Origin: a virus | DNA: 33,616 nt | Strand: one strand, 5' to 3' | IMG/VR virus record: IMGVR_UViG_3300009079_000064 | Span: 1-33,616 of that record | In this document: one piece after another, positions 1 to 33,616 of the stretch | How positions within the stretch are numbered: position 1 is the first letter of the stretch | Layout: each line of letters begins with the position of its first letter | Position numbers and translations under genes: made by a program | Notes under the pieces: model-generated | Seen by the model: the letters and a program-made list of their open reading frames with translations, nothing else | What the model was told of the DNA's origin: nothing | Databases searched by the model: none

Positions 1-4
1 CATT

Positions 5-214
5 TCAATCAGTGTATTGACTAGGAACTGCACTTGCATCCCAAACATATTTGTTATAAGTTGGATCATCAACGACTACCACATCGTCAGGACCAACCTC
101 AGTCCAAACCCGGTCGTCCATCCACCTGTGGTAGTATGCAGGACCACCCCAAACGCGTCGTGCACGTTCGTAAGTGGCCTGATCCATACCTACATAGTGG
201 ATAGTGCGATTCAT
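5..214 (-). CDS. small unknown early protein
   Basis: A 69-residue protein rich in Trp, Tyr and Asp, including a VWGGPAYYHRWMDD stretch. I recognise no family. Its ATG overlaps by one base the stop of the gene at 214-453, so the two are translationally coupled in a leftward operon starting from the promoter at 686-714. Its TGA stop (5-7) lies next to another leftward ATG at 1-3, so the operon probably continues beyond the left edge. Small single-domain proteins behind a strong early promoter are typical of T4-like host-takeover genes; that role is inference from position only. The 66-residue plus-strand ORF in the same place is a shadow. Confidence 0.6.
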   Translation of the reverse strand: MNRTIHYVGMDQATYERARRVWGGPAYYHRWMDDRVWTEVGPDDVVVVDDPTYNKYVWDASAVPSQYTD

Positions 215-453
215 TAAAAATCTTCCCAGTTCATCTTCATGCCTACGTTCATTTCTGCGTTACGCTTAGCCGATTCGAAATCTACGAAAGGACCAGCAGA
301 AGTGAAGTCATCCAAGAGGCGGCCTTCAGGTGTATAAACCATCCAGTGATTACGATCAAAATTGATGGTATCAACAAACCGTTCAATGCGCACCTCTTTG
401 ATCGAGTTGGTGGCGATTGCGATGATTTCGTTAATAGCGTTGAACTGCATCAT
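214..453 (-). CDS. small unknown early protein
   Basis: A 79-residue protein with no recognised domain. Two adjacent ATG codons (453 and 450) can start it; the first is the better spaced from an AGGAGAT ribosome-binding site at about 461-467 on the minus strand. The sequence looks globular, with an amphipathic N-terminal helix (FNAINEIIAIATNS) followed by beta-rich segments (VDTINFDRNHWMVYTPEGR). It is the middle gene of the leftward early operon, coupled to the next gene by a one-base stop/start overlap. Function unknown. Confidence 0.65.
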   Translation of the reverse strand: MMQFNAINEIIAIATNSIKEVRIERFVDTINFDRNHWMVYTPEGRLLDDFTSAGPFVDFESAKRNAEMNVGMKMNWEDF

Positions 454-466
454 AGCGTATATCTCC

Positions 467-661
467 TTAGTTAGTTACTGGGAAGTTGTGAAAGTGGACG
501 CCAGCTTGTAATGCTTCTTCTCCAATGAAGATTGGATAAAAACGGCCTTCTTCTGTTACAGACACCACATAGCGACATTCTTCGAATTTTTCAACTGCTT
601 TTTTGAGGTTCTTGATGGTTGAGTATGATTTGATGTAGCGAGTATCGAATGTGATTTGCAT
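467..661 (-). CDS. small unknown early protein
   Basis: A 64-residue protein beginning MQITFDTRYIKSY. I chose the ATG at 661 over the longer reading to 709 because a strong AAGGAGA site sits just upstream (about 668-674, minus strand), and the longer start lies at the promoter itself. The pattern (strand, lysine-rich helix NLKKAVEKFEE, then strands RYVVSVTEEGRFYPIFIG) suggests a compact alpha/beta fold. It is the first gene of the leftward operon, directly behind the promoter at 686-714. Family and function not recognised. Confidence 0.7.
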   Translation of the reverse strand: MQITFDTRYIKSYSTIKNLKKAVEKFEECRYVVSVTEEGRFYPIFIGEEALQAGVHFHNFPVTN

Positions 662-685
662 TGTGTATCTCCTTTTGATGTATTC

Positions 686-714
686 TTTATACGAATAAAC
701 CAAACCCATGTAAA
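686..714 (-). promoter_or_regulatory. early promoter, leftward (TTTACA-17-TATAAA)
   Basis: On the minus strand, TTTACA (714-709) and TATAAA (691-686) are separated by exactly 17 bases, 25 bases upstream of the ATG at 661. This matches the motif pair found in front of many rightward genes here, and resembles the GTTTAC/TATAAT form of T4 early promoters read by unmodified host sigma-70 RNA polymerase. Confidence 0.75.
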
Positions 715-747
715 CAGCTAATTTAGATTTTTTTCAGATTTTTTTCA

Positions 748-755
748 TATAAATA
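748..755 (+). promoter_or_regulatory. late promoter TATAAATA
   Basis: A perfect copy of the T4 late-promoter -10 octamer (TATAAATA), 25 bases upstream of the ATG of a virion-type gene at 780. T4 late promoters need only this octamer and are read by host core polymerase with gp55 and the gp45 clamp, both encoded in this window. The intergenic placement and the structural nature of the downstream gene support the call. Confidence 0.8.
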
Positions 756-779
756 CACGTAAGCAACAGAGGATTAGTT

Positions 780-1292
780 ATGGCTACCACAGAATCTACA
801 TTAGAATCCCAGAACTTCTTACAACCTAATGGGTTTAAACTTGTAATTTTAAGGAAGCGTTTCAAGAACTTAGAGTTCTTTGCGCAATCAGTCCAGCATC
901 CAGATGTATCAGTAGCGCCTACGATTGTACAATTCCGTGGAACAAACTTACTAACTCCAGGAGACAAAATTGAATATGGTCAATTGACTGTAGATGCTAT
1001 TGTAGATGAGAATATGAATGTATACAAAGAAATGCTCAATTGGGTCAAATCTGGCGCTACTATGAAAAACAAGTTAGCAAGCGGAGTTAGAGACGCCGAT
1101 GAAGATTTGCCGATGTATGATATCACGCTATCAGTCTTGAGTAGCCATAATAATCAGATAGATAAGATTGTATATCAGGGAGCATTCCCGATCAACGTAG
1201 GAACTATCAACTTCCAATCTACGGTTGATAATGTACAGTACATCACATTCCCAGTCACGTTTGCTTATACGACATTTACAATCACTGACTAA
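780..1292 (+). CDS. tail-tube-like virion protein (gp19-like fold)
   Basis: A 170-residue protein whose N-terminal half has the pattern common to T4-type tail-tube and baseplate-tube proteins: FLQPNGFKLVI near residues 14-24, NLEFFAQSVQHPDVSV near 33-48, then GDKIEYGQLTVDAIVDEN near 61-78. Length is close to T4 gp19 (163 residues). It begins after GAGGA-type spacing from the ATG at 780 and has its own late promoter at 748-755, as expected for a structural gene. It stands alone among early genes, so it may be a tube paralogue or a baseplate component rather than the main tail-tube subunit. The family is judged by pattern; the exact T4 counterpart is uncertain. Confidence 0.6.
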   Translation: MATTESTLESQNFLQPNGFKLVILRKRFKNLEFFAQSVQHPDVSVAPTIVQFRGTNLLTPGDKIEYGQLTVDAIVDENMNVYKEMLNWVKSGATMKNKLASGVRDADEDLPMYDITLSVLSSHNNQIDKIVYQGAFPINVGTINFQSTVDNVQYITFPVTFAYTTFTITD

Positions 1293-1303
1293 TTTGATAT
1301 AAT
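1275..1303 (+). promoter_or_regulatory. early promoter (TTTACA-17-TATAAT) for uvsY
   Basis: TTTACA (1275-1280), a 17-base spacer and TATAAT (1298-1303). The -35 lies inside the last codons of the tail-tube-like gene, and the -10 falls 25 bases upstream of the uvsY ATG. It gives uvsY early transcription independent of the late gene before it. Confidence 0.8.
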
Positions 1304-1328
1304 GCTATAAAAGCATTAGGAGTATACT

Positions 1329-1775
1329 ATGAAATACCTTGAACCAGTTATTACTATGTGGGAAAAAGACTGTATTATCAATAATGCGTCATTAGATGAG
1401 GCATCTAGGCAGACACCTATGCTTCATGCAAAATACCTTCCCATGCACGCTGAAGCTAAAATGATGCTTCGTCGAGCACAAATGTCGCAAAAAACTCTAT
1501 TGAAAGACAAGTGGCTTTACTATAACGGTAAAATGACTAAAGAAGAAATTGAAGCTAAAGGCTGGGAATTTGATCCGTTTAAAGGACTTAAAGTTCTTAA
1601 AGGGGAAATGGATTACTACTATGATGCTGATACTGATATTCAGAAATCAGAAGACGAAATTCAGCAATTAAAAGTGTTAGTAGAGACACTACAGGAAATT
1701 GTAGATAATATAAAATGGCGCCACCAAACCATAGGTAATATGATTAAGTGGCGCATGTTTGAAGCTGGGGGTTAA
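1329..1775 (+). CDS. uvsY: UvsY recombination mediator
   Basis: A 148-residue homologue of T4 UvsY (137 residues), the mediator that loads UvsX recombinase onto single-stranded DNA covered by gp32. Shared features are an early W-x4-D block, the MLHAKYL segment near residues 31-37 (MLYSKWL in T4), the basic KTLLKDKWLYYNGK region near 55-68 (ALKARLDYYSGR in T4), and the C-terminal R-x-FEAG ending, which is nearly identical to T4. An AGGAG site sits 7 bases before the ATG. It has its own early promoter at 1275-1303 and is convergent with the leftward gene at 1772-2140, overlapping its stop. In T4, uvsY and uvsW are neighbours; here two leftward genes are inserted between them. Confidence 0.9.
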   Translation: MKYLEPVITMWEKDCIINNASLDEASRQTPMLHAKYLPMHAEAKMMLRRAQMSQKTLLKDKWLYYNGKMTKEEIEAKGWEFDPFKGLKVLKGEMDYYYDADTDIQKSEDEIQQLKVLVETLQEIVDNIKWRHQTIGNMIKWRMFEAGG

Positions 1776-2140
1776 ACCTGTTCCGCAAAATAATACTTAC
1801 TTAAGTACTCGTGGTTTTGCTGTAGGTTTGCGTAGTTTACACAACTAGAATATTCATACCACTGATCAAAACTTTCCCAAGTTCTGGTAACAGTGTATTC
1901 TTTTGTCACATCATCAAAAGATTCAGTTTTATTACTTCTGGCTGCAATGAAGCCGGCCTCTTTTTCATTCCAACCAGGGATATTGGCAGCTCTTAACAGT
2001 TCGATATAATAATCTTCACCCCTTTCGCCATTAGCGCCCTGTTGTAATACATGTGCTTTGAACTCTTCTATAGTCGAGTGGGGAATTTCATCCACATACT
2101 GGGGTTTGATTCTAAATATTTTAGTTACGGCATAAGTCAT
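1772..2140 (-). CDS. unknown protein under a late promoter
   Basis: A 122-residue protein with no recognised family. Visible features are an N-terminal strand-like segment (MTYAVTKIFRIKPQ), a central acidic stretch, and a C-terminal TVTRTWESFDQWYEYSS segment that loosely recalls ferredoxin-like monooxygenase folds; that is too weak for a call. An AGGAG site (minus strand, about 2146-2150) precedes the ATG. A perfect TATAAATA octamer on the minus strand at 2158-2165 suggests late expression, which would separate it from the amidinotransferase just upstream. It ends by overlapping the 3' end of uvsY tail to tail. Confidence 0.65.
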   Translation of the reverse strand: MTYAVTKIFRIKPQYVDEIPHSTIEEFKAHVLQQGANGERGEDYYIELLRAANIPGWNEKEAGFIAARSNKTESFDDVTKEYTVTRTWESFDQWYEYSSCVNYANLQQNHEYLSKYYFAEQV

Positions 2141-2157
2141 TAATTTCTCCTTTTATA

Positions 2158-2165
2158 TATTTATA
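2158..2165 (-). promoter_or_regulatory. late promoter TATAAATA, leftward
   Basis: The plus strand reads TATTTATA, so the minus strand carries a perfect TATAAATA octamer. It overlaps the stop codon of the amidinotransferase (2161-2163) and lies 18 bases upstream of the ATG at 2140, leaving a very short leader containing the AGGAG site. Confidence 0.55.
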
Positions 2166-3048
2166 GTCTTTGCAAATCTAATGTTACGCAGTGGTGACCA
2201 CCCATAAACATTTTTGCATGCGGCAAATTAACGCCTATTGTTTCTATTCCATATTTATCAAATTTTTTTCTTAGAATGGTCTGATTAGAATCGCAGAATA
2301 TAGTATTTTCATCATAGCTTAAAACATTCATTCCTATCCAATTACTAGTCATATGATCCCAACCCTTCGGTTGAATCAAGTCTTCTTGTTTTATCCAAAT
2401 CTTATCCCAAGATTTCATAAAATCTGGTAACTGATATTCTTTAATTCTTTCTGAATTTAACATGACTAAACCATCTCTAAGAGGAACTATAGTACTATCT
2501 AGATGCATTCCCTGATATACTGCATTTAGTCGATGCACAATATATTCTGGTCCCAAATAATTTTCTAGCCAATCCGCTCCAGCTTCATTTCCAGAATAGC
2601 TTATTAGATATAAAATATCCTTTCCGCATCTAATTATATTGGCAGCATCAAATACTGCCGCTGGATCATCAACAGTTGTGACATTGTCTCCTAAAGCAGC
2701 GCGGATCGCTTTCCATTCAATTCGGCGATTTGGCCATACAGTAGGCGTAAGAATTACTTTATCGCCAATAACTAATGTGGTATCTCTAGGGCAATAACAT
2801 CCAAAACCGTCTTCTTTTACATAATCAATAGGCTTTGGTCTAATAACCTCTACTCCTAATTTTTCTAATTCAGCTTGAAATAAATTTAAAGCTTCTTGAG
2901 TTTCATGTATGGCGATTGGAGACGCAGGACCAATAGGTGCCTCATCCCAAGTAGAGTATTCTGGATCATTTTTTGGAAAATTAAAATTTTCGGCTGAACC
3001 AAGTATTACTCTTTTTAACCGTGACCATTCGTTATCGCTACGGATCAT
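2161..3048 (-). CDS. amidinotransferase (glycine amidinotransferase-like)
   Basis: A 295-residue protein of the amidinotransferase/arginine deiminase superfamily, whose enzymes form a covalent amidino intermediate on cysteine and move an amidino group from arginine to an amine. Seen here: an N-terminal WSRLKRVILG strand; CYCPRDTTLVIGDKVI near residues 85-100; the FDAANI acidic motif near 134-139; QGMHLDSTIVPL (catalytic His) near 180-191; and a C-terminal GGHHCVTLDL with the candidate nucleophilic Cys. All three catalytic positions (Asp, His, Cys) are present, so it should be active. I start it at 3048 because AGGAGATAAT immediately precedes that ATG; the upstream ATG at 3069 overlaps the site. 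It is leftward among rightward core genes, AT-rich and rich in ATA/AGA/TTA codons, which suggests separate acquisition. The acceptor amine is unknown; glycine is only one possibility. Confidence 0.82.
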   Translation of the reverse strand: MIRSDNEWSRLKRVILGSAENFNFPKNDPEYSTWDEAPIGPASPIAIHETQEALNLFQAELEKLGVEVIRPKPIDYVKEDGFGCYCPRDTTLVIGDKVILTPTVWPNRRIEWKAIRAALGDNVTTVDDPAAVFDAANIIRCGKDILYLISYSGNEAGADWLENYLGPEYIVHRLNAVYQGMHLDSTIVPLRDGLVMLNSERIKEYQLPDFMKSWDKIWIKQEDLIQPKGWDHMTSNWIGMNVLSYDENTIFCDSNQTILRKKFDKYGIETIGVNLPHAKMFMGGHHCVTLDLQRL

Positions 3049-3059
3049 ATTATCTCCTA

Positions 3060-3088
3060 TTTCCAACATATATATCTATGAATATAAT
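3060..3088 (+). promoter_or_regulatory. possible promoter for uvsW
   Basis: TATAAT at 3083-3088, 17 bases downstream of a poor -35 (TTTCCA, 3060-3065), and 16 bases before the uvsW ATG. The spacing matches the recurrent early promoter but the -35 does not, so it could be an activator-dependent (middle-type) promoter. The region is a divergent junction with the amidinotransferase. Confidence 0.35.
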
Positions 3089-3104
3089 TTAATAGAGTAT
3101 TGTT

Positions 3105-4607
3105 ATGGAAATCATTAAAGTTAAAAATAAAAACCACTCTTTTATGGAAATTACCTGCGATTATGGTATTGCCAATGAGCTTACTGATTTCTTTTCATTT
3201 TTTGTGCCTGGCTATAAATTTATGCCGGCGTACAAAAATAAAGTCTGGGACGGTAAGATCCGACTATTTAATATTCATAAAATGGAACTACCTGTTGGAT
3301 TATTTCCATTCTTAGCTGAATTCTCCAAACCTAGAAAATATACTATTGAAGTAGAACATAATAATTTTTATGGTCGACCGGATAGTCAAATAGATATTGA
3401 TCCAAATGAAATTAAAGCATTTGTTGATAGACTAGAGTTACAATCAAGAGGTAAACCAATTGAAATACGAGACTACCAATTTGACGCAGTTTGCGAAGGA
3501 CTCCACAGAAAAAGAGCAGTACTTATTTCACCAACGGGCTCTGGCAAGTCTCTTATCATCTACACACTCGTCCAAAGATATTTACTTTCTCTTAGGAAGG
3601 CAAACAGGAAAGTCTTGGTTATTGTACCAACGACTTCGCTGGTTGAGCAAATGTATAACGACTTCGCAGATTATGGAATGCCTGTCGAAGACTGCGTCCA
3701 CAGGATTTATTCTGGACGAGATAAAGAGACCGATAAAGAAATTATCATTTCAACCTGGCAGTCAATTTACAAACTGCCACCGAAATGGTTTGAACAATTC
3801 GGTGCTGTCATTGGTGACGAATGTCATGGCTTTAAATCAAAGTCTCTCACCACTATTATGGATAAATGCAAAGAAGCCGAATATCGTTGGGGAACAACAG
3901 GTACACTTGACGGTTCTCAAACCCATGAACTCGTATTACAAGGGCTTTTTGGGAAGATATATAATGTAACAACAACAAAGAAACTTCAAGATGAAGATAC
4001 ACTTGCTAAACTCAAGATCTCTATACTTTTACTCAAATATGATGAAGAGATCCGTCGAAATTGGGGTAAACAAGATTATCAAGCTGAACTGGATTTCATT
4101 GTTCGAAACGAGTCTCGTAATAAGCTCATTTCTAATCTCGCTTTGGATCTTGATGGCAATACTCTCGTACTATTTAATTTTGTAGAAAAACATGGTAAAC
4201 CTTTGTTTGAAATGATTCGAGACAAAGCCCATGAAAACAGAAAAATCTTTTTTGTATCTGGTGAAACCGCCACGAGTGACCGTGAAGCAATTCGTAAGAT
4301 CGTAGAAGGACAAAAGAATGCTATCATTGTTGCTAGTCTTGGCACTTTCTCCACTGGGATTAATATTAGGAATTTGCATAATATCGTATTTGCATCCCCA
4401 TCCAAGTCTCAAATCAGAGTTCTCCAATCAATTGGACGAGGACTCAGAAAATCAGACGACGGATCTATAGCACAACTTTACGATATTGCTGATGACTTAC
4501 ATTGGGGACATAGGAAGAATTACACATTAGAACACTCAGCAGAACGTGTTAAGATGTATGCTAAACAAGAATTTGACTACAAAATTTACGAGATAGATAT
4601 AAAGTAA
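3105..4607 (+). CDS. uvsW: UvsW RNA-DNA/DNA helicase
   Basis: A 500-residue superfamily 2 helicase matching T4 UvsW (503 residues) end to end. UvsW unwinds R-loops at origins, regresses forks and drives the switch to recombination-dependent replication. Seen here: the N-terminal DNA-binding domain with DFFSFFVPGYKF and VWDGKIRLFN near 28-55; Walker A SPTGSGKS near 142-149 (PTSAGKS in T4); the Walker B box GDECHGF; motif III-like TTGTLDG; and C-terminal VASLGTFSTGINIRNL and QSIGRGLRKSD (motif VI). The ATG at 3105 gives the N terminus expected from T4. The ribosome-binding site is weak, as is common in AT-rich early leaders. The 169-residue ORF in another frame at 3460-3969 is a shadow. Confidence 0.95.
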   Translation: MEIIKVKNKNHSFMEITCDYGIANELTDFFSFFVPGYKFMPAYKNKVWDGKIRLFNIHKMELPVGLFPFLAEFSKPRKYTIEVEHNNFYGRPDSQIDIDPNEIKAFVDRLELQSRGKPIEIRDYQFDAVCEGLHRKRAVLISPTGSGKSLIIYTLVQRYLLSLRKANRKVLVIVPTTSLVEQMYNDFADYGMPVEDCVHRIYSGRDKETDKEIIISTWQSIYKLPPKWFEQFGAVIGDECHGFKSKSLTTIMDKCKEAEYRWGTTGTLDGSQTHELVLQGLFGKIYNVTTTKKLQDEDTLAKLKISILLLKYDEEIRRNWGKQDYQAELDFIVRNESRNKLISNLALDLDGNTLVLFNFVEKHGKPLFEMIRDKAHENRKIFFVSGETATSDREAIRKIVEGQKNAIIVASLGTFSTGINIRNLHNIVFASPSKSQIRVLQSIGRGLRKSDDGSIAQLYDIADDLHWGHRKNYTLEHSAERVKMYAKQEFDYKIYEIDIK

Positions 4608-4625
4608 TCAACAGGAAAATAATTA

Positions 4626-5036
4626 ATGGTAGCTAACGTAAAACAAATGAAGCTTATCACTGGAGAAGAAATTCTTTGCGATTTGACTGAAGCTTTATAC
4701 GATGAGGAAGATGGAATTGAGCATACGTTACTTCTCAGATCAGCTTATACATTAGTATCCCACGAAGATTTTGAGAATCAAATAAGGTATTATACCTTTA
4801 AACCTTTCATGATGCATTTGTATGAGCCAAATAAAGTATTAGCTCTTAATGCACATTCAGTTATTTGTATGGTTCAGCCGGATAAAAAAGTGATTGATCA
4901 GTATGATGAACATATTTCACAGTTTAATTTCGATGAAAGCGCTGAAGAAGACGAAGATCCATTAGCGGTACCGGAAGATGATGAACCGACGAATAATAAA
5001 GTCCTAAAGTTTAAGCCAAAGGATAAGCTGCATTAA
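4626..5036 (+). CDS. Sm-like small protein
   Basis: A 136-residue protein. Residues 8-20 (MKLITGEEILCDL) have the Sm1-like strand-turn-strand pattern, where a glycine-centred turn lets a beta strand bind RNA or oligomerise, and residues 74-88 (LALNAHSVICMVQPD) could be the second Sm strand pair. The C-terminal 45 residues are highly acidic (ESAEEDEDP) and end in a lysine-rich tail, so they are probably disordered. Similar proteins of unknown role sit near uvsW in aquatic T4-like phages; that is from memory and unverified. An AGGAAA site precedes the ATG. It ends just before a hairpin at 5041-5064. Confidence 0.6.
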   Translation: MVANVKQMKLITGEEILCDLTEALYDEEDGIEHTLLLRSAYTLVSHEDFENQIRYYTFKPFMMHLYEPNKVLALNAHSVICMVQPDKKVIDQYDEHISQFNFDESAEEDEDPLAVPEDDEPTNNKVLKFKPKDKLH

Positions 5037-5068
5037 TAGTATACTTCTCCTCCCCCAGAAGTATTACT
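5037..5068 (+). terminator. hairpin after the Sm-like gene, probable terminator
   Basis: ATACTTCT (5041-5048) and AGAAGTAT (5057-5064) form an 8-bp perfect stem around the pyrimidine loop CCTCCCCC; with one mismatch the pairing extends a few bases outward. There is no clean U-tract after it, so termination may be partial. It separates the uvsW unit from the gene 55 promoter. Confidence 0.5.
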
Positions 5069-5132
5069 TCTATTATACACACATTACCAGATATGTACAC
5101 ATAAAAATGCGCATATCATTAAAATAATTTGA

Positions 5133-5161
5133 TTTACTTACCCTAAGAGCTGATGTATAAT
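5133..5161 (+). promoter_or_regulatory. early promoter (TTTACT-17-TATAAT) for gene 55
   Basis: TTTACT (5133-5138), a 17-base spacer and TATAAT (5156-5161), 26 bases upstream of the gp55 ATG. The stretch between 5065 and 5132 is AT-rich and otherwise featureless. Confidence 0.75.
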
Positions 5162-5186
5162 CAGTAATATATGCTAGGAATATAAT

Positions 5187-5792
5187 ATGAAACCTAAAGA
5201 TAGACCACACTACGTTAATAATAAAGAGTTTTCACTTGCAGTCGTTGACTATGTCAAGAGTGTAACTGAAGCAAAGGAAGCTGGAACAGAGATTCCGAAG
5301 GTGACTAACTACATTGCACAGTCATTTCTACGAATAGCTGAAGGACTTTCACACAGGGCAAATTTCATCAGATACACATACCGAGATGAGATGGTAATGG
5401 ATGCTGTTGAAAATTGTCTTAAAGCAATTAATAACTATAATATTGATGCACCTACACGCACGGGTATGCCTAATGCGTTTTCCTATTTTACACAAATTTC
5501 TTGGTATGCTTTCTTGCATCGTATTGCAAAGGAAAAGAAGCAACAAGATATTAAGATGAAATACATTTCACAATCCCCATTTGAAGACTTTGCAGTTGAA
5601 GGCGCTGATGAAGCCAGTATTCAAGCAGGGCATGCTTTCATCGATCAGCTAAAAGGCAAGATTGATCAGTTGAAAGAAAAAGATACTTACTTTGATGTGA
5701 AGTATAAAGAAGAGGCCAAAGCAGCAAAGTTGCGCAAAAAGCGCGTGGTGAGCTCTAACGACTCTGATCTTAGCACCATTTTTGGAGACTAA
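5187..5792 (+). CDS. 55: gp55 late-transcription sigma factor
   Basis: A 201-residue homologue of T4 gp55 (185 residues), the small sigma-like protein that directs host core RNA polymerase to TATAAATA late promoters and is activated by the gp45 clamp. Shared blocks with T4 include PHYVNNKEFSLAVVDY near residues 7-22 (YNYVNNKELLQAIIDW in T4), IAEGLSHRANFIRYTYRDEMVMD near 51-73, and the AFSYFTQISWYAFLHRIAKEKK segment near 97-118 ([20 protein letters not shown] in T4), which corresponds to sigma region 2. The C terminus is lysine-rich and ends in SDLSTIFGD, comparable to the clamp-binding tail of T4 gp55 (SLDFLYE). The presence of late octamers in the window fits. Confidence 0.93.
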   Translation: MKPKDRPHYVNNKEFSLAVVDYVKSVTEAKEAGTEIPKVTNYIAQSFLRIAEGLSHRANFIRYTYRDEMVMDAVENCLKAINNYNIDAPTRTGMPNAFSYFTQISWYAFLHRIAKEKKQQDIKMKYISQSPFEDFAVEGADEASIQAGHAFIDQLKGKIDQLKEKDTYFDVKYKEEAKAAKLRKKRVVSSNDSDLSTIFGD

Positions 5793-5795
5793 ATT

Positions 5796-6548
5796 ATGAG
5801 AATTTTGATGACAGGTGAAGAAGGTATGGTTGGCACCTACCTTACAAAATATCTTACTGACCGTGGATATGATATTATTCCATTTGGCGGCGAATTTGGC
5901 AAAGGTAGTGATATTACCAAAGCTGAAGATTGGAATAAGCTACTTGATTTGACTCCTTTTGATGGCATTATTCATCTAGCCGCATTAGCTGGTGTAAGGC
6001 CATCTATTGAAGATCCTGAGCTTTATTACAATAATAATGTCGGCGGAACGAAACTTATGTTGGAGTTTGCTGAACGATGTGGGATTAAAAGAGTTCTATA
6101 TGCATCCTCATCTAATGCCGCTGAATGGTGGACTAATCCATATGGCACGACTAAAAAGATGAATGAAATTCAAGCTGAAAATTATAGCTCCATCGGTATG
6201 CGTTTCCATACTATATGGCCAGGTCGTGATGATATGCTTTATAAAAAGCTTGAACGAGGTGAAGTTTCTTTTATCAATGCTAATCACTTTCGTGATATGA
6301 TTCATGTTGAAGATATCTCAAGCGCTATTAAACTTTTACTTGAGAACTTCGAAGCACTTGCTTTCCTTAAAGCTGTTGATATTGGCACAGGTGAAACTAT
6401 TTCTGTTGCTGATATTGCAAAGGCATATGGATACGAAGGTGAGTATATTGAAGAAAATCCTGAAGGGGAACGTGTAGTCACTAAAGCTGATATTAAGTGG
6501 CTTACAGATCTCGGTTGGAAACCTAAGTGGAATATTTTGGATGTCTAA
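5796..6548 (+). CDS. NAD-dependent sugar-nucleotide epimerase/dehydratase
   Basis: A 250-residue extended short-chain dehydrogenase/reductase. Residues 6-14 (TGEEGMVGT) form the Gly-rich NAD(P)-binding turn; HLAALAGVRPS near 55-65 is typical of UDP-sugar epimerases; YASSSNAAEWW leads to YGTTK near 113-117, the catalytic Tyr-x3-Lys. It is shorter than typical epimerases (310-340 residues), with a reduced substrate domain. It lies between gene 55 and gene 47, overlapping 47 by 8 bases. The likely substrate is a nucleotide-linked sugar. It could serve DNA or surface glycosylation or alter host sugar pools; the sequence does not decide. No glycosyltransferase is visible in the window. Confidence 0.8.
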   Translation: MRILMTGEEGMVGTYLTKYLTDRGYDIIPFGGEFGKGSDITKAEDWNKLLDLTPFDGIIHLAALAGVRPSIEDPELYYNNNVGGTKLMLEFAERCGIKRVLYASSSNAAEWWTNPYGTTKKMNEIQAENYSSIGMRFHTIWPGRDDMLYKKLERGEVSFINANHFRDMIHVEDISSAIKLLLENFEALAFLKAVDIGTGETISVADIAKAYGYEGEYIEENPEGERVVTKADIKWLTDLGWKPKWNILDV

Positions 6549-7605
6549 AGTTGCTATTATTAATGATACTCATTGTGGTGTTAGGAATTCTTCTGACATT
6601 TTTGCCGATAATGCTGACCTTTTTTATAACGATGTTTTCTTTCCTTATCTCGTTGATAATGGAATTAAGCGTATTATTCATTTGGGTGACGTGTTTGATA
6701 ATCGTAAGTTTATTAATTTTAAATCTCTACATAAGTTCAGGAAATCTTTTCTTGCCAATCTGAGAAAACACCACATCCATATGGATGTAATTCCAGGTAA
6801 TCACGATACATTCTATAAGAATACTAATGATCTAAATGCTTTGAAAGAGTTGCTCGGCCACTATATGGGTGAAGTTACTATCCATATGGATCCTACTGTT
6901 CTTAATCTAAATGGATTTAAGCTTGCGTTGTTGCCATGGGTTTGTTCCGAAAACTATGATAAATCTCTTGAGTTTATTAAGACATGTAAAGCTGATTGGC
7001 TTGGAGGTCACCTAGAACTTCAGGGATTTGATGTTCTTAAAGGCGTGCAAGCACATGCTGGTATGGATCATAAAATCTTTTCACGGTTTGAAAAGGTTAT
7101 TTCAGGTCACTTCCATACAGCATCTCAACAAGATAACGTAGAATATCTTGGAACTCAACTTGAGTTTACTTGGTCAGATGCTCATGATCCTAAGAAATTT
7201 CATATCCTCGATACAGCTACACGTGAACTAACCTCTGTTACAAATCCCCATACATTGTTCGAACGTATTAACTACGACGATACAAAAATGGATTATCAAA
7301 TGTATGATACCACGCATTTGGATGGTAAGTTTGTTAAAGTGGTTGTAATTAATAAAACTGACCTGTTTACATTTGACAAGTTTATTGATAGAATACAATC
7401 ACAGAAGATCCACGAACTCAAGATCGCTGAAAACTTCAATGAATTCTTAGGTGAAAACGTAGAAGATGAAGCAGTATCAGTCGAAGAAACGACTGAGCTA
7501 CTTGATAGTTACGTGGATGCTGTTGACACTGATTTGGATAAAGACAAACTAAAAGTCTCTATGCGTAATCTTCTCACTGAAGCCCAAGCTATGGAAATTG
7601 CATGA
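6541..7605 (+). CDS. 47: gp47 recombination endonuclease subunit (Mre11-like)
   Basis: A 354-residue Mre11/SbcD-family nuclease, close in length to T4 gp47 (339). With gp46 it resects DNA ends to start recombination-dependent replication. The five phosphoesterase motifs are visible: NDTHCG near residues 8-13, GDVFDN near 49-54, PGNHD near 85-89, GGHLELQ, and SGHFHTA near 188-194. The start overlaps the epimerase end by 8 bases, and its stop overlaps the ATG of gene 46 (ATGA), so the complex partners are translationally coupled. Confidence 0.95.
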   Translation: MSKVAIINDTHCGVRNSSDIFADNADLFYNDVFFPYLVDNGIKRIIHLGDVFDNRKFINFKSLHKFRKSFLANLRKHHIHMDVIPGNHDTFYKNTNDLNALKELLGHYMGEVTIHMDPTVLNLNGFKLALLPWVCSENYDKSLEFIKTCKADWLGGHLELQGFDVLKGVQAHAGMDHKIFSRFEKVISGHFHTASQQDNVEYLGTQLEFTWSDAHDPKKFHILDTATRELTSVTNPHTLFERINYDDTKMDYQMYDTTHLDGKFVKVVVINKTDLFTFDKFIDRIQSQKIHELKIAENFNEFLGENVEDEAVSVEETTELLDSYVDAVDTDLDKDKLKVSMRNLLTEAQAMEIA

Positions 7606-9338
7606 TCAGGTTTAAAACCCTTCGCTGGAAAAACTTTATGTCTACCGGCGATACCTTCACCAAAATTGAATTAAATAAAACTAGTTCCACTTTGATCGTA
7701 GGTCAGAATGGTGCTGGTAAATCTACTATGTTGGATGCAATGTCATTTGTTCTATTTGGCAAGCCTCACCGTAATATCAATAAACCACAACTTGTTAATA
7801 GTATTAATAATAAAGCATGTCTGGTTGAAATTGAATTTGGTGTTGGTTCATCACAATATAAGGTTGTTCGTGGTATCAAGCCTCAGGTATTTGAGATCTG
7901 GAAAAATGGTATTATGATTAACCAAGACTCGCATGCTAAAGAATATCAGAAGCTATTAGAACAAAATATTATTAAGCTTAATCATAAAAGCTTTCACCAA
8001 ATTGTTGTTCTAGGCTCTTCGTCGTTTATTCCGTTTATGCAGTTACCAGCACAACATCGTCGTGATGTTATCGAAGATCTTCTGGATATTAATGTGTTTT
8101 CTAAAATGAATACACTTATCAAAGAGAAGAATTCTGTCCTCAAAGATCGGCTTAAAGATATTGCATATCAACTTGATTTGAAAAAGAATTCTGTTGAATC
8201 TCAGAAGAAGTATATTCGTGATATCACTCAGATGAATGAAGAAGAAATCAATTCTAAGCATACGCAAATCAAAGCTATCGAAGAAGAGATTTCTCAAATC
8301 CAATCTGAAAATGGTATTGCTAGTGCCTTTATTGAAGCACAAAGCGAAAAAACGCAAGCTGGACTAAATGCGGCACTTGATAAACGTCAAGCGTTGCTTC
8401 AGTATAAAGCACAATTTAATGCTCAGATTAAAGGTGTAGTAGGTGATGCTAAGTTCTATGAAGAGAATGACAATTGCCCTACATGCACGCAATCGATTGA
8501 AGAAGATCTCAGAGCTACTAAACTTCAAGCTGCAAAGTCTAAAGCATCTGAACTTCAAAGTGCATTGAATAAGATTGCGGACGAAGCTTCAGGTATTGAA
8601 GAATCTATTGCTAAATTTACAGATGCATATGAACTTATTCGTCAGCGTCAATCTGAAATTAATAGCAATAACCAGACTATCAATAGACTTCATAGCAGTA
8701 TTTCTTCGTTGAATACCGACATTAGTAGATTGACTGCCCGTGAAGGCGATCTTGGTAGAGCTAATGAAGAATTATCTGAGATGAAATCTGAGCAAAATGC
8801 TTTGATGGAAAACAGACTTATCCTAAATGAAGAAATGTCATATAATGCTGTTATGGGAGAGATGCTAAAAGATACCGGCATTAAAACTAAAGTTATTAAA
8901 CAGTATATTCCTATTATCAACAACCTTGTTAATCAGTATTTACAAATCCTTGACTTCTTTGTACACTTCAACTTGGATGAAGAGTTTAGAGAGACTATTC
9001 GTTCACGCCACCGTGATGCTTTCTCATATGACTCATTCTCTGAGGGTGAGAAGCAGCGCATTGACTTGGCGCTTCTATTCACATGGCGTCAAATTGCTAA
9101 GATGAAAAATAGCGTTGCGACTAATCTTTTGGTTCTTGATGAAACGTTTGATTCATCTCTTGATCACGATGGTGTTGATAACCTTATGAAAATCCTTTAT
9201 ACACTAGGCGATGATACTAATGTATTTGTTATCAGTCATAAGGGTGAAATTCTTGAAGGCAAATTCAAAAACAAGATTGAATTCTACAAAGATAAAAACT
9301 TTTCAAAGATGAAAGATTTTAGTTTACAATCTGCTTAA
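7602..9338 (+). CDS. 46: gp46 recombination endonuclease subunit (Rad50-like)
   Basis: A 578-residue Rad50/SbcC-type ATPase (T4 gp46 is 560). Seen here: Walker A GQNGAGKST near residues 34-42; two long coiled-coil arms (about 180-290 and 310-440) flanking a zinc hook NCPTC near 290-294; the signature FSEGEKQRIDLALL near 478-491; and Walker B LLVLDETFDSSLD near 508-520. It acts with gp47 on DNA ends. The ATG overlaps the gene 47 stop. An early promoter for gene 45 is embedded in its last codons (9323-9351). Confidence 0.95.
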   Translation: MIRFKTLRWKNFMSTGDTFTKIELNKTSSTLIVGQNGAGKSTMLDAMSFVLFGKPHRNINKPQLVNSINNKACLVEIEFGVGSSQYKVVRGIKPQVFEIWKNGIMINQDSHAKEYQKLLEQNIIKLNHKSFHQIVVLGSSSFIPFMQLPAQHRRDVIEDLLDINVFSKMNTLIKEKNSVLKDRLKDIAYQLDLKKNSVESQKKYIRDITQMNEEEINSKHTQIKAIEEEISQIQSENGIASAFIEAQSEKTQAGLNAALDKRQALLQYKAQFNAQIKGVVGDAKFYEENDNCPTCTQSIEEDLRATKLQAAKSKASELQSALNKIADEASGIEESIAKFTDAYELIRQRQSEINSNNQTINRLHSSISSLNTDISRLTAREGDLGRANEELSEMKSEQNALMENRLILNEEMSYNAVMGEMLKDTGIKTKVIKQYIPIINNLVNQYLQILDFFVHFNLDEEFRETIRSRHRDAFSYDSFSEGEKQRIDLALLFTWRQIAKMKNSVATNLLVLDETFDSSLDHDGVDNLMKILYTLGDDTNVFVISHKGEILEGKFKNKIEFYKDKNFSKMKDFSLQSA

Positions 9339-9351
9339 TATTATGTACAAT
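9323..9351 (+). promoter_or_regulatory. early promoter (TTTACA-17-TACAAT) for gene 45
   Basis: TTTACA (9323-9328), a 17-base spacer and TACAAT (9346-9351), with the -35 inside the gene 46 reading frame, 30 bases upstream of the gene 45 ATG. It would boost clamp expression above that of 46/47, which suits a protein needed in large amounts. Confidence 0.65.
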
Positions 9352-9380
9352 ATACAAATGCGAAACGAAAGCGAGACATT

Positions 9381-10070
9381 ATGAAACTATCTGACTCAAC
9401 CACACAAATCCTTAAGAACTATGCTGGTATTAATTCCAACATCGTTTTCAATGCAGGTTCACGTATCTGCACCATCTCTGAAGCACGTAATATTCTATCT
9501 GCTGCTTCTGTTGACGCTGAATTTCCATCTACATTCGGCGTATATGACTTGAATGAATTCTTGGGTGTTCTTTCACTTGTTGATGAACCTCAAGTTAAAT
9601 TTGAAGAAAAGTTTGCTGTTATTGCTGACTCAACTGGTCGTTCAAAGATTAAATACTTCTTCACTGATACTGATATGCTCACATCGCCTAATGGTACTAT
9701 GCTAGATAAAGCTATGGAAATGAATAGCTTCCAAGTAGAGTTTGAGTTTGATCAGGATACACTAAACAAAATCAAACGTGCAGCATCAGCTCTTGGACAT
9801 TCTCTTGTGTCAGTTACTGCGGCTAATGGATCATTGGTTCTTACCGTGTTTGACCCAGAAAATCCAACATCAAATACATTCAGCCTTGATATTGCTGGAA
9901 CGTATGAGCATGAAAACTTCTCATTGGTATTTGGTATCCCAAACCTAAAAATCATTCCAGGCACGTACAAGGTCGGGCTTTCATCTAAACTCATGTCTCG
10001 CTTTACTCATACTGAGCAAGATATCGTTTACTGGATTGCACTAGAAAAATCCTCAACTTACGGAGCCTAA
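9381..10070 (+). CDS. 45: gp45 sliding clamp
   Basis: A 229-residue protein, essentially the T4 gp45 length (228). gp45 is the trimeric ring that tethers gp43 polymerase and also activates late transcription through gp55. The N-terminal KLSDSTTQILKNYAGINSNIVF segment (residues 2-23) and the duplicated two-domain beta pattern match the family. It has its own promoter at 9323-9351 and is followed after one base by a small ORF and then by the clamp-loader gene 44, the conserved T4-type order 46-45-44. Confidence 0.92.
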   Translation: MKLSDSTTQILKNYAGINSNIVFNAGSRICTISEARNILSAASVDAEFPSTFGVYDLNEFLGVLSLVDEPQVKFEEKFAVIADSTGRSKIKYFFTDTDMLTSPNGTMLDKAMEMNSFQVEFEFDQDTLNKIKRAASALGHSLVSVTAANGSLVLTVFDPENPTSNTFSLDIAGTYEHENFSLVFGIPNLKIIPGTYKVGLSSKLMSRFTHTEQDIVYWIALEKSSTYGA

Positions 10071-10071
10071 A

Positions 10072-10260
10072 ATGGACAAACAAATTATTGAAATCTCTGC
10101 ACGAGTAGCACGTAGCACAATGGCAGTAATCGACACTGTTGTACAACGTGGCGGATTCCGCGGTGAAGAACTTACTACAATCGGCCAGCTCCGTGACCAA
10201 TGTGTTCAACTCATTGCTATGTCAGAAGCCTCCGCCCAAGAGGCTGCAGCACAGGAATAA
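10072..10260 (+). CDS. small conserved-position protein between clamp and clamp loader
   Basis: A 62-residue, mainly helical protein with an Ala/Glu-rich C terminus (EASAQEAAAQE). It lies where T4 has rpbA (an RNA polymerase-binding protein of 129 residues), between genes 45 and 44, but it is half that length and I see no convincing similarity. A CGGAG site precedes its ATG, one base after the gene 45 stop codon. Function unknown. Confidence 0.65.
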   Translation: MDKQIIEISARVARSTMAVIDTVVQRGGFRGEELTTIGQLRDQCVQLIAMSEASAQEAAAQE

Positions 10261-10263
10261 TAG

Positions 10264-10292
10264 TTTACATTATACTCCTAATATATTATAAT
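10264..10292 (+). promoter_or_regulatory. early promoter (TTTACA-17-TATAAT) for gene 44
   Basis: TTTACA (10264-10269), a 17-base spacer and TATAAT (10287-10292), 26 bases before the gene 44 ATG. This is a textbook copy of the recurrent motif. It would start the unit 44-dexA-grx and the downstream inserted genes. Confidence 0.82.
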
Positions 10293-10317
10293 GAACAAAC
10301 CTTGAATTGGAGTTATT

Positions 10318-11256
10318 ATGTCTAAAGACTTTCTATGGGTAGAGAAATATCGCCCAAAAACAATCTCTGAAACTATTCTGCCTACGGCACTCAAGAAGAC
10401 ACTTCAGAATATGGTAGATACCGGTGAATTGCAGAATATGCTTTTCACCGGTACTGCTGGATTAGGCAAGACCACGGCAGCTAAGGCTTTGTGTAATGAG
10501 TTGGGTCTTGACTATATCGTAATCAATGGATCTGAAGAAGGTAACATTGATACGCTTCGTGGTAAAATTAAACAGTTTGCTTCTACTGTCAGCTTTGCCG
10601 GTGGATATAAAGTTGTTATTCTAGACGAAGCTGACTATATGAATGCTCAGTCCACACAACCTGCGTTGCGTGGTTTTATTGAGCAATTCTCTGATAACTG
10701 TCGCTTTATTCTCACTTGTAACTTTAAGAACCGTATTATTGAACCACTTCATTCACGTTGTGGTGTATACGAATTCAACACGACCAAAAAGGATACTGCG
10801 CCACTTGCTGCTCAGATGATGAAGCGTCTTCAAACTATTCTTGATACTGAGAACGTTACATATCAGGATAAAGATCTTGCAGAAGTCATTATGAAATACA
10901 CTCCAGACTGGCGTCGTGTTATTAATGAAATCCAACGTAATAGTAATGGCGGTGAACTTAATATTGCTACGGCTATGGCAGGAACTGCTGGACAATTTGA
11001 TGAACTCTTTAATCACATCAAAGCCAAAGACTTTAAGAATATGCGGCAATGGATCGTAAACAATATGGATCTTGATACAACAGCTATTATTCGTGGCGTA
11101 TATGATCGCATTTACGATAAAGTTGCCCCTGCTAGCATTCCACAAATCGTTCTTATCCTTGCTGACTATCAGTATAAAGCAGCATTCGTTGCAGACCATG
11201 AACTCAATCTTGTGGCTTGTATGACCGAAATTATGTCTGAGGTACAAATCCAATGA
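10318..11256 (+). CDS. 44: gp44 clamp-loader ATPase subunit
   Basis: A 312-residue AAA+ ATPase (T4 gp44 is 319). Four copies with one gp62 open and load the gp45 clamp. Seen here: the N-terminal WVEKYRPK motif near residues 7-14, Walker A GTAGLGKTT near 45-53, Walker B VILDEADYM near 99-107, and the arginine-finger SRC motif (HSRCGVYEF) near 144-152. It begins with a GGAG site and overlaps the dexA ATG at its stop. The antisense ORF at 10753-11262 is a shadow. Confidence 0.95.
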   Translation: MSKDFLWVEKYRPKTISETILPTALKKTLQNMVDTGELQNMLFTGTAGLGKTTAAKALCNELGLDYIVINGSEEGNIDTLRGKIKQFASTVSFAGGYKVVILDEADYMNAQSTQPALRGFIEQFSDNCRFILTCNFKNRIIEPLHSRCGVYEFNTTKKDTAPLAAQMMKRLQTILDTENVTYQDKDLAEVIMKYTPDWRRVINEIQRNSNGGELNIATAMAGTAGQFDELFNHIKAKDFKNMRQWIVNNMDLDTTAIIRGVYDRIYDKVAPASIPQIVLILADYQYKAAFVADHELNLVACMTEIMSEVQIQ

Positions 11257-11843
11257 ATACAATCTATGACTTTGAGACTATGTCACAGGATCCCGTTAAC
11301 GGTGTAGTGGTATCCTTTGCTATGCTTAACTTTGACCCTAAACGTTTTACATCAAATCCGTATACATATAACGAGTTGGTTGATAATGCCAAGTTTATGA
11401 AGTTTGATGTTGTAGATCAGGTTAAAAATTACGGCCGTACAATTTGTAAAGATACCGTTGAGTGGTGGGGTAATCAGAGTAAAGAAGCCCAAAAGTCTAT
11501 TGCTCCTAACCCATCACTTGACCGACCTATCTCTGAACTGTATTCGTTTTATAGAGAAAATATGCCGGATTATCCCGGATTAACATATACACGCCGAAAT
11601 ACATTTGATCCGGTGTTTATGACTTCTCTTATGAAAGCAACTGGTAACCCAGAGCCATATGCGTGGTGGGATGTTCGTGATACAATCAGTTACATCGAAG
11701 GTCTAGCTATTACTGGCTATATCAAAAACAACTTTGTTCCAGATGATTTGGCTGAACACTTTATTGCTCACGATCCTCGTCATGATATTGCTATGGACAC
11801 TATGCGTCTTCAAATTCTGGTAGACGCAGTAACATCATTTTAG
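11253..11843 (+). CDS. dexA: DexA-like 3'-5' exonuclease (DEDD family)
   Basis: A 196-residue homologue of T4 exonuclease A (227 residues). Residues 4-9 (IYDFET) carry the first catalytic Asp/Glu of the DEDD superfamily. FDVVDQ and DTVEWWGNQSKEAQKSIAP near 69-87 align with the T4 block STIEWWKNQSPEARKNIAP. The later AHDPRHDIAMD near 172-182 holds the last catalytic His/Asp (AHDSIHDCAKD in T4). It is coupled to gene 44 by an ATGA overlap. It removes nucleotides from 3' ends of single-stranded DNA; in T4 it is non-essential. An RNA substrate is not excluded from sequence. Confidence 0.9.
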   Translation: MNTIYDFETMSQDPVNGVVVSFAMLNFDPKRFTSNPYTYNELVDNAKFMKFDVVDQVKNYGRTICKDTVEWWGNQSKEAQKSIAPNPSLDRPISELYSFYRENMPDYPGLTYTRRNTFDPVFMTSLMKATGNPEPYAWWDVRDTISYIEGLAITGYIKNNFVPDDLAEHFIAHDPRHDIAMDTMRLQILVDAVTSF

Positions 11844-11851
11844 GAGATAAT

Positions 11852-12139
11852 ATGCTAACAATTTATACTAAAGATGAATGCTTTTACTGTAAGAACCTAA
11901 AGAAGAACCTTGAAAAGTGGGGTTTCTCTTATCAAGAGGTTAACATTTCTAATAGTGATACTGCTATGGAATGGTTTAAAAAACAAGGTTATAAAACAGT
12001 CCCTCAGCTTTACTTTGATACCGTTAATGTTCAGAAGGGGGAATCTACAGCTCTTACTAAACAAAAACTTGAAGAGAGAATTGAACGCGTTATGTGGCCT
12101 TCTATTGATGGTGGTATCGAATGTGATGAAATGGGATAG
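11852..12139 (+). CDS. glutaredoxin
   Basis: A 95-residue thioredoxin-fold protein with a CFYC active site at residues 10-13 (CxxC after a KDE strand end), a cis-Pro motif KTVPQLYF near 48-55, and the KGESTAL segment corresponding to the glutathione-binding GG/DL region. Phage glutaredoxins reduce ribonucleotide reductase. No nrd gene is in the window, so its partner may be elsewhere or in the host. An AGGAGA site lies 8 bases upstream. Its last 14 bases overlap the start of the kinase-like gene. Confidence 0.9.
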   Translation: MLTIYTKDECFYCKNLKKNLEKWGFSYQEVNISNSDTAMEWFKKQGYKTVPQLYFDTVNVQKGESTALTKQKLEERIERVMWPSIDGGIECDEMG

Positions 12140-12665
12140 GTTTGTACATCCGGATCCTAACATTGGAAGAGTTGCTTCGGTTTATTTAAGCGAAGACAGA
12201 AGATTTATAAAAAAATACTATAATCCCGATAACATTACTGTTTCGGGAGAACAGACTATACAAACGCCTGAATATATAAATCAGAAATGGGAAGCTGAAG
12301 TCGCTAGTCAAATACAATTGCATGGTTTGCCTTGGGTGCCAAAACTCGTTGAAATTAATGTGAATGAGAAATCCGTTACTCAAGAATATTACGGTCCGGA
12401 TCTTTTAATTCAAGGTTATGATGACATACCGGATATTGAAGATCAAATAGTTGAGATATATAAGTATTTCAAAGAGATTGATGTGTATAAATTGAATGGC
12501 GCGTTATCGAATATGACTAAGCTTGACGGTAAAGTTATTATGTTTGATTTTAAATATATGCGCCGCAGGACCGATGATCTTAAACCATATGCTTTATATG
12601 AAATTAACGAATGGCTTTCAAAGATTAGTCCTACACTTGCTCCTAGATTGAAAGAACTGATATGA
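12126..12665 (+). CDS. kinase-fold-like protein
   Basis: A 179-residue protein starting MKWDRFVHPD at an ATG inside the glutaredoxin 3' end; the longer open frame upstream is the glutaredoxin gene read out of frame. The order of elements resembles a small protein or aminoglycoside kinase: RRFIKKYY (candidate ATP-binding Lys) near residues 24-31, KWEAEVA (candidate C-helix Glu) near 54-60, a hinge-like VTQEYYGPDLL near 83-93, LNGALSNM (catalytic-loop position) near 124-131, and VIMFDFKY (metal-binding Asp) near 138-145. The catalytic-loop Asp expected in H-x-D seems replaced by Asn, so catalysis is doubtful. It overlaps the aminotransferase start by four bases. The fold assignment is inference from motif order. 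Confidence 0.5.
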   Translation: MKWDRFVHPDPNIGRVASVYLSEDRRFIKKYYNPDNITVSGEQTIQTPEYINQKWEAEVASQIQLHGLPWVPKLVEINVNEKSVTQEYYGPDLLIQGYDDIPDIEDQIVEIYKYFKEIDVYKLNGALSNMTKLDGKVIMFDFKYMRRRTDDLKPYALYEINEWLSKISPTLAPRLKELI

Positions 12666-13498
12666 CGGTGTATAGTTTTTTACCATACCAAATCTCTGAG
12701 GTTTTGGCAAAAACACCTATAAAAAATAAAGGCAATTTTGACGATTTAGTTGAGTGTAAAGAAGCTTGGGTTGAATGGATATCAAAGTTTTCAGGTGCTG
12801 AAAATAAAAAAGAGTGGGCAATTACTAATGGCATCCATGAGGCTTTAACGCACCAGTTAGCACATGTATATAACAAGTATGATAAAATATACTGGTTTGA
12901 TACTGATTATAAATTTTACAAAGTGCTCTGTATGTCGTATAATAACGTAGGTATCAGTAGCGCTAGATTGGATTTGATTGAGCCAAACAGTTATGTTATA
13001 GTTAGTCAACCTAATCACGAAGGTGGTATTACTCCATGGCTAAAAGATCTTATTTCCATATGTCAAAATAATGGATCTAAGATCTTTTTAGATTGCGCTT
13101 TTTATGGAACTACATTCGATACACTTGACACAAGCCTAGAAGTATTTGATGCTGTTGCATTCAGTATGAGTAAGAATTTTCTTTTAGGTGGTATCAGGTC
13201 GGGTATAGTGTTTTCGGATAGTCTGCCGATGACATTAACTGTTCCTATATCAGAACATTTTGGATATAGTTATTACAATATATTTGCAACAGAAGTAGCC
13301 AAAAATATCCTTCCTCTTTTTGATTGCAACTATATAACTCGTCACGCGAAACCTATTCAGGCACAGTATTGCCTAGAGAATAATCTTAAACCTGCTGATA
13401 TATGGATGTGGGCTTTTGATAATGATGGAAACAAAATTTGTATAACTGATGAGATATCTCACCTTATACAAAAGGAATTAGATAATGAACCCATTTGA
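12662..13498 (+). CDS. PLP-dependent aminotransferase-like protein (fold type I)
   Basis: A 278-residue protein resembling the large domain of class I/V aminotransferases. VIVSQPNHEGGITPWLKDL near residues 118-136 corresponds to the xPNNPTG region. IFLDCAFYGTTFD near 147-159 has the Asp that contacts the pyridine nitrogen and an aromatic after it. AFSMSKNFLLGGIRSG near 171-186 holds the Schiff-base lysine in SxSKxF and the following Gly/Arg. It is shorter than usual (370-400 residues), mainly at the C terminus, so substrate specificity may differ. It is coupled to the kinase-like gene (ATGA) and overlaps gene 62 by 14 bases. It is rich in ATA/AGA/TTA codons, unlike its core neighbours. The substrate is unknown. 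Confidence 0.75.
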   Translation: MTVYSFLPYQISEVLAKTPIKNKGNFDDLVECKEAWVEWISKFSGAENKKEWAITNGIHEALTHQLAHVYNKYDKIYWFDTDYKFYKVLCMSYNNVGISSARLDLIEPNSYVIVSQPNHEGGITPWLKDLISICQNNGSKIFLDCAFYGTTFDTLDTSLEVFDAVAFSMSKNFLLGGIRSGIVFSDSLPMTLTVPISEHFGYSYYNIFATEVAKNILPLFDCNYITRHAKPIQAQYCLENNLKPADIWMWAFDNDGNKICITDEISHLIQKELDNEPI

Positions 13499-13868
13499 AT
13501 ATGTGAACTCTATTAATACCACTAAACAAGATTTAATGATAGATGATTTGGCAGAAAAGGCATACATTCCTTTTACTGTAAATCGTTCACTCTCATACTT
13601 TAATGATACCGTATTAATGGTCAATGAGATGAATAAACATGCCAGTTTAGACAAAAAACTACAATATCATTTTCTCATAAATATTGTCAGAAAGCGAAAA
13701 CGCTTTTCTAAATGGAATAAACCTGAATTGGTTAATGATGTTGAAGTGGTAAAAGAATATTATGGCTATAGTAATGAAAAAGCCCGACAAGTTTTGCCCC
13801 TTCTCTCATCCGACCAAATAATGAATTTGAGAGAAAAGGTGAACAAAGGTGGTAGAACAAAAAAATAA
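13485..13868 (+). CDS. 62: gp62 clamp-loader small subunit
   Basis: A 127-residue protein in the conserved slot before regA. T4 gp62 is 187 residues, and shorter versions occur in distant T4-like phages. It starts with NPFEYVNSINTTKQDL, typical of gp62, and contains a basic RKRKRFSKWNKPE stretch near residues 69-81 and the VKEYYGYSNEKARQVLPLLS segment near 89-108. An AAAGGA site lies upstream inside the aminotransferase gene. With four gp44 subunits it loads gp45. The T4 order 44-62-regA-43 is kept but interrupted by inserted genes. Confidence 0.82.
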   Translation: MNPFEYVNSINTTKQDLMIDDLAEKAYIPFTVNRSLSYFNDTVLMVNEMNKHASLDKKLQYHFLINIVRKRKRFSKWNKPELVNDVEVVKEYYGYSNEKARQVLPLLSSDQIMNLREKVNKGGRTKK

Positions 13869-14262
13869 TGTCCAATGGACACCATCTGACATGCTTGAAG
13901 TTACATTGAATGAACCCGATGACTTCCTAAAGGTTAGAGAAACACTAACACGAATCGGTGTAGCATCCCGTAAAGATAAGAAATTGTATCAATCTTGCCA
14001 TATCTTGCATAAGCAGGGTAGGTATTTTATTGTGCATTTTAAAGAGTTATTTCTTCTCGATGGTAAAAAATCCAATCTTGAAGTAAATGATATCCAACGT
14101 AGAAATAGTATTGCTATGCTTTTAAGTGACTGGGGGCTAATTCAGTTTGCTAAAAAGGGTGATACATTACAATTGGCGCCTCTTCGTCAAATTAAAATTA
14201 TCCCATTCAAAGAAAAAGAGCAATGGGAACTCTGCCCGAAATATAACATCGGTAATAAATAA
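13849..14262 (+). CDS. regA: RegA translational repressor
   Basis: A homologue of T4 RegA (122 residues), an RNA-binding protein that blocks translation of many early mRNAs, including those for replication proteins, by covering their start regions. MLEVTLNEPDDFLKVRETLT near residues 15-34 matches the T4 N terminus (MIEITLKKPEDFLKVKETLT). KLYQSCHILHKQGRYFIVHFKE and RRNSIAMLLSDWGLI follow in the same order as T4, and it ends PKYNIGNK (PKYTIGN in T4). Two starts are possible: GTG at 13849, with an AAAGG site, adds 14 residues; the ATG at 13891 gives the T4 length but lacks a clear site. It overlaps gene 62 by 20 bases with the GTG start. Confidence 0.93.
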   Translation: MVEQKNNVQWTPSDMLEVTLNEPDDFLKVRETLTRIGVASRKDKKLYQSCHILHKQGRYFIVHFKELFLLDGKKSNLEVNDIQRRNSIAMLLSDWGLIQFAKKGDTLQLAPLRQIKIIPFKEKEQWELCPKYNIGNK

Positions 14263-14264
14263 TT

Positions 14265-14328
14265 TTATCCTAAAAGGTAATACCAGGTATTCTGTAATGG
14301 TATAGCTTATTTTTGCCTTTTAGGATAA
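14265..14328. repeat. 13-bp perfect inverted repeat before hsp20
   Basis: TTATCCTAAAAGG (14265-14277) is exactly complementary to CCTTTTAGGATAA (14316-14328), with a 38-base loop. The loop has its own small palindrome (AATACC-A-GGTATT, 14279-14291). It starts three bases after the regA stop. With no U-run after the right arm, it is not a standard rightward terminator. The right arm overlaps a GATAAATA late-promoter-like octamer (14324-14331), so transcripts from upstream would form the stem while late transcripts would not include it. Confidence 0.7.
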
Positions 14329-14357
14329 ATACACTTGAGCGCAGGAGAACCTGGCTC
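14324..14357 (+). promoter_or_regulatory. late-promoter-like octamer and leader hairpin of hsp20
   Basis: GATAAATA (14324-14331) differs by one base from the late octamer TATAAATA and stands 58 bases before the hsp20 ATG. Just downstream, GAGC-G-CAGG (14337-14345) pairs with CCTG-GCTC (14350-14357) around an AGAA loop with one bulged G. This would sit at the 5' end of the transcript. It could stabilise the mRNA or tune translation; the ribosome-binding site itself (about 14377-14382) is outside it. Confidence 0.45.
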
Positions 14358-14388
14358 TTAATATTCTTGCTTGAAAAAGGAGAACACA

Positions 14389-14865
14389 ATGACAAGCAGA
14401 CGAATCAACACAACTTCATTTCCACCTGCAGCCTTTGTAGGATTTGATCACCTCTTTAAAGAACTTGATCACGTTACAAAGCATGCCTACGATAACTATC
14501 CTCCTCATAATATCCTTAAAACAGGTGAATCGGATTATCTAATTGAACTGGCAGTAGCTGGTTTCAGTAAAGATGGTATCGATATTGAGCTACACGATAG
14601 AACCCTTACCGTAACAGGTGATCATGTTTCCAAAGGTCGCGAGTATATTCACCGTGGTATTTCTACGAAGAAATTCAAACGCACCTTTAGATTGTCTGAA
14701 CACGTGCAAGTGCACGGAGCAGATATTCAAGACGGCATACTAGCAATTGAGTTGAAGTATGTAGTCCCAGAAGATCAGCGTCCTCGTAAAATTTCAATTG
14801 GAAACAACGAGGTCTCAAATGACACACTTAATACACAAACTAAACAGTTTCTTACAGAAGATTAA
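14389..14865 (+). CDS. hsp20: Hsp20 small heat-shock protein
   Basis: A 158-residue alpha-crystallin-domain protein. The domain runs from about residue 40 to 140: PHNILKTGESDYLIELAVAGFSKDGIDIELHDRTLTV (split over residues 42-80), the HRGISTKKFKRTFRLSEHVQ segment, and an A-x-DGILAIEL strand. The C-terminal IxI-type motif is approximated by KISI. Small heat-shock proteins hold unfolded proteins without ATP, and aquatic T4-like phages often carry one, probably for capsid or scaffold folding. I start at the ATG at 14389, which has a strong AAAAAGGAG site; the TTG at 14371 lies in front of that site. Confidence 0.93.
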   Translation: MTSRRINTTSFPPAAFVGFDHLFKELDHVTKHAYDNYPPHNILKTGESDYLIELAVAGFSKDGIDIELHDRTLTVTGDHVSKGREYIHRGISTKKFKRTFRLSEHVQVHGADIQDGILAIELKYVVPEDQRPRKISIGNNEVSNDTLNTQTKQFLTED

Positions 14866-15037
14866 AGAACTAAAAGATATTAGAATTACCGAAAACTCGT
14901 TATACAAACTATCCGATAGAGAGTTAAACGATATTGGTATTTCTAGAGGTGATATTCACGCTTTAGCAAGAGGTGATAAAGATCATAAAAGATCCTATAA
15001 ATTAGAGATTAACCCGAACTTGAAAGGGTGGATCTGA
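14819..15037 (+). CDS. DUF1127-like small protein
   Basis: A 72-residue protein with LYKLSDRELNDIGISRGDI near residues 28-46, the hallmark of DUF1127-type proteins (leucine-rich helix, then DRELxDIGxxRxxI). Such proteins are abundant in alphaproteobacteria; some bind RNA or influence RNA turnover and metabolism. In a phage it suggests capture from the host. The ATG at 14819 follows a GAGG site, overlapping the hsp20 3' end; the further upstream ATG at 14798 is less likely. It is coupled by a one-base overlap to the gene at 15037. Confidence 0.7.
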   Translation: MTHLIHKLNSFLQKIKELKDIRITENSLYKLSDRELNDIGISRGDIHALARGDKDHKRSYKLEINPNLKGWI

Positions 15038-15213
15038 TGAATGTTATGGTGCTTAACACTACTACTAGTATTGGGTCTTGGTTTAATGATCTTTTTGCAA
15101 AAGTTAATCGTAGTTTCTATAAAATCGGATATTACCGAGCTGCAACAGAACTTACGAGACTTGGGTACGTCGAAGAAGCCAGACAATGTTTAAAAGAGCT
15201 TAATCGCTCATAA
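15037..15213 (+). CDS. small helical protein, partner of the DUF1127-like gene
   Basis: A 58-residue protein starting at the ATG 15037, behind an AAAGGGTGG site; the GTG at 15028 is inside that site and was not used. The C-terminal half (YYRAATELTRLGYVEEARQCLKEL) is a helix pair that resembles the helical pattern of short DUF1127-type proteins without the signature DRELxDIG. It is translationally coupled to the DUF1127-like gene and ends just before a strong terminator at 15219. The two may act together. Function unknown. Confidence 0.6.
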   Translation: MNVMVLNTTTSIGSWFNDLFAKVNRSFYKIGYYRAATELTRLGYVEEARQCLKELNRS

Positions 15214-15243
15214 AAAAGTCCTAGCCACAAGTGGCTAGGATTT
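15212..15243. terminator. strong hairpin terminator, possibly bidirectional
   Basis: TCCTAGCCAC (15219-15228) pairs perfectly with GTGGCTAGGA (15231-15240) around a two-base AA turn (in practice a four-base loop). It is preceded by six A's and followed by TTT, so it could end transcription on either strand. It closes the hsp20/DUF1127 unit. Confidence 0.8.
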
Positions 15244-15260
15244 ACATACTAGAAGATGAA

Positions 15261-15512
15261 ATGGTAAAGCCTAATACAAGTTTTAACTTAACTGTTAATG
15301 ATGTTTATTTAATTGAAGAGGCTTTAAATCACTATATCGGTAGATTACAGGAACGTAGAAAAACACACGTTGAAAGTACTATTATTCCTGAAAGCCAATT
15401 GGAACCAGTTCGTCAAATTGATAATGAAATTCGTAAGGTAATTAGTTTACTTGGTAGTTTACACAATCAGAAAAACTGGTATAGACCTAATGGAATATAC
15501 ATTTCTGGATAA
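15261..15512 (+). CDS. small phage protein, paralogue of the gene at 25468
   Basis: An 83-residue protein (MVKPNTSFNLTVNDV...) that is clearly related to the 75-residue product at 25468-25695: both open with KPNT-x-F-x-LTVND, continue through an amphipathic helix, and close with LG-x-(L/I)-HNQK-x-WYRP and a Y-I-x-G end. The open frame reaches back to a GTG at 15231, but that codon lies in the terminator hairpin and adds residues absent from the paralogue, so the ATG at 15261 is preferred. Two helices with conserved WYRP suggest a small folded unit, perhaps oligomeric. No function is known to me. Confidence 0.72.
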   Translation: MVKPNTSFNLTVNDVYLIEEALNHYIGRLQERRKTHVESTIIPESQLEPVRQIDNEIRKVISLLGSLHNQKNWYRPNGIYISG

Positions 15513-15530
15513 CACACACAGGAGAAGAAA

Positions 15531-15740
15531 ATGAATAACGATTATATGACAAACATGTTTATTGACACAATCCAAAACGCAAAGAAAACTTGGGTTGACA
15601 CATGGGTTAAAGATGAGGCGATTAGCAAACCGCTTAATGACTTCATTAAAACACAAACAGAATATACAAAAGATGTAATGAAGCAAACCAACGCATTTGC
15701 CAATGCAGTAGGTGAAGCTATGGCAAAGGTGACAAAATGA
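15531..15740 (+). CDS. phasin-like small helical protein
   Basis: A 69-residue, entirely helical protein (MNNDYMTNMFIDTIQNAKKT...) with amphipathic Phe/Ala/Thr-rich helices. It has an AGGAGAAG site and is coupled by an ATGA overlap to the next gene, also helical. The composition recalls phasins, the helical granule-associated proteins of alphaproteobacteria, but similarity is by composition only. The antisense ORFs at 15459-15950 and 15542-15781 are shadows. Confidence 0.65.
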   Translation: MNNDYMTNMFIDTIQNAKKTWVDTWVKDEAISKPLNDFIKTQTEYTKDVMKQTNAFANAVGEAMAKVTK

Positions 15741-15970
15741 GCAATAAGAATCCATTCGAAATCCGTGCAGATATGTTGCAACTAGCCAAAGAATATTTGG
15801 ATCAGCAATATCATATGAACATCCAGTTCTATGAAAACATGGTTGCTGAAGGCAACAAAGCTCGTACGGACATTGAAGATAAGTTGAAAGAAGCTTATAA
15901 GATGTATTCCACTGAAGATCTAATGGCAAAAGCCAAAGAGATGTATTCATTCGTTTCTACAAAAGATTAA
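15737..15970 (+). CDS. phasin-like small helical protein
   Basis: A 77-residue helical protein beginning MSNKNPFEIRADMLQLAKEYL, followed by charged helices (DIEDKLKEAYKMYSTEDLMAKAKEMYSF). The NPFEIRxDxLxLAxEYL opening is, as I recall, common in aquatic T4-like phages with no assigned function. It overlaps the preceding gene by four bases, so the two products are probably made in equal amounts and may form a complex. It ends just upstream of the control element at 15977-16015. Confidence 0.68.
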   Translation: MSNKNPFEIRADMLQLAKEYLDQQYHMNIQFYENMVAEGNKARTDIEDKLKEAYKMYSTEDLMAKAKEMYSFVSTKD

Positions 15971-15979
15971 GTAAAATAT

Positions 15980-16015
15980 AATAAATACCTCTGTAGCAAT
16001 ACGGAGGTATTTTTT
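15980..16015 (+). promoter_or_regulatory. hairpin hiding the ribosome-binding site, overlapping a late-type promoter
   Basis: AAATACCTCTGTA (15983-15995) pairs over 13 positions (one T-G wobble) with TACGGAGGTATTT (16000-16012) around a GCAA tetraloop. The right arm contains GGAGG (16003-16007), the ribosome-binding site of the gene starting at 16016. AATAAATA (15980-15987), one base from the late octamer, overlaps the left arm. Transcripts from upstream would hide the site; transcripts starting at about 15993 would lack the left arm and expose it. T4 uses this arrangement for genes such as e, soc and 49. The six T's after the stem also make it look like a rho-independent terminator; it could be both. 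Confidence 0.7.
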
Positions 16016-16252
16016 ATGGCTAAAGAGAACGAAGACGATCTTTACGGCGACCTAACCGAATTTGATTTCATGATGGCGGCAATGTCAATATATTGCATGA
16101 CTTCTATGGATAAAGAACAATTCTGGACAATTATTAATCACGTCAATGACGGTTTTGAGTTTGATACAGCAGTAGCAGCTCAAGAAGAACTCATGAATAT
16201 TGTTGAGAGGCATAACGATATGAATAGGTATTTTAATAATGGCAAACTTTGA
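16016..16252 (+). CDS. small acidic protein with leader-hairpin control
   Basis: A 78-residue acidic, methionine-rich protein (ENEDDLYGDLTEFDFMMAAMSIYCMTSMDKEQF...), probably helical in its second half. Its ATG lies eight bases after a GGAGG site buried in the hairpin at 15983-16012, so it is probably translated only from late transcripts. That would suggest a virion or late-acting role, which is inference. It overlaps the oxygenase gene by 14 bases. Confidence 0.7.
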   Translation: MAKENEDDLYGDLTEFDFMMAAMSIYCMTSMDKEQFWTIINHVNDGFEFDTAVAAQEELMNIVERHNDMNRYFNNGKL

Positions 16253-16769
16253 AGAATTATACGACCTTCCAGTATATGAAAATCTTCTAGAAGAATTAAA
16301 GTCCATATGTGAATATGATAATGTGTGCTTAAATTATCCTGTTGGATATGAAGACAATTGTCAGATTGGCGTGGGAAGCATGGTATGGGATTGGGTATTA
16401 TGTGATAATGGCGAAAAAATTAAAACGCCAAAACCAAACAGGTTACACGAAAAAGATTTTACTGAATTATGTGCTATATTTAAAGGCACATCATTTGAGA
16501 AAATATATAATGCTCTTTCTGAAAAATATAGTTTAGGAAGGGTTAGAATTATGAAATCTAAACCTCATACATGTTTATCCTGGCATACCGACTTTAGTAA
16601 AAGAATACATTTTCCAATAAAAACGCAAGAGGGGTGCTTTATGGTAATCGATGATGAGATTAAGCACCTAAAACAAAATCAATGGTATATGACAGATACA
16701 TCTAAAATGCATACCGCATTTAATGCATCCAGCGAAACTAGATACCATTTGGTAGGAGTGATTAGATGA
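16239..16769 (+). CDS. 2-oxoglutarate/Fe(II) oxygenase (Asp/Asn beta-hydroxylase-like)
   Basis: A 176-residue protein with the jelly-roll metal site of Asp/Asn beta-hydroxylase-type oxygenases: LSWHTD near residues 112-117 (HxD iron ligands), RIHFPIKT strand next, then MHTAFNASSETRYHLVGVI near 156-174 with the distal iron-ligand His and the Arg (ETR) that binds 2-oxoglutarate. It is in the usual length range for this compact subfamily. It is coupled to the following PP-loop gene by a four-base overlap. AT-rich codon use (ATA, AAA, TTA) sets it apart from gene 43. The substrate may be a free amino acid, a peptide or another small molecule. Confidence 0.8.
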   Translation: MANFEELYDLPVYENLLEELKSICEYDNVCLNYPVGYEDNCQIGVGSMVWDWVLCDNGEKIKTPKPNRLHEKDFTELCAIFKGTSFEKIYNALSEKYSLGRVRIMKSKPHTCLSWHTDFSKRIHFPIKTQEGCFMVIDDEIKHLKQNQWYMTDTSKMHTAFNASSETRYHLVGVIR

Positions 16770-17440
16770 TTTTAGAATATGATGGGGTTGTAGTAGACTT
16801 CTTTGAAAAATTTCCAGCTCATTGGAAAAATATTGGAATTCACGTTTCAGGCGGAGCTGATTCCGCCTTAATTTTGTATTGTACGGCTCTTATGATACAT
16901 AGTAGGGATCAATTGAATGAAGTAAAAATTTGGCCAACTATATCATACGATGCAGCTGCGCCCAATTGCAAAGTTCACAATATCGGAAAGGATGTTGTAA
17001 AATATATCCAAGACTTGCCTATAGGAAAAAGTATTCAAAATCCGTACTTACATACCTATCACCAAACGGATATTGACACCGAAAGTAAAAACACTTATCT
17101 TAGAGAAGCCAGAAAATACTTATTTAATATTATCGGTTGTGATACCGTTTTAGATGGAACTACTCGCGGCATGCCAGGACTTCCTCGACCTACCGGATCG
17201 TATGATCCAAATGAGGAAGAGCTAATTGCAATGACTAAACAACCTGGTATAGAATTTGTTTTTCCCTTTGCCACAGTTAATAAAAAATTCATAGCAGCTC
17301 AATATAACCATTTTGGTTTAAAAGACTTATCTAATATGACATCTAGTTGTGTTATAAGTTCAGCGTCTCCTTGTAAAGAATGCTGGTGGTGCAAAGAAAG
17401 ATATTGGGCATTTGGCTCTTACGATGGGGGTGTACAATAA
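16766..17440 (+). CDS. QueC-like PP-loop ATP pyrophosphatase
   Basis: A 224-residue N-type ATP pyrophosphatase. The PP-loop VSGGADSA lies near residues 28-35, with the preceding strand NIGIH. The C terminus has a four-cysteine set, SSC-x7-C-x2-C-W-W-C-KER-x-WAF (near 189-213), arranged like the zinc site of QueC (7-cyano-7-deazaguanine synthase). These enzymes adenylate a carboxylate or carbonyl and replace it with nitrogen. No QueD, QueE, FolE or DNA transglycosylase gene is in the window, so a 7-deazaguanine role is not supported here. The ATGA overlap with the oxygenase suggests a shared pathway. Confidence 0.75.
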   Translation: MILEYDGVVVDFFEKFPAHWKNIGIHVSGGADSALILYCTALMIHSRDQLNEVKIWPTISYDAAAPNCKVHNIGKDVVKYIQDLPIGKSIQNPYLHTYHQTDIDTESKNTYLREARKYLFNIIGCDTVLDGTTRGMPGLPRPTGSYDPNEEELIAMTKQPGIEFVFPFATVNKKFIAAQYNHFGLKDLSNMTSSCVISSASPCKECWWCKERYWAFGSYDGGVQ

Positions 17441-17459
17441 CCTCAAACTGTGATACTAT
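17431..17459 (+). promoter_or_regulatory. probable promoter (TGTACA-17-TACTAT) for gene 43
   Basis: TGTACA (17431-17436), a 17-base spacer and TACTAT (17454-17459), 22 bases before the gene 43 ATG, with the -35 in the final codons of the PP-loop gene. It deviates from the strong TTTACA/TATAAT form in both boxes, so it is probably weaker, which suits a polymerase needed in small amounts. Confidence 0.5.
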
Positions 17460-17480
17460 ATTTTAGATTATGGAGGTAAT

Positions 17481-19985
17481 ATGAGCTTTTACACAAACGT
17501 TTCCCGTTATGGGAATAGTATCCTATATCGTGGATACACTGACAACGGCACTGCTGTTGAACACCGATACAAATTTAAACCCACAATGTATGTCACGTCT
17601 CAGATAGACACCGGCTGGAAAACCCTACAAGGTCGACCAGTTGCTCCTGTCAAGTTTGACTCTATGTCCGAAGCACTTGACTTTTGTAAGCGTTATGAAG
17701 AAATTGATAACGCTGAAGTATATGGCACGTCCAATTTCATTCATCAGTTTATTACTGATAAGTTTCCAGGTGATATTAAATTTGACCGCTCAATGGTCAA
17801 TGTCGCTAATATCGATATCGAAGTCCATTCTGAAGATGGTTTCCCTCTTCCTGATGAAGCTGCACATCCTATCACAGCTATTACGCATAAGTCAAGTAAG
17901 TCTGCCGTATATCACGTTTTCCACTTCGGTGACTGGGATAAAGATAAATCTATCCTGAAAGACGTGATTGTCCAAGAGCATCGTGGTAAAAGCGAAGTAG
18001 AAATGCTTGCGATGTATATCAAGTTCTGGAAAGACAATTACCCAGACATTATTACAGGCTGGAATATCAGATTCTTCGACGTTCCTTATATTTTAAATCG
18101 CATTGCTCGACTCGGTGCTGAAGAAGCGGTTAAAGCTTTCTCTCCATGGAATATGGTAGATCGCCAAGAAATTACCGTAAATGGTTCACCACAGTGTGCT
18201 TTTGATATCAAAGGTATTACTCAGATGGACTACATCGAGCTGTTTAAAAAGTTTGGTTATTCATACGGCGCTCAAGAGTCATATAAACTTGATCATATTG
18301 CATATGTAGTTCTTGGAGAACGTAAGCTATCATATGAAGAATATGGTAACCTACAAAACCTTTATAAAGAAAACTATCAGCTTTATATCGATTATAACAT
18401 CAAAGACGTTATGCTTGTGGAACGTATTGACGAAAAGATGGATCTTATTACACTTGCTATGACTATGGCATATCGTGGAGGTGTTAACTATCAAGACACA
18501 ATGGGAACCACTGCAATCTGGGACTCAATCATTTACCGTGAGTTGAGTAAATCCAAGATCGCAGTTCCGCCGAATGATCCAAAGGTTAAGAACCCCTATC
18601 CAGGCGGATACGTGAAAGAACCTCATGTTGGAGCACACGATTGGGTCGTATCATTTGACCTTAACTCGCTGTATCCTAACTTGATTGTTCAATATAATAT
18701 GTCACCCGAGACTTTGGTCACATCTATGGAAGGTCGTTTCCAAGAAGGCGTTGAGCATTATATGAACACGCCAGTTGATCCTCGCGCTAGAGATATGAAT
18801 GTCGCTGTTGCTATTAACGGATCTTCATATCGTAAAGATAAGCAAGGATTCTTGCCTAAGCTTATTGTCGATTACTATAGTGAACGTAAAGCTGTCAAGA
18901 AAGAAATGCTTGCGCGTGAACAAGAGTATCAAAAGAATAAAACAGTAGAACTCGAACGGCAAATTAACCAGCTTGAAAACCGTCAGATGGCTATTAAAAT
19001 TCTTCTTAACTCTTTGTATGGAGCTTTGGGTAATAAGTATTTCCGTTACTTTGATATGCGTATGGCAGAAGGCATCACACTGTCAGGTCAGCTTACTATC
19101 CAATGGGCAGAACGTGCTATCAATGCTGAGATGAACCGTATTCTTCAGACTAACGACCGTGATTATGTTATTGCTATCGATACTGACTCGGTTTATGTTA
19201 ACTTTGGCGCGTTTGTTAAAAAGCTTAAACCTGAAGATCCGGTCAAAGCACTTGATAAGATTTGTGAAGAACATTTCATCCCATTGCTAGAGAAATCATA
19301 TGACAACTTGTATGATCACATGAACGCATTTGACAAACGTATGGTTATGGCACGTGAGGTTATTGCTGACCGTGGTATTTGGACTGCTAAGAAACGATAC
19401 ATTCTCAATGTTCATAACTCTGAAGGTGTGCAATACGCAGAGCCTAAGATGAAGATTATGGGCATTGAAGCTATCAAGTCTTCTACTCCTGAGGTTGTTC
19501 GTGACAAGTTTAAGGCGGCGTTTAAGATGATGCTTACTGGCGATCGTCATGGTACTCAAGACTTTATTGCAAGGTTTAAGAAAGACTTTAAACAGCTTCC
19601 TCCCGAGAAAGTTGCCTTCCCTCGTGGAGTAAGTGATCTTAAGAAATGGGAACGTCGTAAAACCGTCTATGCAAAAGGCACGCCCATTCACGTACGTGGG
19701 AGTTTGCTTTATAATCACCATCTAAAGATAAACGGGTTGTCTTCAACATATGAAACTATTAAGGCTGGTGAGAAAGTAAAATTCTGTTATCTTAAGATGC
19801 CTAATCCAGTCAAAGAGAATGTCATTGCATTTCCAGAGTATTTGCCTGAAGAATTGAAGCTACATAAGCATGTCAATTATGACCTTCAGTTTCAAAAAAC
19901 ATTCCTAGATCCACTTGAGCCAATTCTGGATGCTATCGGCTGGAGTGCTGAAGAGAAAATTACAATGGATGATATTTTCGGATGA
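17481..19985 (+). CDS. 43: gp43 DNA polymerase (family B, with proofreading)
   Basis: An 834-residue replicative polymerase (T4 gp43 is 898). Seen here: exonuclease motif [15 protein letters not shown] near residues 109-123; exonuclease II region [14 protein letters not shown] near 192-205; exonuclease [15 protein letters not shown] near 303-314; polymerase motif [13 protein letters not shown] near 392-403; motif [21 protein letters not shown] near 504-523; motif [11 protein letters not shown] near 565-574; and a C-terminal [14 protein letters not shown] ending, like the T4 clamp-binding tail (SLDFLFG-type). An AGGAGG-like site (GGAGG) precedes the ATG. The start of the sulfotransferase-like gene overlaps its stop. 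Confidence 0.97.
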
Positions 19986-20644
19986 TACCAAAAAACATAT
20001 TAATATATGCTAATCCTAGAACAGCATCATCAAATCTACAGAAATTGCTATCGCAGGACAGCAATTTCTTATTTGAAGAATTGTTTACATATATGAAACC
20101 AGAAGATACTGAAAAAATAAACATGTATATTAATTATTGTAGAAAAAAAGCAAGATCTAATGATAATGTTGTTTTTAAAGTTCTGCATACCGATATAGCA
20201 AATAATTTAAATTTAGACGATATTGAAAAATTTAAATGCATGTTAATAGAAGAAAATTTTTATGTTATTAGATTAAGTAGGAATAATTTCAAAGATCAAT
20301 TATTTAGTACTGTTATAGCTGAAACTTCTAAGGAATACGGTGTCCAATCTAGCAAATCAATAACGATTGATTATAATAATTTTAAAGATCATTTTTATTA
20401 CTGTTATGATAAAAATGCTGAACATAATAATAACATTTATGGATTCCCAATCCATCAGGATATAAAATTTGAAGATGTTATAAATGATGATGTTGTAATT
20501 TGCGGCCAAAAAATTCTCCGTGATACAAATAAAATAACAATAAATGTATCTGCTAACAAAACAGATAAGGTTATCAACTTGTTTGATATGAACGCGTGGT
20601 ATGATGAATTAATACATTTACAAAATAAGAAATATGAAGTATAA
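19982..20644 (+). CDS. sulfotransferase-like protein
   Basis: A 220-residue protein with features of P-loop sulfotransferases, which move sulfate from PAPS. The N-terminal strand-turn [18 protein letters not shown] near residues 6-23 has the RTxSS phosphosulfate-binding loop. [21 protein letters not shown] near 92-112 matches the strand and helix that carry the 3'-phosphate-binding Arg and Ser. It is shorter than typical family members (250-300 residues). It starts four bases inside gene 43 (ATGATG) and is markedly AT-rich with many ATA/AGA/TTA codons, suggesting recent gain. A substrate cannot be read from the sequence. The kinase-like gene at 28453 could in principle relate to PAPS supply. 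Confidence 0.7.
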
Positions 20645-20671
20645 TAATGAAGTTAACAATTGGAGTATAAT

Positions 20672-21085
20672 ATGAGCGACTGGCCTAATGATATCCGCAT
20701 GATGCACCACAAGTTTGGTGTTACTGATTGGATGGAAAAGAATAAACACGATAAAGAACTTATGCAGAAGTATCTACGCTTCCGTCTTAAAATGTGTATG
20801 GAAGAAATGAATGAAACTATTGATGCTGCACTCTTTGACCGTGATGCTGAAGAAGTTGTTGATGGCCTGATTGACCTTTGCGTCTTTGCGATTGGAACAC
20901 TAGATGTATTCGGCGTAGATCCTAATGAAGCATGGGATCGTGTATACGAAGCGAATATGACAAAATCGCCTGGTGTAAAGCCTGGCCGGCCAAACCCATT
21001 TGGACTTCCAGATCTTCTTAAGCCATCTGGATGGACACCACCAACACATAAGGATAATCACGGTGCTATCCCTAACGCTGTTTAA
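20672..21085 (+). CDS. MazG-like nucleotide pyrophosphohydrolase
   Basis: A 137-residue protein of the all-alpha NTP pyrophosphatase superfamily. EEMNETIDAALFDRDAEEVVDGLIDLCVF (residues 48-76 region) carries the ExxE...ExxD metal-binding pattern: EEMNE in one helix and EEVVD-x-x-ID in the next. Such enzymes cut dNTPs to dNMP and pyrophosphate. Next to dCMP hydroxymethylase it may act as the dCTP-removing enzyme, the role of T4 gp56, which belongs to the same superfamily. The ATG at 20672 has a TGGAG site; the TTG at 20660 lies before it. The C-terminal 35 residues are Pro/Gly-rich and perhaps flexible. Confidence 0.8.
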   Translation: MSDWPNDIRMMHHKFGVTDWMEKNKHDKELMQKYLRFRLKMCMEEMNETIDAALFDRDAEEVVDGLIDLCVFAIGTLDVFGVDPNEAWDRVYEANMTKSPGVKPGRPNPFGLPDLLKPSGWTPPTHKDNHGAIPNAV

Positions 21086-22022
21086 ACCACCTCGCTGGTG
21101 GGAAGAACAACAAAGATATGCCTATGACAACAAAACTCATCGGCGAATGGATTTCTCTAGCTTTGACGAGCTAGAGAAACTCCTGTATGAATTGTCTAAG
21201 CAACCTAAGAAAGGAAAAGTAGATGCTGAATTATTTTCGCCAGCTATATATAAACCAGATACTACTCGAGCCAATAAGAATGTTGTTGCTTGGGCAGGTT
21301 GGGCAGCTGTTGACGTTGATGACATTGAGATTGATGGAAACCTAAATGATTTTGTACGTAAACTTGCTGGTGATTGGCGCTTTGTTTGCTACAGCACTGC
21401 AAGCAGTCGCCCTACTAAGAAAAAGTTCCGACTCGTATTCGAACTTGATCGCCATATACCAGTGGCAGAAATCAAACACTTTTGGTTCGCACTCCAATCT
21501 CACCTTGACGAGTCAGGAGATAAACAATGTAAAGACCTCAGCCGAATGTATTACATCCCTGCAACATATGACGAGGCTGATAATTTTATATTCAGTGGGA
21601 GTGGCAATCCTATTGATGTTGACAATCTTCTTGCCCGTTACCCCTACGTAGATAGGGCTAAGAGTGGTAACACGTTTCTCGATCGACTACCTCCTGAACT
21701 CGTAGAACAAGTAGTCAATCATCGTAAGTCGATGATGCAAAATACCAACATTATTTGGTCAAGTTATCATGATTGCCCGTTTTGGCCTAAGAAGCTTGCT
21801 GCTGAATATTCTACTATTACCGAAACCGGTTGGTATCATAAGATGTATCAAATCATGGTAGCAATATCGGCTAGAGCAATTGATAAGGAATATCCTATTC
21901 AAGCTTCTCAAATCGCTGAACTATGTAAGCAATTTGATATGGAAAATGGTGGTTGGTATGAAAACCGACCAATTGAAATCGAGGCTGACAGAGCCTTGGA
22001 ATATGCTTATAAAAAGGTATGA
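21063..22022 (+). CDS. possible primase-like replication protein
   Basis: A 319-residue protein. I choose GTG at 21063, eight bases after AAGGA and overlapping the MazG-like gene by 23 bases, because the resulting N terminus (FKPPRWWEEQQRYAYDNKTHRR) looks native; an ATG at 21150 would remove it. WAAVDVDDIEID near residues 81-92 and FVCYSTASSRPTKKKFRLVFELDR near 107-130 recall motifs I and II of archaeo-eukaryotic-type primases (hhhDhD, then the sSs/H loop followed by an RlvF strand). No Toprim or zinc-ribbon gp61 primase is visible in the window. The family is a hypothesis; it may instead be a DNA-binding protein of unknown role. Confidence 0.5.
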   Translation: MLSLTLFKPPRWWEEQQRYAYDNKTHRRMDFSSFDELEKLLYELSKQPKKGKVDAELFSPAIYKPDTTRANKNVVAWAGWAAVDVDDIEIDGNLNDFVRKLAGDWRFVCYSTASSRPTKKKFRLVFELDRHIPVAEIKHFWFALQSHLDESGDKQCKDLSRMYYIPATYDEADNFIFSGSGNPIDVDNLLARYPYVDRAKSGNTFLDRLPPELVEQVVNHRKSMMQNTNIIWSSYHDCPFWPKKLAAEYSTITETGWYHKMYQIMVAISARAIDKEYPIQASQIAELCKQFDMENGGWYENRPIEIEADRALEYAYKKV

Positions 22023-22024
22023 AC

Positions 22025-22144
22025 ATGGCAAAACAATCTAGACTAGTAAAAACTAAATCTGGTGCAATTCGTGAAAACAAAAGCTTAAAGAAAAAAGCAA
22101 AGGCTCTTAAGCCGATCAAATATAAGGCAAGTGGAAAAAAATGA
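22025..22144 (+). CDS. 39-residue basic peptide
   Basis: ATG at 22025, two bases after the previous stop, gives a 39-residue peptide with about 14 Lys/Arg and no acidic residue except one Glu (MAKQSRLVKTKSGAIRENK and a KKKAKALKPIKYK tail). It is probably unstructured and nucleic-acid binding. Its stop overlaps the ATG of another basic peptide at 22141 (ATGA), which supports both being translated. Confidence 0.55.
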   Translation: MAKQSRLVKTKSGAIRENKSLKKKAKALKPIKYKASGKK

Positions 22145-22251
22145 GACTTAATTTTAGACTAGGCTGGTTTAGAATTGAAATTCTTCCACTATTTAAAATA
22201 GTTTTTGATGTTCGTCGAACAGTTAATAAAAAACGTAGACGTAAAAAATAG
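22141..22251 (+). CDS. 36-residue basic peptide
   Basis: A 36-residue peptide (MRLNFRLGWFRIEILPLFK then a VRRTVNKKRRRKK tail) coupled to the preceding small gene by an ATGA overlap. The N-terminal half is hydrophobic and aromatic, the C-terminal half strongly basic, a design that suits membrane or nucleic-acid association. It ends seven bases before the nucleotidyltransferase. No family recognised. Confidence 0.5.
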   Translation: MRLNFRLGWFRIEILPLFKIVFDVRRTVNKKRRRKK

Positions 22252-22258
22252 GATAAAC

Positions 22259-22678
22259 ATGAAAGTTGGATTTACTTGTAGCACATTTGACTTGCTTCAC
22301 GCCGGGCATATTATGATGCTGCGCGAAGCCAAGGCTCAATGTGATTATCTTATTTGCGGACTACAGGTCGATCCGAGTTACGATAGACCTGAGAAGAATA
22401 AACCCGTTCAGACTATTGTAGAAAGATACGCACAACTATCGGCAGTGAAATATGTTGATGAGATTGTAGTATATCATTCTGAACAAGATCTCCTAGATAT
22501 TCTAGAAATGTATCCAATTAATATTCGTATTCTAGGAGAAGAATATAAAGAAAAAGAGTTTACAGGCAAAGATATTTGTCGTAAAATAGGTATTGAGTTC
22601 CACTTCAACAAACGGAACCATAGATTTTCATCATCTGGACTTAGAAAGAGAGTAGCTGATAATGCTAAAAGTGACTGA
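22259..22678 (+). CDS. cytidylyltransferase-like nucleotidyltransferase (TagD-like)
   Basis: A 139-residue nucleotidyltransferase of the glycerol-3-phosphate cytidylyltransferase type. VGFTCSTFDLLHAGHIMML near residues 3-21 contains the HxGH nucleotide-binding motif. VERYAQLSAVKYVDEIVV near 57-74 holds the R-x2-Q/M-L element, and FSSSGLRKR near 125-133 replaces the ISTSxIR motif with a conserved serine pair and Arg. The length is that of TagD (about 130). It joins CTP (or another NTP) to a phosphorylated alcohol or sugar. The ATG at 22259 follows a GGAT site. It overlaps dCMP hydroxymethylase by 17 bases, so its product may feed base modification; that link is inference. Confidence 0.85.
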   Translation: MKVGFTCSTFDLLHAGHIMMLREAKAQCDYLICGLQVDPSYDRPEKNKPVQTIVERYAQLSAVKYVDEIVVYHSEQDLLDILEMYPINIRILGEEYKEKEFTGKDICRKIGIEFHFNKRNHRFSSSGLRKRVADNAKSD

Positions 22679-23336
22679 TATTCGTGACCACTTCTTTGAC
22701 GAACTGGACGCCCAGCGATATACCATTGATAAAACTGGTGCCAAGACTATTGAGATGCTAGGTGCATCATTCATCGCCGATGAACCATCCATCTTCGGCA
22801 TTCCTAATCAAGAATACATTGATAAAGAGATTGCTTGGTACGAGTCTCAGTCTACTAACATCTACGATATTAACACAGAGTCCGGTGCTGATGCTCCTGC
22901 TGCTTGGAAGTATTCAGCAGATAAGTATGGTAATATCAATTCAAACTACGGATATCTTGTAGACTCTCCAAAGTTTTATAATCAGTACTATAACGCCATT
23001 GCCGAGTTGATTGCGAATCCAGATAGCCGGCGTGCTCAGATGATTTATAATCGTCCCTCTATTTGGGCTGAGTACAACGAAAATGGTAAATCTGATTTTA
23101 TCTGTACTAATGCTCAAACATTTTATATTCGTGATAATAAACTGCATATGGTATCGCAAATGCGTTCTAATGATGTAGTATTTGGCTATAAGAATGATTA
23201 CGCTTGGGCACAACATCTTATGGATCGTGCTATTGATAATCTAAATGAAGAAGGTTATGAACTTACAAAAGGTGACCTGATCTGGCAAGTAATGAACTTG
23301 CATGTATATGAAAGACATTTTAATTTAGTAGTTTAA
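22662..23336 (+). CDS. 42: gp42 dCMP hydroxymethylase
   Basis: A 224-residue thymidylate-synthase-fold enzyme matching T4 gp42 (246 residues): TIDKTGAKTIEMLGASFIADEP near residues 21-42 (VVDKTGVKTIEIIGASFVADEP in T4), INSNYGYLV, NPDSRRAQMIYNRPSIW near 123-139, and FICTNAQTF with the catalytic Cys near 151. MRSNDVVFGYKNDYAW near 173-188 has Asp where thymidylate synthase has the Asn that selects uracil; that Asp selects dCMP. It makes 5-hydroxymethyl-dCMP with methylene-tetrahydrofolate. The C terminus stops about 20 residues before that of T4. It implies that cytosine in the phage DNA is hydroxymethylated, perhaps further decorated by neighbouring genes. Confidence 0.95.
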   Translation: MLKVTDIRDHFFDELDAQRYTIDKTGAKTIEMLGASFIADEPSIFGIPNQEYIDKEIAWYESQSTNIYDINTESGADAPAAWKYSADKYGNINSNYGYLVDSPKFYNQYYNAIAELIANPDSRRAQMIYNRPSIWAEYNENGKSDFICTNAQTFYIRDNKLHMVSQMRSNDVVFGYKNDYAWAQHLMDRAIDNLNEEGYELTKGDLIWQVMNLHVYERHFNLVV

Positions 23337-23349
23337 GGGGATTTATATT

Positions 23350-24297
23350 ATGGCAAGGATAGTTGGAACATTTGCTAAAATACCTAAAAAAGAAACGAGC
23401 CACAGCTTTGGCTATGCTCGTACGTGGTCAGAGAACCTTGAGATTGATTTAGACCATAAAAATTCATTTCATAAGGATATTTACGTATTACCTGGCGCTA
23501 ACTTTGGTGGTACAATTAATCTTATGGGTGGGTTTAATGACTTTCTGAAATCAAGCGTAGATAATTTTCTTAATGCAGAAAATATTACTTTTCTAGATGG
23601 TCCTCCTGTTGCTTATGGTGAACAGCTAAAAAAGAGAAAAGACGTAGAAGATAAGGGCTGGTGTGATGCCATTACTCAAAAACTGTCTGAAGCAAAAAGC
23701 ATAGTAGGTTCTGATCTTAAGCATGAATGGTTAGCTATTGGTGATAGTCACACGTGTGCCTATGCACCTTTAAATAGTTCAACTGTCAAACAAGATGGAA
23801 CTACTCTAAATAATCAAATTAATACGGATTTTGAATATATTCGTTCTCATATTAAATCTTATCATAAAGGCTTAACTATATCACTTGGTAATATTGATAT
23901 TCGCCATCATATTGTTCGTCTCAATGCTGATGTTGAGACCATGATAAGTAGCCTTAACGATTTTGGTAAAAGCACTGGTCTTGAAGTAGAGTATGGATTG
24001 CCATGGCCTATCGAGTTTGAAGGTCGCAAGTTGCCAAAGACTGGATACTATGACAAGCGCCCATTTACGGGTTCTAGAGAAGAACGTTCTGCTGTAGTCA
24101 AGCTTATGGAGCGATGCATGACTGATCTTGGCATGAGCATTGTCAAATGTCCTAACCAATGGTACGATATGGATCCAGAAATCTATGCAACTGGAAACAT
24201 GGAACGACCACAATCGGTTCACCTAAATCCTATGAAGTATCGTAGGAAGAATTGGGGTGAGCTAACACACGACCCACTGGAGATATTCATGTCATGA
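23350..24297 (+). CDS. SGNH/GDSL-hydrolase-like protein
   Basis: A 315-residue protein with signs of an SGNH fold. EWLAIGDSHTCAYAP near residues 131-145 is a block I (GDSxT) with candidate nucleophile Ser. ISLGNIDIRHHIV near 178-190 fits block III (GxxD/N-x-R). QSVHLNPMKY near 287-296 gives the block V His. The N-terminal 100 residues are not recognised. SGNH enzymes are esterases or transacetylases. An AAGGGGA site precedes the ATG. It follows dCMP hydroxymethylase by 13 bases and overlaps the next gene by four, so it may act on a modified base or on its donor; that is inference from context. Confidence 0.6.
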   Translation: MARIVGTFAKIPKKETSHSFGYARTWSENLEIDLDHKNSFHKDIYVLPGANFGGTINLMGGFNDFLKSSVDNFLNAENITFLDGPPVAYGEQLKKRKDVEDKGWCDAITQKLSEAKSIVGSDLKHEWLAIGDSHTCAYAPLNSSTVKQDGTTLNNQINTDFEYIRSHIKSYHKGLTISLGNIDIRHHIVRLNADVETMISSLNDFGKSTGLEVEYGLPWPIEFEGRKLPKTGYYDKRPFTGSREERSAVVKLMERCMTDLGMSIVKCPNQWYDMDPEIYATGNMERPQSVHLNPMKYRRKNWGELTHDPLEIFMS

Positions 24298-25376
24298 CAG
24301 CACTTGAAACAAGACCAAACTATGATTGTTACGTAAATTACTTCTGGCCAAAGTCCGCTTGGCTAGAAGAGAACTGTCTAATCGGCGACCTAGATTATCT
24401 TGGCCCTGAGGCCAATAAGCATGTCAACGACCCGCTGATGCAAAACATTCCTGCTTACAATTGTGTATCTCGTACGTATGAAGGTTTCAATAATGTCAAT
24501 CAGGATTTAAATTACGGCACTGATCAGCGAGTATTTAAGAAGCGACCAGTAGCCGTGCAAGAACGCGTTAAAAAATATGTGACAGATAAGTGGTCTTTAT
24601 TAGAACACGTTTATGCCTACTACGTTCATCGTAGTACTGGTTCAGGGTTTTATGCTGGCAAGGATTGGCACGGTTATCACCATTCAGTGGTAACGCATTT
24701 TGGGTTATATGAGACTGCAGATGAAATGGCTAACCTTATGAAGGAATGGAAAGCCGCAGACCGCAAAATGTTTTCTACTATCGGAAACCAAAATCCTACA
24801 CCGATAAAGGGCTTGAATCTGACACAGCACATTACTACCTTTGGTCTAGAGTTGATGAAGGAATTGACTGGCTGGTTAGAAGAAAATCTTGCTATGAATA
24901 ACGCCGCGCCTTTAGATCAAAAGAAATTGACTGACAGGCTTAATCAAAAGAATATTGATAGAGGTGTACGTCGCTGGAACTTTCCTTATGCACAAATGAT
25001 TGCTGACATCGCTACGTACCATCCACAGTATGTTGATCCAAATTCTAGTTTGTATTGTGGCAATAATGCAAGACAGGCAATCGAGCAAATGTTTCGCAGA
25101 CCTAAGGGCATGAGCGAACACGAATATCATGACGCGGCATTAGCAAATCTTACTGAACGCCTAGGTACTAATGCTGTTGCACATGAAGATACATTATGCA
25201 TCTATGTTAGATTTTTGAATAACCTTGACCGTTCAGGTCGTGGTCTTACTAATGCTTCTGGTTATTATATGATGAACGAAGATGATACGCCTATGTATCC
25301 AGATATTTGGAGGCCTGTTGCATATCAAAAGAAAGTAAATAATAGTACACACTCACTAACGGAGCTACTAGCATGA
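24294..25376 (+). CDS. unknown protein of the gene-42 cassette, possible base-modification enzyme
   Basis: A 360-residue cytoplasmic-type protein with no signal or membrane segment. Notable blocks are NYFWPKSAWL near residues 14-23, HVYAYYVHRSTGSGFYAGKDWHGYHHSVVTHFG (aromatic/His-rich, near 104-136, quoted in parts), RWNFPYAQMIADIATYHP near 226-243, and SLYCGNNARQAIEQMF near 248-263. The HR-x-TGSG...HGY layout recalls, loosely, the alpha-glutamyl/putrescinyl-thymine pyrophosphorylase group proposed in phage hypermodification systems; I cannot verify this. It is coupled by ATGA to the SGNH-like gene and to the small gene at 25373. A role in decorating hydroxymethylated bases is a hypothesis. 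Confidence 0.45.
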   Translation: MTALETRPNYDCYVNYFWPKSAWLEENCLIGDLDYLGPEANKHVNDPLMQNIPAYNCVSRTYEGFNNVNQDLNYGTDQRVFKKRPVAVQERVKKYVTDKWSLLEHVYAYYVHRSTGSGFYAGKDWHGYHHSVVTHFGLYETADEMANLMKEWKAADRKMFSTIGNQNPTPIKGLNLTQHITTFGLELMKELTGWLEENLAMNNAAPLDQKKLTDRLNQKNIDRGVRRWNFPYAQMIADIATYHPQYVDPNSSLYCGNNARQAIEQMFRRPKGMSEHEYHDAALANLTERLGTNAVAHEDTLCIYVRFLNNLDRSGRGLTNASGYYMMNEDDTPMYPDIWRPVAYQKKVNNSTHSLTELLA

Positions 25377-25471
25377 CAAAGACATTCGCGCAAGTTGTAC
25401 AAGAATACAGACAACATAGGCTTTATATTCTTGCGGCCTTAAGAGCACAAAAGGAAAAAGAAACCCGATGA
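25373..25471 (+). CDS. 32-residue small protein
   Basis: ATG at 25373 overlaps the previous stop (ATGA) and its own TGA overlaps the ATG at 25468, giving a 32-residue peptide (MTKTFAQVVQEYRQHRLYIL...) that is basic and helical. Perfect chain coupling on both sides supports translation; function unknown. Confidence 0.5.
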   Translation: MTKTFAQVVQEYRQHRLYILAALRAQKEKETR

Positions 25472-25695
25472 AACCTAATACAAACTTCACTCTTACTGTA
25501 AATGATATCTCACATATTGAGAAGGCACTATATACTCGTCTTGCTGAACTATCGGGGCTGTGTCAGACTCCTAGCACTGCTAAAAAGATTCTAGAGCTAT
25601 CAGAAGAAACATCGCAAATTTATAACCTGCTTGGTCGTATTCATAATCAAAAAGTTTGGTATCGTCCAGAAATGGATGTTTACATTGGCGGATAA
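25468..25695 (+). CDS. small phage protein, paralogue of the gene at 15261
   Basis: A 75-residue protein (MKPNTNFTLTVNDISHIEKAL...) sharing its start, central helix and HNQK-x-WYRP ending with the 83-residue product at 15261-15512. The middle differs in length (about 8 residues shorter), so the pair is an old duplication or two separate gains of one family. An AAGGAAAAAG site precedes it within the previous gene. The dCMP-deaminase promoter overlaps its last codons. Function unknown. Confidence 0.72.
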   Translation: MKPNTNFTLTVNDISHIEKALYTRLAELSGLCQTPSTAKKILELSEETSQIYNLLGRIHNQKVWYRPEMDVYIGG

Positions 25696-25707
25696 CTTTG
25701 CTATAAT
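25679..25707 (+). promoter_or_regulatory. early promoter (TTTACA-17-TATAAT) for the dCMP deaminase/uvsX unit
   Basis: TTTACA (25679-25684), a 17-base spacer and TATAAT (25702-25707), 28 bases before the dCMP deaminase ATG, with the -35 in the coding end of the small gene. An exact copy of the recurrent motif. Confidence 0.82.
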
Positions 25708-25734
25708 TAATCATCCACAACATTAGGAAAAGAT

Positions 25735-26172
25735 ATGTCTCGCAAATGGGATCTTCGCTATATTAAGATGGCACAACAGGTTAGTTCCTGGTCTAAAGAT
25801 CCATCAACACAGGTAGGTGCAGTGGCGGTTAGCGATAAAGGCCAAGTCTTATGCACTGGTTATAATGGCTTTCCTCGTGGTATAGATGATGCTGATTATC
25901 GCTATAATAATCGTGAACTTAAATATGAATTAATCGTTCATGCAGAAATGAATGCTATTTACAACGCTACATATAATGGAGTATCACTTGATGGTGCTAC
26001 AATGTACGTATCGGGATTGCCTTGCTGCAACAGGTGTGCACTTGGTTTAATTCAAACTGGAATAAAACGTGTAGTCATGCAAGGTAATCCTGATGATCCA
26101 CGTTGGGCTGACTCATGGAAAATGTCTATGGATCTGTTTAATGAAACAAATATCGAATGGGAATTTATTTAA
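25735..26172 (+). CDS. cd: dCMP deaminase
   Basis: A 145-residue zinc deaminase (T4 Cd is 193). Zinc and catalytic motifs are HAEMNAI near residues 69-75 (HxE) and PCCNRCA near 93-99 (PCxxC). The N-terminal DPSTQVGAV near 22-30 is typical of deoxycytidylate deaminases. It makes dUMP for thymidylate synthesis by ThyX (30944) and lowers the dCMP pool also used by gp42. A GGAAAAG site precedes its ATG. Its stop overlaps the uvsX start (TAATG). The T4 protein's extra internal segment is lacking, so allosteric control may differ. Confidence 0.92.
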   Translation: MSRKWDLRYIKMAQQVSSWSKDPSTQVGAVAVSDKGQVLCTGYNGFPRGIDDADYRYNNRELKYELIVHAEMNAIYNATYNGVSLDGATMYVSGLPCCNRCALGLIQTGIKRVVMQGNPDDPRWADSWKMSMDLFNETNIEWEFI

Positions 26173-27230
26173 TGTCTTCAATTATGGACAGATTGAAAAA
26201 GAACTCTAAGCTTAAGACGACTGAAGTATTGTCTGAGTCAAAGTTCTTCAATGAAAAAGATATGGTGCAAACTGACGTTCCGATGGTGAACGTTGCACTA
26301 TCAGGTGATCCAGATGGAGGTCTTACTCCTGGACTTACTGTTCTCGCTGGCCCTTCAAAGCACTTTAAGACTTCATTTGCTCTTCTTATGGCAGGTGCAT
26401 ATCTAAAGAAATACGATGATGCAGTGATTCTATTCTATGACTCAGAATTTGGCTCACCTCAGTCATACTTCAAGCAGTTTGGTATTGATCCTGCTCGGGT
26501 TCTTCATACTCCTATTATGAATGTTGAAGAACTTAAGTTTGATCTTATTGGCCAGCTCGAGCAACTTGATCGTAAGGATAATGTAATTGTTGTTATTGAC
26601 TCTATTGGTAACCTTGCATCGAAGAAAGAAATGGAAGATGCTCTGAATGAAAAGTCAGTAGCAGATATGTCACGAGCCAAAGCATTGAAAGGTTTGTTCC
26701 GTATGGCAACACCATATCTTGCTATGAAGAATATTCCTATGTTGGCTATTAACCATACATATCAAGAAATTGGGCTGTTTCCTAAAGCTATTGTATCTGG
26801 TGGCACTGGGATTTATTACTCTGCAGATAATATCTGGATCCTCGGTCGTCAACAAGATAAAGTTGGTACTGAGATTAAAGGTTATCACTTTGTTATCAAT
26901 GTTGAGAAGTCTCGCTTTGTTAAAGAAAAGTCCAAGATCCCTATTTCGGTATCATGGGAAGGTGGCGTAGAGAAATGGTCAGGTCTTCTTGATGTTGCTC
27001 TTGCTGGTAACTATGCTGCTAAACCGTCGAATGGATGGTTCTGTCATGTAGATCAAGAAACAGGCGAATTGGTAGATACTAAATATCGTGCAAAGGATAC
27101 ACTAACAGAAGAATTCTGGAAACCTATCTTTGAGAACACCGACTTTAAAGAATTCTTGAAAAAACAATATCAAATTGGACATGAGTCTCTTGTTAATATG
27201 GATGATATTGTACTAGAAAGCGAGGAATAA
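26172..27230 (+). CDS. uvsX: UvsX recombinase (RecA/Rad51-like)
   Basis: A 352-residue recombinase (T4 UvsX is 391), which forms filaments on single-stranded DNA with UvsY. Seen here: SKFFNEKDMVQTDVPMVNVALSG near residues 24-46, Walker A AGPSKHFKTS near 61-70, ILFYDSEFGSP near 86-96, Walker B VIVVIDSIGNLASKKEMEDALN near 136-157, and the L2-type INHTYQEIG near 196-204. The acidic C-terminal tail of T4 UvsX is mostly missing, ending in VLESEE. I start at 26172 because the ATG overlaps the deaminase stop, and the N terminus (MSSIMDRLKKNSKL) matches the T4 start; the ATG at 26157 adds five residues. Confidence 0.95.
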   Translation: MSSIMDRLKKNSKLKTTEVLSESKFFNEKDMVQTDVPMVNVALSGDPDGGLTPGLTVLAGPSKHFKTSFALLMAGAYLKKYDDAVILFYDSEFGSPQSYFKQFGIDPARVLHTPIMNVEELKFDLIGQLEQLDRKDNVIVVIDSIGNLASKKEMEDALNEKSVADMSRAKALKGLFRMATPYLAMKNIPMLAINHTYQEIGLFPKAIVSGGTGIYYSADNIWILGRQQDKVGTEIKGYHFVINVEKSRFVKEKSKIPISVSWEGGVEKWSGLLDVALAGNYAAKPSNGWFCHVDQETGELVDTKYRAKDTLTEEFWKPIFENTDFKEFLKKQYQIGHESLVNMDDIVLESEE

Positions 27231-27233
27231 CAA

Positions 27234-28154
27234 TTGGCATTAGAATATTCGTTTTTGGAAAATGGTTGGGTTGTTAGAATACATAACCGAATTCAGGATA
27301 TGTCTTTAGAAGATAAGCTTGAAGCACTTGAATTGTTGCGCAAAAACGTTGTTGTTGTGTGGAAAAATCAAAAGCTAACTCCCAGAGAGGAGTTAGACTT
27401 TTGTGGATCATTTGGTAGTTATGATTTTGCAGATGTTGCCGAATATTGGGATAATCTACCGTCCGATCAACAGGATATCTTTATTAAAGAATATCCGGGA
27501 ATTTTAAGAGTTACAGCAAAACCTGGTACAAATGGTGGACCTGGACATTTTAGTCATAAAACTGAATTAAAATGGCACAGTGATAGGATTGGGCATCCTG
27601 ATAGAAGACCTTGTGTTTGGCTGTATGGCATTACTGATACTACTGGATCAGTAACAAATTTTACCAATAATTTTCTTGCATATAATGCCCTTTCTGAAGA
27701 AGAAAAGAATTTCTATGGCGGATTAAGGGTTTCCCATTATAATACACGATACCAACAAGATAGCGATAGGAGCACTCATGCATGGCGCATCGAAGAAAAT
27801 CTTATCATAAAAAATATGGGTATATGGGACAATATTATCGTAGAAAACGATTTTGGGGATAAATCATTTTTCTTTTCCCCATTGCAAGTCGGTTGCATTG
27901 AAGGTATGAGCGAAGAAAAATCTTTAGAAATCGCTGATGAGCTTTTACAATATCTGACTCAACCACAATTCGTGTATTCTCACCAATGGGAAGATGGAGA
28001 TGTGGTTATTAGTGAACAAACGTTTAGCATGCATTCTAGAGACGCTTTTAATGATATGGAAAAACGATATTTACACCATATACAATTTAACGTAGAAAAA
28101 ATTCTGCCAGATTTAAAATATCCTGGCTACAACGATAGAGGGCATTTAGTATGA
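27234..28154 (+). CDS. TauD/TfdA-type 2-oxoglutarate dioxygenase
   Basis: A 306-residue Fe(II)/2-oxoglutarate dioxygenase. VVVWKNQKLTPREELDFCGSFG near residues 36-57 is the typical TauD N-terminal block. ELKWHSDRIGHPDRRPC near 111-127 has the HxD iron ligands. VVISEQTFSMHSRDAF near 257-272 has the distal His, and KRYLHHIQF near 279-287 has the 2-oxoglutarate-binding Arg. It begins with TTG (27234) behind GAGGAA; no ATG fits. It is AT-rich with ATA/AGA codons, unlike uvsX. TauD enzymes hydroxylate small molecules (for example taurine or amino acids). Its substrate is unknown. It is coupled to the next gene by a four-base overlap. Confidence 0.88.
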   Translation: MALEYSFLENGWVVRIHNRIQDMSLEDKLEALELLRKNVVVVWKNQKLTPREELDFCGSFGSYDFADVAEYWDNLPSDQQDIFIKEYPGILRVTAKPGTNGGPGHFSHKTELKWHSDRIGHPDRRPCVWLYGITDTTGSVTNFTNNFLAYNALSEEEKNFYGGLRVSHYNTRYQQDSDRSTHAWRIEENLIIKNMGIWDNIIVENDFGDKSFFFSPLQVGCIEGMSEEKSLEIADELLQYLTQPQFVYSHQWEDGDVVISEQTFSMHSRDAFNDMEKRYLHHIQFNVEKILPDLKYPGYNDRGHLV

Positions 28155-28453
28155 GCGCATTTGATTTAGAAGGTAAACCGTTGCTTAATGAAAACGTAGA
28201 TTATGAACTTGTTCCCTCAGAAGGTGAAAATTGGGATATTCGTATTCTATCTGGAGCTTTTACTGAAACGATTCTCAAGTTCACTAAACTTAAAGTGTCA
28301 GATGATGAAGAATATATGACATTTAACTTTGACGTCGTATCATCCCCTGACGATGAATTGAGTGATTCAAATACTGATTTACAAGACCATGCAAGTATGA
28401 TATTAGATTCAATATTAGAGAATGCAGCGCGCGCGCTTGAAAATAAAAAATAA
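28151..28453 (+). CDS. acidic small protein of unknown function
   Basis: A 100-residue acidic protein (MSAFDLEGKPLLNENVDYELVP...) with a beta-rich N-terminal two thirds and a C-terminal helix (HASMILDSILENAARALENKK). The N-terminal pattern, with alternating hydrophobic strands and a DDEEYMTFNFDVVSSPDDE stretch, suggests a small beta domain. It is coupled to its neighbours at both ends (overlaps of four and one bases). No family recognised. A (GC)n-like GCGCGCGC run occurs near 28428-28436. Confidence 0.7.
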   Translation: MSAFDLEGKPLLNENVDYELVPSEGENWDIRILSGAFTETILKFTKLKVSDDEEYMTFNFDVVSSPDDELSDSNTDLQDHASMILDSILENAARALENKK

Positions 28454-28872
28454 TGAAAATCTTGATCTGCGGTCTACCAGGCAGTGGTAAGACCTATCTA
28501 GCCCAGCGACTACAGAAACAGCTAGAGTGTGCGTGGTACAACGCAGACAGTATTCGTAACATGGCGAACGACTGGGACTTCAGTGGTCCTGGTCGCCGCC
28601 GGCAGGCGGAACGTATGAACACCTTCGCTAACTTCGAACACAAGCGGGGGCGAACAGTTATCTGTGACTTCGTGTGCCCTACGTGTGAAACCCGTAAAGA
28701 GTTTGACGCGGATATTACTATTTGGATGGACACTATTACCACCGGGCGATTTGAAGACACAAACAAGATCTTCGAGAATCCCAAGGACTGGGATATTCGC
28801 GTGGATAAGTTTGAAACAGAAGAAGCGATCGAAGAAATAGCAAGAGTGCTAAAGGAAGAATATAATGTTTGA
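28453..28872 (+). CDS. adenylylsulfate-kinase-like P-loop kinase
   Basis: A 139-residue P-loop kinase. ILICGLPGSGKTYLAQRL near residues 3-20 is Walker A; WYNADSIRNMANDWDFS near 28-44 corresponds to the D-x-x-R substrate region of APS kinase; RTVICDFVCPT near 66-76 is the next strand; DITIWMDTI is the third. It is shorter than CysC (about 200), and lacks a lid of normal length, so the substrate may be another small phosphate acceptor. It is coupled by eight bases to the nucleotidyltransferase at 28865, and the pair probably works in sequence (phosphorylate, then activate). Its base composition is visibly more GC-rich than the neighbours (for example 28585-28615), suggesting a different origin. 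Confidence 0.75.
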   Translation: MKILICGLPGSGKTYLAQRLQKQLECAWYNADSIRNMANDWDFSGPGRRRQAERMNTFANFEHKRGRTVICDFVCPTCETRKEFDADITIWMDTITTGRFEDTNKIFENPKDWDIRVDKFETEEAIEEIARVLKEEYNV

Positions 28873-29275
28873 TTGGAAGAAGCCCACAGCAGAAATGCTT
28901 GGTCGTTGGCAGCCATGGCATGACGGGCACACCGAGCTATTTAAGAAAGCGCATGCAGATGTAGGCCAAGTGGTTATTATGGTACGTGACGTCGAAGGCA
29001 TTGTTGGTGAAGATGCCGGAGGTGGACGTACTGCAACCCAAGATGATAATCCATTTTATTACGATTATGTTTGTGATGCTATTGAAGATGGATTGCGAGA
29101 AGAGGGGTTTACACCGGGCTCTGAATATGTTATTATGAAAGTACCAAACATCGTAGACATTAGCTACGGTCGAGGTGTTGGTTACACATTCACGCAACAC
29201 GATCTTGGAGAAGAGACACATAGTATCTCAGCAACTAAGATCCGTGCTGCAATGCGAGAAAAGGGTGAACTTTGA
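28865..29275 (+). CDS. nucleotidylyltransferase (HxGH / ISATKIR type)
   Basis: A 136-residue adenylyl/cytidylyl-transferase-fold protein. GRWQPWHDGH near residues 13-22 is the T/HxGH nucleotide-binding motif in the GRFQPxHxGH form common to NMN adenylyltransferases and NadR-like enzymes, and SISATKIRAAM near 119-129 is the second nucleotide motif. Between them is an unusual Asp/Gly-rich EDAGGGRTATQDDNP segment, probably a loop. It follows the kinase-like gene with an eight-base overlap. It may activate the kinase product or act in NAD salvage; sequence alone does not decide. Its stop overlaps the TTG start of gene 41. Confidence 0.78.
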   Translation: MFDWKKPTAEMLGRWQPWHDGHTELFKKAHADVGQVVIMVRDVEGIVGEDAGGGRTATQDDNPFYYDYVCDAIEDGLREEGFTPGSEYVIMKVPNIVDISYGRGVGYTFTQHDLGEETHSISATKIRAAMREKGEL

Positions 29276-30648
29276 TTAATGCAAACATAGAACAAACTGT
29301 TCTAAGAAACCTATTGGTGAATGATGAGTATATGAGGCGTGTACTCCCTTTCATCCAACCCGAATATTTTGAAGGAGTATATCAACAACTATTTCGTGAA
29401 GTAGCCAAGTTTGTTGCCAAGTATAATAAACTGCCTACAGCTGAAGCATTTAAGATTGAACTTGATGATAATCAAACTATGTCTGATGAGCACTATCGTC
29501 ATGCAGTAGAAATCATCCCAGAAATCTTTAAGATTGAAGATATTGATGATGAATGGCTTTATAATAAAACAGAGAAGTGGTGTCAAGATCGTGCACTATT
29601 CAATGCTGTTATGGAGTCTATTAGCATTATTGATGGTAAGCATAAGACCCTCACAAAAAATGCTTTGCCTGATATCCTACAAAAAGCTTTGGCGGTTACA
29701 TTTGATACAAATATTGGTCATGACTATCTTGAGAATGTTAATGAACGATATGAATTTTATCATTCACAGGAAGAAAAGATCCCATTTGATATCGAATATT
29801 TCAATCTAATTACTAAAGGCGGCCTTGCTAATAAATCACTGAACATTGCTCTTGCTGGCACTGGCGTAGGTAAGTCTCTGTTTATGTGCCATGTTGCAGC
29901 TGCAGCCTTGAATGAAGGCAGAAATGTTCTATATATATCCATGGAGATGAGTGAAGAACGTGTAGCTGAACGTATCGACGCCAACTTGCTTGACATTCCT
30001 ATCGAACAAATTGATAGTATGGATGAGCAGATGTTTAAAGATCGTGTAAACAGTCTTAAGACTAAAACTAATGGTAAACTTATTGTTAAAGAGTATCCAA
30101 CCGGTTCGGCTAATGCTAATCACTTCAGAGCATTGTTGAATGAATTGAAACTTAAAAAAGCCTTTGTTCCAGATATTATCTTTGTAGATTATCTTAATAT
30201 CTGTGCATCAGCAAGAATGAAAATGGGAGGATCAGTAAACAGCTATGCATACATTAAAGCCATTGCTGAAGAACTACGTGGCCTTGCCGTCGAATTCGAC
30301 TTACCGATCGTCTCTGCAACCCAAACGACTCGTACTGGTTATTCTAGTTCGGATCCTGGGCTTGAAGATACCTCCGAGTCTTTTGGACTACCCGCTACCG
30401 CAGACCTAATGTTCGCTTTGGTATCCAGCGAAGAGTTAGATGCACAAGGCCAGATTATGGTCAAACAATTGAAGAATAGATACAACGACCCAAATAAAAA
30501 CAAACGCTTTGTTGTTGGTATTGATAGATCTAAGATGAGATTGTTTGATGCTGATGATACTAGCCAAAACTTAATGAAAGACACACCAATGTTTGATCGA
30601 ACCAATCAGGGTGAAGATCAGAAAAAATTTGAAGACTTTAAATTCTAG
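29272..30648 (+). CDS. 41: gp41 replicative helicase (DnaB-like)
   Basis: A 458-residue hexameric helicase (T4 gp41 is 475) that unwinds the fork ahead of gp43 and works with a primase. Seen here: an N-terminal helical domain (VLRNLLVNDEYMRRVLPFIQPEYF) near residues 9-32, Walker A AGTGVGKSLF near 194-203, NVLYISMEMSEERVAERIDANLLDI near 220-244, Walker B DIIFVDYLNICASARM near 300-315, and an arginine-finger region KQLKNRYNDPNKNKRF near 401-416. It starts with TTG (29272) behind AAAGGGTGA, overlapping the nucleotidyltransferase stop (TTGA). No ATG suits. Confidence 0.94.
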   Translation: MINANIEQTVLRNLLVNDEYMRRVLPFIQPEYFEGVYQQLFREVAKFVAKYNKLPTAEAFKIELDDNQTMSDEHYRHAVEIIPEIFKIEDIDDEWLYNKTEKWCQDRALFNAVMESISIIDGKHKTLTKNALPDILQKALAVTFDTNIGHDYLENVNERYEFYHSQEEKIPFDIEYFNLITKGGLANKSLNIALAGTGVGKSLFMCHVAAAALNEGRNVLYISMEMSEERVAERIDANLLDIPIEQIDSMDEQMFKDRVNSLKTKTNGKLIVKEYPTGSANANHFRALLNELKLKKAFVPDIIFVDYLNICASARMKMGGSVNSYAYIKAIAEELRGLAVEFDLPIVSATQTTRTGYSSSDPGLEDTSESFGLPATADLMFALVSSEELDAQGQIMVKQLKNRYNDPNKNKRFVVGIDRSKMRLFDADDTSQNLMKDTPMFDRTNQGEDQKKFEDFKF

Positions 30649-30657
30649 GAGAATATT

Positions 30658-30942
30658 ATGGGAAAGAAAAGACAGAGCACTGGCAACGTATCAAAGGGTG
30701 AGCGTCGTTCATCCATTGGATACGGCAGTCAAGGCGTAACAAACGCAGACAAAATGCTTCGGAAGCTCGATGCACTTGCAAAGGGTAAAGATATTACTAT
30801 TACCCTCGAAAATCCTAACAAAGAGGAAACCAATCGTAGGTTTATTAAATATAAAGTTAGCGGTAAGGCCTATGTGAAATACATTCAAGGCGGGTCTGAA
30901 ATGAAAGGCGCTCGTAATCCTCTTCTTTCGCTGGGAGAATAA
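30658..30942 (+). CDS. small basic protein between gene 41 and thyX
   Basis: A 94-residue basic protein. The first 30 residues are Lys/Arg/Ser/Gly-rich (GKKRQSTGNVSKGERRSS) and probably disordered; the rest alternates lysine-rich strands and helices (ITITLENPNKEETNRRFIKYK). It has an AGGAG site and occupies the position next to gene 41 where T4 has gene 61 (primase), to which it shows no similarity. It could be a nucleic-acid-binding protein. Function unknown. Confidence 0.7.
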   Translation: MGKKRQSTGNVSKGERRSSIGYGSQGVTNADKMLRKLDALAKGKDITITLENPNKEETNRRFIKYKVSGKAYVKYIQGGSEMKGARNPLLSLGE

Positions 30943-30943
30943 T

Positions 30944-31636
30944 ATGAAATTTGCAAATGAGGCTATGAAAGCCTATTTGGTTGTGCAACCAGCACCAGCA
31001 GAAGAATTTAAGGAGCACTTCAATGACGCACTCGAGCTTATTGCCTACTGTGCCAGAGTATCTAACCCAGCTAACCAGTTCAACAAAGACACCGGAGAAA
31101 GACTTGTCCGATATCTCGTCAAGCACAAACACTGGTCACCACTCGAAATGTGCAACGCCACAATCGGGATCGACACAACGCGGGACATCGCGCGGCAAAT
31201 CCTCCGACACAGAAGCTTCTACTTTCAGGAATTTAGCCAGCGCTACGCCGATCCTAACGACCTTGATGTTTCCTTTGTTCTAAGAGAAGCGCGTCTACAA
31301 GATCCGAAGAATCGTCAGAATAGTATTGAAAGTGACGATCTTGAATTGCAAAAAGCTTGGGTAATGAAACAAACCCAGATTATTCATGAAGCAAAACTAG
31401 CGTATCAATGGGCAATTATGAATGGTATTGCAAAAGAACAGGCACGTTGTGTTCTTCCTGAAGGCAATACTGTAAGCAAGGTGTATATGAATGGAACACT
31501 TCGTTCTTGGGTTCATTACATTGAACTACGCTCAGGTAACGGAACACAGAAAGAACACATTGAAGTTGCGCGTGAAGTTGCTAAGGCAATCGCTAAGATC
31601 TTCCCAATGGTAGAGGAATTTGTACATGATGAATAG
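30944..31636 (+). CDS. thyX: ThyX flavin-dependent thymidylate synthase
   Basis: A 230-residue ThyX, which makes dTMP from dUMP with FAD, NADPH and methylene-tetrahydrofolate. The signature is RHRSFYFQEFSQRY near residues 87-100, a variant of RHRxxSxxExSxRY with Tyr replacing the first Ser. WSPLEMCNATIGIDTTRDIARQILRH near 64-88 and RCVLPEGNTVSKVYMNGTLRSWVHYI near 166-191 are typical. It uses dUMP from the dCMP deaminase. It replaces the ThyA-type td of T4. The first 320 bases use clearly more C-ending codons (CGC, CTC, AAC) than the rest, suggesting a mosaic gene. Confidence 0.94.
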   Translation: MKFANEAMKAYLVVQPAPAEEFKEHFNDALELIAYCARVSNPANQFNKDTGERLVRYLVKHKHWSPLEMCNATIGIDTTRDIARQILRHRSFYFQEFSQRYADPNDLDVSFVLREARLQDPKNRQNSIESDDLELQKAWVMKQTQIIHEAKLAYQWAIMNGIAKEQARCVLPEGNTVSKVYMNGTLRSWVHYIELRSGNGTQKEHIEVAREVAKAIAKIFPMVEEFVHDE

Positions 31637-31838
31637 AAAAATCTCAACGTATTATGCTGATCCTCCTGGCCGAGGTCATTGTGAAGTCCATATGGATTTA
31701 AAAGAAGAAATGACCTATATCAAGTACTTTGATGATAACGGTAGAATGTTTTTTACAGAGGATTTCCCTAACAAATCTTTGCGGTATGTCGAGGATGCTG
31801 CAGAGAACTGGGCCCTTGGCATAAAAAAACTAGATTAA
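31626..31838 (+). CDS. small unknown protein after thyX
   Basis: A 70-residue protein (MMNRKISTYYADPPGRGHCEVHMDLKE...) with a compact beta-rich pattern and a C-terminal helix (VEDAAENWALGIKKL). The ATG at 31626 has an AGAGGA site in the thyX 3' end; the ATG at 31629 is equally possible. It overlaps thyX by about ten bases. It reads like a small single-domain protein found next to metabolic genes in aquatic phages, with no assigned role. Confidence 0.68.
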   Translation: MMNRKISTYYADPPGRGHCEVHMDLKEEMTYIKYFDDNGRMFFTEDFPNKSLRYVEDAAENWALGIKKLD

Positions 31839-31851
31839 GCGAAAATAGTTG

Positions 31852-31880
31852 TTTACACTCCTTTTCATATATGGTATAAC
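31852..31880 (+). promoter_or_regulatory. early promoter (TTTACA-17-TATAAC)
   Basis: TTTACA (31852-31857), a 17-base spacer and TATAAC (31875-31880), 36 bases before the cell-wall-hydrolase ATG. It starts a new unit covering the hydrolase, the dNMP-kinase-like gene and the coiled-coil gene. Confidence 0.78.
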
Positions 31881-31915
31881 AGTTGTAATAATGTAATAAT
31901 TAATGAGGCAGAACA

Positions 31916-32383
31916 ATGAAAATCACTAACGCACTATCATTTATGATGACAGTAGCTATAGTAGTTGGTTTTATTATAGGCTGTACATCAGAAGAAGCAA
32001 AGGCCAAGGCAGTAAAGGATAAAACCTGCCTCGCGCTTAACATCTACCACGAAGCACGTGGTGAACCAATTGCTGGCCAAATCGCAGTTGCACAGGTTAC
32101 GATGAACCGTGTAGCGCATAAAAGCTGGCCAAATAATGTATGTAAAGTAGTATATCAGCGTAAGCAATTTAGCTGGACCCATACGATTAAAGACCATACT
32201 CCAAAAGAAACCGAGCAGTGGGAAATTGCCAAAGATATTGCTGAAAGGGTATATAAAAATGAAGAAGATGACTTTGTACACGGTGCAGTGTTTTACCACG
32301 CTGACTACGTAAATCCTTCGTGGGCAAATGCTTATACTGAAGTAACTAAAATTGGCGCTCACATTTTTTATAAGAAAGACTAA
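31916..32383 (+). CDS. SleB-type cell-wall hydrolase with lipoprotein signal
   Basis: A 155-residue protein. Residues 1-22 form a signal peptide with a lipobox (FIIG before Cys23), predicting a lipoprotein in the membrane. The rest is a Hydrolase_2/SleB-type catalytic domain: CLALNIYHEARGEP near 39-52 holds the catalytic Glu; QIAVAQVTMNRVAHKSWP near 55-72, then CKVVYQRKQFSW near 75-86, and a late GAVFYHADYVNPSW near 124-137. These enzymes cut peptidoglycan. An early promoter and a lipid anchor are unusual for lysis enzymes, so it may act early (for example superinfection exclusion or wall remodelling) rather than as the main endolysin. The antisense ORF at 31988-32524 is a shadow. Confidence 0.85.
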   Translation: MKITNALSFMMTVAIVVGFIIGCTSEEAKAKAVKDKTCLALNIYHEARGEPIAGQIAVAQVTMNRVAHKSWPNNVCKVVYQRKQFSWTHTIKDHTPKETEQWEIAKDIAERVYKNEEDDFVHGAVFYHADYVNPSWANAYTEVTKIGAHIFYKKD

Positions 32384-32385
32384 TA

Positions 32386-32919
32386 ATGAAACTATTGATT
32401 GTCGGACATGCTCGACACGGTAAAGATACTGTAGCAGAATACTTTGAATCAAAATACGGATTGCAGTTTGCATCTTCAAGTATGCATAATGCAGAGCATA
32501 CTGTATTTCCTGTATTGGCACCACTATATGGTTATAAGACTGTACAAGAATGTTTTGAAGATCGTGGTAACCATAGATCAGAATGGTATGATCTTATTGC
32601 TGCACGCTGTAAAGACGATCCTGCTACCATTGGCCGTGAGATCTTTGAGATTTCTGACATCTATGCAGGTCTTCGTAATAAACGTGAATTCCATGGTATC
32701 AAGAATGCTGGCTTGATTGATTGTGCTATTTGGGTAGATCGCTCAGACCATCTTCCACCTGAAGATAAGTCGTCTATGAGTCTAGAACCATGGATGACTG
32801 ATTATGTTATTGATAATAATGGCACTCTAGAACAATTGTATCAAGCCATTGATGCTTTGTATTACACTCTAGCCTATCGTTTTGACGGCTTAGGTCATGA
32901 ATATGAAATGTATCCTTAA
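32386..32919 (+). CDS. deoxynucleoside-monophosphate-kinase-like protein
   Basis: A 177-residue P-loop protein. LLIVGHARHGKDTVAEYF near residues 3-20 is a Walker A of the GxxxxGKDT type used by T4 gene 1 dNMP kinase and related enzymes. WMTDYVIDNNGTLEQLYQAIDAL near 144-166 matches the closing strand-helix of that kinase family (D-x-V-I-x-N-x-G-T-x-E-x-L). T4 gp1 phosphorylates dTMP, dGMP and hydroxymethyl-dCMP, which fits the gp42 in this window. The similarity is to the fold; its exact substrate is not shown. It is two bases after the hydrolase gene and overlaps the coiled-coil gene. Confidence 0.75.
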   Translation: MKLLIVGHARHGKDTVAEYFESKYGLQFASSSMHNAEHTVFPVLAPLYGYKTVQECFEDRGNHRSEWYDLIAARCKDDPATIGREIFEISDIYAGLRNKREFHGIKNAGLIDCAIWVDRSDHLPPEDKSSMSLEPWMTDYVIDNNGTLEQLYQAIDALYYTLAYRFDGLGHEYEMYP

Positions 32920-33151
32920 AAAAGCTATTAATTGGTGGCGGATGACTGACCACAAGAATAAGATGGAACAGCGTCAAAAAGAGGTAGAATCTATCTATGA
33001 AAAAACCAATAATATACGGAAAAGAATCTCCGCTCTTAGAAGCAGCCATGGATGGGATAAGAAACCCACTGAAGCTGTACCGGTACCGGAATCCAAACCG
33101 TACGTCAAACCCGGACTCGAGGATATCAAAGCAAAGCTTCGTAAAAAGTGA
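32897..33151 (+). CDS. small coiled-coil protein
   Basis: An 84-residue basic protein. Residues 15-48 (MTDHKNKMEQRQKEVESIYEK region) form a charged helix or coiled coil. A Pro-rich linker (TEAVPVPESKPYVKPG) follows, then a short basic helix (LEDIKAKLRKK). The ATG at 32897 overlaps the dNMP-kinase-like gene by 23 bases; the ATG at 32942 has a GGTGGCGG site and would give 69 residues. Function unknown. Confidence 0.55.
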   Translation: MNMKCILKKAINWWRMTDHKNKMEQRQKEVESIYEKTNNIRKRISALRSSHGWDKKPTEAVPVPESKPYVKPGLEDIKAKLRKK

Positions 33152-33187
33152 TTTAAAAGTCACAGTATTAAAACTATAATATAGGGG

Positions 33188-33221
33188 TTTACTTAATCCA
33201 TCCTTTATGTTAATATATAAC
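33188..33221 (+). promoter_or_regulatory. promoter of the tmRNA gene
   Basis: TTTACT (33188-33193), a 17-base spacer and TAATAT (33211-33216); a second -10 choice, TATAAC (33216-33221), pairs with TTAATC. Either would start transcription at about 33222-33228, the 5' end of the acceptor half. It resembles the other early promoters but with a poorer -10. Confidence 0.5.
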
Positions 33222-33224
33222 CTG

Positions 33225-33285
33225 TAAACGTTGAAGCAACGTGGACACATTCTGGACCTGGGGGCGGTACCCAGCGACTCCACCA
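33225..33285 (+). ncRNA. ssrA: tmRNA acceptor piece (permuted, two-piece)
   Basis: The sequence ends in a tRNA-like 3' half: T-stem CTGGG (33258-33262), a 7-base loop GGCGGTA, T-stem CCCAG (33270-33274), acceptor strand CGACTCC (33275-33281), then ACCA. CGACTCC pairs over seven positions with GGGGTCG at 33441-33447, with a G-T at position 3, the G3-U70 pair that marks alanine charging. Upstream, CACA (33246-33249) and CTG (33252-33254) pair with TGTG and CAG of the coding piece to make helix P2. ACGTTG-AAG-CAACGT (33228-33242) forms a hairpin at the 5' end. Placing the 3' half upstream of the 5' half is the permuted order of two-piece tmRNA. The T-loop departs from the TTCGANNC consensus. The 5' boundary is approximate. 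Confidence 0.88.
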
Positions 33286-33297
33286 TAAGGATACACA

Positions 33298-33495
33298 ATG
33301 AAACAATATTCAAAAGAATATTTAGAGTTTGAACTGAAACACACTAAAGAGTTGGTAGAACTTCATCATAACACAAGAGATGAAGAATTGAGACTTCAAA
33401 TTTTAGAAGTTAGAAAAACTCTTGAGCGTATCTTTTTGATGGGGTCGAAATTAGGATCGACAGGTGTGAAAGTGAAAGTGGAGTTTACCGGATGA
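33298..33495 (+). CDS. small helical protein encoded between the tmRNA halves
   Basis: A 65-residue frame with an ATG at 33298 and a well-spaced AAGGA site (33287-33291) that begins two bases after the acceptor CCA. Residues 1-47 form a convincing charged helix pair (KEYLEFELKHTKELVELHH, then EELRLQILEVRKTLERI). The last 17 residues are encoded by the first 55 bases of the tmRNA coding piece (from 33441), where the sequence is constrained by RNA structure. It may be a genuine gene lodged in the intervening segment, perhaps with its useful part ending near residue 48. Cleavage of the tmRNA precursor would destroy its mRNA, so expression and tmRNA maturation would compete. Confidence 0.55.
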   Translation: MKQYSKEYLEFELKHTKELVELHHNTRDEELRLQILEVRKTLERIFLMGSKLGSTGVKVKVEFTG

Positions 33496-33616
33496 CTGCG
33501 TTATTGGTCAATTAAACTAAATGCAAATGAAAATTTCGCACCTACAGGTTACGCCCTAGCGGCATAATGCTGGTGGGTATGAGCACCACCTAGAAACAGA
33601 ACGGACTCGCAACAAC
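33441..33616 (+). ncRNA. ssrA: tmRNA coding piece with ANENFAPTGYALAA tag (cut by window edge)
   Basis: GGGGTCG (33441-33447) opens the 5' acceptor strand, followed by the tmRNA-typical GGATCGAC element (33454-33461; E. coli has GGATTCGAC) and the P2 strand CAG-G-TGTG (33461-33468). TGAC/GTCA (33493-33496 with 33507-33510) may belong to pseudoknot 1. After the single-stranded AAACTAAAT stretch, the resume codon GCA at 33523 begins 14 codons for ANENFAPTGYALAA, ending at TAA (33565-33567). The tag has the usual A-N-x-N start and ALAA end that targets proteins to ClpXP. A GGTGG/CCACC stem (near 33571-33590) follows the stop. The gene continues past the right edge. tmRNA rescues stalled ribosomes with SmpB; no smpB is visible here. 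Confidence 0.92.

Follow-up and report, generated by a model that had tools for sequence, protein, structure and literature searches.

The window, a viral DNA stretch of 33,616 nucleotides analysed at its full length, ends in a two-piece tmRNA gene whose intervening sequence (IVS) carries a small open reading frame (ORF). Our best reading, drawn from comparisons among phage sequences, is that this is probably a working phage tmRNA using host SmpB and, jointly, that its gene is a slot where phages keep and swap small genes, with the spacer ORF translated from the precursor RNA. Phage-encoded two-piece tmRNA is already known; the use of its IVS as an exchangeable gene slot looks new.

A permuted tmRNA gene of a T4-like phage

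The preliminary description of this DNA had proposed a permuted two-piece tmRNA here, and both covariance models and ARAGORN in permuted mode bear it out. ARAGORN reported a permuted tmRNA (tmRNA*) at 33191..33658 with the tag ANENFAPTGYALAA, the reported end lying past the contig end. Two Rfam models matched at full length and above their cut-offs: RF04321 (tmRNA_permuted) at 33224-33567 with 97.8 bits and E 4.6e-18 (cut-off, 47 bits), and RF01849 (alpha_tmRNA) at 33185-33611 with 93.4 bits and E 2.1e-24, covering model positions 1-355 (cut-off, 50 bits). Taking the ARAGORN start and the RF01849 end, the gene spans 33191-33611 and is permuted and of the alphaproteobacterial type. Its features are as follows.

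33152..33180, + strand: promoter-like TTTAAA-17-TATAAT just 5' of the tmRNA, on weak evidence
33224..33285, + strand: acceptor piece (T-arm, acceptor 3' strand, CCA) from RF04321 and RF01849, with the ARAGORN start at 33191; its 5' end is a model boundary and not a mapped end
33286..33440, + strand: IVS of 155 nt, expected to be removed, delimited by the CCA and the paired GGGG strand and by the fold
33287..33291, + strand: SD (Shine-Dalgarno)-like AAGGA, read from the sequence and doubling as 5' strand of the IVS stem
33298..33495, + strand: IVS ORF from ATG 33298, 65 aa if read through the precursor, from pN/pS and relatives
33441..33611, + strand: coding piece, running from the acceptor 5' strand through the upstream region and the tag to the last pseudoknot region, from RF01849 to the model end
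33523..33567, + strand: tag frame ANENFAPTGYALAA with stop TAA, from ARAGORN

The acceptor 3' strand CGACTCC (33275-33281) is followed by discriminator A (33282) and CCA (33283-33285), and pairs with the 5' strand GGGGTCG (33441-33447) over seven positions including G3-U70. With both G3-U70 and an encoded CCA present, the acceptor is of the alanine type. The tag frame is open and short and has a hydrophobic end, ALAA, before the stop. These elements had been read correctly from the letters, as had the tag coordinates. The completeness of the downstream flank, on which the proposal had been made to depend, stands in part: the coding piece is complete inside the window (the RF01849 match ends at 33611) and the last pseudoknot region is present (33572-33611), with a second stem that by eye has only about 3 to 4 good pairs here, a stem that is clear and covaries well in many relatives. 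Because other contigs of this phage carry an identical tag and run past the window end, one of them 114 kb long, the gene is not a contig-end artefact. As for the promoter-like site, its counterpart in the same phage (L022, 5767-5795) has 10 of 12 consensus matches, and that L022 region holds 8 such sites against 5.6 expected by chance.

The T4-like setting that had been suggested also holds, since the replication genes that the window carries for this marine phage are T4-like (DNA polymerase, UvsX-like recombinase, SbcCD-like subunits, and DnaB-like helicase) and a T4-type gp23 capsid gene lies on the 114-kb contig of the same phage. ThyX is encoded as well, and the closest DNA polymerase in the phage collection, from Phage C48C1, is 55% identical. 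Recent capture of the tmRNA from an alphaproteobacterial host is not supported: the best identity among sampled bacterial tmRNAs is ~77% for the acceptor piece and ~67% for the coding piece, compared to 87 to 100% for the pieces of related phages. Nor is there support for the view of the preliminary description that a permuted tmRNA in such a phage is striking in itself. A published survey of 18,146 phage genomes contains 53 two-piece cases, 50 of them marine or aquatic (PMC9004378), and the T-arm pattern alone occurs in at least 119 viral stretches.

Further genes, and one RNA in another phage, were also observed. Among the replication genes, 12662-13498 matches a class I/II aminotransferase (PF00155, E 1.2e-06). 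The gene 5' of the tmRNA (32386-32919) has a weak match, below cut-off, to deoxynucleotide monophosphate kinase (PF21448), and its viral relatives have a permuted tmRNA after them in many instances and not in many others. On the 3' side, as seen in the same phage (L022, 6253-9372), lies a series of small ORFs that begin like signal peptides and have no Pfam match; in phage Melnitz, curli pore genes are reported downstream of thyX and ssrA (PMC9004378). In Bacteriophage DSS3_MAL1, recovered with Ruegeria-phage relatives, a GOLLD RNA (RF02032; L215, 403-866) overlaps a tRNA-Arg and lies directly 5' of a permuted tmRNA.

Small ORFs in the spacers of phage tmRNAs

Between the CCA and the GGGG strand lies the 155-nt IVS with its ORF from 33298, which the preliminary description had missed. 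The IVS ends pair with each other (AAGGATAC with GTATCTTT), and AAGGA at 33287-33291 has a mean pairing probability of 0.91 in the predicted fold of the isolated IVS. The ORF is SD led, starts just after the CCA, and runs for 47 codons within the IVS with no stop inside it. Searches of PHROGs and Pfam gave no known domain worth naming for it; for two other IVS-ORF families, the PHROG matches are weak (E 0.006 and 0.019). A structure model made without an alignment predicts two helices for the window protein, with moderate confidence (mean pLDDT, 69.8). A simple hydropathy test detected no transmembrane-like stretch in it, and detected one in 10 of 20 representative IVS ORFs. By tblastn, no convincing relatives in deposited phages were found for the window ORF or for the W, MFWHKH, and MYYVMN families. 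The window family is known from only three tmRNA contexts, one of them retrieved by protein similarity.

To what extent are such ORFs a property of phage spacers? In an unbiased sample, picked by T-arm only and not by IVS, 61 unique viral spacers had a median length of 80 nt, 22 of them being at least 90 nt long. Of these 22, 6 hold an SD-led ORF that takes up 85% or more of the IVS, against 0.28 expected from shuffles, and most of the 61 IVSs have no such ORF. The same T-arm pattern in bacterial genomes yielded 101 unique spacers; their median length was 29 nt, and none (0/101) reached 90 nt or held such an ORF. When the layout CCA-NAAGG-start-...-TTTTGAT-GGG was searched for, all 52 unique viral spacers were open, compared to 12.8 expected, and they fall into 18 protein families; this set includes loci retrieved by similarity to two ORFs, and the family count therefore matters more than the sequence count. 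The IVS-ORF pattern was found in 23 viral stretches (42 with the pattern for longer ORFs) and in none of the genomes of 84,980 bacterial and archaeal species in a pattern scan, which is the only coverage of beta- and cyanobacterial-type bacterial spacers. Long IVSs are uncommon in 142 alphaproteobacterial genomes (133 with a match), and the eight longest, when retrieved, lacked the CCA-NAAGG layout. tRNA genes as a general rule for IVS content were considered and rejected: the T-loop motif occurs in 2 of 74 unique viral IVSs of at least 50 nt (0.2 expected), and ARAGORN detected no tRNA in these 74.

Layout and proposed expression of the spacer ORFs

The spacer ORFs of the layout set begin within about 24 nt of the CCA. 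In predicted folds, the SD is mostly paired within the closing stem of the spacer, with AAGG-type spacers showing the tightest pairing, and in many families the 3' strand of this stem (TTTTTGAT) also encodes the final Phe codons and the stop. A stop lies inside the IVS in 13 of 18 families and is absent in the window family and four others; the frame leaves the IVS without a stop in the window, in L209, in the W and MDFHW families, and in one further case.

How might such an ORF be expressed? In the scheme that we propose, one precursor RNA would be made, folding so that the two acceptor halves pair and the IVS stem forms. RNase P of the host would cut before 33441, and the tRNA 3' machinery of the host would trim to the CCA at 33285, leaving a two-piece RNA to be used by host alanyl-tRNA synthetase and SmpB. 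The ribosome would bind AAGGA at 33287-33291 and translate the ORF before or during processing, and translation would end when the precursor folds and gets cut. Because AAGGA becomes a stem strand once the 3' end of the IVS has been made, translation would most likely take place on nascent or unprocessed RNA. Against the slot with precursor translation, folding of the precursor is predicted to leave the SD paired, and most sampled IVSs have no such ORF.

The main alternative to translation of the precursor is that the excised IVS is itself the messenger, a short RNA with a 5' SD and often a 3' stop codon. The start codons so close to the CCA and the stops inside the IVS in 13 of 18 families fit this idea, which the window family and the four others lacking a stop do not. 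In a free IVS the stem would still hide the SD, according to the predicted fold, and a short RNA lacking protected ends would likely be short-lived, leaving this alternative plausible but clearly the less probable one.

For the families lacking a stop, excision of the spacer would create a nonstop message beside the very tmRNA that handles messages of this kind. We consider it unlikely, though worth stating by analogy, that one phage gene thereby contains a self-reporting switch of the arfA kind. The nonstop mRNA of arfA is described as regulated by trans-translation (PMC10107115), and the window ORF, if excised without a stop, could be controlled by trans-translation in a similar way. The analogy is one of logic alone; no kinship is claimed, and 13 of the 18 IVS-ORF families have their stop inside the IVS. 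If the idea were true, the small protein would be tagged and removed as long as trans-translation works, accumulating only under saturation or blockage of ribosome rescue.

Selection on the spacer ORFs

An ordinary phage permuted tmRNA, with an IVS that is spacer plus processing stem, could contain an ORF by accident of length or RNA structure. All IVSs need pairing ends, to which the AAGG...TTTTTGAT ends belong, and many phage IVSs are devoid of an ORF. However, substitution patterns in several unrelated families show codon-level selection in the ORF frame only. Between the window and its relative in L209, there are 7 synonymous and 5 nonsynonymous changes and no indels, giving a pN/pS of 0.16 in the ORF frame and 0.57 and 1.29 in the other frames; these 12 changes are few, and L209 was retrieved by protein similarity, which slightly favors a low value. 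Families retrieved by DNA pattern alone, which are free of this bias, give in-frame values of 0.05 (MDFHW), 0.17 (MSNLL), 0.22 (MVNG), and 0.29 (MEWHW), and the MYYVM family, reached via the T-arm pattern, gives 0.11; in all five, the other frames have values of at least 0.84 or zero synonymous changes. The W family, also retrieved by DNA pattern, has 0.32 in frame compared to 0.86 and 0.84. Low values, from 0.05 to 0.36, are seen across several families in the ORF frame only, and families with one or two changes in total are uninformative. As judged from these substitutions, families with enough variation show purifying selection at the codon level, and the IVS ORF is shown to evolve like a protein gene.

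The W protein (MFENWHWVYMWGILVVVNYMFWIVKSLF...) is found both in tmRNA spacers and as an ordinary ORF with its own stop. The latter lies mostly just 5' of a tmRNA, and in several such loci the spacer of that tmRNA has other content. This is strong evidence that spacer ORFs can be genuine genes rather than side effects of RNA structure. With a homologue outside the IVS and with ORFs open far more often than in shuffles, an accidental origin appears improbable. The stand-alone W gene, for a small membrane protein, was seen in L413, L415, L419, L421, and L428-L431 near position 1501 (52 in L431), directly 5' of the acceptor piece wherever the tmRNA was checked. The tmRNA IVSs of L419 and L421 contain a different, GTG-start ORF; L440, the phage contig of L419, has a 376-nt IVS, among the longest here, made up of a 62-aa GTG-start ORF plus ~180 nt.

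Exchange of spacers between phages

Two comparisons show opposite patterns for the phage and for its spacer. With the phage of L023, the window shares 99% identity in DNA polymerase, 94% in ThyX, and 100%/94% in the mature tmRNA pieces, whereas the IVSs are 43% identical, which equals the shuffled baseline (42%). With the phage of L209, a 194,645-base contig with the tag ANTNAAPKALALAA, the values are 48%, 64%, and 80%/72%, respectively, whereas the IVSs are 91% identical and the window ORF sits in the spacer of L209's own tmRNA. Since DNA polymerase and ThyX identities run opposite to IVS identities, simple descent of the spacer does not account for the data. The acceptor pieces of L023 and L025 are identical to that of the window over 60 nt and their coding pieces are 94% and 87% identical, and their spacers of 98 and 126 nt hold two other, unrelated ORFs, each SD led at the same place. 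These alignments show that the IVS has been exchanged independently of the surrounding tmRNA and of the phage. Matches to L211-L213 run only through the tmRNA coding part.

In a rival view, the tmRNA has decayed into a passenger or acts as a decoy by titrating the SmpB of the host, and the small gene alone matters. No SmpB gene was found in any of 13 related phage contigs, and host SmpB is assumed in our preferred reading for this reason; the absence would also suit a decoy. A tmRNA-like piece of phage DS6A inhibits tmRNA (PMC11915505; PMC4131195), and the last pseudoknot stem looks weak in the window. The full-length model matches, the intact acceptor with G3-U70 and CCA, and the open tag ending ALAA argue against decay, as does the retention of one tag, ANENFAPTGYALAA, in the phages of L022, L023, and L025, the sister phages with swapped IVSs included. 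We therefore regard a passenger or decoy as doubtful.

It is very improbable that the mixed arrangements are metagenome assembly errors: a window-type cassette does lie in a broken, duplicated tmRNA array in L208, a possible misjoin, but the window IVS recurs in several contigs of up to 114 kb, a diverged copy lies within the 194,645-base contig of L209, and the isolated phage Melnitz, whose tmRNA is identical in four genomes, also has an SD-led IVS ORF. The L208 tandem array (2820-3640) consists of a broken tmRNA acceptor, a tRNA-like IVS, the window-type IVS cassette, and an intact tmRNA with the tag ANANKAPEMALAA, and its flanks look duplicated, as from recombination or an assembly error. 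Recombination of cassettes through the conserved acceptor sequences would be expected to produce such an array; the alternative is a faulty assembly.

Relation to known systems and implications

The closest cellular counterpart is the two-piece tmRNA of Alphaproteobacteria (RF01849/RF04321), which has the same order of pieces, the G3-U70 acceptor pairing, an encoded CCA, and a tag ending LAA. The window tmRNA differs by its 155-nt IVS with a protein ORF, compared to the bacterial median of 29 nt, and is shortened after the tag relative to the model. Among phages, the Methylophilales phage Melnitz is likewise an aquatic T4-like phage with an alphaproteobacterial-type permuted ssrA and thyX nearby (PMC9004378). 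In its genome (L214, MZ577097.1), the tmRNA at 1943-2395 has a 142-nt IVS with an SD-led ORF (MFKWLSKTRLVVITRDYFRERNRKADAKIPKYLSGTRSVYD...), over which no CDS is annotated in that record. The predicted IVS peptide (MFKWLSKTRLVVITRDYF...) and the tag (ANDNYVPVDYALAA) differ from those of the window, and the coding piece starts GGGGGCG. The glutamine riboswitch RF01739 is found in Melnitz and not in the window or L022.

Extra genetic content inside tmRNA genes, in a segment that the mature RNA lacks, has been described before as a tRNA-Ala gene in the IVS of a permuted tmRNA and as group I introns in other tmRNA genes (PMC11915505). Those cases involve a tRNA gene or a T-loop intron, sometimes with a homing endonuclease, whereas many unrelated small protein genes are found here. 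We found no report of ORFs in a tmRNA IVS in the open-licence literature, although priority is not certain; in the searchable papers, the spacer figures only as a stretch missing from the mature RNA, while here it would be a gene slot.

One arrangement is common to these unrelated small ORFs: the SD forms the 5' strand of the processing stem, whose 3' strand often consists of the final Phe codons and the stop. The gene slot may help to explain the greater length of phage spacers compared to bacterial ones, and it brings in a group of small phage proteins that had been overlooked, about half of them with a transmembrane-like stretch. Since phage Melnitz has such an ORF, the proposal is testable in an isolate, and the spacer genes may bear on why phages keep a tmRNA at all.
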